Positions 1 to 59,807 of a stretch of 59,807 nucleotides of DNA are shown piece after piece. Every line of letters begins with the position of its first letter. Within the stretch, counting starts at the first letter, position 1. The DNA comes from Planctomycetaceae bacterium. GTDB taxonomy: Bacteria > Planctomycetota > Planctomycetia > Pirellulales > Pirellulaceae. Where the stretch lies: positions 1 to 59,807 of the forward strand of contig RECD01000180.1 in NCBI GenBank assembly GCA_007694185.1, written 5' to 3'. The translations under genes were made by a program, and so were the position numbers. A model generated the notes under the pieces. That model was not told where the DNA came from. It did not search any database and worked only from the letters and a program-made list of their open reading frames with translations.

Positions 1-95
1 CCGGACTTTCGAGGTCGCGAGCGTTTCGGCGGCCGACGCCGGGTTGGCTGATGGGCGGTTTGCCAAACCGGCGATTGGAGAAAGGGCAGGCCGAC

Positions 96-116
96 CCGAG
101 CGGCAAGGCCGCTCGG
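96..116 (-). terminator. GC-rich hairpin after the 135-434 gene
   Basis: A perfect 8-bp stem (CCGAGCGG at 96-103, CCGCTCGG at 109-116) with a 5-nt loop sits just 18 bases past the stop of the minus-strand gene at 135-434. No T-run follows on the minus strand, so it is a weak terminator candidate or an RNA-stabilising hairpin. Confidence 0.3.
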
Positions 117-134
117 TGTCTTGGCCGCGTCGCG

Positions 135-434
135 TCAGACCCGCTTGATCGGGGCACGGACTTCGTAGCGGGTTTTGCCGTTGAGGTTTTGCGGCAATTC
201 TTTCACGAGGCACTCGGTTCGGCATTCCGCGATGCTGAGCGGGTAGGGGTTCCAGCCGGTGCCGTCGTAAGCGAACGTATTTTTCTGGGCATCTTCCATG
301 ACGATGAACGGCTTGCCGTATTCGACCGGCTCCTTCTTGACGTAGGCCTCGCGGGCGGTCACGACCGATGAGGAATCCTGACGATTCCGTTTGGACGGGG
401 TTCGTCTGCCGGCAAACTTGTTGTTTCGGGCCAT
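135..434 (-). CDS. small conserved hypothetical protein
   Basis: A 99-residue protein with a very basic N-terminus (residues 1-20 rich in R/K/N) followed by a compact region containing a YGKPFIVMEDAQKNTFAYDG stretch and two cysteines (around residues 71 and 75). The ATG is at 434-432; a GGGAG lies about 13 bases upstream, too far to be an ideal ribosome site. No domain is recognised. The short basic form suggests a nucleic-acid-associated or small cytosolic protein, but this is only inference. It lies downstream of the RRM gene on the same strand but is separated from it by a strong terminator, so it is probably transcribed separately. Confidence 0.6.
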   Translation of the reverse strand: MARNNKFAGRRTPSKRNRQDSSSVVTAREAYVKKEPVEYGKPFIVMEDAQKNTFAYDGTGWNPYPLSIAECRTECLVKELPQNLNGKTRYEVRAPIKRV

Positions 435-485
435 CGTTAAATCGCGTCTCCCTCAAGGTAAGGCGATCCGATTTCGCCCGGGCAT

Positions 486-521
486 AAAAAAAGCCCTCCG
501 CCGCCAATGCAAACGGAGGGC
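486..521 (-). terminator. intrinsic terminator of the RRM gene
   Basis: Read on the minus strand: GCCCTCCG, a 13-nt loop, CGGAGGGC, then seven T residues. The perfect 8-bp GC-rich stem with U-tract lies about 40 bases past the stop of the RRM protein gene (559) and before the ATG of the 135-434 gene, so it separates the two transcription units. Confidence 0.85.
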
Positions 522-558
522 ACAAGAGATTTCACGACGACGAGCGTCGTTCCGGCGA

Positions 559-876
559 TCAGTCGCGGTAGCCGCCACCGCCACCGCCACGATATCCGCC
601 GCCGCCACCGCCTTCACCACCGCGGCTTTCGCGCGGCTTGGCTTCGTTGACCGTCAGCGGACGACCATCGAACTCGTGCTGGTCGAGCGCCGCGATCGCG
701 CCGCGGGCACCATTTTCTTCTTGCATCTCGACGAACCCGAAGCCCTTGCTTCGGCCCGTATCGCGATCCTGAATCACTTCGGCGCTGCGAACCGCACCGT
801 ACTCGGAAAAGAGCTGCTCCAATCCGGAACTGGTTACGTTGTAACTGAGATTACCAACGTACAGTTTCTTACCCAC
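559..876 (-). CDS. RRM-domain RNA-binding protein, glycine-rich
   Basis: A 105-residue single-RRM protein. RNP2 (KLYVGNLS, residues 4-11) and RNP1 (KGFGFVEM, about residues 44-51) are both intact, giving the aromatic residues that stack on RNA bases. After the RRM (about residues 3-80) comes a Gly/Arg/Tyr tail (GGGGGGYRGG repeats), the architecture of cyanobacterial and planctomycete Rbp proteins that bind single-stranded RNA and often respond to cold. The start is GTG at 876-874 with GGAG seven bases upstream. It appears monocistronic: a long leader with a hairpin (941-959) upstream and an intrinsic terminator (486-521) downstream. The family role in RNA chaperoning is known; the target here is not visible. 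Confidence 0.93.
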   Translation of the reverse strand: MGKKLYVGNLSYNVTSSGLEQLFSEYGAVRSAEVIQDRDTGRSKGFGFVEMQEENGARGAIAALDQHEFDGRPLTVNEAKPRESRGGEGGGGGGYRGGGGGGYRD

Positions 877-1410
877 TAGACGACTCCGTAGAACACATTC
901 ACCGGCCTCTTAAGATGCTCCCAGACCGGCAAGGAAGCTCGATCACCCAGGCGGTGATCTTCCAGCGGGAGAGATGAAGAAAGAGACAGCCGGGATTGAA
1001 TTCAATCCGTCCGTGGGCTTCAGCATCCGTCGAACCAGATGGCGAGAGTCTATCAGAACGGTGCCAGCAGACGCAGTGGCAAAACCGAAAGAATGCCGAT
1101 TTATTTTGCCGACGCGGCCTTGTCCGACAACCGCGTGGGGCTGCACACGGTCAGCAAAAACGCCCGCCGACGGGCCGATTTCGACCGCCGGCGACCCGGT
1201 GGAGCTTTACTCGCACGCCGCAAGCTTTCCCGTAGGGCGAGCGGCAGATGACGGCGTACTTTAGGAAACCGTGGGCTAGCGCCCTGCGGCTGATAAAATC
1301 AGCCGCCACGCGCTAGCGTTCGGTTTCTTCAGTGGTAGAGCCTGTTCTGCCGATCGCTTAGGCAGCCGATCGGCCGGTCCGCCGGAACGGCGCGGCCGGG
1401 TACGCGATCC
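877..1410. other. 534-bp intergenic region with two hairpins
   Basis: Between the RRM gene start (876) and the PilT-like gene stop (1411), both minus strand. It holds the RRM gene leader, with a perfect hairpin at 941-959 (GATCACC, 5-nt loop, GGTGATC), and a long imperfect palindrome at 1264-1328. Short open frames here lack ribosome sites or recognisable sequence. No clear sigma-70 promoter was identified. Confidence 0.5.
1264..1328. repeat. long imperfect palindrome (intergenic repeat type)
   Basis: The arms GGAAACCG..GCTAGCGC..GCGGCTGAT (1264-1294) and ATCAGCCGC..GCGCTAG..CGGTTTC (about 1298-1328) pair with a few mismatches around an A-rich loop, giving a hairpin near 30 bp. It lies about 80 bases downstream of the PilT-like stop codon. 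It looks like the dispersed intergenic hairpins of Rhodopirellula-type genomes. It has no T-tract, so terminator activity is uncertain. Confidence 0.6.
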
Positions 1411-2550
1411 TTACCGCAAGTAGCTGCGGTCTTGGACGAACCGTTCGGCGGTCTCACGATCGATCAGCCCGCTTTGGAAGTGGCGACGCACCGACTCGCT
1501 GAGTGGCAACATGCCTTCGGCGCGGCCGGTCTGGATCGTGTTGTCGATACTTTCAAGTTTGCCGTTGCGGATGGAAATCGCGACCTGCGACGTGTTGAAG
1601 AGGGTTTCGAGGGCGAGTACCCGTTTCAGGTCGTCGGCGAAGCTGCGGAGCAGGTGTTGGCTGATGACGGCCCGCAAGCCGCTGGCGAGTTGGGAGCGGA
1701 TTTCCTGTTGCGAGTCTTGATCGAACAGGTCGGTATAACGCGAGATCGCCCCTTTGGCGTCTCGGGTGTGCATGGTGGAGAAGACGAGGTGTCCCGTCTC
1801 GGCGGCACGAAGCGCCGTTTGGGCCGTTTCTCGGTCGCGGATCTCACCGACCAAGATCGCGTCGGGGTCTTGTCGCAAGGCGAACTTCAGCCCTTCGTCG
1901 AAACTGCGGACATCGGTCCCGACTTCCCGTTGCGAGACGACCGAACCGGGGTAATGAGGGAACCGGTATTCGATCGGTTCTTCGATCGTCACGACCCGGC
2001 AACCGGATCGCTGGCAAAGCAGGTTGATGATCATCGCCAGGCTGGTCGTTTTGCCGGCCCCGGTGACGCCGCAAAACAGGATCAGCCCGTTGCGAAAGGC
2101 GACGAGGCGTTCGGCCAGTTCGAAGGGGAAGCCGGCCCAATCGAAATCGGGGATCTGGTCCGGGATGACGCGAAAGCAACCGCCGATCTGGTCCGCCGCG
2201 AAGAAGTAATTGGCGCGATACCGTTGGCGGGTACCCTCGCGGTCCAACTCCATGGCGAAGTCGGCGTTTCGCTCGGTCAAGAACCGCTCATGTGCCGGCA
2301 GCGGTAGCCACTGGAGCAACCAACGGCGGAGCGATTCGCTTTCCAGCGGCCCGCCGGGCAGTTCCCGCAGTTGGCCATGAACCCGCAGCACGGGCGGGTA
2401 GCCGGCGACGACGTGCAGGTCGGACGCACCACAGCGGGTCGCTTCCAGCAGCCATTCGGGCAACCGATTGTCACCGTCCGACCGATTCGGCTGCGTCGGC
2501 ACGGGGGCGGTATCGGCGGGGATGGGATCGGGTGGGCCGGCCGGGTTCAT
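1411..2550 (-). CDS. PilT-like type IV pilus retraction ATPase
   Basis: A 379-residue GspE/PilT family hexameric ATPase. After a Pro-rich leader (residues 1-28) comes an N-terminal domain (SDLHVVAGYPPVLRVHGQL), then the ATPase core with Walker A GVTGAGKTTS, Walker B DAILVGEIRD, and the family His box (TGHLVFSTMHT). PilT powers pilus retraction and twitching at the inner membrane. The AIRNLIRE-type motif expected near the C-terminus of true PilT is not evident, so a more general PilT/PilU paralogue is possible. The ATG at 2550-2548 overlaps the TGA of the upstream gene (ATGA), which fixes the start; the frame is open further upstream but that extension overlaps the neighbour. No other pilus gene is in the window. 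Confidence 0.88.
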   Translation of the reverse strand: MNPAGPPDPIPADTAPVPTQPNRSDGDNRLPEWLLEATRCGASDLHVVAGYPPVLRVHGQLRELPGGPLESESLRRWLLQWLPLPAHERFLTERNADFAMELDREGTRQRYRANYFFAADQIGGCFRVIPDQIPDFDWAGFPFELAERLVAFRNGLILFCGVTGAGKTTSLAMIINLLCQRSGCRVVTIEEPIEYRFPHYPGSVVSQREVGTDVRSFDEGLKFALRQDPDAILVGEIRDRETAQTALRAAETGHLVFSTMHTRDAKGAISRYTDLFDQDSQQEIRSQLASGLRAVISQHLLRSFADDLKRVLALETLFNTSQVAISIRNGKLESIDNTIQTGRAEGMLPLSESVRRHFQSGLIDRETAERFVQDRSYLR

Positions 2551-3164
2551 GACGATTTCCGTTTGCCGACCGACCGGACAGTCGGGTCGTTCGCAGCCTG
2601 ATCGCTCGCAGCGGACGGTTCGTCCGAGGAAGCAGCGGGCGGTTCGTCCGAGGGAGCTGAAAGGCTGGGTGCGGCGGCGAGGCAGTGAACGAAGAGCCGA
2701 TTCCATTCGTCCCATTGGGCTTCGACGAGTCCCTCTTGGTAAGTCGATCGCGACCCGGCGCGGCTGACAGCATCGACGAAGTCGTGAGGATCGCCGTAAG
2801 CCGTGACGGCCAGTTCCTTCAACACCGGATGGTCGCCGACGCGGCGAAACCAATATTTCGCGTTCCCGAAGTCGGCTTCCCGGCGGTGCATGATCCCGTG
2901 CCAGAAGCTGCCGTCGGGATCGTCGATCGATTGGCTGAACTCGTGCGAGGCGTCGAGGTCACCGGCGAGCAACCAGAGGCCGGCTTTGAGTTTGTTGGTC
3001 AATTCGCGGGAGCGGACGGGGTCGCGGAGCCAACGGGACAACCGGGGGCAGGTCGGACCGGCGTCGAGTCCGGGCAAGGGGGCGGCGACAATCAGCTCGA
3101 CGAGTTCCGGATTGAGCTTTTCGGTGGGCGGTTGCGAAAGCGTGTCCCATCTCGGATCCGGCAT
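2547..3164 (-). CDS. conserved hypothetical protein coupled to PilT-like gene
   Basis: About 205 residues from the ATG at 3164-3162 (MPDPRWDTL); the frame stays open up to 3338 but the extra part is low-complexity. The core (about residues 60-150) includes FWHGIMHRREADFGNAKYWF, a His/Trp-rich motif seen in uncharacterised proteins of planctomycetes and some other bacteria. The C-terminus is a repetitive Ser/Ala/Asp-rich tail (SDEPPAASSDEPSAAS). There is no signal peptide or membrane segment. Its stop overlaps the next start (ATGA), implying translational coupling with the PilT-like ATPase, but no function can be assigned from the sequence. Confidence 0.75.
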   Translation of the reverse strand: MPDPRWDTLSQPPTEKLNPELVELIVAAPLPGLDAGPTCPRLSRWLRDPVRSRELTNKLKAGLWLLAGDLDASHEFSQSIDDPDGSFWHGIMHRREADFGNAKYWFRRVGDHPVLKELAVTAYGDPHDFVDAVSRAGSRSTYQEGLVEAQWDEWNRLFVHCLAAAPSLSAPSDEPPAASSDEPSAASDQAANDPTVRSVGKRKSS

Positions 3165-3400
3165 CGTTTCGATTCGCTCTGCTGGGCGTGGGTGGCGAAG
3201 GCCGTTACCGTGAGCCAAGATTTCGGCTGATGAAATCCGGCGAGTTGCCAGCCTGTCGGGCGTCGGGCAACCAAGGTTCGAGCCGTACGCCTTCAAAATA
3301 GCCAGCCGACCGCTCGGTCGCACTCCCCCACCCTTCACATGCCGGACGACTCTTCACGGGCCTGTTGCAGGCCGCATTCCCCGGCGACGGCGGCATGGCC

Positions 3401-3406
3401 TATAAT
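3401..3406 (+). promoter_or_regulatory. perfect TATAAT -10 element upstream of trxB
   Basis: TATAAT at 3401-3406 would start RNA near 3413. No good -35 is seen at 16-18 bp, so it would rely on other contacts or an activator. This favours the GTG at 3460 as the trxB start, because the in-frame GTG at 3415 would leave almost no leader. Confidence 0.45.
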
Positions 3407-3459
3407 CTGCGGGCGTGCATGAGACCCGTTCGATCCTCCCACCCAAGGCCCGTTTCCCC

Positions 3460-4524
3460 GTGAGCGACAAGGTAGAAAAGACGATCATCATCGGCAGTGG
3501 CCCGGCCGCTTGGAGCGCCGCAATTTACGCTTCCCGAGCGGAGCTCGAGCCGCTCGTTTTCGAAGGGGCGATGACCGAGGAGAATCGTCAGCAGGGGACG
3601 CTGCCGCTGGGTCAATTGGCGTTGACGACCGAAGTCGAGAACTACGCCGGTTTCCCGTCTGGGAACTTGAAGGCCTTCATCGATTCGGCGATCGACTCGG
3701 AGCAGCAATACTTGTTGCCGCCGGTTACCGAAGAGGAACACGCGGTGACGGGACCTGAGTTGATGAATTTGATGCGTCAACAGGCGAGGAACTTCGGGAC
3801 CCGGATCATCACCGACGACGTGATCGAAACCGACTTGTCGAGCAAGCCGTTTGTAGTGAAGACTCGAGAGAACGGCACGCACCGCTGCCATACGTTGATC
3901 GTCGCGACGGGGGCCCGGGCGAATTACCTGGGGTTGCCGAGTGAGGACGAGTACAAGAATCGCGGGGTCAGTGCCTGTGCGGTCTGTGACGGGGCGTTGC
4001 CGCGGTTCCGCAACAAGCCGATGGCGGTGGTCGGCGGCGGCGACAGCGCGGTGGAGGAGGCGACGTTCCTGACCAAGTTCGCGTCGAAGGTCTACCTGGT
4101 CGTCCGCCGCGACGAGTTGCGGGCGTCGAAGATCATGCAGCAGCGGGCCTTGGACCATGCCAAGATCGAGATCCTCTGGAACCATGAGGTGCTGGAGGTG
4201 TTGGGCGAAGAGAAAGCGGGTGTGACCGGCTTGAAGCTGATCCAGAACGTCGAAAAGAGCGAACACCAGGTCGACATCAGCGGCCTGTTCCTGGCGATCG
4301 GACACACTCCCAACACCGACTTCCTCGGCGACCAGGTCGAAATGACGGACAAAGGTTACATCCGCTGGACGACGCCGTTCCGAACTTACACCAGCGTCCC
4401 CGGGGTGTTCGCCGCGGGGGACGTCGCTGACGATTACTACCGCCAGGCGATCACCTCAGCCGGCACGGGCTGCATGGCCGCGTTGGACGCCGAGCGTTTG
4501 CTCGCCGAACACGACGAGATCTGA
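3460..4524 (+). CDS. trxB: thioredoxin-disulfide reductase
   Basis: A 354-residue low-molecular-weight thioredoxin reductase that passes electrons from NADPH through FAD to thioredoxin in the cytosol. An N-terminal FAD dinucleotide fold ([20 protein letters not shown]) is followed by the redox-active CAVC (Cys173/Cys176), the NADPH-binding fold ([17 protein letters not shown]) with an RRDELRASK phosphate-binding motif, and the C-terminal FAD motif ([10 protein letters not shown]). The length is slightly above the usual 310-330. I use GTG 3460 because homology begins immediately after it; GTG 3415 is an in-frame alternative. It stands alone, with a -10 box upstream and a hairpin right after the stop. 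Confidence 0.93.
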
Positions 4525-4525
4525 G

Positions 4526-4551
4526 CCCGGAACGGATCGCTCCGGTTCGGG
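4526..4551 (+). terminator. hairpin after trxB
   Basis: An 11-bp stem with one mismatch and one G-U pair (CCCGGAACGGA at 4526-4536, TCCGGTTCGGG at 4541-4551) around a 4-nt loop begins one base past the trxB stop. No T-tract follows. Confidence 0.4.
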
Positions 4552-4697
4552 ATACCGACCTGGAAATCGAGTTCATCTGAAGTCAAATGGAAAAGCCCTG
4601 GACCCACAGTTGACCTAGCGGTCGAACGCCCTTTCGTCGACGCTCGGCCCCATCGATTCACTCCTCGCCACGCTCCCTCCTCACCCCCGAACGCACC

Positions 4698-6407
4698 ATG
4701 GCCGTGGACACCCCGTCGGCAGAGCTTCCAGCATCGGCCGCCCCGTCGGTCGACTTCGACGACTTGGTGGCGCAGGCTAACGCCGCGCCGCTCCCGCAAA
4801 AGCTCTGGATTTGGACGCGACTGTCCGGCCCGGGATGGTTGCAGGGGGCGATCACGTTGGGGGGCGGTTCGCTCGCCGGTTCGCTCTATCTCGGCGTGAT
4901 CATGGGCTTCGGGCTGATGTGGCTCCAGCCGATCGCGATGATGCTCGGCGTGATCATGTTGGCGGCGATCAGTTACGTCGCCCTGTCGACGGGGGAGCGG
5001 CCGTTCGGCCTGATCCGGACTCACGTCAGCCCCGCGTTGGCGTGGGGATGGTTGTTGGCAACGATGATGGCCAACATCGTGTGGTGCTTGCCCCAGTTCG
5101 CACTCGGGACCGCCGCCTTGACTCAGAACCTGATCCCGGGATTGAACACCTCCGGCGGCCGGGTCGTGGCTGCCGGCGGGTTGCTCGTGATCGCGCTGCT
5201 GGTCGTCTGGTTCTACAATTCCGGCAGCCGCGGCATTCGGATCTTCGAATACGTGCTGAAGGGGTTGGTCGGGCTGGTCGTGATCAGCTTCTTCGGCGTC
5301 GTCGCGGCGATGACCCGCGCGGGGCTGTTGCCGTGGGGTGAGATTTTGGCGGGCTTGATCCCCAACCCGCGGGCGTTGTTCGAACCGGCCAAGTCGCTCG
5401 CCGAACCGATCGCGGCCACGGCCGGGTACGCGGGCTGGTGGTCCGAACGGATTGCGGGAATGCAGAAGGACAACATCATCACCGCCTTCGCCACGGCGGT
5501 CGGCATCAACATGACGTTCCTGTTGCCGTACTCGATGCTGCGAAAAGGCTGGGGCAAGCGGCACCGAGGGATCGGCATTTTTGACCTGTCGATCGGGCTG
5601 ATCGTCCCGTTTGTGCTCGCCACAAGCTGCGTCGTGATCGCGGCGGCCAGCCAGTTTCATGGCCAGCCCGACGACGTGTTGCAGATGGTCGCGACCGGCA
5701 AGGGGAAGGAAGTCGGCGAATACCACCGGCATGTGGACGCCCGGTTGGAGGCGGAACTGGGCAGCGGCTTTGCTGCCGACCCCGCGGCTTTGGCGGCAGC
5801 CCGCGACGGGTTGCCGATGGCGGACCGGAGGATGGCCGCAATGATCGCCGGGCGTGACAACTTGGCGCTTGCTAAGACGCTCGAACCGCTCGTCGGCAGC
5901 GGCGTCTCGCAAAAGTTATTCGGGATCGGAGTCTTGGGCATGGCGATCTCAACGATCATCATCCTGATGGTCATCAACGGGTTTGCGTTTTGCGAGATGA
6001 TCGGGGCGGACCCGGGCGGGCCGATGCACCGGATCGGGGCGTTGATCCCGGCGGTCGGGGTGTTGGGGCCGTTCTACTGGGCAGCGGCTGCGCCGGCACT
6101 CGCCACGCCGACATCGGTGATCGGTGGCGCGATGCTGCCGATCGCCTACGTCACCTTTCTGTTGTTGATGAACTCGCCACGAGCCTTGGGCTCTTCGATG
6201 CCCCGCGGGAGGTCGCGTTGGTGCTGGAACCTGCTGATGATCCCCGCCACGTTGGTGGCCGGGTTTGGGTCGGTGTGGGGGATGTTCGGCAAGCAACTCG
6301 GTTCGTTTCCGCTGGGGGCGGTCGGCATCGCCTCGCTCGTCGTGTTGTTGGTGCTGGGCGTCACCTCGTTCTTGCTCAAGAACCCCCCCACACGCTCGTC
6401 GGTTTGA
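4698..6407 (+). CDS. Nramp-like divalent metal transporter family protein
   Basis: A 569-residue polytopic membrane protein with about 11 hydrophobic segments, resembling Nramp/MntH-related transporters of planctomycetes. The first segment region (GPGWLQGAITLGGGSLAGSL) sits where classic Nramps carry the metal-binding DPGN, which is absent. A later helix (INMTFLLPYSMLRKGW) corresponds to the TM6 MPH region, also altered. A soluble insert of about 100 residues (roughly 310-410, rich in Ala, Arg, Asp) interrupts the helices. The fold assignment is moderate; the substrate is not safe to call Mn or Fe because both metal motifs differ. No SD is obvious before ATG 4698. It is monocistronic, 174 bp after trxB. 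Confidence 0.72.
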   Translation: MAVDTPSAELPASAAPSVDFDDLVAQANAAPLPQKLWIWTRLSGPGWLQGAITLGGGSLAGSLYLGVIMGFGLMWLQPIAMMLGVIMLAAISYVALSTGERPFGLIRTHVSPALAWGWLLATMMANIVWCLPQFALGTAALTQNLIPGLNTSGGRVVAAGGLLVIALLVVWFYNSGSRGIRIFEYVLKGLVGLVVISFFGVVAAMTRAGLLPWGEILAGLIPNPRALFEPAKSLAEPIAATAGYAGWWSERIAGMQKDNIITAFATAVGINMTFLLPYSMLRKGWGKRHRGIGIFDLSIGLIVPFVLATSCVVIAAASQFHGQPDDVLQMVATGKGKEVGEYHRHVDARLEAELGSGFAADPAALAAARDGLPMADRRMAAMIAGRDNLALAKTLEPLVGSGVSQKLFGIGVLGMAISTIIILMVINGFAFCEMIGADPGGPMHRIGALIPAVGVLGPFYWAAAAPALATPTSVIGGAMLPIAYVTFLLLMNSPRALGSSMPRGRSRWCWNLLMIPATLVAGFGSVWGMFGKQLGSFPLGAVGIASLVVLLVLGVTSFLLKNPPTRSSV

Positions 6408-6489
6408 AAAACTTGATCGACCCCGTCATTCGTGGTAGGCTGCCCCCCAATTAGTAGGGTGTGTCTTCCTCGGGTTTGAGTCTCATTGA

Positions 6490-7077
6490 ATGGGCATTGC
6501 GAATGATTTGGAAACGTCATCGACGATGCTCCAGGGGCTTCGCGATCAGGAATCTGAGGCGTGGGACGAGTTTGCCGGCCGATACGCCCACTATTTGAGG
6601 AGTTGGTGCGCCCGGTGGGGCGTTCCTCCCAGCGACGCGGATGACCTGATCCAAGAGACGTTTCTGGAGGTACTGAGTTGTGTCGGGAAGTTCCAGCGGC
6701 TTGGGGTCGGGTCGTTTCGGGGGTGGTTGAAATTGATCGCCCGACGCTGTTGGTGCCGGTCGCTGCACCGCGCCCGACGCCGGCAGGACCCCGTTTTGCT
6801 TGAAAGACTTCGTCAGTCTCGAGAAGCGTTGCTATCGATGGAAGCCGGCTTGGATGGGTTGGTCCGTCAGGAATTGCAGCAACTGGCGCTGTCGAACGTC
6901 CAGCGGCGGGTCAGTGACAAGGCTTGGCAGGCTTTTCGGCTGACCGCGATGGAAGGGCTCTCGGGTGCCGAGGTAGGGGACCGGTTGGGGATGCCGGCCA
7001 GCGCGGTTTATCAAGCCAGGTGCCGCGTCCAACAACGGATCACCGAGGCCTTGTCGCGACTCGAATCGCCTGCCTGA
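6490..7077 (+). CDS. ECF-type RNA polymerase sigma factor
   Basis: A 195-residue sigma-70 family protein. Region 2 includes DADDLIQETFLEVL, the conserved DxxDLxQxxF core-binding and -10 recognition helix, and WLKLIARRCWCRSLHR. Region 4 is an HTH (LSGAEVGDRLGMPASAVYQA) reading the -35 element. Sigma regions 1 and 3 are missing, as in ECF factors. It is followed after 21 bp by a membrane Ser/Thr kinase whose N-terminus carries an HxxxCxxC motif, so the pair fits the planctomycete ECF class controlled by fused anti-sigma/kinase proteins. No -35/-10 typical of ECF autoregulation was verified upstream. Confidence 0.9.
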   Translation: MGIANDLETSSTMLQGLRDQESEAWDEFAGRYAHYLRSWCARWGVPPSDADDLIQETFLEVLSCVGKFQRLGVGSFRGWLKLIARRCWCRSLHRARRRQDPVLLERLRQSREALLSMEAGLDGLVRQELQQLALSNVQRRVSDKAWQAFRLTAMEGLSGAEVGDRLGMPASAVYQARCRVQQRITEALSRLESPA

Positions 7078-7098
7078 TCCCTCGATTGCCTTAGGCGA

Positions 7099-9438
7099 AT
7101 GACACATTCGAATCACCCGGATCAGTCCCTGATCAACGGTTACGTCGCCTGCGAGTTGCCGGCCGAAATCGCGGCCGAGATCGAGGCTCATCTGGCGGGC
7201 TGCGACCGGTGCCTGGAACTGTTGATCGACGCCGTCGACCGGGGTGTCAGCCCAAAATGGTTGCAGGAACGGCTCGACGCCTTGGCGGCCCATGACCAGC
7301 CGTTTCGCCAGGTGTCGGTGGGCTCATCGACGTACGGGACCAGCGCGGACGCGGGTTTTCTTGCAGGGGAACTCCGTGTACCCGGCGTGGGCGAAACGCC
7401 TTCCGATCGGGCTGGCCCCGAAAAACCGTTCAGTCGCCAGGGAACCAACGAGAGTTGGCTCGACGATTTGTCAGCCAACCGACCTCTCTCTGAGGTAGGG
7501 CGATACCGGGTCGGCCGCAAGTTGGGCCAAGGGGGGATGGGAGTCGTTTTTGAGGCTACCGACCGGGTCACAGGGCGGCCGGTGGCGATGAAGTTCGTGC
7601 AGGGGTTGGGGCCGGGAGTGGCCTGGCGAAACCGGGTATTGAACGAGGCCCGTGCGATGGCGAGGCTGTCTCACCCGCACATCGTTTCGGTTCTTGATGT
7701 TTTGGTGCATGACGATCGGCCGGTGTTGGTAATGGAACGGGTCGACGGGGTGTCACTCGACCGCTGGCAAGCCAAGCGGATGATCAGTTCACGCTGGGCC
7801 GCCGAGTTGGTGCGAAAACTGGCGTTGGCGATCCACCACGCACACGATCACGGGGTCGTTCATCGCGACCTGAAGCCGAGCAACGTGTTGTTGGTCGGTA
7901 GCGATTTGCAACAGCCTGATACTGCGGCCCTTCCCTCGTTGGAACCGAAGGTTACCGACTTCGGCGTTTCGCGAATTCTTGATCGGTTGACGCAGCAGAC
8001 GCACGCGGGCGAGTTGCTCGGCACGCCGGCCTACATGGCCCCGGAGATGATCGATGGACAGACGGCGGCCGTCTTTCCGGAGCCCGATTTCGAGCCGGAG
8101 CAGCGCAGGCCGAGTTTGCAGTTCAGTTCCGCGATCGATATTTATGGGTTGGGAACGATCCTCTACGAGCTGTTGACCGGACGGCCACCGTTCACCTCGA
8201 CCGATCCGGTCATCACCCTAGCCCTGGTGCGTGATGCCGACCCGATCCCGCCGCGGGCGCTGCGTCCGGAACTGGCGGCCGACATCGAGACGATCTGCCT
8301 GAAATGCCTCGAAAAGCAACCGGACAAGCGATACGAATCGGCGGTCGCGTTGGCGACGGATCTGACGGCCTTTCTCGAAAATCGGCCCGTTCAGGCGCGG
8401 CCTTTAGGGCCGCTGGGGCGCGTCGCCCGCTGGTCCCGGCGAAATCGCGTCGGTGTGGCGGTCGCTGCGACAGCCGCGGTCACCCTATTGTTGATCTCGA
8501 TCGGCAGCATAGCGTTTGCCAAATCTCAGCAGCGGCTCCGCGGCGAGGCCGATCGGGTCGCTGCCTTCGCGAGTTGGTCCGCGCAACAAACGATCGATCA
8601 GAAGCGGCAGGCGCACGACGCTTGGCATCAGCTTTTCGACTCGTTCCGAATCATCCTCGACCTGCTCGACTCGTATGAGGACGATGCCAGCGACGAAGAC
8701 TTACGGGGGCTGCGAGAGATCGAAACCCGCGAGATGATCGTGAGGGTCGTCGGCGAGTACTGGAGTCAGGTAGCCGCGGAGGGGCCGGCGACCCTTGCCG
8801 ATGTCCAACTGCTCAACCGCATCTTGTGGGTACAAAACCGCTTGGATCGCCCGGTGTTGTCGGACGACACGATCCGGCGGCTCCTCGACAGGGTGATACC
8901 GCAACTCGATCGGCTGGAACGGGAGGCCCCTCACTCGATTCCGGTCTTGAAGATGCAACTGGGCTTCCGTGACTGGCAGGCCTTCCGGTATTCCCAGCAA
9001 GGCAATTGGGAGTCCGTTTTTGAGCAGCTTCAGGGCACGACCCGGTTGATTCGACAACTTCTCGAACTCATCCCGGGCGACGAAAGGACGCTTCAACTGG
9101 GCGTTCACTTGCATCACAACCTGGCGACGGCCGCCAAGCGGACAGGCAAGGACGAAGCGGGACGAGATGCTACGTTGTACCTGCTGGAGTTGCATCGGGA
9201 ATTGCATCAGGATTGGGCGAGCGATGACCGGATGCGGCTGTCCCTGGCCACCAGGTTGCTCGACGTCGGTCGTCACTTCCGCACCCTGATCGGCGAGGAA
9301 GCGGCTCGGGGGCTGTTGCTGGAAACCAAGCAGCTGCTCGAAGAGCCGCTGCCGGACGACCTGGTCAAGGAAGGCGCGGACAGTTTGCGGCGAATCGATC
9401 TTCAGCTCCGGGAGCTAGAACAACCTCTGGGCGAGTGA
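7099..9438 (+). CDS. membrane Ser/Thr protein kinase with anti-sigma-like zinc motif
   Basis: A 779-residue protein. Residues 1-50 hold an HxxxCxxC motif (His31, Cys35, Cys38) typical of zinc-binding anti-sigma domains. The Hanks kinase domain (about 136-425) has the P-loop LGQGGMGVVFEA, the catalytic Lys165, HRDLKPSN (Asp257), DFG and APEM, so it should be active. A single membrane segment follows at about 452-472 (VAVAATAAVTLLLISIGSIA), then a roughly 300-residue helical region, probably outside the cytoplasm, that lacks a recognised sensor fold. Position and architecture suggest it binds or phosphorylates the ECF sigma factor encoded 21 bp upstream; this is inference. The ATG follows an AGG a few bases upstream. 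Confidence 0.92.
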   Translation: MTHSNHPDQSLINGYVACELPAEIAAEIEAHLAGCDRCLELLIDAVDRGVSPKWLQERLDALAAHDQPFRQVSVGSSTYGTSADAGFLAGELRVPGVGETPSDRAGPEKPFSRQGTNESWLDDLSANRPLSEVGRYRVGRKLGQGGMGVVFEATDRVTGRPVAMKFVQGLGPGVAWRNRVLNEARAMARLSHPHIVSVLDVLVHDDRPVLVMERVDGVSLDRWQAKRMISSRWAAELVRKLALAIHHAHDHGVVHRDLKPSNVLLVGSDLQQPDTAALPSLEPKVTDFGVSRILDRLTQQTHAGELLGTPAYMAPEMIDGQTAAVFPEPDFEPEQRRPSLQFSSAIDIYGLGTILYELLTGRPPFTSTDPVITLALVRDADPIPPRALRPELAADIETICLKCLEKQPDKRYESAVALATDLTAFLENRPVQARPLGPLGRVARWSRRNRVGVAVAATAAVTLLLISIGSIAFAKSQQRLRGEADRVAAFASWSAQQTIDQKRQAHDAWHQLFDSFRIILDLLDSYEDDASDEDLRGLREIETREMIVRVVGEYWSQVAAEGPATLADVQLLNRILWVQNRLDRPVLSDDTIRRLLDRVIPQLDRLEREAPHSIPVLKMQLGFRDWQAFRYSQQGNWESVFEQLQGTTRLIRQLLELIPGDERTLQLGVHLHHNLATAAKRTGKDEAGRDATLYLLELHRELHQDWASDDRMRLSLATRLLDVGRHFRTLIGEEAARGLLLETKQLLEEPLPDDLVKEGADSLRRIDLQLRELEQPLGE

Positions 9439-9583
9439 CTCTGCTCAGCCGGTTCGGGCGGTAACCCACCGACGGCAAACCGGCTCGAATCCCACGGATA
9501 CGCCGCCGGCAAGTTAGGATACTGAACGCTGCGGCTTGGTCGCGCAGGACAGGCTCGATAACTCGATTGATGAGTCGATTTCG

Positions 9584-11722
9584 ATGGCGGGTAGATTTTT
9601 GCGGTGTTGGTTGCTTGGTGGCCTGATTTTGCTGCCGCCCTGGTTCGGGAATCCCGTGGGGGCGTGGGCGCAGCCGACGGAGAATGCCGAACCAGCCGAA
9701 TACGATGTCGTCGTTTACGGCGGGACGTCGGGCGGGGTGATCGCGGCGGTCGAGGTCGCGATGTCCGGCAAGTCGGTCGCGATCGTCTGTCCCGATCGGC
9801 ACTTGGGGGGACTGACGAGTGGCGGGTTGGGGTTCACCGATACCGGAAACAAGGCGGTGATCGGCGGCTTGTCTCGCGACTTTTACCACCGCGTCTGGAA
9901 GCACTACGATCAAGCCGAGGCGTGGCGGTGGCAGACCCGCGAGTCCTACGGCAATCGCGGGCAGGGAACCCCGGCGATCGACGGTGAGCAACGGACCCAA
10001 TGGGTTTTCGAACCGCATGTGGCGGAAGCCGTCTTCGAACAATTCGTCGCCGAACACCGCATCCCGGTCTTTCGCGATTCGTGGCTCGATCGTGAGGCCG
10101 GGGTCGTCAAACGGGGCCCACGGATCGAATCGATCCGGATGACCGATGGCCGCGTCTATCGGGCACGCGTCTTCATCGACGCGACCTACGAAGGGGATCT
10201 GATGGCGACGGCCGGCGTCGATTTCCACGTCGGGCGTGAGTCGACCGAGCAATACGGCGAGAAATGGAACGGCGTCCAGGTCGGCGTGCTGCACCACCGC
10301 CATCACTTCGGCGTCTTGCCGGTGCGGATCGATCCCCATGTCGTCGCCGGGGACGCCGCCAGCGGGCTGCTGGCGGGGATCAGCCCCGATCCGCCAGGTG
10401 AATACGGTGCGGCGGACCATCGCGTCCAAGCCTACTGCTTTCGGCTTTGCATGACCGATCACGATCCCAACCGGCTGCCGTTCCCGAAACCAGCGGGCTA
10501 CGACCCGGCTGACTACGAACTGCTCGGCCGTGTCCTCGACGCCGGTTGGCGGGAGCTGTTCGACAAGTTTGACGCGATCCCGAACCGCAAAACCGACACG
10601 AACAACCATGGCCCGTTCAGCTCCGACTTCATCGGGCAGAACTACGACTACCCCGAAGCGACTTACGAGCGGCGGCGGGAAATCATTGAGGCCCATCGCG
10701 AATACCAACAGGGTTTGCTGTATTTCATGGCGAACGACCCGCGCGTCCCCGAGGACGTTCGCCAAGCGATGTCGAAATGGGGTTTGGCGAAAGACGAGTT
10801 CCTCGACAACGGCCATTGGCCGCACCAGATCTATGTGCGTGAAGCCCGGCGGATGGTCGGCCGGTTCGTGATGACCGAGAACGAATTGCTGAAACGACGA
10901 CCGACGCCCGAATCGATCGGGATGGGGTCCTACACGATCGATTCGCACAACGTGCAGCGGTACGTCACGCCGGAGGGGTACGTGCAGAACGAAGGGGACA
11001 TCGGCGTTTCCACCGGCGGCCCCTACGAGATCTCGCTCGGTTCGATCCAACCCCGCGTGGAGCAAGCCGACAACTTGCTCGTTCCCGTTGCGGTTTCGAG
11101 TTCGCACATCGCGTTCGGCTCCATCCGCATGGAACCGGTGTTCATGGTCCTGGGGCAATCGGCCGGGGCGGTCGCGGTGCTGGCGATCCAGGACCAGTCC
11201 TCCGTCCAGGCGGTGCCCTACGAGAGGCTGCGAGAACGCTTGCTCGAAGCCGGCCAAGTCCTTGAGTACGACGGGCCGATCGGCCGCGGTATTCCCTTGA
11301 GCGGCCTGACCGGGGTCGTGGTCGACGACGAGCGAGCGGAACAGGCCGGCGAGTGGCTGACCAGTTTGTCGCTGGGCGGTTGGATTCATCGCGGCTACCT
11401 TCACGACGGCAACCCACCTGAAAAAAATGCTTCGCTGCGGTTCTCCGCCGACTTGCCGGCCGCCGGCAAGTACCGCGTCGAGTTCGCTTATCCGCCGCAT
11501 GCCAACCGCGCCTCGCAGGTCCCGGTGACGATCCGGCATGCCGACGGGACGGCGACGATCCTGGTCAATCAGAAGCGGGGCGGCACCGCGGAGAACCCTT
11601 TTGTGGTGTTGGGCGAGTTCCATTTCACCGCCGATGAACCGGCGGTCGTCACGGTCACGAACCGGGACGCAGACGGCTACGTCGTCGCCGACGCGATCCG
11701 TTGGGTTGCGCTCGACCCATGA
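9584..11722 (+). CDS. exported FAD-dependent oxidoreductase with C-terminal golvesin-like domain
   Basis: A 712-residue protein with a Sec signal peptide (about 1-30, ending near GAWAQ). The FAD-binding fold starts at YDVVVYGGTSGGVIAAVEVA and continues with GGLTSGGLGFTD, matching FAD_oxidored (PF12831) enzymes, often annotated as xanthan lyase-like in planctomycetes. The C-terminal 110 residues (from GGWIHRGYLHDG to the end) form a beta domain resembling the golvesin/xanthan-lyase carbohydrate-binding type. The substrate is unknown; an exported sugar-oxidising role is plausible. ATG 9584 is preferred over the upstream in-frame TTG at 9536 because it starts the signal peptide directly. Its TGA overlaps the next start (ATGA). 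Confidence 0.87.
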   Translation: MAGRFLRCWLLGGLILLPPWFGNPVGAWAQPTENAEPAEYDVVVYGGTSGGVIAAVEVAMSGKSVAIVCPDRHLGGLTSGGLGFTDTGNKAVIGGLSRDFYHRVWKHYDQAEAWRWQTRESYGNRGQGTPAIDGEQRTQWVFEPHVAEAVFEQFVAEHRIPVFRDSWLDREAGVVKRGPRIESIRMTDGRVYRARVFIDATYEGDLMATAGVDFHVGRESTEQYGEKWNGVQVGVLHHRHHFGVLPVRIDPHVVAGDAASGLLAGISPDPPGEYGAADHRVQAYCFRLCMTDHDPNRLPFPKPAGYDPADYELLGRVLDAGWRELFDKFDAIPNRKTDTNNHGPFSSDFIGQNYDYPEATYERRREIIEAHREYQQGLLYFMANDPRVPEDVRQAMSKWGLAKDEFLDNGHWPHQIYVREARRMVGRFVMTENELLKRRPTPESIGMGSYTIDSHNVQRYVTPEGYVQNEGDIGVSTGGPYEISLGSIQPRVEQADNLLVPVAVSSSHIAFGSIRMEPVFMVLGQSAGAVAVLAIQDQSSVQAVPYERLRERLLEAGQVLEYDGPIGRGIPLSGLTGVVVDDERAEQAGEWLTSLSLGGWIHRGYLHDGNPPEKNASLRFSADLPAAGKYRVEFAYPPHANRASQVPVTIRHADGTATILVNQKRGGTAENPFVVLGEFHFTADEPAVVTVTNRDADGYVVADAIRWVALDP

Positions 11723-12690
11723 TTGACGAGCCCGCCTCCCACACGCTGCTGCGGCTGCGCGACGTCACGGTCGTCCGCAGCCTCCCGGCTTCGCCGATCA
11801 CGCTCCCGGCTTCGCCATTGACGACGCCCGCCAGCCGTCGCGACGACGCCGAGCCGACCGACGACTTCAGCACAACCGCAACCGCCGGCGCTGACCGCCA
11901 ACGGGACGAACCGCCGCGAGCCGGGGAGGTGGTGCGGATCTTGGATCGGATCAGCCTGACGATCGAGCGTGGCGAGCATACCGTCATTTTGGGACCCAAC
12001 GGGTCGGGCAAAACGTCGCTGCTGAAACTGCTGATCCGCCAGTTCTATCCCTCGGTCGATGACGGCCAAACGGGCGCGGTCGAGATTTGGGGACAAACGC
12101 GGTGGCACATCGATGAGTTACGAAAACGGATGGGGGTGGTCAGCGGCGAGTTGGACCGCGAGTTCTCGCTGCCACGCAGCGGCCGGATGACCGCGTTGCA
12201 GGCGGTGCTGAGCGGTTTCGATGGCGTGCAACTGCTCAGTTTCACCGCGCAGCATGACGCAGCTCGAATCGGGGAAGCGGCGCGGGCGCTGCGGTTAGTC
12301 AGCGCCGCCGCGTTGGCGGAGCGACCGTTGTTGACGCTGTCGACCGGCGAACGGCGACGGGTTCTCATCGCCCGTGCCCTGGTGCATCGCCCCGCGGCCT
12401 TGGTGCTGGACGAACCGACTACCGGGCTGGATGTCGTTGCCGCGGCGGCCTTCTTGAAAACGTTGAGCGCCCTGGCCGATGCGGGCATCACGCTGATCCT
12501 GGTCACGCATCACATCGAAGAGATCTTGCCCGAAATCCGCCGCGCGGTGCTGCTCCGCGACGGTCGCATCTTCGCCGACGGGCCCTGCGAAGACTTGCTC
12601 GATGGTGCCATGCTGAGCCAGCTTTTTGGCGGCGTCCTCGAAGTCGGCCGAGGGGCAGACGGACGGTATCGGATGTGGTCGGTGGGCTGA
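11719..12690 (+). CDS. ABC transporter ATP-binding protein with N-terminal insertion
   Basis: A 323-residue ATPase subunit. Walker A GPNGSGKTSLLK, signature LSTGERRRVLIARAL, Walker B ALVLDEPTTGLD and the switch His (LVTHHIEE) are all present, so it should hydrolyse ATP. It resembles single-domain YlmA/ModF-like NBDs. The first strand (LLRLRDVTVV) and the second (VVRILDRISLTI) are separated by about 50 extra low-complexity residues (21-70) with an in-frame PASP repeat. ATG 11719 overlaps the preceding TGA. No permease gene lies nearby, so a membrane partner must be elsewhere or the protein may act without one. Confidence 0.88.
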   Translation: MIDEPASHTLLRLRDVTVVRSLPASPITLPASPLTTPASRRDDAEPTDDFSTTATAGADRQRDEPPRAGEVVRILDRISLTIERGEHTVILGPNGSGKTSLLKLLIRQFYPSVDDGQTGAVEIWGQTRWHIDELRKRMGVVSGELDREFSLPRSGRMTALQAVLSGFDGVQLLSFTAQHDAARIGEAARALRLVSAAALAERPLLTLSTGERRRVLIARALVHRPAALVLDEPTTGLDVVAAAAFLKTLSALADAGITLILVTHHIEEILPEIRRAVLLRDGRIFADGPCEDLLDGAMLSQLFGGVLEVGRGADGRYRMWSVG

Positions 12691-12835
12691 GTCGTTCGGC
12701 GACCGTTCGGGAGCGACCGCCCGGCCAGCTCCTTTGGGCTGCCTAGCGGTTGAACCGCCCAAATCGGTCTTCGCCCAGACTGGCAACCACGTTTTTTGCC
12801 CCGCTTTCTTGCTCGGTACCGCCGGCTTTCGTGGA

Positions 12836-13696
12836 TCAGTCGAAAGGGGGCGTTTGGTGATGCAGGATCGCCAACGCGTTCGCCGCGGCATGCTGCTCCG
12901 CGTCCTTTTTGTTGTTGCCCCAGGCCGGCTGGAACTCTTCTCCGCCGATCACGGCAGCGATCCGGAATCGCTTGCGGTGGTCAGGGCCCGATTCGGTGAC
13001 CAGCCGATAAACCGGGGTGCTGGCCCGCTCTCGCTGGGCGTATTGCTGTAGCAGCGACTTGTAATTGCCGCTGCCGCGTCCGTCGACCGCAGATCGGACT
13101 TCCTCGGCGAGCCAACGGTGCAACCGCTGGCGGATCACTTCCAAGCCGGCATCGAGATAGATCGCAGCAACGACCGCTTCGAACACGTCGCTGATCAGCG
13201 ATTTGGGAAAGCTGCGGCCTTGGTGAATCCCCTTGCCGACAACCAAGCACTTATCGAGCCCCAGTTCGCAGGCGACCTTCCCACAGACCCGGCGGCTGAC
13301 GACCGCGGACTTGATCTTCGTCAAATCCCCTTCGCTGTATTCGGGGTATTCCTGAAACAGCCACTGACAGACGACCAGCCCCAAAATGCTGTCCCCGAGG
13401 AACTCCAACCGCTCGTTGCTGCCCAACCGATGGCTGGCACCGGAAGCGTGAGTCAGGGCGGCTTGGAGCAATTCCAAGTCGCCAAACCGGTGGTCGACGA
13501 TCTCTTGGCAGCGCTGCAACTTTTCCGCGATCCCGTGCTCTTCGTCGACCCAAACCCCACGCTCGGTACCTATGGCATCCCGTCCGTCATCCTCCTCGTT
13601 CGGAGGATTCTGCCCCACGTGCGGTCCGTCTGGGCCCGCACCGGCCTGCAACGCATCCGCCCGCGGATCTTCAGCGGGATCAAGAGGGCAAGCCAT
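12836..13696 (-). CDS. rnc: ribonuclease III
   Basis: A 286-residue double-strand-specific endoribonuclease that matures rRNA and processes mRNA. The catalytic signature NERLEFLGDSILGLVV carries the metal-binding Glu and Asp; the second acidic set is in SDVFEAVVAAIYLDAG. A C-terminal dsRNA-binding domain runs from about residue 205 (NYKSLLQQYAQRER) to DAEQHAAANALAIL. Residues 1-60 are a variable, acidic leader longer than in E. coli (226 aa). ATG 13696 is chosen; the frame is open to 13810. Neither era nor other rRNA genes adjoin it. Confidence 0.94.
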   Translation of the reverse strand: MACPLDPAEDPRADALQAGAGPDGPHVGQNPPNEEDDGRDAIGTERGVWVDEEHGIAEKLQRCQEIVDHRFGDLELLQAALTHASGASHRLGSNERLEFLGDSILGLVVCQWLFQEYPEYSEGDLTKIKSAVVSRRVCGKVACELGLDKCLVVGKGIHQGRSFPKSLISDVFEAVVAAIYLDAGLEVIRQRLHRWLAEEVRSAVDGRGSGNYKSLLQQYAQRERASTPVYRLVTESGPDHRKRFRIAAVIGGEEFQPAWGNNKKDAEQHAAANALAILHHQTPPFD

Positions 13697-14143
13697 CGGA
13701 AAAAGGTCTGCGTGAGCCAAAAGAAAGGCGGCTGGGTAGGAAAGTTGGCGATTGTTGGCGAGCCGCCACAAGCGATGACATTCGAGATCAAGGCCCCCTC
13801 TGGCCAACAACCCGAAGTTTATCGCTGGGGCCCCGGCGTCGCCACCTCAACCGTCCAGTTTGCGGAGCAATTTCGGCAATTTCCCCAGCGTCGACCCGAC
13901 AAGGGCCCGATACCCGCCGGGTCGATTTCGGTTGAATCTGGGTGTTGAAACGGGTAAGATTGGGGGAGAGAGAGGAGACACCACAACAGCTTTGGTCGCT
14001 CCACTCACCCCGCCCTGCTTTACGGCGTGCGGTTCCCTACTGCGGAGCGAGCCCGATAAAAGTGCCTTCCTGAAAGGCAGAAACGCGGGCTTGATCAGCG
14101 ACGGAATGGCACGTTCCCCACCTCTGACTCCAAGAAACTGCCG
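13697..14143. other. 447-bp divergent intergenic region
   Basis: Lies between the rnc start (minus) and the PSD-cytochrome gene (plus). Besides the weak promoter listed at 13932-13960 it contains only small hairpins (e.g. TGCCTT/AAGGCA near 14058) and short open frames without coding character. Nothing else could be recognised. Confidence 0.4.
13932..13960 (+). promoter_or_regulatory. candidate sigma-70 promoter for the 14144 operon
   Basis: TTGAAT at 13932-13937 and TAAGAT at 13955-13960 are 17 bp apart; each matches four of six consensus bases. Transcription would begin near 13967, leaving a 175-base leader. The match is modest. Confidence 0.3.
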
Positions 14144-16729
14144 ATGAACCGAGTCCATTCATGGACGATCATCGCCTCTCTGATCCTCGGGATCGGTGCT
14201 GTCAACCTATTCGCAGCGGCGGACGAACCGTCGCAACCGGCGGAGGTTGCTCAGCCGCCCGCGTCGGACGGGGAAACGGCGAAACAACCTGCGGCGGAGC
14301 AGACTCCGGTCGTGTCTGAAGAGCAATTGACGCAGTGGCAGTCCGGCGGCTGGGCGATGCTGCAAAAATTCTGTCTCGAATGCCATAACGCCGATTATCA
14401 GGAAGCCGAGATCGACCTGACGCCGTTCGCGGACGTCGCGCACGCGGAGTCCGATCCCGAAATGTGGAACCGGGTCCTGCAAATGATTCGGTTCGGCGCC
14501 ATGCCGCCGGATGACGCCTTGCTGCCGACCGATGCCGAGCGGAGCGAGCTGTCGCGGTCGATCGACCAGGCGATTTACAGCATGACTTGCGACCTGCGTC
14601 CCAAGTCGGGCCGGGTGACCGCGCGGCGTCTGAATCGGGTGGAGTACAACCACACGATCCGTGACCTGTTTGGCGTCGAGCTGGATTTGACGGGCGATTT
14701 CCCATCGGACGAAGTCGGTGGCGGTTTCGATAACAACGCCGACGTCTTGGCGATGCCGCCGATGCTGTTCGAAAAATACCTCGACGCGGCCGAAATGGTC
14801 GCCTCGTCCGTCTTGCTCGACCCCGAGTCGCTGAAGAAAGAGACGATCGAGATGGTTGGCGAGCGGCTCGCGATCGTCGGCGAAGGGTTCACCGAATCGT
14901 TTTACGGCCGCATTTTCCCGCACGAATCGTTCGCCTGGGTCGAATTCGAGATCGAGACGCCCGGGGTTTATCGGGTGCGGGTGAACGGCAGCGGGGCTAC
15001 CGACAAGCAGCAGGAACAGCCGATTGCGGTTTATGACGGTAGCGGCAAGCCGTTACTTGCCGAAACGTTCAAGTTCGGTGACGGCGGCGGGAACCATTCG
15101 GCGACTGTCGATCACGAGTTCGCTGCCGGCACGTTTCGCTTGCTCGTCGCGACCCTGCCGGAGACGCCGGCAGACTTGAGCGAACTGGCGGCCTTCGATC
15201 GGATCGATCGGCTGGACGAGGAGGCGCTCGCGGCCGGTCGGGACCAGTTTGAAAAATCATTGACGATCGATCGTGAGATCCCCCGCGAAGAATTGGCGTT
15301 CCTGCTCCGCAAAGTGATCGTCGAAGGGCCGCGAGATTTCCCGCAGGAAATGTTGCCGCCGAGCCAATCGGTGATCGTTCAGCGGGTCGCGACCAAGCGG
15401 GGTAACGATTACGTCGAAGTCGAACGGGCCGCGAAACTCTGTTTGGAACCGTTGATCCGCCGCGTCTTCCGCGGGCCGGTCGATGAGGAAACACTCGGTC
15501 GCTACGTCGGTCTGGTGAAGGCAGCGACCGATCGCGGGGCTTCGTACCACCGCGGTTTGCAAGATGCCATCACCGGGATGCTCGTTTCACCCCGGTTTCT
15601 GTTCCGCGTCGAATTGCCCGCCCCGGGTGTCGAGCCGGACGAAGGGGGCGAGTTCCGTTTGACCGATCATCAACTCGCTTCGCGGTTGTCCTATTTTCTT
15701 TGGAGCAGCATGCCGGATGAGGAACTGCTCGGGTTGGCCGACGAAGGAAAGCTGTTCGAACCGGAGGTTTTGGCGAATCAGGTCGACCGGATGCTCCAGG
15801 ATCCGAAAGCCGCATCGCTCGGCAGCCAGTTCGCGGCCCAGTGGTTGGGATTGCGAAACCTCGACTCGATGACGCGTGACGAAAGTAAGTTCCCCGAGTT
15901 CAGCCCCGAACTGGTCGCCTCGATGACCGGCGAGACCCAGCGACTGTTCCTCGATGTGCTGCGAAATAATCATCCGGCCGGCGAATTGCTGAATGCCGAC
16001 TACACCTATCTCGATGCGGCCTTGGCCGATTTTTACGGCATCACTTTGCCGTCGGCCGCCGACGCTTCCGATGCGAACGTGGTCGACACGGATGACAACG
16101 GGTTCGTTCGCGTGTCGCTCGAAGGTTCACCGCGGCGGGGAATTCTGACCCACGCCAGCGTCTTGACATTGACCAGTTTCCCGACGCGAACCAGCCCCGT
16201 GCTGCGTGGCAAGTGGATTTTGGAAAGCATTTTGGGGACGCCGGCCCCCGAACCGCCGCCCAACGTGCCGGAACTCGAGGATGCCGGCGAAGACACGTCT
16301 TCGCTGCCGATGCGTCAGCAACTCGTGATCCATCGCGAAAACCCGTCCTGTTCGTCCTGCCATCGGGTCATGGACGAGCTCGGCTTCGGGTTTGAGGATT
16401 ACGACGCGATCGGCCGATACCGTGGCGACAGTGACATCGACGCATCGGGCGAACTGCCGGGTGGGCGGGCGTTCACAGGCGGTCGCGAGTTGGCTGAGAT
16501 CTTGAGGAAAACCGAGAACGCTCGGTTCGCGACGACCGTCGCGGAAAAATTGCTCGCCTTCGGCATCGGACGGGAATTGAACCCGAATGATCGCTGTGTA
16601 ATCGAGCAGATCATCGGATTGAGTGAATCCGATGACCACCGATTGGCCGATCTGGTAAAACAGGTCGTTGTCAGTCGGCCGTTCCAGTACTTTGAAGCTG
16701 AATCAGGAGTCTACCATGAGTCAGAATGA
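14144..16729 (+). CDS. exported PSD3/PSD5/PSD4/PSCyt3/PSD2 multi-domain cytochrome-like protein
   Basis: An 861-residue planctomycete protein with a signal peptide (1-25). A heme-type CLECH (about residues 75-79) opens the PSCyt1-like part; DUF1587 (LNRVEYNHTIRDLFGVELDL) follows, then a beta-rich CBM-like insert (about 245-330), DUF1595, DUF1592 (LASRLSYFLWSSMPDEELL), DUF1588 with a second heme motif (CSSCH) and C-terminal DUF1585. CxxCH motifs predict c-type heme attachment outside the cytoplasm. The family is of unknown function; carbohydrate-associated electron transfer has been proposed only indirectly. It overlaps the following Tat-exported DUF1552 gene by 14 bp, a recurring partner in planctomycetes. 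Start at ATG 14144. Confidence 0.92.
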   Translation: MNRVHSWTIIASLILGIGAVNLFAAADEPSQPAEVAQPPASDGETAKQPAAEQTPVVSEEQLTQWQSGGWAMLQKFCLECHNADYQEAEIDLTPFADVAHAESDPEMWNRVLQMIRFGAMPPDDALLPTDAERSELSRSIDQAIYSMTCDLRPKSGRVTARRLNRVEYNHTIRDLFGVELDLTGDFPSDEVGGGFDNNADVLAMPPMLFEKYLDAAEMVASSVLLDPESLKKETIEMVGERLAIVGEGFTESFYGRIFPHESFAWVEFEIETPGVYRVRVNGSGATDKQQEQPIAVYDGSGKPLLAETFKFGDGGGNHSATVDHEFAAGTFRLLVATLPETPADLSELAAFDRIDRLDEEALAAGRDQFEKSLTIDREIPREELAFLLRKVIVEGPRDFPQEMLPPSQSVIVQRVATKRGNDYVEVERAAKLCLEPLIRRVFRGPVDEETLGRYVGLVKAATDRGASYHRGLQDAITGMLVSPRFLFRVELPAPGVEPDEGGEFRLTDHQLASRLSYFLWSSMPDEELLGLADEGKLFEPEVLANQVDRMLQDPKAASLGSQFAAQWLGLRNLDSMTRDESKFPEFSPELVASMTGETQRLFLDVLRNNHPAGELLNADYTYLDAALADFYGITLPSAADASDANVVDTDDNGFVRVSLEGSPRRGILTHASVLTLTSFPTRTSPVLRGKWILESILGTPAPEPPPNVPELEDAGEDTSSLPMRQQLVIHRENPSCSSCHRVMDELGFGFEDYDAIGRYRGDSDIDASGELPGGRAFTGGRELAEILRKTENARFATTVAEKLLAFGIGRELNPNDRCVIEQIIGLSESDDHRLADLVKQVVVSRPFQYFEAESGVYHESE

Positions 16730-18095
16730 CCACACACCGAGCAACTTGAGCGGAACGATCCGCGGCGCAGCCCTCAGCCGGCGGTCACTACTCCGTGGTG
16801 CCGGGGTCGTGATGGGCCTCCCCAGCTTGGAAGCGATGTCACCCTTCGCCCGGAGTGCCTTCGCCGCCCCGACGCCGGCCGATAAACGCCCCGTCCGGAT
16901 GGCTTGCTTGTTCTTTCCCAACGGCGTGATCCAGCCGAAGTGGGAGTGCAAAGGCGAGGGGGACGAGTGGGAATTGTCCGAAACGCTCAGCCCGCTGGCG
17001 TCGATGAAGGCGAAGATCAACGTGATCGACGGCCTGACGCACGACAACGGCCGGGCTCACAAAGACGGTGCCGGCGACCACGCCCGGGCCGGGGCAAGCT
17101 TTTTGACTTCGGCACGGCCTTTGAAGACTTCCAGCCGTGTTCACCTCGGCGTCTCGGTCGATCAGATCTGCGCACAACAGCTTTCCGGACAAACGCGTCT
17201 GCCATCGATCGAACTCGGTTTGGTCGGCAGCCGCAACGCCGGCAGTTGTGACTCGGGCTACTCCTGTGCCTACTCGTCCAACATCTCGTGGCGGAACGAG
17301 ACGACGCCGATGGCGAAGGAGACGATCCCGCGACTCGCTTTCGAGCGGCTGTTCGGGTCCGGCGACACCCACGAGCGTCGCGAGCGAAACGAAGTTCGGC
17401 GGAGCATCCTCGATGTCGTCTCCCAAGACGCGAAGAAGCTGATCAAGCAGGTCGGTGACACCGACCGCCGGAAGCTCGATGAGTACTTCTCGGGCGTCCG
17501 CGAGCTGGAAATCCGAATCGAACAGGCCGAACGGGCAGACCGTGAAGCCCTGCCCGATCTGGAAGTTCCCTACGGCCGGGTCGAAGCCTTCCGCGAGCAT
17601 GCACGGTTGATGTTTGACCTGATGGTGGTCGCTTTCCAAACCGATGCCACCCGCGTCGCCACCTTCATGCTCGACAACGCCGGTGGGAACCGCAGTTACA
17701 CCGAAGTCGGCGTCAAGGAATCGCACCACGGGATCAGCCACCACCGGAACGATCCGGAATTGGTCGGCAAGCTCGAGAAGATCGATCACTACTTGGTCGA
17801 ACAGTACGCTTACTTCCTTGAAAAGCTCGACGCGGTCGCGGATGGCGACGGCACGCTGCTGGACAACTCGATGATCCTCTACGGCAGCGGATTGGGCGAC
17901 GGCAACCGACACACGCACCACGACCTGCCGATCGTGTTGGCGGGTGGTGCCGGCGGACAAATCCGCACCGGCCGTCGGTTGAAGTATGAAACCGACACGC
18001 CGATGGGCAACCTCTTCCTCTCGATGCTCGAGATGATGGGGACGCCTGCCGAACGGGTCGGTGACAGCAGCGGTCGCTTGACCGGATTGAGCTGA
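16716..18095 (+). CDS. Tat-exported DUF1552 protein
   Basis: A 459-residue DUF1552 protein. The N-terminus has a twin-arginine signal (LSRRSLLRGAGVVMGLPSLE), so it should be exported folded. The rest is soluble and includes DUF1552 features: ACLFFPNGVIQPKWE, SFLTSARPLKT, LYGSGLGDGNRHTHHDLPIV, and conserved His pairs that could bind metal, related in layout to DUF1501/alkaline-phosphatase-like proteins. ATG 16716 has an AGGAG seven bases upstream and overlaps the previous gene by 14 bp, so expression is coupled. Function is unknown; pairing with a PSD cytochrome is typical of this phylum and recurs at 31.7-36.7 kb in this window. Confidence 0.92.
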   Translation: MSQNDHTPSNLSGTIRGAALSRRSLLRGAGVVMGLPSLEAMSPFARSAFAAPTPADKRPVRMACLFFPNGVIQPKWECKGEGDEWELSETLSPLASMKAKINVIDGLTHDNGRAHKDGAGDHARAGASFLTSARPLKTSSRVHLGVSVDQICAQQLSGQTRLPSIELGLVGSRNAGSCDSGYSCAYSSNISWRNETTPMAKETIPRLAFERLFGSGDTHERRERNEVRRSILDVVSQDAKKLIKQVGDTDRRKLDEYFSGVRELEIRIEQAERADREALPDLEVPYGRVEAFREHARLMFDLMVVAFQTDATRVATFMLDNAGGNRSYTEVGVKESHHGISHHRNDPELVGKLEKIDHYLVEQYAYFLEKLDAVADGDGTLLDNSMILYGSGLGDGNRHTHHDLPIVLAGGAGGQIRTGRRLKYETDTPMGNLFLSMLEMMGTPAERVGDSSGRLTGLS

Positions 18096-18104
18096 TCTCA
18101 GTCG

Positions 18105-19457
18105 ATGCTACCCGGTTTGAAGGTCGGCGATGAAGCCGATCTCGTCTGGAGGGTCGGTGCCGAGCACGCGATCCACTTGGGTTACCCTCCGCCGTCGCTA
18201 ACCCCGACGGCGGTTTGGGCACCGAGCAACACGTCCGTTTCGGCCGTTGTCTTTTCGACCCCCAGCATGATCCTGCTGATGGAGCGGGCGGCCCGCAAGG
18301 CGATCGAACCCTACTTGGAAGCGGGCGAAGCTTCCGTCGGGGCGAACGTACGGATCGAACATTTGGCCCCCACGCCGCTGGGGGCTGAAGTCTGCGCCGT
18401 GGCGAGAGTGACCGCGATCGACGGTCGCACGATCGACTTCGAAGTCACCGCCCATGACCGGCACGAAGCGATCGGCCGCGGCACCCATCGGCGGGCCGTC
18501 GTCAAACTGGAAAAGGTCGCTCGCCGGATCGACGAAAAGACTAAGCTCGGCTTGGGCCCCGTCGGCCCTCTGCCGGGCCAGCCCGGCATCGTATCTCTCG
18601 CCCACGAGCAATCCGTGCATCATTCGTCCGTCGGCGGCGTCTCCGGCCCCGCTGCCGAAACCGCAGGGCCGCTGCCGCTGCCGAACACCACGACGATCCG
18701 GGTCGAGGTCGACGGCGCGATCGCGACGGTGCGTCTCGATCGGCCCCAAAAGAAGAACGCCGTCAACGTGCGGATGACAGAGGATTGGGAAGCGATCAAC
18801 CGTTACCTCGCCGGCCACCCCGAAATCCGCGTCGTCATCGTCAGCGGCGGGGGTGACGATTTCTGTGCCGGTGACGACGTCCCCGAAGTCGGCACGCTGT
18901 CGATGGTCGAAGCGCAGGAACTCAGTTATCGCCAAGCACGGCTGTATCTCTCTTGGGAGCAATTGCCGCAGATTTTCATCGCGGCGATCGCCGGCGCGGC
19001 GTTGGGCGGCGGTTGCGTCGCGGCCTGCGCTTGCGATTTTCGGATCGCCAGCCATGACGCACGATTCGGCATGCCCGAGGTGCTGCTCGGTTGGCCACCC
19101 GGCTACGGCATCGCCCAGTTGACCGCGTTGGTCGGCAAGTCCCGCGCGATGGAACTCTGCGTCACCGGGCAACCGATCCCGGCGCGGCAGGCCGCCGAGT
19201 GGGGGTTGGTCCATCGACTGGTCCCGACCCGAGAGTTGCTGCCGGCTGCCCGTAAATGGGCCGAATCGCTGCTGGCGTTGCCCGCCACGGCGCTCACGGA
19301 AACCAAGCGGCTGGTTCACGCCGACGAGGGGCTACAGCCCAAAGTCGCGTTCTTTGCCGACACGGCCGCCTATGTCCGCTGCCTCGAATTGCCCGACGCC
19401 CGCGAGGGGATCGAAGGATTCAAGTCCAAACGCTCCGGAAGTCAGCGATCGCGCTGA
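18105..19457 (+). CDS. FlK-type thioesterase fused to enoyl-CoA hydratase/isomerase
   Basis: A 450-residue two-domain protein. Residues 1-150 match the hot-dog fold of fluoroacetyl-CoA thioesterase FlK: GLKVGDEADLVW, MILLMERAARKAIEPYLE (catalytic Glu position) and VRIEHLAPTPLG (catalytic His position). Residues about 195-445 are crotonase-fold: VRLDRPQKKNAV, the oxyanion-hole segments FCAGDDV and AGAALGGGC, and both catalytic Glu positions (FGMPEVLLG and RAMELCVTG). An acyl-CoA hydratase with a built-in thioesterase is implied; the substrate is unknown. It lies nine bases after the DUF1552 gene, so it looks co-transcribed with it. A Pro/Ser-rich insertion interrupts the first domain near residues 29-45. 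Confidence 0.85.
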   Translation: MLPGLKVGDEADLVWRVGAEHAIHLGYPPPSLTPTAVWAPSNTSVSAVVFSTPSMILLMERAARKAIEPYLEAGEASVGANVRIEHLAPTPLGAEVCAVARVTAIDGRTIDFEVTAHDRHEAIGRGTHRRAVVKLEKVARRIDEKTKLGLGPVGPLPGQPGIVSLAHEQSVHHSSVGGVSGPAAETAGPLPLPNTTTIRVEVDGAIATVRLDRPQKKNAVNVRMTEDWEAINRYLAGHPEIRVVIVSGGGDDFCAGDDVPEVGTLSMVEAQELSYRQARLYLSWEQLPQIFIAAIAGAALGGGCVAACACDFRIASHDARFGMPEVLLGWPPGYGIAQLTALVGKSRAMELCVTGQPIPARQAAEWGLVHRLVPTRELLPAARKWAESLLALPATALTETKRLVHADEGLQPKVAFFADTAAYVRCLELPDAREGIEGFKSKRSGSQRSR

Positions 19458-19718
19458 AACCGTTCTGGGAAGCCGGCGTTCGCGGCGGAAGCAGGAATCG
19501 GTCAACGATCCGTGCGGGCGGTCCGATCGCTGAATCTGAGCTGCTTTCGACAGATACAATACGGCGCCGCGGGAGCCTTCGGGGTCGCCATCGAACCGAC
19601 GCTTCAGCGGCCAATCATCTCCGGTGGGGACCTTGTCGGTCCGTTAATCTGGGGGTGTAATCAACGGCCGTGCATCGACTTCAAGTAGGAAATTCCGCAA
19701 ACCGGTTCGAACGATCGC

Positions 19719-22502
19719 ATGCCCAACCCCGAAATGAAGCAGGCGACCCCTTGGCATGCACTCGAATCGGGTGAGGTCATCGAACGGGTCGACGGGGCTT
19801 CCACCGGCCTGAGCGACGCCGAGGTTCGTCGGCGGTTGGAACGTCACGGCCCGAACCAGCTTCCCGAAGCCGCGCCACCGACTTGGTGGGGAATTTTGCT
19901 GCGGCAGTTCTACAACCCACTGATTTTCGTTCTCGGGCTCGCCGCGGTCGTCGCGATCCTGATCGGCGACTGGAAGGACGCCTCATTCATCGGCATCGTG
20001 CTGCTGGCCAATTCGCTGATCGGCGGCTATCAGGAATGGCGAGCCGAACAGAGCAGCCGGGCGTTGCAAAAGTTGCTGCATGTCCGCGTGACCGTCTCTC
20101 GTGACGGCGCGACTCGCGAGATCGCATCGGAAGAAGTCGTTCCCGGCGATCTGGTTTTCCTGGAATCGGGTAACCGGGTTCCTGCCGACCTGCGACTGCT
20201 CTCCGCCCAAGGCTTGCAGATCGACGAATCTTTCCTGACGGGCGAATCGGTCGCGGTCACGAAAGACCCCGACTGGCAGGGGGCCGCCGAAACGCCGCTG
20301 GGTGACCAGCAAAACATGGCCTTCGGCGGGGCCGTCGTTACCCGCGGGCGTGGCCGTGGGATCGTCGTCCAGACGGGCGCCGAGACGGTAGTCGGGCATT
20401 TGGCCCAGGCCGTCACGTCGGCCGATTCCGGGACGGCACCCTTGCTCAAACGGATGCACGGCTTCGCCCGGTTGGTGGCCGCGGTGGTATTGATCATCGC
20501 GACGGTGCTGGGTGGTATCGGCGTGTTGATCCACGGCAGGGAAAACCTCGACCAGATCTTCCTGTTCACGGTCGCCTTAGCCGTTGCCGCCATCCCCGAA
20601 GGTTTGCCGGCGGCCCTGACGGTGGCGTTGGCGATCGCGACCTCGCGAATGGCAAAGCGGCGAGTCATCGTCCGCCGGTTGGCGGCGGTCGAAGGGCTCG
20701 GCAGTTGCACGATGGTGGCCAGCGACAAGACGGGGACGCTGACCTGCAACGAGTTGACGGTGCGAACCGTCCTCCTGACCGACGGCAAGCGATTGGAAGT
20801 CACCGGCGAAGGTTTCTCGCCCGAAGGCGAAGTCAGGGACGGAGAGAACCCGATCGGGATCGATGGCGCGGAGGGACTTGGCGATCTCGTCTTGGCTGGG
20901 GCACTCTGCAACGAAGCTGACCTGTACAAGCATGATGGCGAGTGGGATTGGCGTGGCGACGCGACCGACATCGCGTTGCTGGCGCTGGCCCGCAAACTCG
21001 GTCGTTCCCGTGATGAACTTTCGCGGACCTTTCCGCAGGTTCACGAGATCCCGTTCGAAGCCGAACACCGCTACGCCGCGACCTATCACCGGGACGGTGA
21101 CGCGGTCCGGGTCTTCGTCAAAGGGGCGACGGAGCGGGTGGTTGAGATGTGCGATCTGGACTCGGAGGCCCGTCAGCGGTTCGCGGAAGCGGCTGAGGTA
21201 CTGGCCATCGAGGGCTATCGCGTCTTGGCGCTCGCCATGGGACCTGCGCCGAGCGAACAGGAACTGGACAAAAAGTCGGTCGAGCCGAGCGGTTTGACGC
21301 TGCTCGGTTTCATCGGGATGATCGACCCGCTGCGGCCGGGTGTCAAAGATTCGATCGCCCATTGCCATCAGGCAGGGGTGCGGGTCTGCATGATCACCGG
21401 CGACCACCCGATCACGGCGACCGCGATCGCCCGCGAGTTGGGGATCGCTAGTGAGGAAACCGAAGCGATCACCGGGGCGGAACTGGAGGGGAAATCCGAA
21501 ACCGAACTGGAAGAGATCATCCGAGAACGGAGCATCTTCGCCCGCGTGGCGCCGCAACAGAAATTGGACTTGGTCCAAGCGGCCCAGCGGGTCGGGCATT
21601 TTGTTGCGGTCACGGGCGATGGCGTCAACGACGCCCCGGCGCTACGGGCCGCCAACATCGGGGTTGCGATGGGCCTATCCGGGACCGACGTCGCCCGTGA
21701 GGCCGCCGAATTGGTGGTCAGCGATGACGATTTTTCGAGCATCGTCGGCGGGATCGAAGAGGGCCGAGTCGCGTACGACAACGTCCGCAAAGTGGTCGCC
21801 CAATTGACCGCCACCGGCGCCGCCGAGGTGATGCTGGTCTGCTTCGCGTTAGCCGCCGGTGGGGTGCTGGCTTTGATGGCCGGCGGTTTCCCCGGAGCGA
21901 CCGAAGGGACAGGTCCCCAAATCCTACTACCGCTGCTCCCCGTCCAACTGTTGTGGCTGAACCTCGTCACCAACGGCATCCAAGGCGTGGCACTGGCCTT
22001 CGAGCCGAGTGAAGGTGACGTGCTGAAACGGCGTCCGCGCCCGCCCGAAGAACCGATCTTCAACCGCCTGATGATCGAACGCACCCTGATCGCCTCCGGC
22101 GTGATGGCGACGGTCGCCTTCGGGCTCTACATCTACGGGCTGTCGCAGGGCTGGTCGACGCTCCAGACCGGCAACCTGTTGCTGCTGCTGATGGTGCTAT
22201 TTGAGAACATCCACGTCGGCAACAACCGATCGGAAACCAAAACGGCTTTCGCCTTCTCACCGTTCCGCAGCCCCTACCTATTGGCCGGCGTCGTCGGCGC
22301 CCTGGTGGTCCACATCCTCGGCATGAACCTGCCGATCCTCCGCGACATCTTGCAGACGGAACCCGTCGGCCTGCGGACTTGGGCCACGTTGCTGATGCTG
22401 GCCTTGACGGTGCTGGTGGCGATGGAGATCCACAAATGGAGTTGGGCGAAACGTTATCCCGACGGCTACCACTCCGCATCCGGCGGACCGGATCGCAAGT
22501 GA
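19719..22502 (+). CDS. P2-type cation-transporting ATPase
   Basis: A 927-residue P-type ATPase of the IIA/calcium-pump lineage. TGES (actuator), M4 AIPEGLPAALT, the phosphorylation motif DKTGTLT (Asp336), the nucleotide-binding region, TGD and GDGVNDAPALRAANIGVAMG are all present, with ten predicted membrane helices. Several SERCA calcium ligands differ: M6 reads NLVTNG where SERCA has NLVTDG, and the M5 Asn is Gly (ATGAAEVML), whereas the M5 Glu is kept. Calcium as substrate is therefore uncertain. Its TGA overlaps the GTG of the uvrA-like gene (GTGA), indicating coupled translation. Confidence 0.9.
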   Translation: MPNPEMKQATPWHALESGEVIERVDGASTGLSDAEVRRRLERHGPNQLPEAAPPTWWGILLRQFYNPLIFVLGLAAVVAILIGDWKDASFIGIVLLANSLIGGYQEWRAEQSSRALQKLLHVRVTVSRDGATREIASEEVVPGDLVFLESGNRVPADLRLLSAQGLQIDESFLTGESVAVTKDPDWQGAAETPLGDQQNMAFGGAVVTRGRGRGIVVQTGAETVVGHLAQAVTSADSGTAPLLKRMHGFARLVAAVVLIIATVLGGIGVLIHGRENLDQIFLFTVALAVAAIPEGLPAALTVALAIATSRMAKRRVIVRRLAAVEGLGSCTMVASDKTGTLTCNELTVRTVLLTDGKRLEVTGEGFSPEGEVRDGENPIGIDGAEGLGDLVLAGALCNEADLYKHDGEWDWRGDATDIALLALARKLGRSRDELSRTFPQVHEIPFEAEHRYAATYHRDGDAVRVFVKGATERVVEMCDLDSEARQRFAEAAEVLAIEGYRVLALAMGPAPSEQELDKKSVEPSGLTLLGFIGMIDPLRPGVKDSIAHCHQAGVRVCMITGDHPITATAIARELGIASEETEAITGAELEGKSETELEEIIRERSIFARVAPQQKLDLVQAAQRVGHFVAVTGDGVNDAPALRAANIGVAMGLSGTDVAREAAELVVSDDDFSSIVGGIEEGRVAYDNVRKVVAQLTATGAAEVMLVCFALAAGGVLALMAGGFPGATEGTGPQILLPLLPVQLLWLNLVTNGIQGVALAFEPSEGDVLKRRPRPPEEPIFNRLMIERTLIASGVMATVAFGLYIYGLSQGWSTLQTGNLLLLLMVLFENIHVGNNRSETKTAFAFSPFRSPYLLAGVVGALVVHILGMNLPILRDILQTEPVGLRTWATLLMLALTVLVAMEIHKWSWAKRYPDGYHSASGGPDRK

Positions 22503-25156
22503 CATCGACCTTGAAAGAAGTTCCCGCGATCCGTGTGCGTGGCGCACGCGTTCACAACCTGCGATCGATCGATCTCGACATCCCGCACGGTCAGATCACT
22601 GTGATCACAGGGGTATCCGGTAGCGGCAAAAGCTCCTTCGCCTTCGACACGCTGTTCGCCGAAGGCCAGCGTCAATACTTGGAAAGCTTGTCGGCGTACG
22701 CGCGCCAATTCCTCGATCAATTGCCTCGCCCCGATGTCGATCGTGTCGACGGGCTACAGCCGACCCTGTGCATCGACCAAAAAGCCGGCGCGACGCACCC
22801 CCGCAGCACCGTGGCCACGGTGACCGAGATCTACGATTACCTCCGATTGCTTTACGCCCGGGCCGGTACCCCGCACTGCGTCGGCTGCGGCGAACCGGTT
22901 GCCCGTCAATCGGTCGACCAGATCCTGGCGACCCTCGCGGGCTATCCCGCCGAAACGTCCATGGTGCTGCTCGCCCCGCTCGTCCGCGGCCGCAAAGGCA
23001 ACCACCGCGAAGTTTTCGAGCAGATCCGCCGCAACGGTTGGGTTCGCGCTCGCGTCGACGGCGTGATCCATCCGCTGGATGAGGTGCCCGAGTTGGCACC
23101 TCGGAAATTACACACGATCGAGGCCGTCGTCGATCGGCTGGTGCTGCGACCGGGGAACGAATCGCGGCTGTCCGAATCGGCACGGGTCGCCCTGCGGACC
23201 GGCGACGGCGTGATGACGTTGTTGACGTCCGCCAATCGGGACAAGGCTCGCGACCAAGATTGGGACGAACGTTTGCTGAGCACGCTCAACGCCTGCCCGG
23301 GCTGTGGCGACAGCTTTCAAGAACTGGAACCCCGCACCTTCAGCTTCAACAGCCCTTACGGCGCCTGCCCCGGTTGTGACGGGTTGGGGGAAGTCGACGG
23401 GGGCGTCTGTGCCGACTGCGAAGGCGGACGGTTGCGTCCCGAAGCCTTGGCGGTAACCCTGGCCGGCCAAAATATCGTCGCGACGACGGCGCTTTCGGTC
23501 GGTGACGCGATCCCCTGGTTCGAATCCGTCGCCGATCGACTCGATCCGACCGCCGTCGCGGTTGCCGACCGGATCACCGTCGAAGTGGTGCGGCGTTTAA
23601 AATTTCTCGGTTCCGTCGGTTTGCACTACCTCAGTCTCGATCGCCCCGCGGCGACCCTGAGCGGTGGCGAACACCAACGGGTACGGTTGGCCACCAGCCT
23701 CGGATCGGGATTGGTCGGCGTCTGCTACGTGCTGGATGAACCTTCGATCGGGTTGCATCCCAGCGACAACGAACGGCTGATCCGCTCGCTCCGTGACCTG
23801 TCAGCCCAAGGCAACACGGTGGTGGTCGTCGAGCATGACGAGGCGATGATGTGGGCGGCCGATCGGTTAGTCGATTTCGGCCCCGGTGCCGGCCCCCAAG
23901 GGGGGCGGTTGATCAGCCAGGGGACGCCGGCGGAGGTCGCTGCCGACCCGCACTCGGTGACGGGCGAATACCTCAGCGGTCGCAAATCCGCTGTCGCGCC
24001 GGGCCCGCATCGCGAACCGGCTCGCGGCCGCTGGGTCGACCTGGTCGGCGTTAAGACCCACAACCTGCAAAACGTCACCGCCCGCTTCCCGCTCGGATTG
24101 CTCGTCGGGGTGACGGGCGTTTCCGGCAGCGGCAAAAGTTCGCTCATCAACAACACGCTCGTCCCGGCGTTGCATCATCACTTCGCCAGTTTCGCGGCTC
24201 AGCGGGTCGCCGAGGCCGTGGCAGCCGGATATCAGCAGCGCGGCCGAAGTCGCGGATCGTCTTCCGCATCTGCCGAGGACGATGATTTGCCCGCGAACGA
24301 TCCCGCGGAGATCGCCGGTCTGGCGGCCGCCAAGTACATGGCGCTGCGGGGTGCCGAACGGATCGAAAAGTTGATCCGGATCGACCAACGCCCGATCGGT
24401 CGCGGGCCGCGCAGTTGTCCCGCGACCTACTCCGGCGTGCTCGACGAGATCCGCAAAGTTTTCGCCGCCACCCGCGAAGCGAAACAACGCGGGTTTGGCC
24501 CTAGCCGCTTCAGTTTCAATGCCGGCACGGGCCGCTGTGACGGTTGCCAAGGACAGGGCGTGCAGAGGATCGAGATGAACTTCCTCAGCGACCTGTTTGT
24601 CGTCTGCCCACGGTGTGGTGGCAAACGCTACAACCGCCAAACGCTGGCGGTGCGGTTCAAGGGGCATTCGATCGCCGATGTGCTCGAAATGACGATCGCG
24701 GAAGCGGCTGAATTCTTCGACAGCTTCTCACGAATCCGCCAGCTGCTCGCGTCGCTCCGAGACATCGGCTTGGGCTACCTGCAATTGGGGCAACCCAGCA
24801 CCACGCTCAGTGGCGGCGAAGCCCAACGGATCAAACTCGGTACGGAACTGGCCCGCCCACCCCGCGGCCACACGCTCTACGTGCTGGACGAGCCGACGAC
24901 GGGACTCCATTTCCAAGACGTCGAACGACTGATCCGGGTCCTGCAAGGGCTGGTCGAAACCGACAGCACCGTGATCGTGATCGAACACAACTTGGAAGTG
25001 ATCCGAGCTTGCGATTGGCTGATCGATATCGGCCCCGGCGCAGGCGTGGACGGTGGCCGGATCGTCGCCCAAGGTTCCCCCGACAGCATCGCCGAATCGC
25101 AGGCGAGTGTCACCGGAAGATTCCTGCGGTCCGAAATCGCCTCGCCACGGGGCTGA
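22499..25156 (+). CDS. UvrA-like excinuclease ABC subunit A paralogue lacking the insertion domain
   Basis: An 885-residue UvrA-family ABC protein. Both ATPase heads are complete: Walker A VSGSGKSSFAFD with signature LSGGEHQRVRLA, and VSGSGKSSLINN with LSGGEAQRIKLG. The UvrB-binding-type region (about 115-265) and both zinc modules (CPGC-X20-CPGC, and CDGC..CPRC) are present. Between the first zinc module (DGLG) and CADCEGGRLR there are only six residues, where E. coli UvrA has about 118; that removed segment is the insertion domain. An extra Ala/Ser/Arg-rich stretch of about 50 residues follows the second Walker A. The GTG start overlaps the preceding TGA. A complete UvrA is probably encoded elsewhere. 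Confidence 0.9.
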   Translation: MTSTLKEVPAIRVRGARVHNLRSIDLDIPHGQITVITGVSGSGKSSFAFDTLFAEGQRQYLESLSAYARQFLDQLPRPDVDRVDGLQPTLCIDQKAGATHPRSTVATVTEIYDYLRLLYARAGTPHCVGCGEPVARQSVDQILATLAGYPAETSMVLLAPLVRGRKGNHREVFEQIRRNGWVRARVDGVIHPLDEVPELAPRKLHTIEAVVDRLVLRPGNESRLSESARVALRTGDGVMTLLTSANRDKARDQDWDERLLSTLNACPGCGDSFQELEPRTFSFNSPYGACPGCDGLGEVDGGVCADCEGGRLRPEALAVTLAGQNIVATTALSVGDAIPWFESVADRLDPTAVAVADRITVEVVRRLKFLGSVGLHYLSLDRPAATLSGGEHQRVRLATSLGSGLVGVCYVLDEPSIGLHPSDNERLIRSLRDLSAQGNTVVVVEHDEAMMWAADRLVDFGPGAGPQGGRLISQGTPAEVAADPHSVTGEYLSGRKSAVAPGPHREPARGRWVDLVGVKTHNLQNVTARFPLGLLVGVTGVSGSGKSSLINNTLVPALHHHFASFAAQRVAEAVAAGYQQRGRSRGSSSASAEDDDLPANDPAEIAGLAAAKYMALRGAERIEKLIRIDQRPIGRGPRSCPATYSGVLDEIRKVFAATREAKQRGFGPSRFSFNAGTGRCDGCQGQGVQRIEMNFLSDLFVVCPRCGGKRYNRQTLAVRFKGHSIADVLEMTIAEAAEFFDSFSRIRQLLASLRDIGLGYLQLGQPSTTLSGGEAQRIKLGTELARPPRGHTLYVLDEPTTGLHFQDVERLIRVLQGLVETDSTVIVIEHNLEVIRACDWLIDIGPGAGVDGGRIVAQGSPDSIAESQASVTGRFLRSEIASPRG

Positions 25157-25173
25157 CGGCACGGTCGCGCCGA

Positions 25174-28100
25174 TCATTTTCGCAAGGCATCGACCAACGG
25201 CATCCGCACCACCCGGGCGACCGCTAACGAACCGGCCGCGAGGCCAAACGAGGCGATCAGCAACACCCACATCAGCGGGCCGATGATCGGCGGCACCGTC
25301 TTTCCGGCCACCAAATAGGGGGCGACCGCCAGCACGGCACACAACCCGCCGCTGCCGATCCCCGCGGCCAACAAGACCACGGTTTCCCACATCACCGCCG
25401 CGCCCAACCGCCGCCTGGCAAACCCGATCGCCCGCATCACGCCGAGTTCACCCCGCCGCTCCAACGCGCTGCGAAGCTGCGCGATCGCCAACCCGACCGT
25501 GCCCAGCAGCAGCCCGAGCGCGCCCAAACTCTGGAACGTCCGCAAGTAGGTGTTTTGCACCGCCATCAGCCGCGACAGGATCGTGCGGCTGGGTGTGACG
25601 TCCATCCCGACGTCGCCGAGCCGGTTTTCGAGCACGCCGCGAACCGCATCCGGCTCGGGCGTCCGGACCAGGAAAATGCGAAACCCGTTGACGTGCGAGA
25701 AGTGCCGCTCGAAGTTCTCCTGGCCGATCATCAGACTCCCTTGCAGTACCGAATTGATCAGCAGACCGACGACCCGGAAGTGGATCGTTTCGCCCTCCCG
25801 CCAGGAAAAAGATCGGACCTCGCCCAACCCGCCACGCATCTGCAAACTCCACATCGCCGTGTTTTGGTCGAGGACCACCGGCAACGGGTCTTCCGCCGTC
25901 CCCGCCGCAGGCACCGCCAGCGCGTCCCACGGAGACCAAGCCGCCTCGCCGTCCTCGCCGCTGACGCCGCCCGTCACGGCGCCGTCTCCTGCGCTGCCAT
26001 TTCCACCGCCGTTGCCTTCCCCCGCGGCAACGACCGGCCTGTCGGTCGCGGCCGCCCAGGCGAACGGTGTCGCGCGAGTCGCTTCCGCGATCGAGGGCGG
26101 TACGCCGTAAACTTGCGGCTGCGAAGCCTGATAAAGGTTATTGCAACTGGCGTCCTGGCCAGGCTGCAGCCGCAGCGGGACGATGGTGGACGAAGCCAAT
26201 CGCTCGGCGTCGGGTCCGAGCAATTCCGATCGCACCACCGCGTCATTCAGGTCCCGATAGAGCGGGGTCGCGGTGCGGCCGATCAGATCGAATCCGCCGA
26301 CGCCCGATTCCGACGGGCTCAACTGAAAGGCGCTGATCGAAATGATCAAGAAGGAAGCACACGCCATCAAACCGATCGACAGCGTGCTCCGCAGCGGGTT
26401 GCGGCCGACGTTGGCCCAAGCTAACCGAACCAAGGAATAATGCCGGACCGGTGTCCCCCGCTGCACCGTCGGCCGCCGAGACAACCGGCCGTGGATGGCG
26501 ATCAGCGAAGCGGCCAGCAGCATCATCCCGCCACCGACAAACGCCCCCGCTTGCGCCGGACCGCTCGTCCGCAAACCCGCGACCGAAATGCCGACCGCGA
26601 TGACGAGCAATACCCACGGCAATTTCGCGAACCGGCGACGCGACTTTCCCCCATCACCCCCGTTACCCCCATCGCCCCCTTCGACGATGCGACCGGCAAG
26701 CAGTTCTCGAGCCGGCGTCATCCGCAACCGGCGGCTGGTCAACCCGATCGTCACCAACGAAGCGATAGCCCCCGCCAAGGCGCCCAATACCAAACTCCGG
26801 CCGCTCGCATGAAACTCCAAAAACGGAACCGTCACCGCGCCGACCCACCAGGATCGCAGGCCCGCCAAGACGGCGGCGGCATAACCGATCCCCCCGACGA
26901 CCCCCAACAAAATGCCCGGACCGGCGATCCACGCCCCTTCTCGAAACGCCAATTTCGAAGCGGCCCCGCCCGGAAATCCGGTCGCCAACAACACGCCGTA
27001 CTCACGTGCCCGTTGCAGCAAGCCGAGCCGAAACAACAGCGCGATCAACATCAACGCGGCCAAGATCACGAACAGACTGAGCGACAAAAACAACGCGTCA
27101 AAAGGGGTCGTTCCCTGTGATGCGGCGAGCTGCTGACGTCGCAGCGGGATCACACCCCAACCGAGCCGGCTGCGTTGGGACACAACCGCCGCGACCAATT
27201 CACGCTCCAACGCCGCCGGGTCGTCGACCCGCTCGGCATCGATCCGCAACGAAGTCGTATCGCCGAAACGGCTGGAGAAAAGCCGTTGCCCCGCGGCCAA
27301 CGGTATAAACGCCTTGGGCGTCAACCGGTACTCGTTCCAATACAGGTCGTCGTCATTGCTGATCTCGCGTTCCAGCGGAAACGGCAAATCCCAATCCGAG
27401 ATCGAATCCTGATCGGTCACCCCCGGGACGGTCGGTGTCAAATCGGGGTCGTTGTAGATCGTCGGACGCTGATCGAACTCGGCCGCGCGCGTCCGTCGGT
27501 ACGGTCGCGACGGCCGCGTGATCGGGACAACCCCCGCAAGGACCGCGTCGAAGGTACGCTCGATCTCGCGACCGTCTTCCACTTCCGGCTCGTAGTAAGC
27601 GACCCGCAAGGTGGCACCCGGTTCGACCCCCAAAGCGCCGGCCGCCCAATCGTTCAGCACGATCGGGACGGGGCCGCCAGCCGTCGCGCTGCCGAGCTCT
27701 CCTGCATCACCCGTCGCAATTCCGGCTTCGGGATCGCGTTCACCGTCGCCCTCGGGCGGCGAGAAGTCCATGTTCAGCACGCCGCCGGGTGCAAGCGCGG
27801 TGATCGTGCTGTAGGGAACCGAAGCGGTGACATCGCCCGAGTCGTCGAGCACTTCGATCGCGTTAGCCAGGTAAGTCAGGATCGGCAGCGCGTCGCCCGC
27901 CGGCAACCTCGCGACGATCGCATCGACCGCCACTTGGGGCAGCAGCAAGCGGTCGCTGGTGACGTGAAAGTAATCGAAAACGACCGCCGAATCCGGCCCA
28001 CCGGTATCTCCCGCGGACTCGCTCACGTCGGCGTCCGAGGCGGCGTCGGCGTCCGAGTCGGCATCGCCGGGCGAGAACGTTTGCCGAACGCGTGTCAACC

Positions 28101-28965
28101 GGAGGCCAAAATCGCTCAGCCCCAGCGGCAATTCGTCGACCCAAGCTTGCTCCGCCTCGGCGTTATCCGGATCGCGATTCCCGCGACCTGCGGCAGCGGC
28201 CGGCGCGGTGACTAACAACGCGTTGGCGGCGCCGTCCCGCTCGAGCGTCTCGGCGATCGTTTCGCGGTTCAACCAAACCGTCATCGGCTCGACCTGATTC
28301 GGCTGTAGCGCGAACCGACCGATACCGCGGTTCTCGACGATCGCGACCACTTCAAGCCGGGGGATCCCCTCGGTCTGCGAATCGCGGCGTCCGAGCGGGC
28401 TGTCAGCCGGAACCGCTTGCTCCGCCGGCAGACGCACCGTCACCAAGTCGCCCACCTTCAGCCCCAGATCATCCGCGACCGCCCGATTGACCAGGATCTC
28501 ATCTTCTCCCAATTCGCCCGTCGGAATCCCGCTCGCCTCGGCAGCGGCGGCGTCCGCAAACGACGGGTCGAGTTCCCAAAAGCGGGCGTCGATCCCCAAC
28601 ACCTGGACCGACCCGGCACGGCGGATCGAATCTCCGGTCCCCGATTCCACGACCGCCTGATCGAACAAGATCACCGGATAAAGGTTTCGTCCGGCGACCT
28701 GATCCGGCATCCGATCCGCTTGAAAAAAGACGCCCGGCAAGATCACCTGATCGACCCGCCCCAACCGGTCGATCGTCAATCCCCGCAGGCTGGCTCGCAT
28801 CGAGTCGCCGACCACCAACGCCCCGGTGATCACCGCCGTCGCGATTCCCACGCCCAACGCGATCGACAGCGAGATCGCCCAGTGGTATCGCACCCCCCGC
28901 CTGGCGAGCGTGGCGGGGGTGAATCGCTGAGCAACCTCGGTGACGCCTGGTTCAGATCCGCTCAC
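25174..28965 (-). CDS. large FtsX-type ABC transporter permease
   Basis: A 1263-residue membrane protein with two FtsX-like permease units: an N-terminal helix (WAISLSIALGVGIATAVITG), a long extracytoplasmic region with MacB-type periplasmic strands and an acidic DADSDADAASDADVSES stretch, then two clusters of four-helix FtsX segments. The C-terminus matches FtsX (ELGVMRAIGFARRRL). Such proteins move lipids, peptides or lipoproteins, or transmit signals, with an ATPase partner. The start is the GTG at 28965: AAAGGA lies five bases upstream on the minus strand, while the open frame to 29139 has no ribosome site. It converges with the uvrA-like gene 17 bp away. No ATPase gene adjoins it. Confidence 0.88.
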   Translation of the reverse strand: MSGSEPGVTEVAQRFTPATLARRGVRYHWAISLSIALGVGIATAVITGALVVGDSMRASLRGLTIDRLGRVDQVILPGVFFQADRMPDQVAGRNLYPVILFDQAVVESGTGDSIRRAGSVQVLGIDARFWELDPSFADAAAAEASGIPTGELGEDEILVNRAVADDLGLKVGDLVTVRLPAEQAVPADSPLGRRDSQTEGIPRLEVVAIVENRGIGRFALQPNQVEPMTVWLNRETIAETLERDGAANALLVTAPAAAAGRGNRDPDNAEAEQAWVDELPLGLSDFGLRLTRVRQTFSPGDADSDADAASDADVSESAGDTGGPDSAVVFDYFHVTSDRLLLPQVAVDAIVARLPAGDALPILTYLANAIEVLDDSGDVTASVPYSTITALAPGGVLNMDFSPPEGDGERDPEAGIATGDAGELGSATAGGPVPIVLNDWAAGALGVEPGATLRVAYYEPEVEDGREIERTFDAVLAGVVPITRPSRPYRRTRAAEFDQRPTIYNDPDLTPTVPGVTDQDSISDWDLPFPLEREISNDDDLYWNEYRLTPKAFIPLAAGQRLFSSRFGDTTSLRIDAERVDDPAALERELVAAVVSQRSRLGWGVIPLRRQQLAASQGTTPFDALFLSLSLFVILAALMLIALLFRLGLLQRAREYGVLLATGFPGGAASKLAFREGAWIAGPGILLGVVGGIGYAAAVLAGLRSWWVGAVTVPFLEFHASGRSLVLGALAGAIASLVTIGLTSRRLRMTPARELLAGRIVEGGDGGNGGDGGKSRRRFAKLPWVLLVIAVGISVAGLRTSGPAQAGAFVGGGMMLLAASLIAIHGRLSRRPTVQRGTPVRHYSLVRLAWANVGRNPLRSTLSIGLMACASFLIISISAFQLSPSESGVGGFDLIGRTATPLYRDLNDAVVRSELLGPDAERLASSTIVPLRLQPGQDASCNNLYQASQPQVYGVPPSIAEATRATPFAWAAATDRPVVAAGEGNGGGNGSAGDGAVTGGVSGEDGEAAWSPWDALAVPAAGTAEDPLPVVLDQNTAMWSLQMRGGLGEVRSFSWREGETIHFRVVGLLINSVLQGSLMIGQENFERHFSHVNGFRIFLVRTPEPDAVRGVLENRLGDVGMDVTPSRTILSRLMAVQNTYLRTFQSLGALGLLLGTVGLAIAQLRSALERRGELGVMRAIGFARRRLGAAVMWETVVLLAAGIGSGGLCAVLAVAPYLVAGKTVPPIIGPLMWVLLIASFGLAAGSLAVARVVRMPLVDALRK

Positions 28966-29092
28966 AGAATTCCTTTCGTCTTGACTTGCCCCCCCGGGGC
29001 TTGTTACTGCCGACAGCATCGCCCGCAGGGAGGGATGGCATTCCCTTACTAGCGATGGGCTGACTACCGAATTCCGCCGAGCCAGCGAAGCG

Positions 29093-30211
29093 TTGCCGTA
29101 CCGCCGTTGCCCCGCCGTCCCGACTCGCGACCGCCTCACGGACGGGCCGCTGAAGGTCCGGTCTGCCCCTCGGTCAGCGACCGGTCGGATGGCCTGGGTA
29201 GGGCTCTTGCTGATCGCGGGGATCGCCGGTTGTCGCGGCGCGGCCTACCGTGAAGTGTACCAGCAAAAGATGATCCGTGAGCTACGGACGCTGGAGGATC
29301 AGCTCAACGAAGCCGAATACAACAACGAAGTTCTTCAAGAAAAATTGGCGAGGAGTCGCAACCAGGTCCACATCCCTTCGGGCAGCCGTGGACAGGCCCC
29401 CGGAGCCGACCGAAAACTCGGCACGGTGGAACGGATCGACAGGCCGACTCCTTCAACGGGTCCTTCCGGAACGCCCCTGAGTGACCCTCGTGGCGGCGCA
29501 GGAGATGCTTCCGAACCACAGCCGACGCTTCCGGCTCGACCGATCGATTCCCCGCTCGGCCGCGACGATATCGGTAACGGCCGCCCCCGAAACGGTGCCG
29601 GGTTCCAACCGCCTTCGGTCCAATTCCCACCGGGCCGAGAAACCACCGATTACCCCGATATCGACTTGGGCGAACCGGTCCCCCCGGCCGGTCGCGACGC
29701 GACGATCGAGCGGCCGCCAGGCCAAATCGAGTTGCCCGAGCCGACTTCACTGCGCGGCGTCGACACCCCAACACCGCCCGCCGAACCGGTCGGCATCCGG
29801 ATCGATCCGTCACTTTCCGGTGGCTACCGAAATGAAGACCTCCCCGGCGGCACCGGAATGCAGGTCTTGATCCAAGCGATCGACAAGCACGGTGATCCGG
29901 TGCCGATCGAACGGTTTCAAATCGAAGGCGACCTGTCGGTCGTCTTGCTCGACCCGCTCCGCGAACCCGCCGACGCACGACTCGGTCGCTGGGACTTTGA
30001 CGAACAACAACTCCGCTCGATGGTCCGCCCGGGGCCCTACGGCGGGATCCAAATCTATCTCGATTGGCAAGAAAAACGCCCGCTGGGCACCCATGTCCTG
30101 GCCCATGTCAAGATCGGCACCCAAGACGTGGAACTGCGTACCGAGGCGGAACTGAGCACGAAGGAAGCCGTCCTGGCGGATTGGAACCCGCGAGGCACAT
30201 CCACCCGCTGA
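29093..30211 (+). CDS. probable lipoprotein with coiled coil
   Basis: Up to 372 residues. A lipobox (LLIAGIAGC) is preceded by 45 residues if the TTG at 29093 is used, or by 14 if ATG 29189 is used; the start is unsure. After the Cys comes a predicted coiled coil (MIRELRTLEDQLNEAEYNNE, about 60-90), then a long Pro/Gly/Arg-rich disordered linker (about 95-240) and a C-terminal globular part (from MQVLIQAIDKHGDPVPIERF) with an all-beta look. Nothing else identifies its function. It is divergent from the giant permease (about 130 bp between starts). Confidence 0.7.
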   Translation: MPYRRCPAVPTRDRLTDGPLKVRSAPRSATGRMAWVGLLLIAGIAGCRGAAYREVYQQKMIRELRTLEDQLNEAEYNNEVLQEKLARSRNQVHIPSGSRGQAPGADRKLGTVERIDRPTPSTGPSGTPLSDPRGGAGDASEPQPTLPARPIDSPLGRDDIGNGRPRNGAGFQPPSVQFPPGRETTDYPDIDLGEPVPPAGRDATIERPPGQIELPEPTSLRGVDTPTPPAEPVGIRIDPSLSGGYRNEDLPGGTGMQVLIQAIDKHGDPVPIERFQIEGDLSVVLLDPLREPADARLGRWDFDEQQLRSMVRPGPYGGIQIYLDWQEKRPLGTHVLAHVKIGTQDVELRTEAELSTKEAVLADWNPRGTSTR

Positions 30212-30234
30212 TATCCATCCACCCGCTGACATCC
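30199..30234 (+). repeat. 18-bp tandem repeat across a stop codon
   Basis: Two near-identical 18-bp units (ATCCACCCGCTGATATCC at 30199-30216 and ATCCACCCGCTGACATCC at 30217-30234, one difference) lie across the TGA (30209-30211) of the lipoprotein gene. The second copy is outside the gene. Confidence 0.8.
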
Positions 30235-30335
30235 AAGCCCCGATACACCAACCCCGCACGGACCGGCTCGTCGCAATCGCGGTGCAGGTCACCGGCGACG
30301 GCGGACGCTACCGCGATCTCATTTCCCGAGCGTCG

Positions 30336-31520
30336 TCACTGCGGATTTCGAGTCGGTGAGCGGACGGTCGCGCGGAACTGCGTAGCGGTCATGTCCGACT
30401 GCTGGCGAAAGACTCGCGCCATGTGACGGTAGTCTTGAAATCCCGCCTGGATCGCCACGGCTTGCATCGACAGCTCGGTTTCGGCCAACAGCCTGCGGGC
30501 CAAGGCCAGGTGGGTCCGCTGGATCTCAGCCGCCAGGCCCCATCCTAGCCTTGTGCGAAAGCGACGTTCCAGCGTCCTGCGTCCGACCGGAACGTGCTTC
30601 AAAACGTCTTCCACTTGCAACGGCAGGTGCGCCCGCTGGCGGATGAAACGGATCGCCGCGGCGACCTGCTCGTCGTCGATCGCCAATATTTCCGACGAAG
30701 CCCGGCTGCGGATCCCGACCGGCGGCAACAGCAACGGTTCCCGCGGCGGCTTCTCCCCTCCGAGCAGCCGTTCCAACAAGGCGACCGCTTCGAACCCGAT
30801 CTGTTCCGCCGGCACGATCACGCTCGACAGCCCCGGACGAGTCATCTCGCAATACAAGCTGTCGTTGTCGACCCCCATCACGGCGACCTCATCGGGAACA
30901 CGCAGTCGCGCGCGGCGACAGGCCATCAAGACCTGCACGCCCCAAATGTCGTTGGGGGTGAAGATCCCGACCGGCTTGGCCAGTTTCCGCAACCACCGCT
31001 GCACATCGGGCTCCAAGTCCCAGTGCAGCCCCAGCGGATCGAATCCCTGAGACGACTTGCTGATGTAGCACTCGACGTCAGCCCCGGCTTCACGCACCGC
31101 ATCGCAAAACGCTTCCTGCCGCTCGCTGGAGAACACCTGCTGGGCCGGCCCGACGAACGCGAAGTGTCGCACCCCGATCTCGATGAAATGCTCTGCGGCC
31201 AATCGGCCCACCCGACGGTTGTCGACACCGACCCGCGGGAACCGCTGTCCGGGAATCACCGCCGACACGTTGACCGCCGGTCGACGCCACGACCGCAGCG
31301 ACTCCTCAACCGCCGGCGTATTCGCGGTGACGATCAATCCGTCAGGCCGCAATCGCTGGTGGAACCGGAGCGTCCCGATTTCGGGAACGATCGACGTCAA
31401 TTCCCATTGCGGCCGCGCTAAGGCATATCGCCAAACGCCCCGCAGCGCCCGTCGGTAATAGGCCAGCGTGTGAAGGAACACGAGTCCGATATTCGTCGGT
31501 TTTTTCTTCGAATGGGGCAT
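30336..31520 (-). CDS. XylR-family transcriptional regulator (LacI-type sensor, AraC HTH)
   Basis: A 394-residue regulator. Residues about 8-280 form a periplasmic-binding-protein-like sensor (NIGLVFLHTLAYYRRALRG; RPDGLIVTAN; VAVMGVDNDSLYCEMTRPGL) as in XylR; the C-terminal ~100 residues are an AraC double HTH (VGRRTLERRFRTRLGWGLAA; MQAVAIQAGFQDYRHMARVF). These proteins usually sense a sugar. ATG 31520 is chosen as it starts at MPHSKKKPTNIGLVF; the frame is open to 31634. It is divergent from the PSD/LamG operon with 200 bp between starts, so it probably controls that operon and itself. The effector is unknown. Confidence 0.92.
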   Translation of the reverse strand: MPHSKKKPTNIGLVFLHTLAYYRRALRGVWRYALARPQWELTSIVPEIGTLRFHQRLRPDGLIVTANTPAVEESLRSWRRPAVNVSAVIPGQRFPRVGVDNRRVGRLAAEHFIEIGVRHFAFVGPAQQVFSSERQEAFCDAVREAGADVECYISKSSQGFDPLGLHWDLEPDVQRWLRKLAKPVGIFTPNDIWGVQVLMACRRARLRVPDEVAVMGVDNDSLYCEMTRPGLSSVIVPAEQIGFEAVALLERLLGGEKPPREPLLLPPVGIRSRASSEILAIDDEQVAAAIRFIRQRAHLPLQVEDVLKHVPVGRRTLERRFRTRLGWGLAAEIQRTHLALARRLLAETELSMQAVAIQAGFQDYRHMARVFRQQSDMTATQFRATVRSPTRNPQ

Positions 31521-31720
31521 CCGCCGGACCCTCCGCTCGTGTCGCGAATTGGCATAGAAATGACGCGGCAACGCATGGCTGACCGCGCGTTCGCACGGTA
31601 AAATTAACGTCAGAAGCGAACGGATACCAACCACAGCCTATTCATCCAGCCGTTACCCCCCGGCTCTGTCGACGTCCAGGCCGACGTACGGCGCAGCATT
31701 GCGAGCATCCCACCAGCGGC

Positions 31721-33181
31721 GTGCATCACGCGAATGAAATGGTCATGACGGAAAATATCATTCGGATATCCGGCCCAATTGGCGGCCGCAGCCTCGTGGC
31801 CGGTCTACGCGTGCGTTTCGGTTTCATCACGCCGGCCGTTTGTGTCGTTCTGCTCGGTTTAACGATCGGTTCGACTAACCTTCGCGGTGACGAAGCCGGC
31901 GACTCGGCCGCGTCACTCGATCCCGCCAGCGGCCGCTACTTCGAAAACCACGTCGCCCCGTTGCTCGCGCGGCATTGCCTCGATTGCCACGATTCGTCGA
32001 CCACGGACGGCGGGCTTGACCTGTCCCGCAAGGCGACCGCATTTGCCGGTGGCGACAGTGGCCACGTGATCGTTCCCGGTAAAGGCGGGGAGAGCCTGTT
32101 GTGGAAGCAGGTGGAATCGGACGAGATGCCGCAGAACCGCGCCCCGCTCTCGGATGACGAGAAAGCGATTTTGCGGCGCTGGATCGATGCCGGGGCGGCT
32201 TGGTCGGTCGAAAAGATCGACCCCGAGGCCTACCTGCATGGCGGGTCGGCGGCGGCAACTTGGTTGCAGCGGCTGACCGTGACCGAATACATCGAAACGG
32301 TTCGCGGCGCGGTCGGCGTCGATGTCGAAGCGGATGCCCGCCGGATCTTGCCCCGCGACGAACGGGCCGATGGCTTCACCAACACAGCCTACAACCTGGG
32401 GGTCGATCTGGCCCACGTCGAGGCTTACGCCCGACTCGCCAAGTTAATCGTCGGCCGGATGGACGTGAAAGCCTTCGCCGCGAAACATTCCAAATGCGAC
32501 CAGGCGACCCGCGAGTGCATGACCGAGCTGATTTCACGGATGGGTTTGAAGCTGTTGCGTGGCCCGCTCAGCCAGGCGGAGGTCGAGACCTTCTTACGGG
32601 TTTCCGATGCCGTCTCGGAAGCGGGTGGCGACTTTTCCGAGTCGGTCGGTTATGTCCTCCAAGCGATGCTGCAATCACCGCGATTCATCTACCGCGTCGA
32701 ACGTCAACTCGGTGATGGTCAACCGTCGCCCGCCGACGGTTACGAACTCGCGTCGCGGTTGAGCTACATCCTTTGGGGCGGCCCCCCCGACGATCGGCTG
32801 CTAGATGCTGCCAAAGCGGGTGATCTGCAGGACCCTGCCAAGCTCGAATCTCAGGTCGAGCGGATGCTGCGGGACCCGCGCGCGGTCAACCGCTCGCGAC
32901 AATTCATTTACGAATGGATCGACTTGAACCGCTTGGAAACGTTACGGCCCAACCCCGAACGTTTCCCCCAGTGGACGCAGCAGCTCGCGAACGACATGCG
33001 AGATGAGACGCTCGAGTTCTTCGGCGACTTGGTCTGGAAACAAAATCGACCGCTCTGGGAATTGCTCAACGCGCCCTTCACCTACGCGTCACCGCGGTTG
33101 GCTCATCACTACGGTTTGTATGAGAGTTCAAGCGATCCGCGACAACCCGCGCCCGAACAAAGAAACTGCCCCAGCGGGTGA
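31721..33181 (+). CDS. exported PSD-type cytochrome-like protein, N-terminal half (split gene)
   Basis: 486 residues ending in CPSG. After an N-terminal hydrophobic export signal (about 30-50; the GTG 31721 and ATGs 31739 and 31745 are all possible starts) come the heme-type CLDCH motif, a DUF1587-like region (LTVTEYIETVRGAVG), DUF1595 and DUF1592 (ELASRLSYILWGGPPDDRLL). The frame stops shortly after the DUF1592 domain (LAHHYGL). The normally following DUF1588 and DUF1585 domains are in the next open frame, which overlaps by 4 bp (GTGA). The pair is most simply one gene split by a -1 frameshift located between 33124 and 33178. Confidence 0.85.
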   Translation: MHHANEMVMTENIIRISGPIGGRSLVAGLRVRFGFITPAVCVVLLGLTIGSTNLRGDEAGDSAASLDPASGRYFENHVAPLLARHCLDCHDSSTTDGGLDLSRKATAFAGGDSGHVIVPGKGGESLLWKQVESDEMPQNRAPLSDDEKAILRRWIDAGAAWSVEKIDPEAYLHGGSAAATWLQRLTVTEYIETVRGAVGVDVEADARRILPRDERADGFTNTAYNLGVDLAHVEAYARLAKLIVGRMDVKAFAAKHSKCDQATRECMTELISRMGLKLLRGPLSQAEVETFLRVSDAVSEAGGDFSESVGYVLQAMLQSPRFIYRVERQLGDGQPSPADGYELASRLSYILWGGPPDDRLLDAAKAGDLQDPAKLESQVERMLRDPRAVNRSRQFIYEWIDLNRLETLRPNPERFPQWTQQLANDMRDETLEFFGDLVWKQNRPLWELLNAPFTYASPRLAHHYGLYESSSDPRQPAPEQRNCPSG

Positions 33182-35169
33182 GCGAAGGTTTGCAAGTGCT
33201 CTATCGGTTCGAGGAACGAGGTGGCGATCGGGTCGGCGACGTCTCCGGGGCTGCGGAACCGACCGACCTGAAGATCACCGACCCCTCCGGCGCCCGTTGG
33301 CAACCGGGCGGGTTGGCGGTGACGTCCTCCACCATGCTCGCCAGCGGTCAACCACCCGCGCGGCTCATCCGGTCGATCAAACGGTCGGGTGCGATCACGA
33401 TCGAAGCCTGGATCACCCCGGCCGACACGACCCAATCGGGACCGGCCCGGATCATCACGCTGTCCAACGGGATCGGCGCTCGCAACTTCACGCTCGGCCA
33501 AGCCGCCGATCAGTTCGAAGTCCGCTTGCGCACGACCAAGTCGAGCGGCAACGGCGAACCTTCGCTGACCTCGGCCAAGGGGAGCGTCGTCGCCGCGCCG
33601 ATGCACGTCGCCTATACCTGCGATGCCGCCGGCAACGCCGTGATCTATCTCAACGGCCAAGCCTCATCGAAACAAAAGGTCGCGGGTGATTTCTCGAACT
33701 GGGATGACAAGTTTCATCTGGCGATCGGCAACGAGTTGTCCGGCGATCGGCAGTGGACCGGCACCCTCCATTTAGCCGCCGTTTACGACCGGGCGTTGTC
33801 GGTCGACGACGTCCGTCGCAATCATGCCGCCGGCGGCGCGGTGAACGACGACAAACTCGCCTCAATGGCCGTCGCGGCCGCTTGGCGAAATTCCGATCGT
33901 CGTGATCTGGTCGCCCTCTACCGGTTCGACGAAGGCTCCGGCGACACGATCCGCGATTCGTCCGAGTCCGGTGAACCGCTCGACCTGAAGATCGACAAAC
34001 CGAACGTGACGAATTGGGTGAATGGCGGATTGACCGTCTATGGCTCGGCCTCGATCGCGACGCCCAAGCCCGCCAAACGGCTCACCGACGCGATCAAGAA
34101 ATCGCAAGCGTTGACCGTCGAAGCTTGGGTGACACCGGCCAACACGACCCAGGACGGCCCGGCACGGATCGTGACGCTTTCCAACGGTTCGAGCAATCGG
34201 AACTTCACGCTCGGTCAGGACAAGGATCGTTACGAAGCCCGATTGCGAGCAGCCCGGACCGACAACAACGGCCTCCCCAGCCAGGCTAGCCCCAGCGGCT
34301 CGGCTCAAACCGGTTTGACGCATCTGGCCTACACGAAGGAACCGGACGGGCAAACGCGGTTGTACGTCAACGGGGAAGAGCAGGCGTCCGCGAATGTCGG
34401 CGACAACCTGGCGAAGTGGGACGGGAATTACCGCTTGCTGATCGCCAACGAAACCAGCGGTGATCGCCCCTGGGTAGGAACTTACCACCTGGTCGCGATC
34501 TACAATCGGTCGCTGACGCCCGATGAAATCAAAGCGAAGGGAGCGGGCATGTCCCGCTACGAACTGGCCGACCACCCGGCGCGCGGCGGACTGTTGACCC
34601 ACGGCAGCGTCCTGACGATCGGCGGTGACGAAGCCTCGATGGTCAGCCGCGGCTTGTTCGTGCTCCACGACCTGCTCTACAGCCGTGTCGGCCACCCGCC
34701 GCCCTGCGTCGACACGACCCCGGTCCCGACGAAGCAGGGCCTTTCGATGCGTGGCTTGGCCGAAGTCCGGCTGGCCGATTCGTCTTGCGTCGGCTGCCAC
34801 GCGCGGTTCGAACCGCTGGCGTTCGGTTTGGAAAAGTTCGATGGGATCGGCGCCTATCACGAAATCGACGAACACGGCAACGAATTGCGGGAGGACGGCG
34901 AGATCCTCTTCCCCGGAAAACGCGAAGCGGTCAAATACGAGACTTCGGAGGAACTGATGGACCTGTTGGCGGCCAGCGACCGCGTGCGGATGGCGATCAC
35001 CCGCAAGTTGACCCAGTTCGCCCTGGGACGCCCGCTGGTCGCCGCCGACATGCCGCACCTCGAACGGATTCATTCGACGGCCCAAGAACGGGGCGGGACC
35101 TATCCCGCCGTGATGACCGCGATCGTAACGAGTGACCTGGTGCGGATGACCCGCACCGAAAATCGATAA
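33178..35169 (+). CDS. two LamG domains plus PSCyt3/PSD2, C-terminal half of split gene
   Basis: About 663 residues. Two LamG/concanavalin-like domains of about 215 residues (LYRFEERGGDRVGDVSG and LYRFDEGSGDTIRDSSE as their starts) are clearly duplicated. They are followed by DUF1588 (ARGGLLTHGSVLTIGG; heme motif CVGCH) and DUF1585 (RKLTQFALGRPLVAADM). No signal peptide is present although CxxCH and LamG imply export, so it is likely the C-terminal part of the preceding gene, whose frame it overlaps at GTGA. The GTG at 33178 has no ribosome site. LamG domains in this position suggest binding of a polysaccharide or glycoprotein. Confidence 0.85.
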   Translation: MSEGLQVLYRFEERGGDRVGDVSGAAEPTDLKITDPSGARWQPGGLAVTSSTMLASGQPPARLIRSIKRSGAITIEAWITPADTTQSGPARIITLSNGIGARNFTLGQAADQFEVRLRTTKSSGNGEPSLTSAKGSVVAAPMHVAYTCDAAGNAVIYLNGQASSKQKVAGDFSNWDDKFHLAIGNELSGDRQWTGTLHLAAVYDRALSVDDVRRNHAAGGAVNDDKLASMAVAAAWRNSDRRDLVALYRFDEGSGDTIRDSSESGEPLDLKIDKPNVTNWVNGGLTVYGSASIATPKPAKRLTDAIKKSQALTVEAWVTPANTTQDGPARIVTLSNGSSNRNFTLGQDKDRYEARLRAARTDNNGLPSQASPSGSAQTGLTHLAYTKEPDGQTRLYVNGEEQASANVGDNLAKWDGNYRLLIANETSGDRPWVGTYHLVAIYNRSLTPDEIKAKGAGMSRYELADHPARGGLLTHGSVLTIGGDEASMVSRGLFVLHDLLYSRVGHPPPCVDTTPVPTKQGLSMRGLAEVRLADSSCVGCHARFEPLAFGLEKFDGIGAYHEIDEHGNELREDGEILFPGKREAVKYETSEELMDLLAASDRVRMAITRKLTQFALGRPLVAADMPHLERIHSTAQERGGTYPAVMTAIVTSDLVRMTRTENR

Positions 35170-35262
35170 GCCCATGCCTTTGTGAATGTTCCCGTCGTGC
35201 TATCGGGCCGCATGACAACCTTTGGCTGACAAGCCACCCGAATCCATGCCAGGAGAACCGTG

Positions 35263-36702
35263 ATGACCAGAGCCGCCATCAGCCGCCGTACCATGCTCCG
35301 GGGACTCGGAACCGTCTCGATCGGTCTGCCGTTCCTCGAAGAAATGCTCGCCACCCCCGCCGCGGCCCAATCGGCCACCGGTGTCCCGGTACGGGCGTTC
35401 AACGTCTTCTTCGGTTTGGGAATCCCTTCCCCGCTGCAAACAGAAGGTTTTGAGGGGGTGCTCGAACCGCTCAAGCCGTTGTCAGACAAGTTGCTGATCA
35501 TGCGGAACGTCGACCACGTCCGCGCGGATGAGCCGGGGATCAACGCTCACTACGACGGTTCCTCCGCCGCCTTCACCGCGGCCCCGCCCAACGGCACGGC
35601 ACGCGCCGGCGGCCCATCGCTCGATCAAGTGATCCGCCATCACCACTACCCCGACGGCTTGCCCCAAGGGATGGTCCCCGCCTTGGTCGCCGGTACCTAT
35701 TTCCGTCGCAACGACCGGCCGGTGCGTTACGTCCACAGTTTCAACCCGGACGGGACCGCCGCCGGAGCGATGCAGGAAAGCCCCCAGGCACTCTTTTCGC
35801 GGATCTTCGGGTCGACTGACGACACGGAACAGGCCGCCGACCCACGCCGTCAGAAACTCGATCGCAGCGTCCTCGATTCCGTCGTCGAACAGACGAAATT
35901 TTTTGCGGGCGATCGTTCACCGCTCGGCGCGACGTCGCGAGCCCGCCTGGCGGACCACCTCGACCGAGTTCGCGAATACGAGCAGCGGGCATTCGAAATG
36001 CAAAAGGTGATCGCCGAGCGATGTCAGTCACCGGGCACCCCGTCCGATTCGAAACTGATCCACGGCGACGAAGCCGATCCGGGTGGCGAAGGGATCGACA
36101 TCACGCTCGAGGAATTGACCGCCGAATGGCGACTGATGGCCGACCTTTACGCGTTGGCCATCCAATGCGACCGGGCCCGCTTCGGATCGCTGACGTTTTT
36201 GGCTGCCGGTGAGCGGATCCGTTTGACGGGGAAATACGAATACGACGGCCGCACGGTTTTCGAGTTCGATGACGCCGCCCATCGCAAGGCGACCGGCGCG
36301 AACGCTTGCAGTCACGAATGGTGGCACGCCTTCCGCGAGGACAAGAAGAACGAGCAGTTGCGGGCGCACGCGCACATGAAGATGCGTGAGGTCGCCTATT
36401 TCCTCCAGCGGCTCGACGGCAAGGACTCGGTCGAAGCCAACGGCAAGACGCTCTTGGAAAACTCGCTGATCACGATCTCGACCGAATCGGGCGACGGGCG
36501 GCACAACGACGTCAAGCGGGAATTGTCTGGGATCTTCCACGCCGTGACGGGCGCCGGAGGCCGGTTTAAGACCGGCCAGATCATGGACGTCGGCGCCGAG
36601 GGGATCGACGTCTACAACACCGCGTTAGCCGCCCTGGACGTAGCCGGAAGGATCGGCCCCAACAACCGTCAAATGCAAATGGTCGACAAGATCCGAACCT
36701 GA
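35263..36702 (+). CDS. Tat-exported DUF1552 protein (second copy)
   Basis: A 479-residue DUF1552 protein with a Tat signal (ISRRTMLRGLGTVSIGLPFLEE). Body features resemble the 16716-18095 protein: LGIPSPLQTEGFEGV, the heavily His-bearing SHEWWHAFREDKKNEQ, and LITISTESGDGRHNDVK. ATG 35263 is preferred to the adjacent in-frame GTG (35260); AGGAG is at 35251-35255. It lies 93 bp after the split PSD/LamG gene and ends with a hairpin terminator. The partner pairing matches the 14.1-18.1 kb operon. Function is unknown. Confidence 0.9.
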   Translation: MTRAAISRRTMLRGLGTVSIGLPFLEEMLATPAAAQSATGVPVRAFNVFFGLGIPSPLQTEGFEGVLEPLKPLSDKLLIMRNVDHVRADEPGINAHYDGSSAAFTAAPPNGTARAGGPSLDQVIRHHHYPDGLPQGMVPALVAGTYFRRNDRPVRYVHSFNPDGTAAGAMQESPQALFSRIFGSTDDTEQAADPRRQKLDRSVLDSVVEQTKFFAGDRSPLGATSRARLADHLDRVREYEQRAFEMQKVIAERCQSPGTPSDSKLIHGDEADPGGEGIDITLEELTAEWRLMADLYALAIQCDRARFGSLTFLAAGERIRLTGKYEYDGRTVFEFDDAAHRKATGANACSHEWWHAFREDKKNEQLRAHAHMKMREVAYFLQRLDGKDSVEANGKTLLENSLITISTESGDGRHNDVKRELSGIFHAVTGAGGRFKTGQIMDVGAEGIDVYNTALAALDVAGRIGPNNRQMQMVDKIRT

Positions 36703-36744
36703 CCCGAACCCCAAACCCGCCGCATCCGCGTCACAAGCCTCCCC

Positions 36745-36769
36745 ACGGCCCAGGTTCCCCCTGGGCCGT
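36745..36769 (+). terminator. hairpin terminator of the 31.7-36.7 kb operon
   Basis: ACGGCCCAG (36745-36753) and CTGGGCCGT (36761-36769) form a perfect 9-bp stem with a 7-nt loop, followed by TTTGCGTTC. It lies 42 bases past the DUF1552 stop. The T-tract is short but the stem is strong. Confidence 0.6.
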
Positions 36770-36777
36770 TTGCGTTC

Positions 36778-36890
36778 GGAACGCCGGAAGGTGCCACCGG
36801 AACGCCGGAAGGTGCCACCCACTTTTCGCCCCGTCGGAAGGTGCCACCCACTTTTCGTCCGCCATCTTCCGATCCTAGGTGGGTGGCACG
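36778..36890. repeat. short tandem/inverted repeat cluster upstream of proA
   Basis: GGAACGCCGGAAGGTGCCAC occurs twice in tandem from 36778 and 36799; CGGAAGGTGCCACCC recurs at 36835-36849. CCACTTTTCG is shared by the second and third copies. GTGGGTGGCAC at 36880-36890 is the exact inverse of GTGCCACCCAC (36841-36851), so the cluster can fold into a hairpin. The repeated unit GGTGCCACC is a typical intergenic repeat element. Confidence 0.65.
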
Positions 36891-37014
36891 TTTCGATTGT
36901 TTCGATTGTGGGTGGCTCGTTTCGGGGGGCGTTTCGACATTGACCTCGGGAGGGGCAGCGGGGACACTTTGACTGAGAGAAAACGAGTGTTTGGAAAGGA
37001 TTGGTCGAATCGAG

Positions 37015-38289
37015 ATGAACGCAACGAACAATGGCGGATTGGCGGCGGCTTGCCGGAAGCTGGGGCTCGCCGCGAAGGCGGCAGCGGGCGATCTGGCATC
37101 TTTGGATACCGAAATCAAGAACGCGTGGCTGCTTCGGTCTGCCGAGCGGTTGATCGCGTCGACGGACGAAATCATCACGGCCAATCGGGCCGATTTGGCC
37201 GCAGCGCCAGGGTATGGTTTGACCGCCGCGGCGATCGACCGACTGCGGTTGGATGCGGACCGGATCGAAGGGATCGCGGCGGGCATCCGACAGATTGCGG
37301 CCCTGCCGGACCCGATCGGCGCGGTGCTGGAGGGCTTCACGCGGCCGGGCGGGCTGCAGATCGTCAAACGCCGCGTCCCCTTGGGGGTGGTCTTTTTCAT
37401 CTACGAAAGTCGCCCGAACGTAACGGCGGATGCTGCGGCGATCTGCGTGAAGAGCGGCAACGCCGTGATCCTCCGAGGGGGCAAAGAAGCGCTGCACAGC
37501 AGCCTCAAATTGGTCGAATTGATCCAGCAGGTGGGTCAGGAACTGGGAGTACCTGCCGGGGCGGTGCAGTTGGTTCCGACGACCGACCGGGAGGCGGTGG
37601 GTCATTTCTTGCAAATGAACGACCTGATCGACGTCACGATCCCGCGTGGCGGGGAATCGTTGATCCGCCGGGTCGCGGCGGAAGCGAAGATGCCCGTGAT
37701 CAAGCATTTCGATGGCAATTGCCACGTCTACGTCGACGAGTCGGCCGACTTGGTGATGGCGATCCGCGTGCTGGTGAATGCCAAATGCCAACGCATGGGG
37801 GTCTGCAACGCCTGCGAGTCGTTATTGGTCCACCGCGAGGTCGCGTCCGAGTTCTTACCCCGGGCCGCCACGGCGCTGCGGGAACAGGGGATCGAACTGC
37901 GGGTCGATGCCCGAGCTGCGGCGTCGATCCCGGACGGGGTGCCTGCGACCGAAGCCGATTTTTCGGCCGAGTTCCTCGGTCCGATCCTGTCGATCGCGGT
38001 CGTCGATTCGCTTCGCGAGGCGTGTGACCACATCAACCGTTACGGGTCGCATCACACCGATGCGATCATCACGCGGTGCCTGCGGGCTGCGGACGAGTTC
38101 ACACAGCGAGTCGACAGCAGCGCGGTGATGGTCAACGCCAGCACCCGCTTCAACGATGGCGGCGTCTTCGGCTTGGGGGCAGAGATCGGCATTTCCACTG
38201 ACAAGTTCCATGCCCGCGGCCCTTGCGGGTTGAAGGAGCTGACCAGCTACAAATACATCGTCCGGGGCGACGGGCACATCCGCACTTGA
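37015..38289 (+). CDS. proA: gamma-glutamyl-phosphate reductase
   Basis: A 424-residue aldehyde-dehydrogenase-superfamily enzyme that reduces gamma-glutamyl phosphate with NADPH in proline synthesis. Diagnostic ProA motifs are visible: [17 protein letters not shown] (NADPH binding), [14 protein letters not shown], catalytic Cys in [33 protein letters not shown] and the [15 protein letters not shown] signature near the C-terminus. Start ATG 37015 (MNATNNGG); an in-frame TTG at 36991 is an alternative. The partner proB is not in the window. It is followed 20 bp later by fliM. Confidence 0.96.
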
Positions 38290-38309
38290 TCGGGAATGGA
38301 GGCCACCGC

Positions 38310-39437
38310 ATGCCGGAAGACGAACACGCGAAGAGTCAGATCGACAGTTTGATCCGGGCCATGGGACGTGAAGTACGGCTGGAGGGGGCTTCGGAATCGG
38401 GTGAGCACGACCCGGTCGGGCCACGTGCCTCGGGAGAGCACGCTGCGGGGCCGGCGTCGAACTTGAGCCGTGCCAAGCCCGTAAACGCTGGGGCGGCGGC
38501 GTCGGGCTCGGTTTCGAACGACGGGGACACGGCGCGCGATTCTGCGGAACGGTTTGATGCTCGCGTTTGGGAAGTCGAACCCGGTTGGGCAGAGGGGCTG
38601 GGGGCGTGGTGCGAAGCGATCGCGACGGAGTGGGCAGCGGCGGCGTCACCCCGGCTGCGGATGCCGATCGAAATCACGGTCCGCCCGGCCCAAGCGATGG
38701 CCTGCCGCGATTTGGTCGCGACGCTCGAATCCCCAGGCTGCTTTCATCTGCTGCGGCTTGATCCGCCGGCCGGCCCTTGGCTGATCGAAATCCAGCGGTC
38801 GTTGGCTGAAGGCATGATCGACCGGATGCTAGGCGGTGATGCCGAGCCCGGGCCGGCTGACGGGCGGCCGCTGACCGACATCGAGGTTCGGTTGGTCGCG
38901 AGGTTGGTTGGCGATTGGTTGCCGGGGTTGGCCCGTGGTTGGCGTCGGGTGGGCGAAACGGAGGTCCACATTCGTCGGTTTGAAAGAGACCCGCGGCGGT
39001 TATCGCTGGGCGATTGGGACGCCGCGGTGACGGTGCTGTCGATGGACTGTTCGTTGGCAAACCTGAGCGGCAGGGTCCGTTTGGTGTTGCCGATCGCTCC
39101 TGATGACCCACGTCTGGCCAAGCTGATCGAGACGCCGGGGGGCGAGCGGTCGAATTCGGCTCCCGACTCGAGCGGCGCTCTTGCCGAGATGGAGGCCGGG
39201 CGAGAACTCGAAGGAGAACGGGCGCGGGCGGAAGTGGAGTTGGTAGTGACGTTGGCGACGTCCCGGATTCACACTCGCGACCTGCTCGATCTGGAAGTCG
39301 GTGACCTGATCACGACGGAGCAAGACGAGTCCGCAGCCCTCGAGCTGGCGTTGCAGGGCGTTCCCAAGTTTCGGGTGCGGCCTGGGGCTCTGCGAGAGAT
39401 GAAGGCGATCCGGATCGAAGGACCGATCTCGGAGTGA
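38310..39437 (+). CDS. fliM: flagellar motor switch protein FliM-like
   Basis: A 375-residue protein. Near the N-terminus is SQIDSLI (residues 9-15), a variant of the FliM CheY-binding LSQxEIDALL helix. The central domain (about 120-265: ITVRPAQAMACRDLVATLES, IDRMLGGDAEPG, DIEVRLVARLVGDWL) is the CheC-like FliM middle domain, and the C-terminal ~75 residues (RIHTRDLLDLEVGDLI, GVPKFRVRPGALREMKAIRI) are the SpoA domain that binds FliN. FliM transmits CheY-P to rotor reversal. ATG 38310 has GGAGG eight bases upstream. It is isolated from other flagellar genes. Confidence 0.9.
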   Translation: MPEDEHAKSQIDSLIRAMGREVRLEGASESGEHDPVGPRASGEHAAGPASNLSRAKPVNAGAAASGSVSNDGDTARDSAERFDARVWEVEPGWAEGLGAWCEAIATEWAAAASPRLRMPIEITVRPAQAMACRDLVATLESPGCFHLLRLDPPAGPWLIEIQRSLAEGMIDRMLGGDAEPGPADGRPLTDIEVRLVARLVGDWLPGLARGWRRVGETEVHIRRFERDPRRLSLGDWDAAVTVLSMDCSLANLSGRVRLVLPIAPDDPRLAKLIETPGGERSNSAPDSSGALAEMEAGRELEGERARAEVELVVTLATSRIHTRDLLDLEVGDLITTEQDESAALELALQGVPKFRVRPGALREMKAIRIEGPISE

Positions 39438-39459
39438 CCGTCCGTCACCTCGGTCGCGT

Positions 39460-40308
39460 TCATTCCGCCACGAAGGGCTCCGCTTCGACCTCGGGCAACG
39501 GGCTGTCGTCACGAGCCAAAAACATCAGGTGTTGCCAGGGCAAATCGTTGTATTCACGAACGAGCTTGAAGCCGTTGGCTTGATATTCCCGCAGGATTTG
39601 GTCTTTGGACATCTTGTGAAGCGGCTTGATCGGAACCCGCGGGTCTTCCTCGCGGTATTCCAGCAGGGCGACGACGCCTTCGGGCGCGAGCGAGCGACGG
39701 ATTTCCCATAGCATCGATTCGGGATGTGAGAATTCGTGATAGACGTCGACCATCAGGACCAGATCGAGTTTTTCGTCTGCCGGTAGTCGTGGGTTATCGA
39801 CGTCGCCCAAGATCGGCTTGACGTTGCCGAGCCGCCGAGCCGCGGCGCGGGCTTTGAGCTGTTGCAGCATTTCGATTTGGATATCGACGGCGTAGACAAC
39901 GCCCTGTGGGCCGACCTCACGCGCCAAAGGGAGCGTCCAATAGCCGTTGCCGCACCCGAGGTCGCAGACCTTCATGCCTGGCTGAAGCCTCAATTGCTTG
40001 AGCGCCCGAGAGGCGTTTTCCTCCAGGTCCCGCTCGGGTCTCACCAACCAGGCTGCCCCCAAGTGGCTCATCGGTTCCGCCAGGATGCGGCCCAAATACT
40101 CCTGTCGAGCCGGTTCATCCGGCTTGGGCCGGTCTGCCTGGGCGGCAGGTGCCTGGGCGGCAGGGGACGAAGGGCTCGCCGCGTCCGCGGTGGGTTGAGT
40201 CTCCGGCGGTCGGGTGTCCTGCGCGATGCCGGCGGGTACTCCGCAGACGCCGCCGATGAACCCGACCAACAGCAGCGCCGAGAGGGCATGGCGTGTGGAT
40301 GCGGTCAT
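39460..40308 (-). CDS. predicted exported class I SAM-dependent methyltransferase-like protein
   Basis: A 282-residue protein with a clear Sec signal peptide (1-30, ending PAGIAQD) and a Pro/Ala-rich linker (30-72). The body has a Rossmann methyltransferase fold: motif I VCDLGCGNGYW, a following acidic residue (VYAVDIQ), motif IV LDLVLMVDVYHEF. Homologues with this MSHLGAAWLVRPERDLEENA start are common in planctomycetes. Export of a SAM enzyme is odd, since SAM is cytoplasmic. It lies downstream of the Minf_1886 gene on the same strand (40 bp). Confidence 0.75.
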   Translation of the reverse strand: MTASTRHALSALLLVGFIGGVCGVPAGIAQDTRPPETQPTADAASPSSPAAQAPAAQADRPKPDEPARQEYLGRILAEPMSHLGAAWLVRPERDLEENASRALKQLRLQPGMKVCDLGCGNGYWTLPLAREVGPQGVVYAVDIQIEMLQQLKARAAARRLGNVKPILGDVDNPRLPADEKLDLVLMVDVYHEFSHPESMLWEIRRSLAPEGVVALLEYREEDPRVPIKPLHKMSKDQILREYQANGFKLVREYNDLPWQHLMFLARDDSPLPEVEAEPFVAE

Positions 40309-40348
40309 GGGCTTACTCGGTCGCTGGCGGAGGAAAGGTTGCCGCGAA

Positions 40349-40810
40349 TCAGCTCGCGTTTTCGGAAGTTACCGATTCGAAGACCGGTTCGAAGGCAGAA
40401 TCAAACGCGTAGACGTCATCGAAATCCTCGCGTCGATCGGCTTCGCTTTTCCGCATCTGTTCGATCCGGATCAGGTTGTACACGATCTCGCCGAAGTCGC
40501 CGGTGGAGCGAACACCCCAGCTATCGAGGACCATGCCGGCGAGGTAACCGTACTGTTGCAGCCCGTACCGCCGGCAGGCTTCGCACAGTTGTTGCCCCGA
40601 GATGTGGCGTCCGACCATCGGCCGTGGCGAGTCGTCCGGGTCGCCGGACAATGACTCGGTCGGTGGGGGCACCGTCGATGCCTCCGGCCAACACTGGGGC
40701 ATCTGTTCCTGAGCGAACGCCAGGGCTTCGCGAACGAACTGGTAGGCTTCGAACTTGTACCTTGGGTCTTGCTGGAGCAAGTAATACATCGCCTGAACGG
40801 CCGGATTCAT
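40349..40810 (-). CDS. Minf_1886-family conserved protein
   Basis: A 153-residue protein of the planctomycete/verrucomicrobial family modelled as TIGR04138. Recognisable stretches are MNPAVQAMYYLLQQDPRYKF, FVREALAFAQEQM, ISGQQLCEACRRYGLQQYGY and STGDFGEIVYNLIRI. No catalytic motif, signal or membrane segment is seen, and the function of the family is unknown to me. GGAG lies about 12 bases before the ATG. The gene sits 176 bp after the ricT-like gene and 40 bp before the methyltransferase-like gene on the same strand. Confidence 0.85.
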   Translation of the reverse strand: MNPAVQAMYYLLQQDPRYKFEAYQFVREALAFAQEQMPQCWPEASTVPPPTESLSGDPDDSPRPMVGRHISGQQLCEACRRYGLQQYGYLAGMVLDSWGVRSTGDFGEIVYNLIRIEQMRKSEADRREDFDDVYAFDSAFEPVFESVTSENAS

Positions 40811-40986
40811 GATCCCGGTAACTCCTGATCGGAAAAGCCATGTTGCGGTCTGGACCGAACCGATCCCATGCGTCGAACCGACGGGGAGAGCATGGTGCTG
40901 CGTCGGACGATTCTCATCTTAACCGATATCGCCTCGAAGAGGGTGGATTGGCAAACTGCCGAAACGGACGTGGACGGGAAGCTCGA

Positions 40987-41988
40987 TCAGTGTTTCGCTG
41001 TAGAAGACGGTTTGCCGCCACGGCGGGTAACCGCCAAGACTTGCTCAGCGGAAATCAAGATCCTGCGATCGTCTTCGGTTTGCACCAAGATCTGTTGGGC
41101 CATCAATTCCTGAGCCAGCACCGTGGCGGCGCCGTCGGCGGTCACGATCCGGCTACCGACCGGCGGCAGTTGTTCCTGCCATTGTTCATAATTGTCGAAC
41201 TCGTACCGGAGGCAGCATTTGAGTCTGCCGCAGCGACCGGAGATCTTGGACGGGTCGAGTGTCGCCTTCTGGAGCTTGGCCATCCGCATCGAGACCGGTG
41301 GCATCTTCGACAGGTGGGTATTGCAGCAGACCGTCTTGCCACAGTCCCCGTAATCGGCGAGCAGCTTGGCCTCGTCACGAACCCCGATTTGGCGCAATTC
41401 GATCCGAGTCTGGAGTTCGCGGGCGAGTTCCCGGACCAGGGCACGGAAGTCGACGCGATTTTCGGCGACGAAATAGAACAGGATGCGTTCGCCTCCCAAC
41501 AGCCGCTCGACGTCGACCACCTGCATCGCCAGCCCGAGTTGTTTGACCCGGTCGCGGATCAATCGGAGGTCCTCTGCGGTCTTTGCGAGTTGGATCGCCC
41601 ATTGGCTCTCGTCATCAGCTGACATCGCCCGCAGGATCTTGCCGCCGACCGGTTCTTCGAGCTGTTCGACCGCCGCCGAGGTCGCTTCACACAGCACCAC
41701 GCCAAACTCTGTCCCGCGGTCGGTACGGGCGACGATGCGATCGCCATAACCGTGACGCCTGCGAGCAGACATCACGGCGAGGGTTCGCAGGGCACCGGTG
41801 CGAACGACGAACTCGAAGTGATCGGACGCGGCCGACGGAGGCGGCACTGGGGACCGGGTCGCAGACGCCGCGTCGGACGAGGGGTTCACGGACGAGGTGG
41901 TCGTGATCGAGGGATCGACGTGAGCGGGGTCACCCGGATGCGACTTGACGGACGGTTCCGAGGGTTCGGGGCGTGGCGGTTCGGTCAT
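40987..41988 (-). CDS. PSP1-domain protein, RicT (YaaT)-like
   Basis: A 333-residue PSP1 C-terminal domain protein. After a 60-residue Ser/Pro-rich leader the conserved PSP1 body starts at FEFVVRTGALRTLAV. A Cys-rich set, DYGDCGKTVCCNTHL followed by SGRCGRLKCCLRYE, matches the RicT cysteines that help hold an iron-sulfur cluster in the B. subtilis RicAFT complex (linked to RNase Y activity). RicA and RicF are not in the window. It begins seven bases after fusA on the minus strand, suggesting co-transcription with translation genes. The start is ATG 41988. Confidence 0.88.
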   Translation of the reverse strand: MTEPPRPEPSEPSVKSHPGDPAHVDPSITTTSSVNPSSDAASATRSPVPPPSAASDHFEFVVRTGALRTLAVMSARRRHGYGDRIVARTDRGTEFGVVLCEATSAAVEQLEEPVGGKILRAMSADDESQWAIQLAKTAEDLRLIRDRVKQLGLAMQVVDVERLLGGERILFYFVAENRVDFRALVRELARELQTRIELRQIGVRDEAKLLADYGDCGKTVCCNTHLSKMPPVSMRMAKLQKATLDPSKISGRCGRLKCCLRYEFDNYEQWQEQLPPVGSRIVTADGAATVLAQELMAQQILVQTEDDRRILISAEQVLAVTRRGGKPSSTAKH

Positions 41989-41995
41989 CGGTCGG

Positions 41996-44092
41996 TCACG
42001 AATAGGAGAAGGCGGCGGCGTCCTCTCGCGGGGCGGGCTGATATCCGGAGGGTTCCATGCTGCCGCTGGCTCGCCCTTGGCTGAGGCTGCGGATGGCGCT
42101 GCTGTAGCCGAAAAGTTCCTTCAGCGGCGCGTGAGCCGTGATCACCGTCAACTGACCACGGCTCTCGGTTTTAGCGACGATCCCTCGGCGTTGGAGCAAA
42201 TCGCCAACGATTTCGCCCATGTAGGCCTCGGGCGTCGTCACTTCCATCCGCATCACCGGTTCCAGCAGAACCGGGGTGGCCTTGTCGATCGCCTTATCGA
42301 AGGCGTCTCCGGCTGCGATCCGAAACGCGACCTCATCGCTCCCCTCCTCGTGGGCTTCGCCGTCGAGCATCTCGATCCGCAGCCCGGTCAGCGGGAATCC
42401 GGCCACCACCCCGCCCCCTTCGGCACGTTGAGACAATTCTTGCAGGGCGGCGGCTCGCAGCAGCGGTGGCAGGGCCGAATCGGCGGGAACGCGGTCGCGA
42501 ACTTCGACCGGCGCCGAAACGTTGTCCAACGGTGAGGCTCGGACCTTCAGCCGTGCGAACATGTGGTGCGTGCCGAGATGGCGGTTGCACTGCCCGACGA
42601 CTTCGGCGCTCGATTCGATCGTTTCACGGTAATTCACTCGAGGCTTATAGAATTTGACCTTCAAGCCGAAATCTCGGGTCAGTCGGTGCTGGATCACCTC
42701 CAGGTGCAATTCGCCCATGCCGCTGATCAGGGTCTGGCCCAATTCTTCGTTCTCGACCGCGCGGAAGGTGGGGTCCTGCCGCTTGATCATCTCGAGCGTT
42801 TCCTGCAACTTCTTCCGATCTGCCGTGTTCTCGGGCTCGATCGCCATCGACAACACCGCCTCGGCAAACCGGATGCTTGGCAATTCGAGCTGTTCCTTCG
42901 TGTCGCAGAGGGTGTCACCGGTGATCGCCACGCGGGGGCCGATCACGCAGCAGATGTCACCCGCACGGACCGTCTCGATCTGACCGTCCCGCTCCTTTTT
43001 GCTGGCGTGAATCTGCCACAGTTGGGCGACGTTTTCCTTGACGTCCCGATTCGGGCAAGCGACCCGGGAGTTTTGCGACAAGGTGCCGCTGTACAGGCGA
43101 ATCCAATAGTTATCGCCGGTTTTGGCGGGCAAAATCTTGAAAACGAGGGCGCAAAAGGGAGCCTTGTCGTCGGGGGCTCGCGACAGCTTGCGATCGCGAT
43201 TTCGCGGATCGAACCCTTCGACGGGCGGCCGGTCGAGCGGGCTGGGGAGAAAGTCATTGACTCCGGTGAGCAGCGGTTGGACGCCGAGACCATGCAGGGC
43301 CGAACCGCAAAAGACCGGCTGGATTTCGCGGCTCAAGGTCCCCTTGCGGAGCGTCGCCAGGATCAGGTCCCGCGGGATCGGTTGATCCTCCAACGCCAAA
43401 GTCGCGGCCTCTTCGCTCAGCTCGTAAACGGCTTCCAGCAGTTGTTCCCGCCACAGCAGCGCGTCGTCCTGATAACGCTCGGGGATCTCCACGACGTTGA
43501 CCACTTTGCCGTCGGTCGCCGGGTCAAACTCGATCCATTTCATGTCGATCAGGTCGATCACGCCGGCGAACGGGTCGCTGGTGTGGGACGGCCCCGCCCC
43601 ACCGGGCAGTTGGACGGCCACGGGCCGACCGCCCAGTCGGGGGGCGATGTCGTTGAAGACGTCTTCGAAATTGGCCCCTTCTCGGTCCATTTTGTTGATG
43701 AAGACGATCCGCGGGACATCGTAGCGGTCCGCCTGCAGCCACACCGTTTCACTTTGCGCTTCGACCCCTTCGCGTGCCGAGAAGACGACCACGGCACCGT
43801 CGAGCACTCGCAGGCAGCGTTCGACTTCGGCGGTAAAATCGACGTGGCCCGGGGTGTCGATCAAGTTGATGTCGTGATCGCGCCAGCGGAACTTGACGCA
43901 GGCAGAGAAGATCGTGATCCCCCGTTCCTGTTCTTCCGGGTCGTCGTCGGTGTCGGTCGTGCCGTGATCGACACGACCGACGCGGTGCTTGGCTCCACTG
44001 ACATAGAGCATCCGCTCGGTGACCGTGGTCTTGCCCGCGTCGATGTGGGCGATGATCCCGATATTGCGGATACGTTCGATTTGGGTGGACAT
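41996..44092 (-). CDS. fusA: translation elongation factor G
   Basis: A 698-residue translocase GTPase. All five G motifs are visible: AHIDAGKTT, RGIT, DTPGH, NKMD and a late CGSA (CGSALHGLG). Domains II to V follow (GMGELHLEVI in domain III; RVNYRETI in IV). The switch I side differs from textbook EF-G: TDTDDDPEEQERGIT replaces the TMDWM..QE.ERGIT stretch, resembling the EF-G forms of spirochaetes/planctomycetes (spdEFG). ATG 44092 is used; the frame stays open upstream to 44143. It follows rpsG after 107 bases that contain a strong terminator, and precedes ricT by 7. Confidence 0.95.
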   Translation of the reverse strand: MSTQIERIRNIGIIAHIDAGKTTVTERMLYVSGAKHRVGRVDHGTTDTDDDPEEQERGITIFSACVKFRWRDHDINLIDTPGHVDFTAEVERCLRVLDGAVVVFSAREGVEAQSETVWLQADRYDVPRIVFINKMDREGANFEDVFNDIAPRLGGRPVAVQLPGGAGPSHTSDPFAGVIDLIDMKWIEFDPATDGKVVNVVEIPERYQDDALLWREQLLEAVYELSEEAATLALEDQPIPRDLILATLRKGTLSREIQPVFCGSALHGLGVQPLLTGVNDFLPSPLDRPPVEGFDPRNRDRKLSRAPDDKAPFCALVFKILPAKTGDNYWIRLYSGTLSQNSRVACPNRDVKENVAQLWQIHASKKERDGQIETVRAGDICCVIGPRVAITGDTLCDTKEQLELPSIRFAEAVLSMAIEPENTADRKKLQETLEMIKRQDPTFRAVENEELGQTLISGMGELHLEVIQHRLTRDFGLKVKFYKPRVNYRETIESSAEVVGQCNRHLGTHHMFARLKVRASPLDNVSAPVEVRDRVPADSALPPLLRAAALQELSQRAEGGGVVAGFPLTGLRIEMLDGEAHEEGSDEVAFRIAAGDAFDKAIDKATPVLLEPVMRMEVTTPEAYMGEIVGDLLQRRGIVAKTESRGQLTVITAHAPLKELFGYSSAIRSLSQGRASGSMEPSGYQPAPREDAAAFSYS

Positions 44093-44140
44093 GGGCTGGC
44101 CAATCGTTTCGCGGCAGCCTGCCGCTGCGGTCTGGGCAAA

Positions 44141-44174
44141 CAAAAACCGCGGTCGGATCGAGTCCGACCGCGGT
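44141..44174 (-). terminator. perfect intrinsic terminator between rpsG and fusA
   Basis: On the minus strand: ACCGCGGTCGGA (44174-44163), loop CTCGA, TCCGACCGCGGT (44157-44146), then TTTTG. The 12-bp perfect GC-rich stem with a short T-tract sits 25 bases past the rpsG stop and 50 bases before the fusA start. A second smaller stem (GCGGCA/TGCCGC, 44111-44125) lies between it and fusA. Confidence 0.9.
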
Positions 44175-44199
44175 CACAGTTTATCGAATGGAACCGGTT

Positions 44200-44670
44200 T
44201 TACCACGCGAAGTGAGCGAACGCCTTGTTGGCATCGGCCATCCGGTGGGTGTTCTCGCGTTTGGTGTACGCGACGCCTTCCTTCTTGTACGCGGCGACGA
44301 GTTCGTCAGCAAGCTTTTGGTGCATCGGACGACCCTTTTTATCGCGGACGGCACCGAGCAACCAGCGGATCGCGAGCGACTGCTGTCGAGCCCGATTGAC
44401 CTGCATCGGAACCTGGTAGCTGGCCCCACCAACCCGCTTGCTGCGGACTTCGATGTATGGCTTGACGTTCTCGATCGCCGTCTCGAAGACCTGCATCGGT
44501 TCGGCATCGGGAACCCGCTTCGAAATTTCTTCCAAGGCGTCGTAGAAGACGATCTGTGCGGTCGACTTCTTGCCGTCGTACATCAGGCAATTGATGAACT
44601 TACCGGCCAACGGCGACTTGAATCGCGGGTCCGGTTGGAGCATCGTGCGGCTGGCGGTAATTTTTCCCAT
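44200..44670 (-). CDS. rpsG: 30S ribosomal protein S7
   Basis: A 156-residue S7 of normal length that nucleates assembly of the 16S rRNA 3' domain. Typical stretches are present: [67 protein letters not shown] and the C-terminal [16 protein letters not shown]. It lies 68 bp after rpsL in the standard str order; no SD is evident before ATG 44670. Downstream comes a strong terminator before fusA. Confidence 0.98.
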
Positions 44671-44738
44671 CGAAAAATTCGGTCAAATCGTGTGCGTGTG
44701 GTGGGGAAAGGTCAGGAGTCCGGACAAAGCGGCTGCCG

Positions 44739-45107
44739 TTAGGGTTTCTTGGCGCCGTAGCGACTACGAGCCTGCTTACGGTTCGCAACCGCCAGAGCAT
44801 CCCGCGAACCGCGGACGACTTGGTATCGCACACCCGGAAGGTCGCGAACACGACCGCCACGAACCAACACGATCGAGTGCTCTTGCAAGTTGTGCCCTTC
44901 GCCCGGGATGTAAACGGTAACTTCTTTGCCGTTGCTCAGCCGCACACGGGTGATCTTCCGCAAAGCCGAGTTGGGCTTTTTCGGAGTCATCGTACGGACC
45001 TGCAAGCAAACACCCTGTTTCTGAGGGCATTTCTCGAGCACCGGCGACTTGCTGAAGGTCCGCTTTTTCTTGCGGGGCTTACGAACCAGTTGATTGATTG
45101 TGGGCAT
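44739..45107 (-). CDS. rpsL: 30S ribosomal protein S12
   Basis: A 122-residue S12, the decoding-site protein. [11 protein letters not shown] (Lys43, Lys44) is normal, but residue 88 is Arg in [11 protein letters not shown], where E. coli and most bacteria have Lys; Lys-to-Arg here is a streptomycin-resistance change in other bacteria. The codon is CGC (plus-strand bases 44844-44846). It is first in the str-type operon and is led by a strong promoter about 107-134 bases upstream of the start. ATG 45107. Confidence 0.98.
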
Positions 45108-45213
45108 CAGGCGTCAATATTCGGGTGACGACGGCGCCGGGGGCGAACGCGAGTACTCAAAATCTCGGTCGTCCGGCTGCTCGGGTAGGACTCTTTCGTC
45201 CGATAGGTCGATC

Positions 45214-45241
45214 AGTATCCGGCTAGGGATTTTTTTGTCAA
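45214..45241 (-). promoter_or_regulatory. strong sigma-70 promoter of the str operon
   Basis: Minus strand: -35 TTGACA (45241-45236, perfect), 16-bp spacer, -10 GATACT (45219-45214, 4 of 6). Transcription would start near 45207 and give a leader of about 100 bases before the rpsL ATG. Confidence 0.75.
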
Positions 45242-45651
45242 GGGCTACCAGCGACGCTCTGGCGGGCAATTTTGCCCGCGCGGCCCGCAAACGCATCGGG
45301 CACTCGCGGCGTCCTAGTCGCCCAGGCGTTCTTGATCACTTGGCCCGGGAAGGTCACTTCGTTTACACTCTGTGCAGGAGGCGAGCGATATCAGCAGGAC
45401 GTTCGTGGTCTCCTACCCACCCTATCGTCCCCCCGCGTCGTTGCAGGCGTTCTGGCCAGTCCCAATCAGTCGGATTGACTTTATTTCCGGCGTCGGAGTC
45501 TCCCACAACGGTTTCAACTGCACCTGTCTCGTCAGCTTGATCGGCAATGTGCTGCGGAGGATGCAGGGCTCTGACGTCGGATTCGAGCGACGCGAGTCGC
45601 CAGGCGAAACGAGCTGAAGTACCGTTCCCCCTGGAATCAGGAAACGCCGTG
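45242..45651. other. 410-bp divergent region between the str promoter and a DUF1501 gene
   Basis: No convincing gene. A weak TTGGCC (45340) with TACACT (45364), 18 bp apart, could drive the DUF1501 gene, and an AGGAAA precedes its ATG by 10 bases. Nothing else recognised. Confidence 0.35.
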
Positions 45652-47109
45652 ATGAAGCGAGCACCCTCCCGCCGACATTCATTCGGCTCGGAATGCCCCG
45701 ACTTTCACCGCACACGTGCGGCCGGACGTCGCGACCTGTTGCAAGCCGGTGCGATCGGCATGCTCGGTCTCGGTTTGGGTGATTGGCTGGCGGCGAGCGC
45801 GAGTGAGCCGCAGGCTCCCGTGGATTTGGCCGCGCGCTCCTCGGCGGCGGGCGGCAAGGCGGTTCGCAAACCCGCGAAGGCTTGCATCTTCCTGTTCATG
45901 TGGGGCGGACCGAGCCAACTCGACACCTTTGACCTGAAGCCCGACGCGCCCGAGGAGATCCGCGGCCCCTTTCAGCCGATTTCGACCCGTGTCCCGGGCA
46001 TGCAGATCTGTGAGCATTTCAGCCGCGTGGCTCAGCAGACCGACAAGATCGCCCTGATCCGGTCGCTGTCCCACGACGATGCGGCTCACCTGTCGAGCGG
46101 CCATGCGACCGTGACCGGCCAGTTGGCGCCGGTCACGAAGAGTGACGCGACCCCGCCGAGCGACCGCGATTCACCCCACATCGGTTCGCTCGTTTCGCGG
46201 TTGCGACCGGGCGGGGGCGGCTTGCCTTCGTTCGTGACGCTCCCTTGGAAGGCCTATCACCCGGCAGCGCCCGGCGGCGAGGCGCCCGGCCAGCACGGCG
46301 GTTGGTTGGGAGCCGCCCATGACGGCTTGTTGCTGACCGGCGACCCGAACTCGCCCGACTGGCGACCGGCAGCCTTGAGTCTGCCGGACAACCTGTCGCT
46401 ACAGCGTCTGCAATCGCGATACGATTTGCTGCGGTCGTTTGACCGTTCTCGCAATTCACTGCTCGAGCATGCCGCAACGGCGGGTTTGCATCAGCACCAA
46501 CGCCGGGCATTCGATCTGCTTTCGTCGCCCGGCGTCCGGGAGGCGTTCGATCTGAGCCTGGAACCTCAGGCCACCCGCGAGGCCTACGGCCGTAACATCC
46601 ACGGCCAATCGGTCCTGATGGCCCGCCGGTTGGTCGAGCACGGCGTGCCGCTGGTTTCCGTCAATTGGCACAACGACGGCAAGAATTTCTGGGACACCCA
46701 CGGCGACAACTTCAACCGTTTGAAGAACGACCTGATTCCGCCTGCCGACCAAGCCCTCGCGACGTTGCTGCAAGACCTCGAGGACCGTGGGATGCTCGAC
46801 GAGACGCTCGTGGTCTGGGTCGGCGAATTTGGCCGCCGGCCGACGATCACACCGGCAAACGCGGGCCGTGAGCATTGGCCGTTCTGCTACAGCGGTTTGC
46901 TGGCCGGCGGCGGTATCCGCGGCGGAACGGTGTATGGCGCGAGCGATTCGCAGGGGGCCTATCCGGCGAGTGACCCGGTCAGCCCGCGTGACTTCGGTAC
47001 GACGATCGTGCACGCGTTGGGGATGCCGACGGATGTGATGCTGGAGGATCGGGAGGGGCGGCCGCACCGGATCACGTCCGGCAAGGTGATCCGCGAGTTG
47101 TTCGCGTAG
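45652..47109 (+). CDS. DUF1501 exported protein (orphan)
   Basis: A 485-residue DUF1501 protein. DUF1501 belongs to the alkaline-phosphatase/sulfatase-like superfamily. The N-terminus has an atypical Tat-like signal (RAAGRRDLLQAGAIGMLGLG), so export is likely. Body motifs: FMWGGPSQLDTFDLKP, GPFQPISTRVPGMQICEHF, HGQSVLMARRLVEHG and VVWVGEFGRRPTI. Unlike the 52-55 kb set, no PSD gene is adjacent. ATG 45652 is used because the frame upstream is not homologous; AGGAAA lies 10 bases before. Function unknown. Confidence 0.9.
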   Translation: MKRAPSRRHSFGSECPDFHRTRAAGRRDLLQAGAIGMLGLGLGDWLAASASEPQAPVDLAARSSAAGGKAVRKPAKACIFLFMWGGPSQLDTFDLKPDAPEEIRGPFQPISTRVPGMQICEHFSRVAQQTDKIALIRSLSHDDAAHLSSGHATVTGQLAPVTKSDATPPSDRDSPHIGSLVSRLRPGGGGLPSFVTLPWKAYHPAAPGGEAPGQHGGWLGAAHDGLLLTGDPNSPDWRPAALSLPDNLSLQRLQSRYDLLRSFDRSRNSLLEHAATAGLHQHQRRAFDLLSSPGVREAFDLSLEPQATREAYGRNIHGQSVLMARRLVEHGVPLVSVNWHNDGKNFWDTHGDNFNRLKNDLIPPADQALATLLQDLEDRGMLDETLVVWVGEFGRRPTITPANAGREHWPFCYSGLLAGGGIRGGTVYGASDSQGAYPASDPVSPRDFGTTIVHALGMPTDVMLEDREGRPHRITSGKVIRELFA

Positions 47110-47224
47110 GGGCCGGTATCTGCAAACTTCGGGGCCGAGGCACCGTCGCGGATATCATCGCTGTGACATCTCAGCAGCAGGCTTGCGGCCCTGGAGGGCC
47201 CCGAAAACTTGGTCCAGCCAGGCC

Positions 47225-47284
47225 TGGGGTAGTCGTCCGTGTGTGAGCAAAATTATCGCCTCTCTCACATCAGGGCCTACCCCA
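47225..47284. repeat. imperfect inverted repeat between convergent genes
   Basis: TGGGGTAG (47225-47232) pairs with CTACCCCA (47277-47284) and TGTGAG (47242-47247) with CTCACA (47264-47269), giving a two-part hairpin in the 210-bp gap where the DUF1501 gene (plus) and SurA-like gene (minus) converge. It lacks a T-tract; possible bidirectional terminator. Confidence 0.4.
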
Positions 47285-47319
47285 AAACCGAGCCTTTACC
47301 AACCTAATCGGTCGGATGC

Positions 47320-48060
47320 CTACTGTGGCACCGGCGTTGTTGCTGGCCGGGGAGCCGCAGCGGGAGGTGCCATGGCAGGGTCGACGATTTGGATCTTCGC
47401 GGTCGCCTTGGTCTGTTGGACGATCCCTTGATAGACGGCCCCGAGGTAGGCGTTGAGCACTTGGCCTTTAGCCGTTTCGAAGTCAGGCGCCTGGAAGTGT
47501 GCTCGGTTGGCCTCGAAATACTCTTGTAACTGTGGCTCGTCGGCGGCCTGTTGTTGCTGCAACTTTTGCCACGCGATCGAGCCCTCCACGCGTTTCTTAA
47601 GCATATCCGTGGTGTAGCCGCGGGAGGCAAGAAAATCGTCCATCGACGTCTGCTGGGCATCGAGTTGCTGAGCAAGTTGGTCGAGCGTTTGTTGGACCTC
47701 GGCTGGTTTGACCTGCGGCCCATGCTCGCGGAGGTACTTCTCGACCAAGCGGCTCTCGATCAACGAACTGACCGTAGTTTGCTGCAACTGTTGCACCTGT
47801 TGAGGTGCCACCTGCTGGCCTTGCAACTGCGGCGCCAACGTGCTTTCCACCTCCTGCTTGGTGATCGGTTCACCATCGACCGTCGCGACGACCTGGTCCG
47901 CGGGCAACTCGTTCGCCTCGTTGCCAGGCCGAGCTTCCGCCGGGGCAACCGCCCGGGCTGGCGTTTGCAATTCCTGAGCGCCTCCGGGCATCGCGCCGGC
48001 GATGCAAAGGGTCGGGACAATCAGGATCCGCGCAGTACATCGATTCCAATTCATCTTCAT
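47320..48060 (-). CDS. exported SurA N-domain-like chaperone
   Basis: A 246-residue protein with a signal peptide (1-29, ending GGAQ). The segment ADQVVATVDGEPITKQEVES is the hallmark of SurA/PrsA-type N-domains; a helical, Gln-rich region follows (QQVAPQQVQQLQQTTVSSLI, residues about 80-105, and a second helix pair). The PPIase (parvulin) domain seen in true SurA is absent, so it is probably a holdase-type periplasmic chaperone rather than an isomerase. The tail is Pro/Ala-rich. ATG 48060 is used. It is divergent from the sigma-54 activator. Confidence 0.75.
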   Translation of the reverse strand: MKMNWNRCTARILIVPTLCIAGAMPGGAQELQTPARAVAPAEARPGNEANELPADQVVATVDGEPITKQEVESTLAPQLQGQQVAPQQVQQLQQTTVSSLIESRLVEKYLREHGPQVKPAEVQQTLDQLAQQLDAQQTSMDDFLASRGYTTDMLKKRVEGSIAWQKLQQQQAADEPQLQEYFEANRAHFQAPDFETAKGQVLNAYLGAVYQGIVQQTKATAKIQIVDPAMAPPAAAPRPATTPVPQ

Positions 48061-48610
48061 TCCTATTTTTCTCGCTAACGTAACGGGGATTGCTGGCGGG
48101 TACGAACAACACTGCCGCGGGTACGGATCCGACGAATCGGTGCGTTACTTTTATTCCGCGTTAGTTTTCGTGCTGCCGCGGGCGCAGTTCAGCCAGCGAC
48201 AGCGACTACATCCCAAGCAATCGATGGGCCAAAGCGGCTCCGCGGCGCGATCGAACACGACCGGAACTACCGCTGCGACCCATGGTTGCGGCGTCTCGCC
48301 GGGACTCACCAGCGGCGGCGATGGTGAGCGGTAACCTCTGCCTTCATAAGCGGTAACACTTGCCGCGGCGACGCTCCACCGCGGCGCAAGAGCGCTCGTC
48401 GAGCGGCCCATGTGTGCGATCTTTGCAATTTCAGAAATTGCTCAATCCGTGCGAGTCTTTATCGTTTTTTTTCTCGCCAGGCTTGGATCGGGGTGTTGAG
48501 GATCAGCACAACTCTGTTCAATGGATGAACACCCTGCGGCACCGCACGACTGATTCGACATGGTGAAGTCGGGGAAAAACCGCCCTCGACTGCGTTTACG
48601 GAGAAACACA
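48061..48610. other. 550-bp divergent region with 9-bp direct repeats
   Basis: Lies between the SurA-like start (minus) and the sigma-54 activator (plus). AGCGGTAAC occurs at 48327-48335 and 48349-48357, 22 bp apart (two helical turns, same face), about 260 bases upstream of the activator ATG. No -12/-24 or sigma-70 promoter was convincing, and short open frames lack coding features. Confidence 0.4.
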
Positions 48611-50035
48611 ATGGCCCGATTGCTACTGATTGACGATGATCTTGGCCGCGTCGCGGCTCTGAAACGGGAGCTCGCGAGCGACCAACGCCAGGTCATCACG
48701 ATGCGTTTTGACGGCCGGGCGATGGAACGGATTAAGGGCCATCGGCCCGATGCCATCGTGATGGCCGATGGTCCAGCCGCTCACGCCGGTGCCGACGTGT
48801 TCGACGGAGTGCGCCAGTGGGACGCGACTCTGCCCGTAATCTTGGTTGGCGAAGCCGACGTCGGAACCGATGCGACGATCCAGGCGATCAAACGCGGCGC
48901 GATGGATTACATGACTTGGCCGGTCGACTCCGAGATGCTCGGCCGCCAGCTTGATGCGGCGGTCGCACAATCGCGTCTCAGCGCTGATCCTGCGGATCTG
49001 CCCGTGAGCCCTGATACGGTGGCCGTCGCAGCCACTCAAATGATTGGACGTAGCCCAGCGATGCAGCAGGTGTGCAAACAGATCGGTCGCATCGCTCAGG
49101 AGCAGGTCAGCGTATTGATCGTCGGCGAAAGCGGCACCGGCAAGGAGGTGGTTGCCCGGGCGATCCACCAGCATAGCGCTCGGGCCGATCGGCCGTTCTT
49201 GGCGATCAACTGCGCCGCCTTGCCGGAACCGCTGTTGGAAAGTGAATTGTTCGGTCATGAGCAGGGCGCGTTTACCGGTGCGCAAGCACGGCGGATCGGA
49301 AAGTTCCAGCAGTCCGACGGCGGAACGCTGTTGCTCGATGAACTCGGCGACATGAGTCCACTGATCCAAGCCAAGTTTTTGCGCATCCTCCAGGACGGCT
49401 GTTTCGAGCGGGTCGGCGGCAACGAGACGTTCCGTTCCGACGTCCGCGTGATCGCAGCGACCAATTCAGACCTGCAAGCGAAGATCCAGACGGGCGAGTT
49501 TCGCAGCGATTTGTTTTACCGACTCAATGGCTTTACTGTCTCGCTGCCACCGCTTCGCCAGCGGATCGAAGATCTGCCTCTGCTGGTCGAGCACTTCATC
49601 AGCCAGGCCAATCGCCAGTTAAACAAAGAGGTGCTTCAGGTCAGTCAAGCAGCGATGCAGATCCTGCGAAATCATTGCTGGCCCGGAAATGTGAGAGAAT
49701 TGCAAAGTGCGATCACATTCGCCGTGGTTCATGCCGTCGCAGAAATCATTACCCCGGATTGTCTGCCGCCGAGCTGCCAGAATGTTCCGCGTGACCCGGA
49801 CGGCAACTCCCCACCAGACCAGCTAAACGCGATAATTGACCACGTCCGGCGTCGACTGGCCGCTGGCGACTGTGATTTTTATCGTGACCTGATCCGCCAA
49901 GTTGATCGCATCGCGGTGGAAGAAACCTTATGTCACGTCGGCGGTAATCAGGTGCAAGCCAGTCGGCGTCTGGGGCTCAGCCGCAACACGCTGCGGGCTA
50001 AGCTCGACCAGGCCCGCCCGACCTGCGGCGACTGA
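48611..50035 (+). CDS. sigma-54-dependent transcriptional activator (NtrC family) with degenerate receiver
   Basis: A 474-residue enhancer-binding protein. The AAA+ core is intact: Walker A GESGTGKE (172-179), GAFTGA (219-224) that contacts sigma-54, Walker B GTLLLDELGD, and the Fis-type HTH (VGGNQVQASRRLGLSRNTLR) at the C-terminus. The N-terminal receiver (1-105) starts normally (LLIDDD) but the phosphorylation site reads VMAD (Ala52 at the expected Asp), the Ser/Thr position is Val79/Gly80, and the conserved Lys is Trp103. Phosphorylation control is therefore unlikely. No kinase gene is near. It could drive sigma-54 promoters such as the candidate at 58123. ATG 48611 preferred. Confidence 0.9.
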   Translation: MARLLLIDDDLGRVAALKRELASDQRQVITMRFDGRAMERIKGHRPDAIVMADGPAAHAGADVFDGVRQWDATLPVILVGEADVGTDATIQAIKRGAMDYMTWPVDSEMLGRQLDAAVAQSRLSADPADLPVSPDTVAVAATQMIGRSPAMQQVCKQIGRIAQEQVSVLIVGESGTGKEVVARAIHQHSARADRPFLAINCAALPEPLLESELFGHEQGAFTGAQARRIGKFQQSDGGTLLLDELGDMSPLIQAKFLRILQDGCFERVGGNETFRSDVRVIAATNSDLQAKIQTGEFRSDLFYRLNGFTVSLPPLRQRIEDLPLLVEHFISQANRQLNKEVLQVSQAAMQILRNHCWPGNVRELQSAITFAVVHAVAEIITPDCLPPSCQNVPRDPDGNSPPDQLNAIIDHVRRRLAAGDCDFYRDLIRQVDRIAVEETLCHVGGNQVQASRRLGLSRNTLRAKLDQARPTCGD

Positions 50036-50361
50036 CGCGAGCCGATCGGTTGTAGCTGCGATCGTCAGAGCGTGGGGCGTGCTGCGGCCACCGACTAGCA
50101 ACTCCAGGTACGGTTGCCGGAGCGTCATGGATTTTATTGGCATGGCTCGGTGTCCAAAGACTTTGTCATTCGGCAATCCATCGCCTACCCTTAAAACGCC
50201 GGGAGAAACGGAGTCAACCTGCTGGTGGAGCGTCAACATCAAATGTTTGGGTCGCGGGGGCAGGAGGCAATTGCCGCCAGCGCCACTTTGTTTTGCCTCG
50301 GCTGAATCCACTTTCGAAACTGCGTGCTAGAGGTTAGCGGTTCCACAACAGGAAACGAAAA
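50036..50361. other. 326-bp non-coding stretch upstream of an IS remnant
   Basis: Between the activator stop and the OrfA-like remnant. I see no gene, promoter or terminal inverted repeat of the insertion element here. Confidence 0.3.
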
Positions 50362-50682
50362 ATGCCCAGACGCAAGAATTCAACACCCGCACAGAAAGTA
50401 GCGATTGTCCGCGAGCACCTTCTCGAAAAGGTGCCGGTGTCGGACCTCTGCGACAAACACGGTATCCGTGCGGTCAGTTTCTACCAGTGGTAGAAGCAAT
50501 TGTTTGAAAATGGCGCCGCCTGCTTCCAGCGAAAGGCGAACGCTGCCAACAACCGTCAACAGGAATCCGTCGCCGAACGCAAAACCGAAGAACTTCATGC
50601 CAAAATCCAGCAGAAAAACGAAGTCATCGCCGAACTCCTCCAGGAGCACGTCCAGCTAAAAAAAGCAGTTGGGGAGCCCTGA
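50362..50682 (+). pseudogene. IS3-type OrfA-like protein with in-frame amber codon
   Basis: Reads 106 codons from ATG 50362: MPRRKNSTPAQKVAIVREHL .. SFYQW, then TAG (50491-50493), then KQLFENGAACFQRKANAANN to LLQEHVQLKKAVGEP and TGA at 50680-50682. The two halves join in one frame and match the HTH/leucine-zipper OrfA of IS3-related elements, where Gln normally follows the Trp. CAG to TAG would explain the stop, so the gene is probably dead unless read through. Confidence 0.8.
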
Positions 50683-50689
50683 ATCGCCG

Positions 50690-50794
50690 CTGAGTTCTCC
50701 ACGACGTCGCGACCGCGTTGTCGATGACGTCCGCAACTGGACAGCAAAAACCGAGGTCTCGCAAACGCAAATTCTCGCCTGGATCGGCCTCGGC
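50690..50794 (+). pseudogene. IS3 OrfB (integrase) N-terminal remnant
   Basis: Overlapping just after the OrfA remnant, in another frame, is ESPLSSPRRRDRVVDDVRNW and then TAKTEVSQTQILAWIGLG, resembling the start of IS3 OrfB transposases (RDEVVDFVRRW..TELP..FV.WIG). It is cut off at about 50794 where an inverted second element begins. Confidence 0.6.
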
Positions 50795-51020
50795 GAGGAG
50801 CTTCTTGAGACGCCGGTTCTCCAGTTCCAGCTCCTTCAGCCGCTTCGCTTCCTCGCTCTTCATGCCGCCGTACTGGTTCTTCCAGTGGATCCAGGGCCCT
50901 CGCTCACCTCGAGCTCCTGGATCACCTCGGCCAACGTTTGCCGTCGGCGCGCATCGCCTCACCTGCCTGAAGGGCCCGCACGATCTGCTCGGGGTTTCGT
51001 CGCTTCGGTCTTCCCGTCAT
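50795..51020 (-). pseudogene. second IS3-family OrfA remnant in opposite orientation
   Basis: On the minus strand from ATG 51020: MTGRPKRRNPEQIVRALQAG, then after frameshifts the OrfA-like VIQELEVSEG, WIHWKNQYGGMK and SEEAKRLKELELENRRLKKL. The three parts need at least two frameshifts, and the gene stops at the junction with the OrfB remnant. It is a broken transposase-associated gene. Confidence 0.65.
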
Positions 51021-51140
51021 CGAAAGACTCCTCGTCAATTGAGGAGATAGACTTTCATAGCTCAGGGATCAGGATGTGGGGGCACGCCAGCCCGAGCACC
51101 GCAGTGGCGGCCTGTCGTACCGAAGCGTCGAACGAGGCGA

Positions 51141-52190
51141 TCACAACAGCACGCTTACCGCTTGGTGATGGCCGACCGTGATCAGCGACTCACCGTCGGG
51201 GGCGAGCGTGAAGTCGTGGACGTGATTTCCGACCTTTTCCTGCGCGGCCAGCTTGCCGTCCGCCAGGTTGTAGACACTGACGAAGCCGCCGTGATCGCCG
51301 CCGGCGGCGACCAACCACTGGTCACCGGGGCCGAACCGGAGGGCTTCCACCAATCCCTTGTATTTGGGGTCTTCGATCTCGTGCAGTTTCGACTGCGATT
51401 CCCACTCGAAGATTTCGATCCGCGAAACACCTTCCAAATGGTCGATGTTGCCGACCTTGCCCATGCCGCCGATGGCGAGCGTTTTGGCATCGGCCGAGAA
51501 AGCGAGTGAGCGAATCCCGCCGATCGAGTGGTTTCGAGCTTTGGGGTCCCAGGTGTACATCACGGGGGTTTCGAGCCTGGCGGCGACGGTGCCATCGGCA
51601 GGGTCGCGGACCAGCACCTGGCCGGTCTTGTCTCCGGTCGCCAGCCAATGGCCGTCGGGGGAGAATGCGACGGCGTAAAGCATCGAGGGATAGCCGTGCG
51701 GCGTCTTCAGCTGATAGTCACCCCAATCGGCGATCAGTTGACCGGATTCGATGTCCCACAACTTGGTCCGCATGTCGTCGGCGACGCTGGCGACACGGGT
51801 CCCGTCCGGCGACAGGGCGAGCATCCGGATCCACTTGGCGTGCGCCGCATCGACCTGCCGAATGATTTCTCCCGTTTCGAGGTTCCACCAAATCAGGGCG
51901 CCGTCGTAGCCACCCGAAACGGCCGTCTTGCCGGAGCGGACGATGCCGGTGACATAGCTTTGGTGGCGGGCTTCCGAGATCGGTCGAGACTCCGGCTTCT
52001 CGGCGTCGAAGTCGAGCCGATGGATAGCGAAGTCCGACATCCCCAACAGGATGGTCGACGGATTTTCGTCAGGCGTAACGCAGAACCCGATCCCGGGCAG
52101 GTTGACGGTTTTGTCGACCTTGACCGTTTCTGGCAAGCGAACTCGCGTCGTCGTTTCGTCGTCGGCGGGCGAATCTTCGTTCGGCTTCAT
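51141..52190 (-). CDS. WD40-repeat protein
   Basis: A 349-residue beta-propeller protein. Recurrent blades such as GGYDGALIWWNLETGEIIRQ, LALSPDGTRVASVADDMRTK, VAFSPDGHWLATGDKTGQVL and SLAFSADAKTLAIGGMGKVG show six to seven WD repeats. There is no signal peptide, unlike the neighbours. ATG 52190 is preferred because the longer open frame would overlap the DUF1501 gene ending at 52217. It is the third gene of the DUF1549/1553-DUF1501-WD40 group; WD40 genes are frequent companions of that pair in planctomycetes. Confidence 0.88.
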   Translation of the reverse strand: MKPNEDSPADDETTTRVRLPETVKVDKTVNLPGIGFCVTPDENPSTILLGMSDFAIHRLDFDAEKPESRPISEARHQSYVTGIVRSGKTAVSGGYDGALIWWNLETGEIIRQVDAAHAKWIRMLALSPDGTRVASVADDMRTKLWDIESGQLIADWGDYQLKTPHGYPSMLYAVAFSPDGHWLATGDKTGQVLVRDPADGTVAARLETPVMYTWDPKARNHSIGGIRSLAFSADAKTLAIGGMGKVGNIDHLEGVSRIEIFEWESQSKLHEIEDPKYKGLVEALRFGPGDQWLVAAGGDHGGFVSVYNLADGKLAAQEKVGNHVHDFTLAPDGESLITVGHHQAVSVLL

Positions 52191-52216
52191 GACAGATCGC
52201 TGAGGGGTGAGAGGGC

Positions 52217-53599
52217 TTACGCAAGGACTTCGCGGATCGGTTTGCTGCCGAAATCGGACAGCGGGATGGGGCGGGCGCCGAGCATGTATTCGTGCTCGTG
52301 GTCGATCCCGAGCGCCTCCAGGATCGTGGCGAACAGGTCCCCCGCGTTCGCTTCGCCTTCGACCACCTTGTGACCCTCTTCGTCGGTCTTGCCGTAAGCG
52401 ACCCCGCCACGGATTCCCATCCCCGACAGGCTGCAACTCCAAGCGCTGGCGAAGTGGTCCCGCCCGAGACTGGCATTGATCCCCGGGGTCCGGCCGAACT
52501 CACCGAGCGTGATCACGAGGGTGTTTTCCAGCAGGCCGCGCTCGTCCAAATCGTCGAGCAGCGCCGACATGCAATGATCCAAATCGGCGCAGAGTTCCTG
52601 ATGCGTTTCGAAGTTTTGCCCGTGGCTGTCCCACCAGGCTCGGGCAACCTTGACGAACGGCACACCGGCCTCGACCAGTCGTCGTGCGATCAGGCATTGT
52701 TCGCCGAATTGGGTCGGTCCGTAACGGGCTCGCATCGACTCGGGTTCGCGCTCGACATCGAACAGGTCGGCGCTCGCCATCAGGCCTTGGACCCGTTGAT
52801 AGGCTGATTGGTGACTGTCGACGGCGAGATGGTGGCTTTCGGCGGTGAACCGTTTGGCGAGGGCATCCCGGAGCGCCGCCCGATCTTGGTGCTCCGTCGC
52901 GGAGATCGAATCGGGACGCAAGATGTTGGCGGGCGTCATGCTGTCGCTGAGGAACATCGGCGAATAGCGTGCCCCCAGGAAACCGCTCGTTCCCTTTCGG
53001 CGGCCTTCCGTCGACGTGTAGAGCGACACGTAATCGGGCACCTTGCTTTCTAACCGTCCGAGCTCTCGGGCGACGACCGCGCCGATGTCGGGATAACGGA
53101 TGCCGGGGTCATTGCGGCGGCCGCATTCCATCAATTCCGCTGCCGTGCCATGGTCGGCGATCTTCGTATTCAGCGACCGGATGATCGCGGTGTGCTGCAT
53201 CCGTTGGGCCAACTCAGGCAGCAATTCGCTGATGTGAATTCCCGCGACGTTGGTCGGGATCGCCCGAAAGGGGCCGCCCGTCTTCGTACCCGGCTTGGGA
53301 TCCCAGGTCTCGAACTGGCTGGCACCGCCGGCCAGCCACAGCAGGATCACGCGTTTGTCTTGCCGCTTCAATTCCGACGCGATGGCCTCGCCGCGGAGCC
53401 CCTGGATCGCCGACATGTCGGCCGCCAAGGAAGCCGTCACGCCGGCCGCGGAGGCAGTCAAGAATCCCCGCCGCGAAAAACCGATGGGACGAACCGTCGG
53501 TCGCGGGGATGTGGGAGCGCTGCCGGATGCGGCCGCGGGACGGGGCGGCGAGATGTCGTCGGCAATTGGGGTGTCGGAGTTCACGGCGGGAGCCTCCAC
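52217..53599 (-). CDS. Tat-exported DUF1501 protein
   Basis: A 460-residue DUF1501 protein. The N-terminal 38 residues are extra, Pro/Ala-rich; then FSRRGFLTASAAGV (Tat signal). Body motifs: ILLWLAGGASQFETWDPKPG, GPFRAIPTNVAGIHISELLP, FGEQCLIARRLVEAGVPFVK, TLGEFGRTPGINASLGRDHF. The start used is the GTG at 53599; other in-frame GTGs follow, and no clear SD supports one. It follows the DUF1549/1553 gene by 120 bp and precedes the WD40 gene by 26 bp on the minus strand. Confidence 0.9.
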   Translation of the reverse strand: MEAPAVNSDTPIADDISPPRPAAASGSAPTSPRPTVRPIGFSRRGFLTASAAGVTASLAADMSAIQGLRGEAIASELKRQDKRVILLWLAGGASQFETWDPKPGTKTGGPFRAIPTNVAGIHISELLPELAQRMQHTAIIRSLNTKIADHGTAAELMECGRRNDPGIRYPDIGAVVARELGRLESKVPDYVSLYTSTEGRRKGTSGFLGARYSPMFLSDSMTPANILRPDSISATEHQDRAALRDALAKRFTAESHHLAVDSHQSAYQRVQGLMASADLFDVEREPESMRARYGPTQFGEQCLIARRLVEAGVPFVKVARAWWDSHGQNFETHQELCADLDHCMSALLDDLDERGLLENTLVITLGEFGRTPGINASLGRDHFASAWSCSLSGMGIRGGVAYGKTDEEGHKVVEGEANAGDLFATILEALGIDHEHEYMLGARPIPLSDFGSKPIREVLA

Positions 53600-53719
53600 G
53601 GTGGCGAGAATGGTCGGAAGGGATCGGCGGAAAGGGAGTTGGCTAGGCGTCGAAAGAATTGGGACGGTCGGTCGTTCGGGCGGCTACGGTCGGCAGGATG
53701 GATGGACTCGTCTTGAGGT

Positions 53720-55378
53720 TCAGCGGTTGAAGCGGGCTTCGGGGCCGGCCAATAGCGCCCAGGTCAGCGACCGGATCGAATCGAATCGTTCGGTCGAATC
53801 ACGCGACAACCACGCTTGGGCTGTCGCGAGTTCCTCGTCGTCGGGTTGGCGGGTCAACACATGGATCCAGAGGGTGCGGATCAATTCCTCATCCGATTCG
53901 GTGGCTTTCAGCCGTCCGACCAACCAGTCATTCGCGTCCCGCAGCAAGTCATTCTGAACCCGCTCGTTGTTGCTGAAGAACAACGCTTCGTCGACAGCGA
54001 CCTGAAACGGATCGGTCGGGTATTCGAACTCGCGAACCCAGCCGCCGGCTTGATTTTCCAAGTCGTTGCGGAGTCGTCCCCATGGGGAAGCGTCCGAGTT
54101 TGCGTCCAGCGGATCGGTTTGGGGGGCGCGGGCCGCGACCAGCAGGCTGGTCGCGAGCTGGCGCGGGGTCAGCGGTTTGGTAGCCGCCAACGCGAAGGTG
54201 CTCGGCGAGGGGGGCGTGTCGGACGATGCCCAGCGGCTCGAGCGGGCGTAGGCGTCGCTCAGCACGATCCCGCGGACCAACCGCCGGAGGTCGTACCGAT
54301 GCTCGACCAAGTCGCGGGTCAGCCAATCCATCAATTCGGGGTGGCTCGGCGGGTTCGCCGCATGCATTTGATCGGGCGGGTCGACCAAGCCCAAGCCCAT
54401 CAGCCGTTGCCAGGTGCGATTGACGATGTTCTTCGCAAAAAATCGATCCTCGGCGTCCTGTAAAGCCAGTTCCACCAATTCCCGTCGCGGGCTGAAGTCG
54501 GGAAACAGCACGTAGCCGGTGTTTTCGTTCTGTTCCATCTTCCGCAGTTGTTCTTCCAACCGCTTCCGCTCGTCATCGGAAAAGGATGGCGATTTGTCTT
54601 CGGCGGCAGCACCGGTCAAAAAGGTAAAGCTGGCGGTCTTTTCCTCGCCCGCAGTCGACTTGAACTTGACCGAGCCGAACGGGCGTTCGGTGATCACGTT
54701 GCGACGGGTCATGAACGTGCGGCTGAAGAAGGCCTGCATCCCGTAGAAGTGATCCTGTTGCCACTGATCGACAAGCGGATGGTCGTGGCACTTCGCACAA
54801 GCCACGTTGACGCCAAAAAACAGGATCGCCGTGTCGTTGGTCAGGTCATCGAGTTGGCGGACACGGCTGCGGAGAAAATGGACCGCTCCCTTCTCGGGGC
54901 CGTCGGTGGAGCTGGCTGCCATCAGGTCGCGAAAGATTTGATCCCAAGGGCGTCGCGACCGCACGGCCCACAACAGGTAGTCACGAAACTCGCCGTTGTG
55001 CGGGTTGTTCGCCAACAGCAATTCGTCGAGGCTGTTGCGAAGATGGAAGTCGAAATCGCTCAGCGACATCAGGTGTTCGACAATCGCCAAACGCCGGTCC
55101 GATTCCGGCAGTCGCTCCGCCCATTCATATTCCGCCGCTGTCGGGATCCGACCGGCCAGATCGAGCGACGTGCGGCGCAGCACGGTTTGCCAATCGGCAA
55201 TCGGCGCGGGCTCGATCCCGTAACGATCTAAGCGTTCCTGGACGTAGTGATCGACCGCCTCGGGCAGGTCGCTGGACGCCGACAACAACTCTTCGGCTCG
55301 AGTTACCGAACGGTCAGGCGATGACAATCCGCAAAGAATCCCGATCCACAGGATTACTACAAATCGGCAGGTTCGCAT
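53720..55378 (-). CDS. exported DUF1549/DUF1553 (PSCyt2/PSD1) protein
   Basis: A 552-residue exported protein: signal peptide (1-27), then DUF1549 (VDHYVQERLDRYGIEP; heme-type motif CAKCHDHP at about residue 200), a Lys/Glu-rich hinge, and DUF1553 (FFAKNIVNRTWQRLMGLGLV; LVRGIVLSDAYARSS; LTPRQLATSLLVAARA). CxxCH predicts a covalently bound heme. Function is unknown. ATG 55378 starts the signal peptide directly; the frame is open to 55426. It is the first gene of the group followed by DUF1501 and WD40. Confidence 0.9.
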   Translation of the reverse strand: MRTCRFVVILWIGILCGLSSPDRSVTRAEELLSASSDLPEAVDHYVQERLDRYGIEPAPIADWQTVLRRTSLDLAGRIPTAAEYEWAERLPESDRRLAIVEHLMSLSDFDFHLRNSLDELLLANNPHNGEFRDYLLWAVRSRRPWDQIFRDLMAASSTDGPEKGAVHFLRSRVRQLDDLTNDTAILFFGVNVACAKCHDHPLVDQWQQDHFYGMQAFFSRTFMTRRNVITERPFGSVKFKSTAGEEKTASFTFLTGAAAEDKSPSFSDDERKRLEEQLRKMEQNENTGYVLFPDFSPRRELVELALQDAEDRFFAKNIVNRTWQRLMGLGLVDPPDQMHAANPPSHPELMDWLTRDLVEHRYDLRRLVRGIVLSDAYARSSRWASSDTPPSPSTFALAATKPLTPRQLATSLLVAARAPQTDPLDANSDASPWGRLRNDLENQAGGWVREFEYPTDPFQVAVDEALFFSNNERVQNDLLRDANDWLVGRLKATESDEELIRTLWIHVLTRQPDDEELATAQAWLSRDSTERFDSIRSLTWALLAGPEARFNR

Positions 55379-55570
55379 GGCGGGAATGGCGGGCAGGAGG
55401 GAGGGCGGTTCGACGAGCCGGCACATCGACCTCCCCCGAGTCTAGCAGGTTCCCGCGCGGGAATGCCAACAAAATTCGTCCGGGACGCTCATCGGCTCAT
55501 CGCGGCGACCACTGGTGAGTCGGCGCGATGCTCCCTGACGACCCGTCATTCGCGGTCACGCGGGATACGC

Positions 55571-56452
55571 TTAGCGGGGCCGAAAGACCTGACTGGCGGG
55601 CTGCACCGGCCGTGGCGGTTGCGATCGGGCGGTCGGCGAGGCCGGGACGATTCGCGGTTGCGCCGCACCCGTTGGCTGGGAGGCTGCCGGACGCTGCCCG
55701 CGGTGAGAAACCGGCTGCGCCACCGGTCGCCCGGAACGCTGCATCCTGGCTTGATCCCCGTCGGTCGGGATGGGCGATGGGACGGGGTTTCCGGCCTTGC
55801 CGGGGGCGGTGTCGCCGTTGGTCTTGGACTGCGGCTTGTTCGGAGGTTGGAGCACGGAGGAGCCATGCTCGGTCGGAGTCCGGTGGGTCGTCACCGGCCC
55901 GCTCGGAACGCTCCTCGGCACCTGCATGTACGGCCCGTGAGCAGGCATTAGGTGGGGCACTGTGGAGGTCGGCGACTGACAACTGGTGCAGCCATGATGA
56001 CTGGTGGGAGCGGTTTCAAAGCCACAGGTCGCACCGCCACAATCGCATTCGGGTTGGCACAACGGCCGGCGGCCACCGAGTCGACAGAGCGGCGAGTCGC
56101 AGTCCGTCGGCGGCGGATCACAGCGATAGCCCCACAAACTCGGGAAGCCCCGGATCCAGGGACGAGAGGGCTGGTCGCAGGCGAACGCCTGGTGGGCGCA
56201 CTGGTCGTTGCAGAGCGGCGGGTGGTTGATCCACTCGTCGATATAACGTTCGCCACAACCGTCACAGGAGTCATGGTGGCCGACGCCGTGATGGCCGGCG
56301 GTATGGAAACGGATCAGACCGCCACCGTGGGTCCCATGGGGACCGCAGCACCCCATCGGCCCATGGGCAGCGGGCCCGACGCATCCCGGAGTCATCAGGC
56401 CTACCAACACGACGGCCATTAGCCCCCGACGGCGCCAAACTTTTGCAATCAT
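55571..56452 (-). CDS. Cys-rich lipoprotein
   Basis: A 293-residue protein. The start (ATG 56452, GGAG eight bases before) gives the charged MIAKVWRRRGLMAVVLVGLM and then the lipobox ending in Cys24 (MTPGC). The next ~135 residues carry 17 cysteines in short C/CC and CxxC-like groups mixed with His and Gly (e.g. GHHDSCDGCGERYIDEWINH). The last half is a Pro/Gln-rich disordered tail. Disulfide or metal binding is likely; no known family is recognised. Confidence 0.75.
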   Translation of the reverse strand: MIAKVWRRRGLMAVVLVGLMTPGCVGPAAHGPMGCCGPHGTHGGGLIRFHTAGHHGVGHHDSCDGCGERYIDEWINHPPLCNDQCAHQAFACDQPSRPWIRGFPSLWGYRCDPPPTDCDSPLCRLGGRRPLCQPECDCGGATCGFETAPTSHHGCTSCQSPTSTVPHLMPAHGPYMQVPRSVPSGPVTTHRTPTEHGSSVLQPPNKPQSKTNGDTAPGKAGNPVPSPIPTDGDQARMQRSGRPVAQPVSHRGQRPAASQPTGAAQPRIVPASPTARSQPPRPVQPASQVFRPR

Positions 56453-56736
56453 TTGTAACGACTCCCAAGAATAAACGACCAACTCACAGCAAGTGAATCG
56501 ACCGTTAAAACCGGCAAACTTTAGCCAACCGAACCAAAACCCTCGGTGTCCGGCCCCGGGGGCCTGGCTTTGTCAACCATTTGCGGCGATTCCGGCGGCC
56601 CGCGGTCGCGACTAAGTTGCAGGGTGGCGAGCGGTGCGTCATGCCCGCTGTTCCTTTTTGGCCCGGAACCAGAATCTCGGGGCCGCAGCCTGTACCTCGG
56701 GGCGGCAGCCTGAACCCTTTGTGCGGAATCTAAACC

Positions 56737-56901
56737 ATGTCAGAATCGATCGAACCGATCATTCGTGACCGAGATCGGCTGCGTGAGCTGCTGGTTGAAG
56801 TCGAGACAGTATTTTCAAACTTGGAAACCGAGTCGGACTGGCAACTTCCGTCTGCCCTCGCGTTCCTCAGGGACCAGACGCATCCCGAAGCAGCCTTGTA
56901 G
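56737..56901 (+). CDS. possible small protein (54 aa)
   Basis: MSESIEPIIRDRDRLRELLV, then EVETVFSNLETESDWQLPSA and a short tail to TAG at 56899. It is helical and acidic. Its start has only a weak upstream GGAA. It ends 100 bases before nadC. It may be a real small gene or an upstream open frame; evidence is limited to its composition. Confidence 0.35.
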   Translation: MSESIEPIIRDRDRLRELLVEVETVFSNLETESDWQLPSALAFLRDQTHPEAAL

Positions 56902-57001
56902 CGACTCCACCGTCGGGCAGAATGATCAAACGTTACCGCCGAGAGATGGTCAGGCAACCGACCGATTGACAGCCCCCAAAAAGGGCAAAGGGATCAGGAC
57001 G

Positions 57002-57916
57002 ATGGCAATGCGAGAGTATCAGCAGGTCAGGGCGGATGCCGAACTGGAGGACGATTGCCGGCAACTGATCCGCCTGGCCGTTCGCGAAGATCTCGGTCGC
57101 GTCCTGGATTGGACTACGGTTCGGCTGATCTCCTCCGGCACCCGAGGACGATGCGACGTCGTCCCGCGAGAACGGGGGACTTGTGCCGGACTGGTTACCA
57201 TCCCGTGGTTGCTGGACGAAACGGATGCCGACTTAGAATTGAACACCTTTCTCGAGGACGGTCAGCCGTTGGTGCCCGGACAACCGATCCTGAGCCTCCA
57301 CGGGAACGCCCGCGACCTGTTGACCTGCGAGCGTTTGGTGCTGAACCTGCTCAGCCGCGCCTGCGGCGTCGCGACGCTGACAGCCCGCTACGTCGCGGAA
57401 CTCGCTGGAACCACCGCCAGGCTCTATGACACCCGAAAAACCACCCTCGGCTGGCGACGCCTCGAGAAGTACTCCGTCCGAATGGGGGGCGGCCGCAATC
57501 ATCGGACCGGCTTGTTCGACGGTTTCTTGATCAAGGACAACCACTTGGCCCTCGGCGGGATCGGGCCGGGTGAAGCGGTCCGTTTGGCAAAGGAATGGGC
57601 CGGTGGCCAGTCCGACCACGGGAACGTCCCCGAGATCGTCGAGGTCGAAGTCGATTCGCTGGAACAGCTCGCCGAGGCGTTGCCGCATCATCCCGACATC
57701 GTTTTGGTAGACAACTTCAGCCTCGAGCAGCTCCGCCAAGCGGTCGAACTTCGCGACGCCGTCGCTCCCGATGTCGAACTCGAGGCCAGCGGTAACGTCC
57801 AGATTCCCACACTCCGCCTGATCGCCGCGACCGGCGTCGAACGGATCAGCAGCGGAGCCCTGACCCATCAAGCCGTCTGGCTCGATCTGGGCATGGACTT
57901 CACCAGCATCGGCTGA
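57002..57916 (+). CDS. nadC: nicotinate-nucleotide pyrophosphorylase (carboxylating)
   Basis: A 304-residue NadC that makes nicotinate mononucleotide from quinolinate and PRPP. Key motifs are present: REDLGRVLDWTT, ERLVLNLLSRACGVATLTAR, LYDTRKTTLGWRRLEKYSVR, MGGGRNHRTGLFDGFLIKDN (substrate loop), VEVEVDSLEQL, LVDNFS and EASGNVQIPTL near the C-terminus. ATG 57002 follows AGGA; ATG 57008 is an alternative start. Other NAD genes are not in the window. Confidence 0.95.
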   Translation: MAMREYQQVRADAELEDDCRQLIRLAVREDLGRVLDWTTVRLISSGTRGRCDVVPRERGTCAGLVTIPWLLDETDADLELNTFLEDGQPLVPGQPILSLHGNARDLLTCERLVLNLLSRACGVATLTARYVAELAGTTARLYDTRKTTLGWRRLEKYSVRMGGGRNHRTGLFDGFLIKDNHLALGGIGPGEAVRLAKEWAGGQSDHGNVPEIVEVEVDSLEQLAEALPHHPDIVLVDNFSLEQLRQAVELRDAVAPDVELEASGNVQIPTLRLIAATGVERISSGALTHQAVWLDLGMDFTSIG

Positions 57917-58275
57917 CAAACCACTGCCAATCCGTATTCGAAATGACACCTCTCGCGCAGTCATTTTGATATAAAACTGCTTTTCTGACGATCCGGCGAA
58001 GAGCGAAAGGGCTTTCGGGCAGCTATCCGTTTTCTTTTTGGAAAGGATCTACCCGCCATTTTGTCGGGAATTAGGTCGGTATTCGGGATGCCCGCGATGC
58101 GGCAGCCTTCACCCTCGGCCTGTTGGCATGCCGAATGCATCCCTTTCTAGCCGATCAACCCGTGCGATCCGGCCACGAGTGTTTGGGCGGCGGCGGGAGA
58201 TTCAGAGCTGTGCGGCTGAGCCCACGCGGCCACACAGGACCCCTAAAAAAACTTTTCCAATTTCAGGTGAACCCA
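57917..58275. other. 359-bp intergenic region upstream of the YXWGXW protein
   Basis: Besides the sigma-54-like site at 58123-58139, TTGATATAAAACTG near 57967 is AT-rich but not a clear sigma-70 promoter, and CCCCTAAAAAAACTTTTCC lies just upstream of the ribosome site. No gene seen. Confidence 0.4.
58123..58139 (+). promoter_or_regulatory. candidate sigma-54 (-24/-12) promoter
   Basis: TTGGCATG (58123-58130) and ATGCA (58135-58139) match the consensus TTGGCACG-N4-TTGCA at all but two positions, and GG to GC spacing is exactly 10. The start would be near 58150, giving a leader of about 125 bases to ATG 58276. A sigma-54 activator is encoded at 48611. Confidence 0.5.
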
Positions 58276-59807
58276 ATGTTTCGTCCGCCCCTCCTCTCTC
58301 TGATCACCTCGTTTTGCTTGATCGCAGGCGGGGCGAACTCAACGCATGCCCAAGCCTTGGACTTCGGTAGTTCCACGACGCCGGAATACGATTTCGGCGA
58401 AGAGTTGCTTCGCGGGCCGGTGCATGAGGCATTTGCAGAGCAATACAACCAAGACGTGATGGCGGGTGCCCAAATCACCGTCGCCCCACCGCCGAACGTT
58501 CCCGAGGTGCCGCCTCAGGTCAGGCCTTCGGGCGACCGGATCGAATGGCTGCCCGGCTATTGGTTTTTCGATGACGATCGGAATGACTTCATTTGGGTCA
58601 GCGGCGTGTGGCGTCAAATCCCCCCCGGACTCCGCTGGCTCCCCGGCTACTGGGATGACCTCGGCGACAGCTACCATTGGGTAGCCGGTACCTGGGTGGC
58701 GGCGGAGCAAACCGAGATCGAATACTTGGCAGAAGCCCCGCCCGAATCGTTGGAAATGGGGCCGGTGGGTGAACCGCCGACCGAGAACCATTTCTGGATA
58801 CCCGGTTCGTGGACCTGGCAAGCCAATAACTACGCTTGGCGTCCCGGCTACTACTCGGTCGGCTACAGCGACTGGGTCTGGGTGCCGCAGCGATACCTCT
58901 GGACCCCCGGTGGATACGTTTTCTGCCGCGGTTATTGGGATTACCCGTTGGCGAACCGAGGCGTGCTGTTCGCTCCGTTTCACTTTCAGCAACCGGTCTA
59001 CCTGAATTCGGGTTTCTTCTACACCCCGCGGGTCTCGATCTTCACACCGATGCTTCAGAATCACTTCTGGGTCCGGCCCGGTTTCCGTCACTACTACTTC
59101 GGTGACTTTTACGCAAACCGCTATCGCGGCTTCGGCATCTACCCATGGCACGCGTACAACGCCGTCGGCGGCTGGGGCGTAGGACGACGCGGATTCGATC
59201 CGCTGTTCTCCCACTACGCTTTCTCCCAGCGTGGCAATCGGTCGAACGTGTTCGTCCAGGTGAACAACCAGTACAACACCTTCGTGAACCAAGTTGACCG
59301 CCGACCGCCATCGACCTATCGAGACCTGAGAGGCCGCGGGCCCCGGGACGGCGGCGGCCGTTACGCGGACGTCTACCAAGATTCGGTCCGTCGCGACTCG
59401 TCACGCTACACCCGGATGTCCGACTCCCAGTGGAATCGGGCTCGCGACCGCTCCCGAGAAACCCCCGAACTCGCTTCGCTCCGCCGTCAAGATGAATCGC
59501 GTCGCCGTCGGCCCGATCAAGTCGGCCGTCCCGGCCGGGGTGATGCAGCGGCCACCGGTCGCCCAGGTGGTGAGTCGGGTCGTCCCTCAGGTCGCGGCGG
59601 CGCTGCCGGTCGGTCGCCAGGTGAATTCTCATCGCCGGTCGCCGGGTCGTTCCGGTTGCCGTCGAGCGATCGTTGGCGCGACTCGTCGGATCGCCCCGGC
59701 CGTGACGCTGCCATCGGGCAACGGCCGACCGCGGGTGATCGACCGAGTGCCGGCGAACGTCCCACTGTCGGCGGACGTCCTGCCGGTGGAGACCGTCCTG
59801 CCATCGG
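58276..59807 (+). CDS. secreted YXWGXW-repeat protein (cut by window end)
   Basis: A reading frame of 510 codons with no stop before the window end. MFRPPLLSLITSFCLIAGGA .. THAQ is a signal peptide. Residues about 90-240 carry WxPGYW/WVxGxW repeats (IEWLPGYW, FIWVSGVWR, LRWLPGYWDD, YHWVAGTWV, FWIPGSWTW, YAWRPGYY), the planctomycete YXWGXW domain of surface or secreted proteins. After a Tyr/Phe-rich zone (about 240-340) the tail is charged and Arg/Ser/Gly-rich with short xxGxRP units to the end. AGGTGA lies five bases before the ATG. Function unknown. Confidence 0.88.
   Translation, partial: MFRPPLLSLITSFCLIAGGANSTHAQALDFGSSTTPEYDFGEELLRGPVHEAFAEQYNQDVMAGAQITVAPPPNVPEVPPQVRPSGDRIEWLPGYWFFDDDRNDFIWVSGVWRQIPPGLRWLPGYWDDLGDSYHWVAGTWVAAEQTEIEYLAEAPPESLEMGPVGEPPTENHFWIPGSWTWQANNYAWRPGYYSVGYSDWVWVPQRYLWTPGGYVFCRGYWDYPLANRGVLFAPFHFQQPVYLNSGFFYTPRVSIFTPMLQNHFWVRPGFRHYYFGDFYANRYRGFGIYPWHAYNAVGGWGVGRRGFDPLFSHYAFSQRGNRSNVFVQVNNQYNTFVNQVDRRPPSTYRDLRGRGPRDGGGRYADVYQDSVRRDSSRYTRMSDSQWNRARDRSRETPELASLRRQDESRRRRPDQVGRPGRGDAAATGRPGGESGRPSGRGGAAGRSPGEFSSPVAGSFRLPSSDRWRDSSDRPGRDAAIGQRPTAGDRPSAGERPTVGGRPAGGDRPAI

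Follow-up and report, generated by a model that had tools for sequence, protein, structure and literature searches.

Sequence and model analysis of a FlK-type thioesterase–crotonase fusion from Planctomycetota, a putative bifunctional acyl-CoA enzyme

A gene encoding a FlK-type thioesterase domain followed by a crotonase domain in a single polypeptide was found in a planctomycete contig (RECD01000180.1), the analysed stretch of which, 59,807 nucleotides long, is referred to as the window. As judged from its relatives, the FlK–crotonase fusion is genuine, old and conserved. It is apparently undescribed so far, as no account of it was found in the open literature, which misses most subscription papers. 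It was proposed, with a probability of about 45%, that the protein is a free-standing bifunctional enzyme acting on acyl-CoA, in which an isomerase-type crotonase and a releasing thioesterase are joined by a flexible linker. If this is right, the pairing of a FlK-type thioesterase with a single-Glu crotonase is kept across several planctomycete families and would give a handle on the role of FlK-like domains outside fluoroacetate resistance.

The fusion gene, its domains and its relatives

The gene was located at 18105–19457 of the forward strand as a single open reading frame of 450 amino acids, from the ATG at 18105 to the stop at 19457, and was delimited by its translation, the Pfam matches and the frame shared among relatives. 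The FlK profile (PF22636) matched residues 44–134 (envelope; 18234–18506, forward strand) with an E-value of 3.6e-33 and 114.2 bits against a curated cut-off of 27. When residues 1–152 were searched by sequence, the best PDB chains were those of FlK itself (E 3.9e-22 to 4.6e-21). The ECH_1 profile (PF00378) matched residues 203–444 (18711–19436, forward strand; E 1.6e-46, 159.1 bits, cut-off 27), placing the second domain in the crotonase superfamily with its enoyl-CoA hydratase/isomerase fold.

An AlphaFold2 model was built from a 52-row alignment (mean pLDDT 85.9, pTM 0.67). It contained two well-predicted domains, the halves having no defined mutual contact at this pTM. The crotonase half was matched to solved crotonases with Z-scores of up to 35.2 (3pea_C, rmsd 1.6, 250 aligned residues). 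The FlK half was modeled as strands and a long helix; the structure-search output was filled by crotonases, and the identity of this half was taken from its sequence. Residues 151–195 (18555–18689, forward strand) formed a linker whose centre was predicted to be disordered (pLDDT <50 at 154–157 and 159–187) and whose length differed between relatives of the fusion. According to the prediction, the linker between the halves is a floppy, low-confidence segment.

Relatives were collected by scanning a nine-row alignment (A1) against the contigs of named genomes, and 64 loci among the best 80 of 184 relatives (L051–L114) represented the fusion family. Both parts shared one open frame in 61 of these 64 fetched loci. 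The three exceptions were an in-frame TGA (L091, corresponding to genome G072), an assembly gap of N (L101, genome G004) and a start at the contig end (L110); L111 and L114 were cut at contig ends, yet hold parts of both halves. A sequencing artefact, which the initial annotation had named as an outcome that would refute the fusion, was ruled out by this shared frame among the best 80 of 184 relatives. In L091 (2249–3466), the single TGA stood exactly between otherwise intact halves, and may reflect either a sequencing error or a recent split.

The record labels of the fusion loci were mostly Planctomycetota, with Verrucomicrobiota given for L078, L079 and L084 and Acidobacteriota for L096 and L106; the labels of metagenome-assembled genomes may be wrong. 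The contig titles of L083, L084, L096 and L106 included Akkermansia muciniphila, Kuenenia and Acidobacteriaceae, and the proteins were placed amid planctomycete ones in the tree, so either these labels are wrong or the gene may have moved.

In its own genome, the fusion was one of two crotonases. Matches at E ≤ 1e-45 were obtained in 33 of 241 genomes of the window's family: 26 were near full-length (one, G072, with the in-frame TGA), four were fragments (G004, G124, G143 and G216) and three were crotonases alone (G069, G104 and G183). At E ≤ 1e-60, and with the own genome included, 16 of 396 genomes drawn from the order and 7 of 392 drawn from the phylum matched; three of the latter seven held stand-alone crotonases and one (G886) held separate FlK and crotonase genes.

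In the crotonase tree, 52 fusions and L164 formed one clade (98 SH-aLRT), and two changes of the fusion label were needed because L164, which is cut at a contig end, was counted as stand-alone. The tree of the FlK half, which was unrooted and based on few columns, required two label changes when the very long row L169 was present, and without this row the fusions occupied one side of a branch (95). The pairwise distances of the two halves correlated with r of 0.76 over 1326 pairs, which are related to one another. With the L164 and L169 caveats, each half thus formed one clade, which is consistent with one old fusion.

Active-site positions of the two halves

The residues T42, E50, G69, H76 and R120 of FlK were transferred by offsets checked on the alignment with PDB FlK chains. 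T52 (18258–18260), E60 (18282–18284) and H86 (18360–18362), all on the forward strand and aligned with T42, E50 and H76, respectively, were invariant in the 52 aligned fusions, as were G79, H128 and R130. The Thr/Glu/His active site of a FlK-type thioesterase domain was therefore present throughout, and the earlier statement that the Glu and His positions are kept was confirmed by E60 and H86 and extended by T52, which it had not mentioned. Among 20 stand-alone FlK-like proteins, the same positions were occupied by Thr in 19, Glu in 20 and His in 20. Being near-universal, these residues mark the family and not a special substrate. The position aligned with Phe36, presumably the lid residue of FlK, was R, G, S, A, Q or E and never Phe in the 52 fusions (S46 in the window protein), the offset being taken from the PDB FlK alignment within a loop of variable length. 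The Phe lid of a fluoroacetyl-CoA-specific FlK proper was thus absent, and fluoroacetyl specificity is not expected.

The crotonase half was compared using the numbering of rat enoyl-CoA hydratase. The position of Glu144, the water-activating residue, was occupied by V305 (19017–19019, forward strand) within the motif LGGGCVAAC, and was Val in 51 and Ile in one of the 52 fusions. The proton-shuttle residue Glu164 was kept as E325 (19077–19079, forward strand) in all 52. When the gene calls of 63 loci and the window were aligned, fragments included, the former position held 63 Val and one Ile and the latter Glu in 64 of 64. The initial annotation had credited the domain with both catalytic Glu residues, of which only E325 was found. 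The pair of Glu residues of an enoyl-CoA hydratase proper (EC 4.2.1.17) was therefore lacking in all aligned fusions, and the pattern of a single-Glu enoyl-CoA isomerase, with the Glu164-type acid only, was present.

Further features set the family apart. D257 (18873–18875, forward strand), located at the oxyanion-loop position where AGAD-type hydratases have Ala, was Asp in 50 of 52 fusions and in none of 31 stand-alone crotonases, L164 having been removed from a set of 32. The combination D257/V305/E325 was also absent from these 31, ten of which had Glu at the Glu144 position. The catalytic Glu was followed by the signature LGWPPGYG (19086–19109, forward strand), in which G329, W330, P331, P332, Y334 and G335 were invariant in 52 of 52 and which was used as the scan pattern LGWPP[GN]YG; the truncated relative L164 had GWLPNYG at this site. 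D258 was likewise invariant in all 52. Neither D257 nor the WPP motif had a counterpart in the compared sequences, a set without a residue-level alignment of a characterised enoyl-CoA isomerase. Near the C-terminus, C426 was conserved in 52 of 52 fusions.

The likeness to isomerases refers to the Glu pattern, the trees having contained no characterised isomerase sequence. By sequence, the crotonase half was nearer to hydratases, with 3-hydroxypropionyl-CoA dehydratase (5zai, E 3.3e-43) as the best match, and the best Foldseek matches of the model were hydratases too. No cut-off of the named enoyl-CoA hydratases of NCBIfam was reached among the best 25 of 73 matches, the best score being 166.1 bits against a cut-off of 400 (EchA19). 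According to the accessible portions of the respective papers, the two Glu residues of MFE1 serve water activation (the first) and proton exchange with C2 (the second) (PMC10988713), PaaG resembles isomerases in having a single catalytic Glu (PMC4498308), and the loss of the Glu144 equivalent abolished all tested activity of DmdD, both hydration and hydrolysis (PMC3660561), and the activity of AcuH (PMC5651017). With Val or Ile in place of Glu144, these data make a plain hydratase unlikely and proton-shuttle chemistry the natural guess. The earlier designation of the protein as a fused hydratase/thioesterase consequently holds for the fusion of a crotonase to a FlK domain and lacks support for the term hydratase, given that the water-activating Glu is Val or Ile throughout the aligned family; annotation of the fusion protein as an enoyl-CoA hydratase is cautioned against.

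Gene neighbourhood, metabolic setting and unfused gene pairs

Two genes preceded the fusion on the forward strand and were assigned to its neighbours outside the unit. One encoded a protein with PSCyt1, PSD3, PSD5, PSD4, PSCyt3 and PSD2 domains (14144–16729; Pfam) and the other a DUF1552 (HXXSHH) protein (16668–18095; PF07586, E 9.6e-100) with an uncertain start codon. The stop of the DUF1552 gene lay 9 bp upstream of the fusion. On this arrangement, the initial annotation had described the fusion as operonic with the PSD/DUF1552 genes, and thereby as belonging with an exported cytochrome (PSD) and a DUF1552 protein. The presence of both genes and their shared direction were confirmed in the window, and within the genus the same order recurred in G003 (L051) only, where the gap between DUF1552 and the fusion was 302 bp. 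No such arrangement was detected in the congeners G001, G002 and G004, the last of which had no more than 2.2 kb upstream of the fusion.

Outside the window, DUF1552 occurred close to the fusion in 2 of the 64 fetched loci (among the best 80 of 184 relatives), upstream on the same strand in L051 and convergent in L112 (genome G035), with flanks of at most 9 kb, many contigs ending earlier and neighbouring open reading frames chosen for the DUF1552 profile by similarity. A co-directional PSD/DUF1552 neighbourhood thus occurred in 1 of these 64 loci, a congener, so the expectation that DUF1552 accompanies the fusion elsewhere did not hold. PSD-like proteins without DUF1552 were present in two further loci, L055 and L111 (of the same 64 among the best 80 of 184). 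DUF1552 was matched 23 times in the own genome, fragments included, and adjacency to one such gene therefore says little. The upstream gene pointed away in 21 of the 62 rows having one, and 26 of 64 rows, contig ends included, had no co-directional neighbour within 150 bp. The accessible part of a study on Verrucomicrobia describes PSCyt3-encoding genes as usually adjoining one family of unknown genes (PMC5615132); by this precedent, the PSD gene seems to form a separate pair with its partner. The operon with DUF1552 was largely refuted by synteny, and an operon partnership of the fusion is regarded as extremely improbable in spite of the 9-base gap and the order shared with G003. Linking the fusion to DUF1552 is thus to be treated with caution.

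A second PSD/DUF1552 cluster was observed in the window at 31811–36702. It consisted of a gene with PSCyt1, PSD3, PSD5 and PSD4 domains (31811–33181), a gene with Laminin_G_3, PSCyt3 and PSD2 domains (33178–35169) that overlapped the former by 4 bp, and a DUF1552 gene (35293–36702).

A conserved neighbour of another kind was sought and rejected. The commonest one, a protein of ~1630 amino acids with DUF7133, PA14, copper-binding, GDSL and cytochrome c domains, occupied position -1 in 10 of 64 rows, which seem to represent one lineage. Other upstream genes encoded Methyltransf_4, NUBPL/Mrp-like, DUF6807, DegT, PEP carboxylase, ThyX, GFO/IDH/MocA, DsbH-like thioredoxin and DprA proteins. As the PSD/DUF1552 genes were not conserved and the inspected immediate neighbours were unrelated, the fusion gene is best read as a free-standing unit. 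A RhaT-type sugar transporter adjoined the fusion in 4 of 64 rows, whose taxonomic labels differed (L069, L071, L096 and L106). Two of these transporter genes preceded the fusion in the same direction; the other two followed it on the opposite strand.

The metabolic setting was assessed by the acyl-CoA dehydrogenase profile PF00441, for which the own genome and the genomes G002 and G003 had no hit at E ≤ 1e-3. A part in canonical beta-oxidation was rejected on these grounds. In the window's family, PF00441 matched at E ≤ 1e-10 in 8 of 30 carriers (26 near full-length, including the one interrupted by the in-frame TGA, and four fragments) and in 158 of 211 other genomes (Fisher p 4e-7), an association which is not phylogenetically independent because 16 of the 30 carriers belong to one genus and 5 to the window's own genus, where the congener G004 has a match. 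In a hand-picked set, PF00441 was present in 6 of 14 carriers, with two weak matches among them, compared to 12 of 13 non-carriers. The 3-hydroxyacyl-CoA dehydrogenase profile PF00725 was detected in 25 of the 27 genomes of this set, including the own genome, in which the open frame was 500 amino acids long. The conclusion drawn was only that the fusion can do without an acyl-CoA dehydrogenase.

FlK and crotonase genes were also found side by side in an unfused state. In another planctomycete family (f2), 4 of 396 genomes matched the crotonase of G037, and in three of the four a FlK gene (PF22636, Pfam) followed the crotonase as a two-gene unit (L041, 9783–11004; L042, 9113–10309; L180, 1342–2666). 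Both catalytic Glu residues were absent from these paired crotonases, as established by alignment for L041 and L042 and by translation for L180. The fourth crotonase (L178) kept the Glu164 equivalent, and no FlK gene was found near it. The surroundings were unrelated in the two pairs inspected. Pairing with FlK consequently does not require isomerase chemistry. The paired crotonases carried a W-x-P-P-W-G motif reminiscent of the GWPPxYG of the fusion.

In genome G886, a paa-type cluster (L169, 7356–13957) had a FlK-type gene directly before a crotonase with both Glu residues, together with a second crotonase, a 3-hydroxyacyl-CoA dehydrogenase, a thiolase and PaaA. With NCBIfam, PaaA scored above its cut-off; the crotonases were best or third best for PaaG/PaaF, below the cut-offs. 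Rescue thioesterases of the PaaI type are located in paa-type operons. The two unfused pairings, both outside the fusion clade, argue for a functional link of the two activities and for a release or rescue role of the FlK half.

Proposed reaction and comparison with known systems

It was proposed that the usual oxyanion hole of the crotonase half would accommodate an acyl-CoA, and that E325, the sole catalytic Glu, would move protons at C2/C4 in an isomerisation of the Delta3-Delta2 type or in related enolate chemistry, without the addition of water. The FlK half, with its intact Thr-Glu-His site, would then hydrolyse the resulting or stalled acyl-CoA to release free CoA, and the floppy linker would tether the halves so that the product passes locally between them. 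We infer that both halves are active, the order of the reactions and the net hydrolysis of the thioester. A wider interpretation, held to be rather doubtful, is that the Asp in the oxyanion loop, the Val in place of Glu144 and the LGWPPxYG signature define a crotonase subfamily with its own chemistry, which together with the tethered FlK domain would form a self-contained sanitiser, by which a CoA thioester that is toxic or a dead end is first converted and then released, many planctomycete carriers being without acyl-CoA dehydrogenase.

Other assignments of the crotonase half were weighed against the isomerase-type one. Another enolate reaction on a specific acyl-CoA, such as C–C bond cleavage or formation, decarboxylation or thioester hydrolysis by the crotonase itself, with the FlK half releasing the product acid, is a possible though unlikely alternative. 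It would agree with the D257/V305/E325 combination, which was seen in none of the 31 stand-alone crotonases compared, and with the hydrolysis, dehalogenation and decarboxylation attributed to crotonases in the accessible text on DmdD (PMC3660561); no positive sign of any particular reaction and no conserved pathway neighbour was found, however. That the domain is a hydratase despite V305, with water activated via E325 or D257, is deemed improbable. The protein would then act as a two-step detoxifier, hydrating a reactive enoyl-CoA (acryloyl- or methacrylyl-CoA) and hydrolysing the hydroxyacyl-CoA by the FlK half. The hydratases among the best sequence and Foldseek matches (5zai, E 3.3e-43) and the precedent of DmdD, in which hydration and thioester hydrolysis occur in one protein (PMC3660561, as far as its accessible text goes), favour such an enzyme, but the Glu144 equivalent, whose loss eliminated the activity of DmdD and AcuH according to the same partial sources, is missing from 52 of 52 fusions. 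It is also quite improbable that the crotonase half has no catalytic role and serves acyl-CoA binding or oligomerisation, presenting the substrate to the thioesterase half or regulating it. The paired f2 crotonases, which lack both Glu, are an example of FlK in the company of a catalytically poor crotonase, but E325, D258, W330, P331, P332 and Y334 are invariant in 52 of 52 fusions, as would be expected of an active site in use.

The isomerase-type bifunctional enzyme may be compared with several known systems. In the accessible part of the hotdog survey by Dillon and Bateman (2004), 'Rosetta' fusions join a hotdog domain to a functionally linked enzyme, the genes of which are adjacent elsewhere; those named there involve LpxC, HAD-like proteins and 3-hydroxyacyl-CoA dehydrogenase, with no crotonase among them (PMC516016). 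The fluoroacetyl-CoA thioesterase FlK (PF22636; PDB 3p3f, 3kv7) belongs to the same domain family as the first half (E 3.9e-22), and the residues aligned with its T42, E50, G69, H76 and R120 are invariant in the fusions. Unlike FlK, the window protein is fused to a crotonase and the Phe36 position is never Phe. The DSF synthases of the RpfF/DfsA type (5fus, 6dgn, 3m6m, 3m6n) have the crotonase fold and matched the model with Z-scores of 30.4–32.5 at 16–21% identity. These synthases are described as combining dehydratase and thioesterase chemistry, and they are not known to have a separate hotdog domain.

The single catalytic Glu on a crotonase fold is shared with PaaG and the Delta3-Delta2-enoyl-CoA isomerases, as far as described in the accessible text on PaaG (PMC4498308). 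Rat 3,2-enoyl-CoA isomerase (1xx4) matched the fusion model with a Z-score of 31.1, a value equalled or exceeded by many crotonases of other function. In contrast to PaaG and the isomerases, the fusion is nearer to hydratases in sequence, has the peculiar D257 and LGWPPxYG and carries a thioesterase. The methylthioacryloyl-CoA hydratase/hydrolase DmdD (4izb, Z 31.0) resembles the fusion in joining a change of the acyl-CoA to thioester hydrolysis within one polypeptide. According to the accessible text, both reactions of DmdD take place in one crotonase domain having both Glu residues (PMC3660561), whereas one Glu is missing from the fusion and the hydrolysis would fall to the FlK domain.
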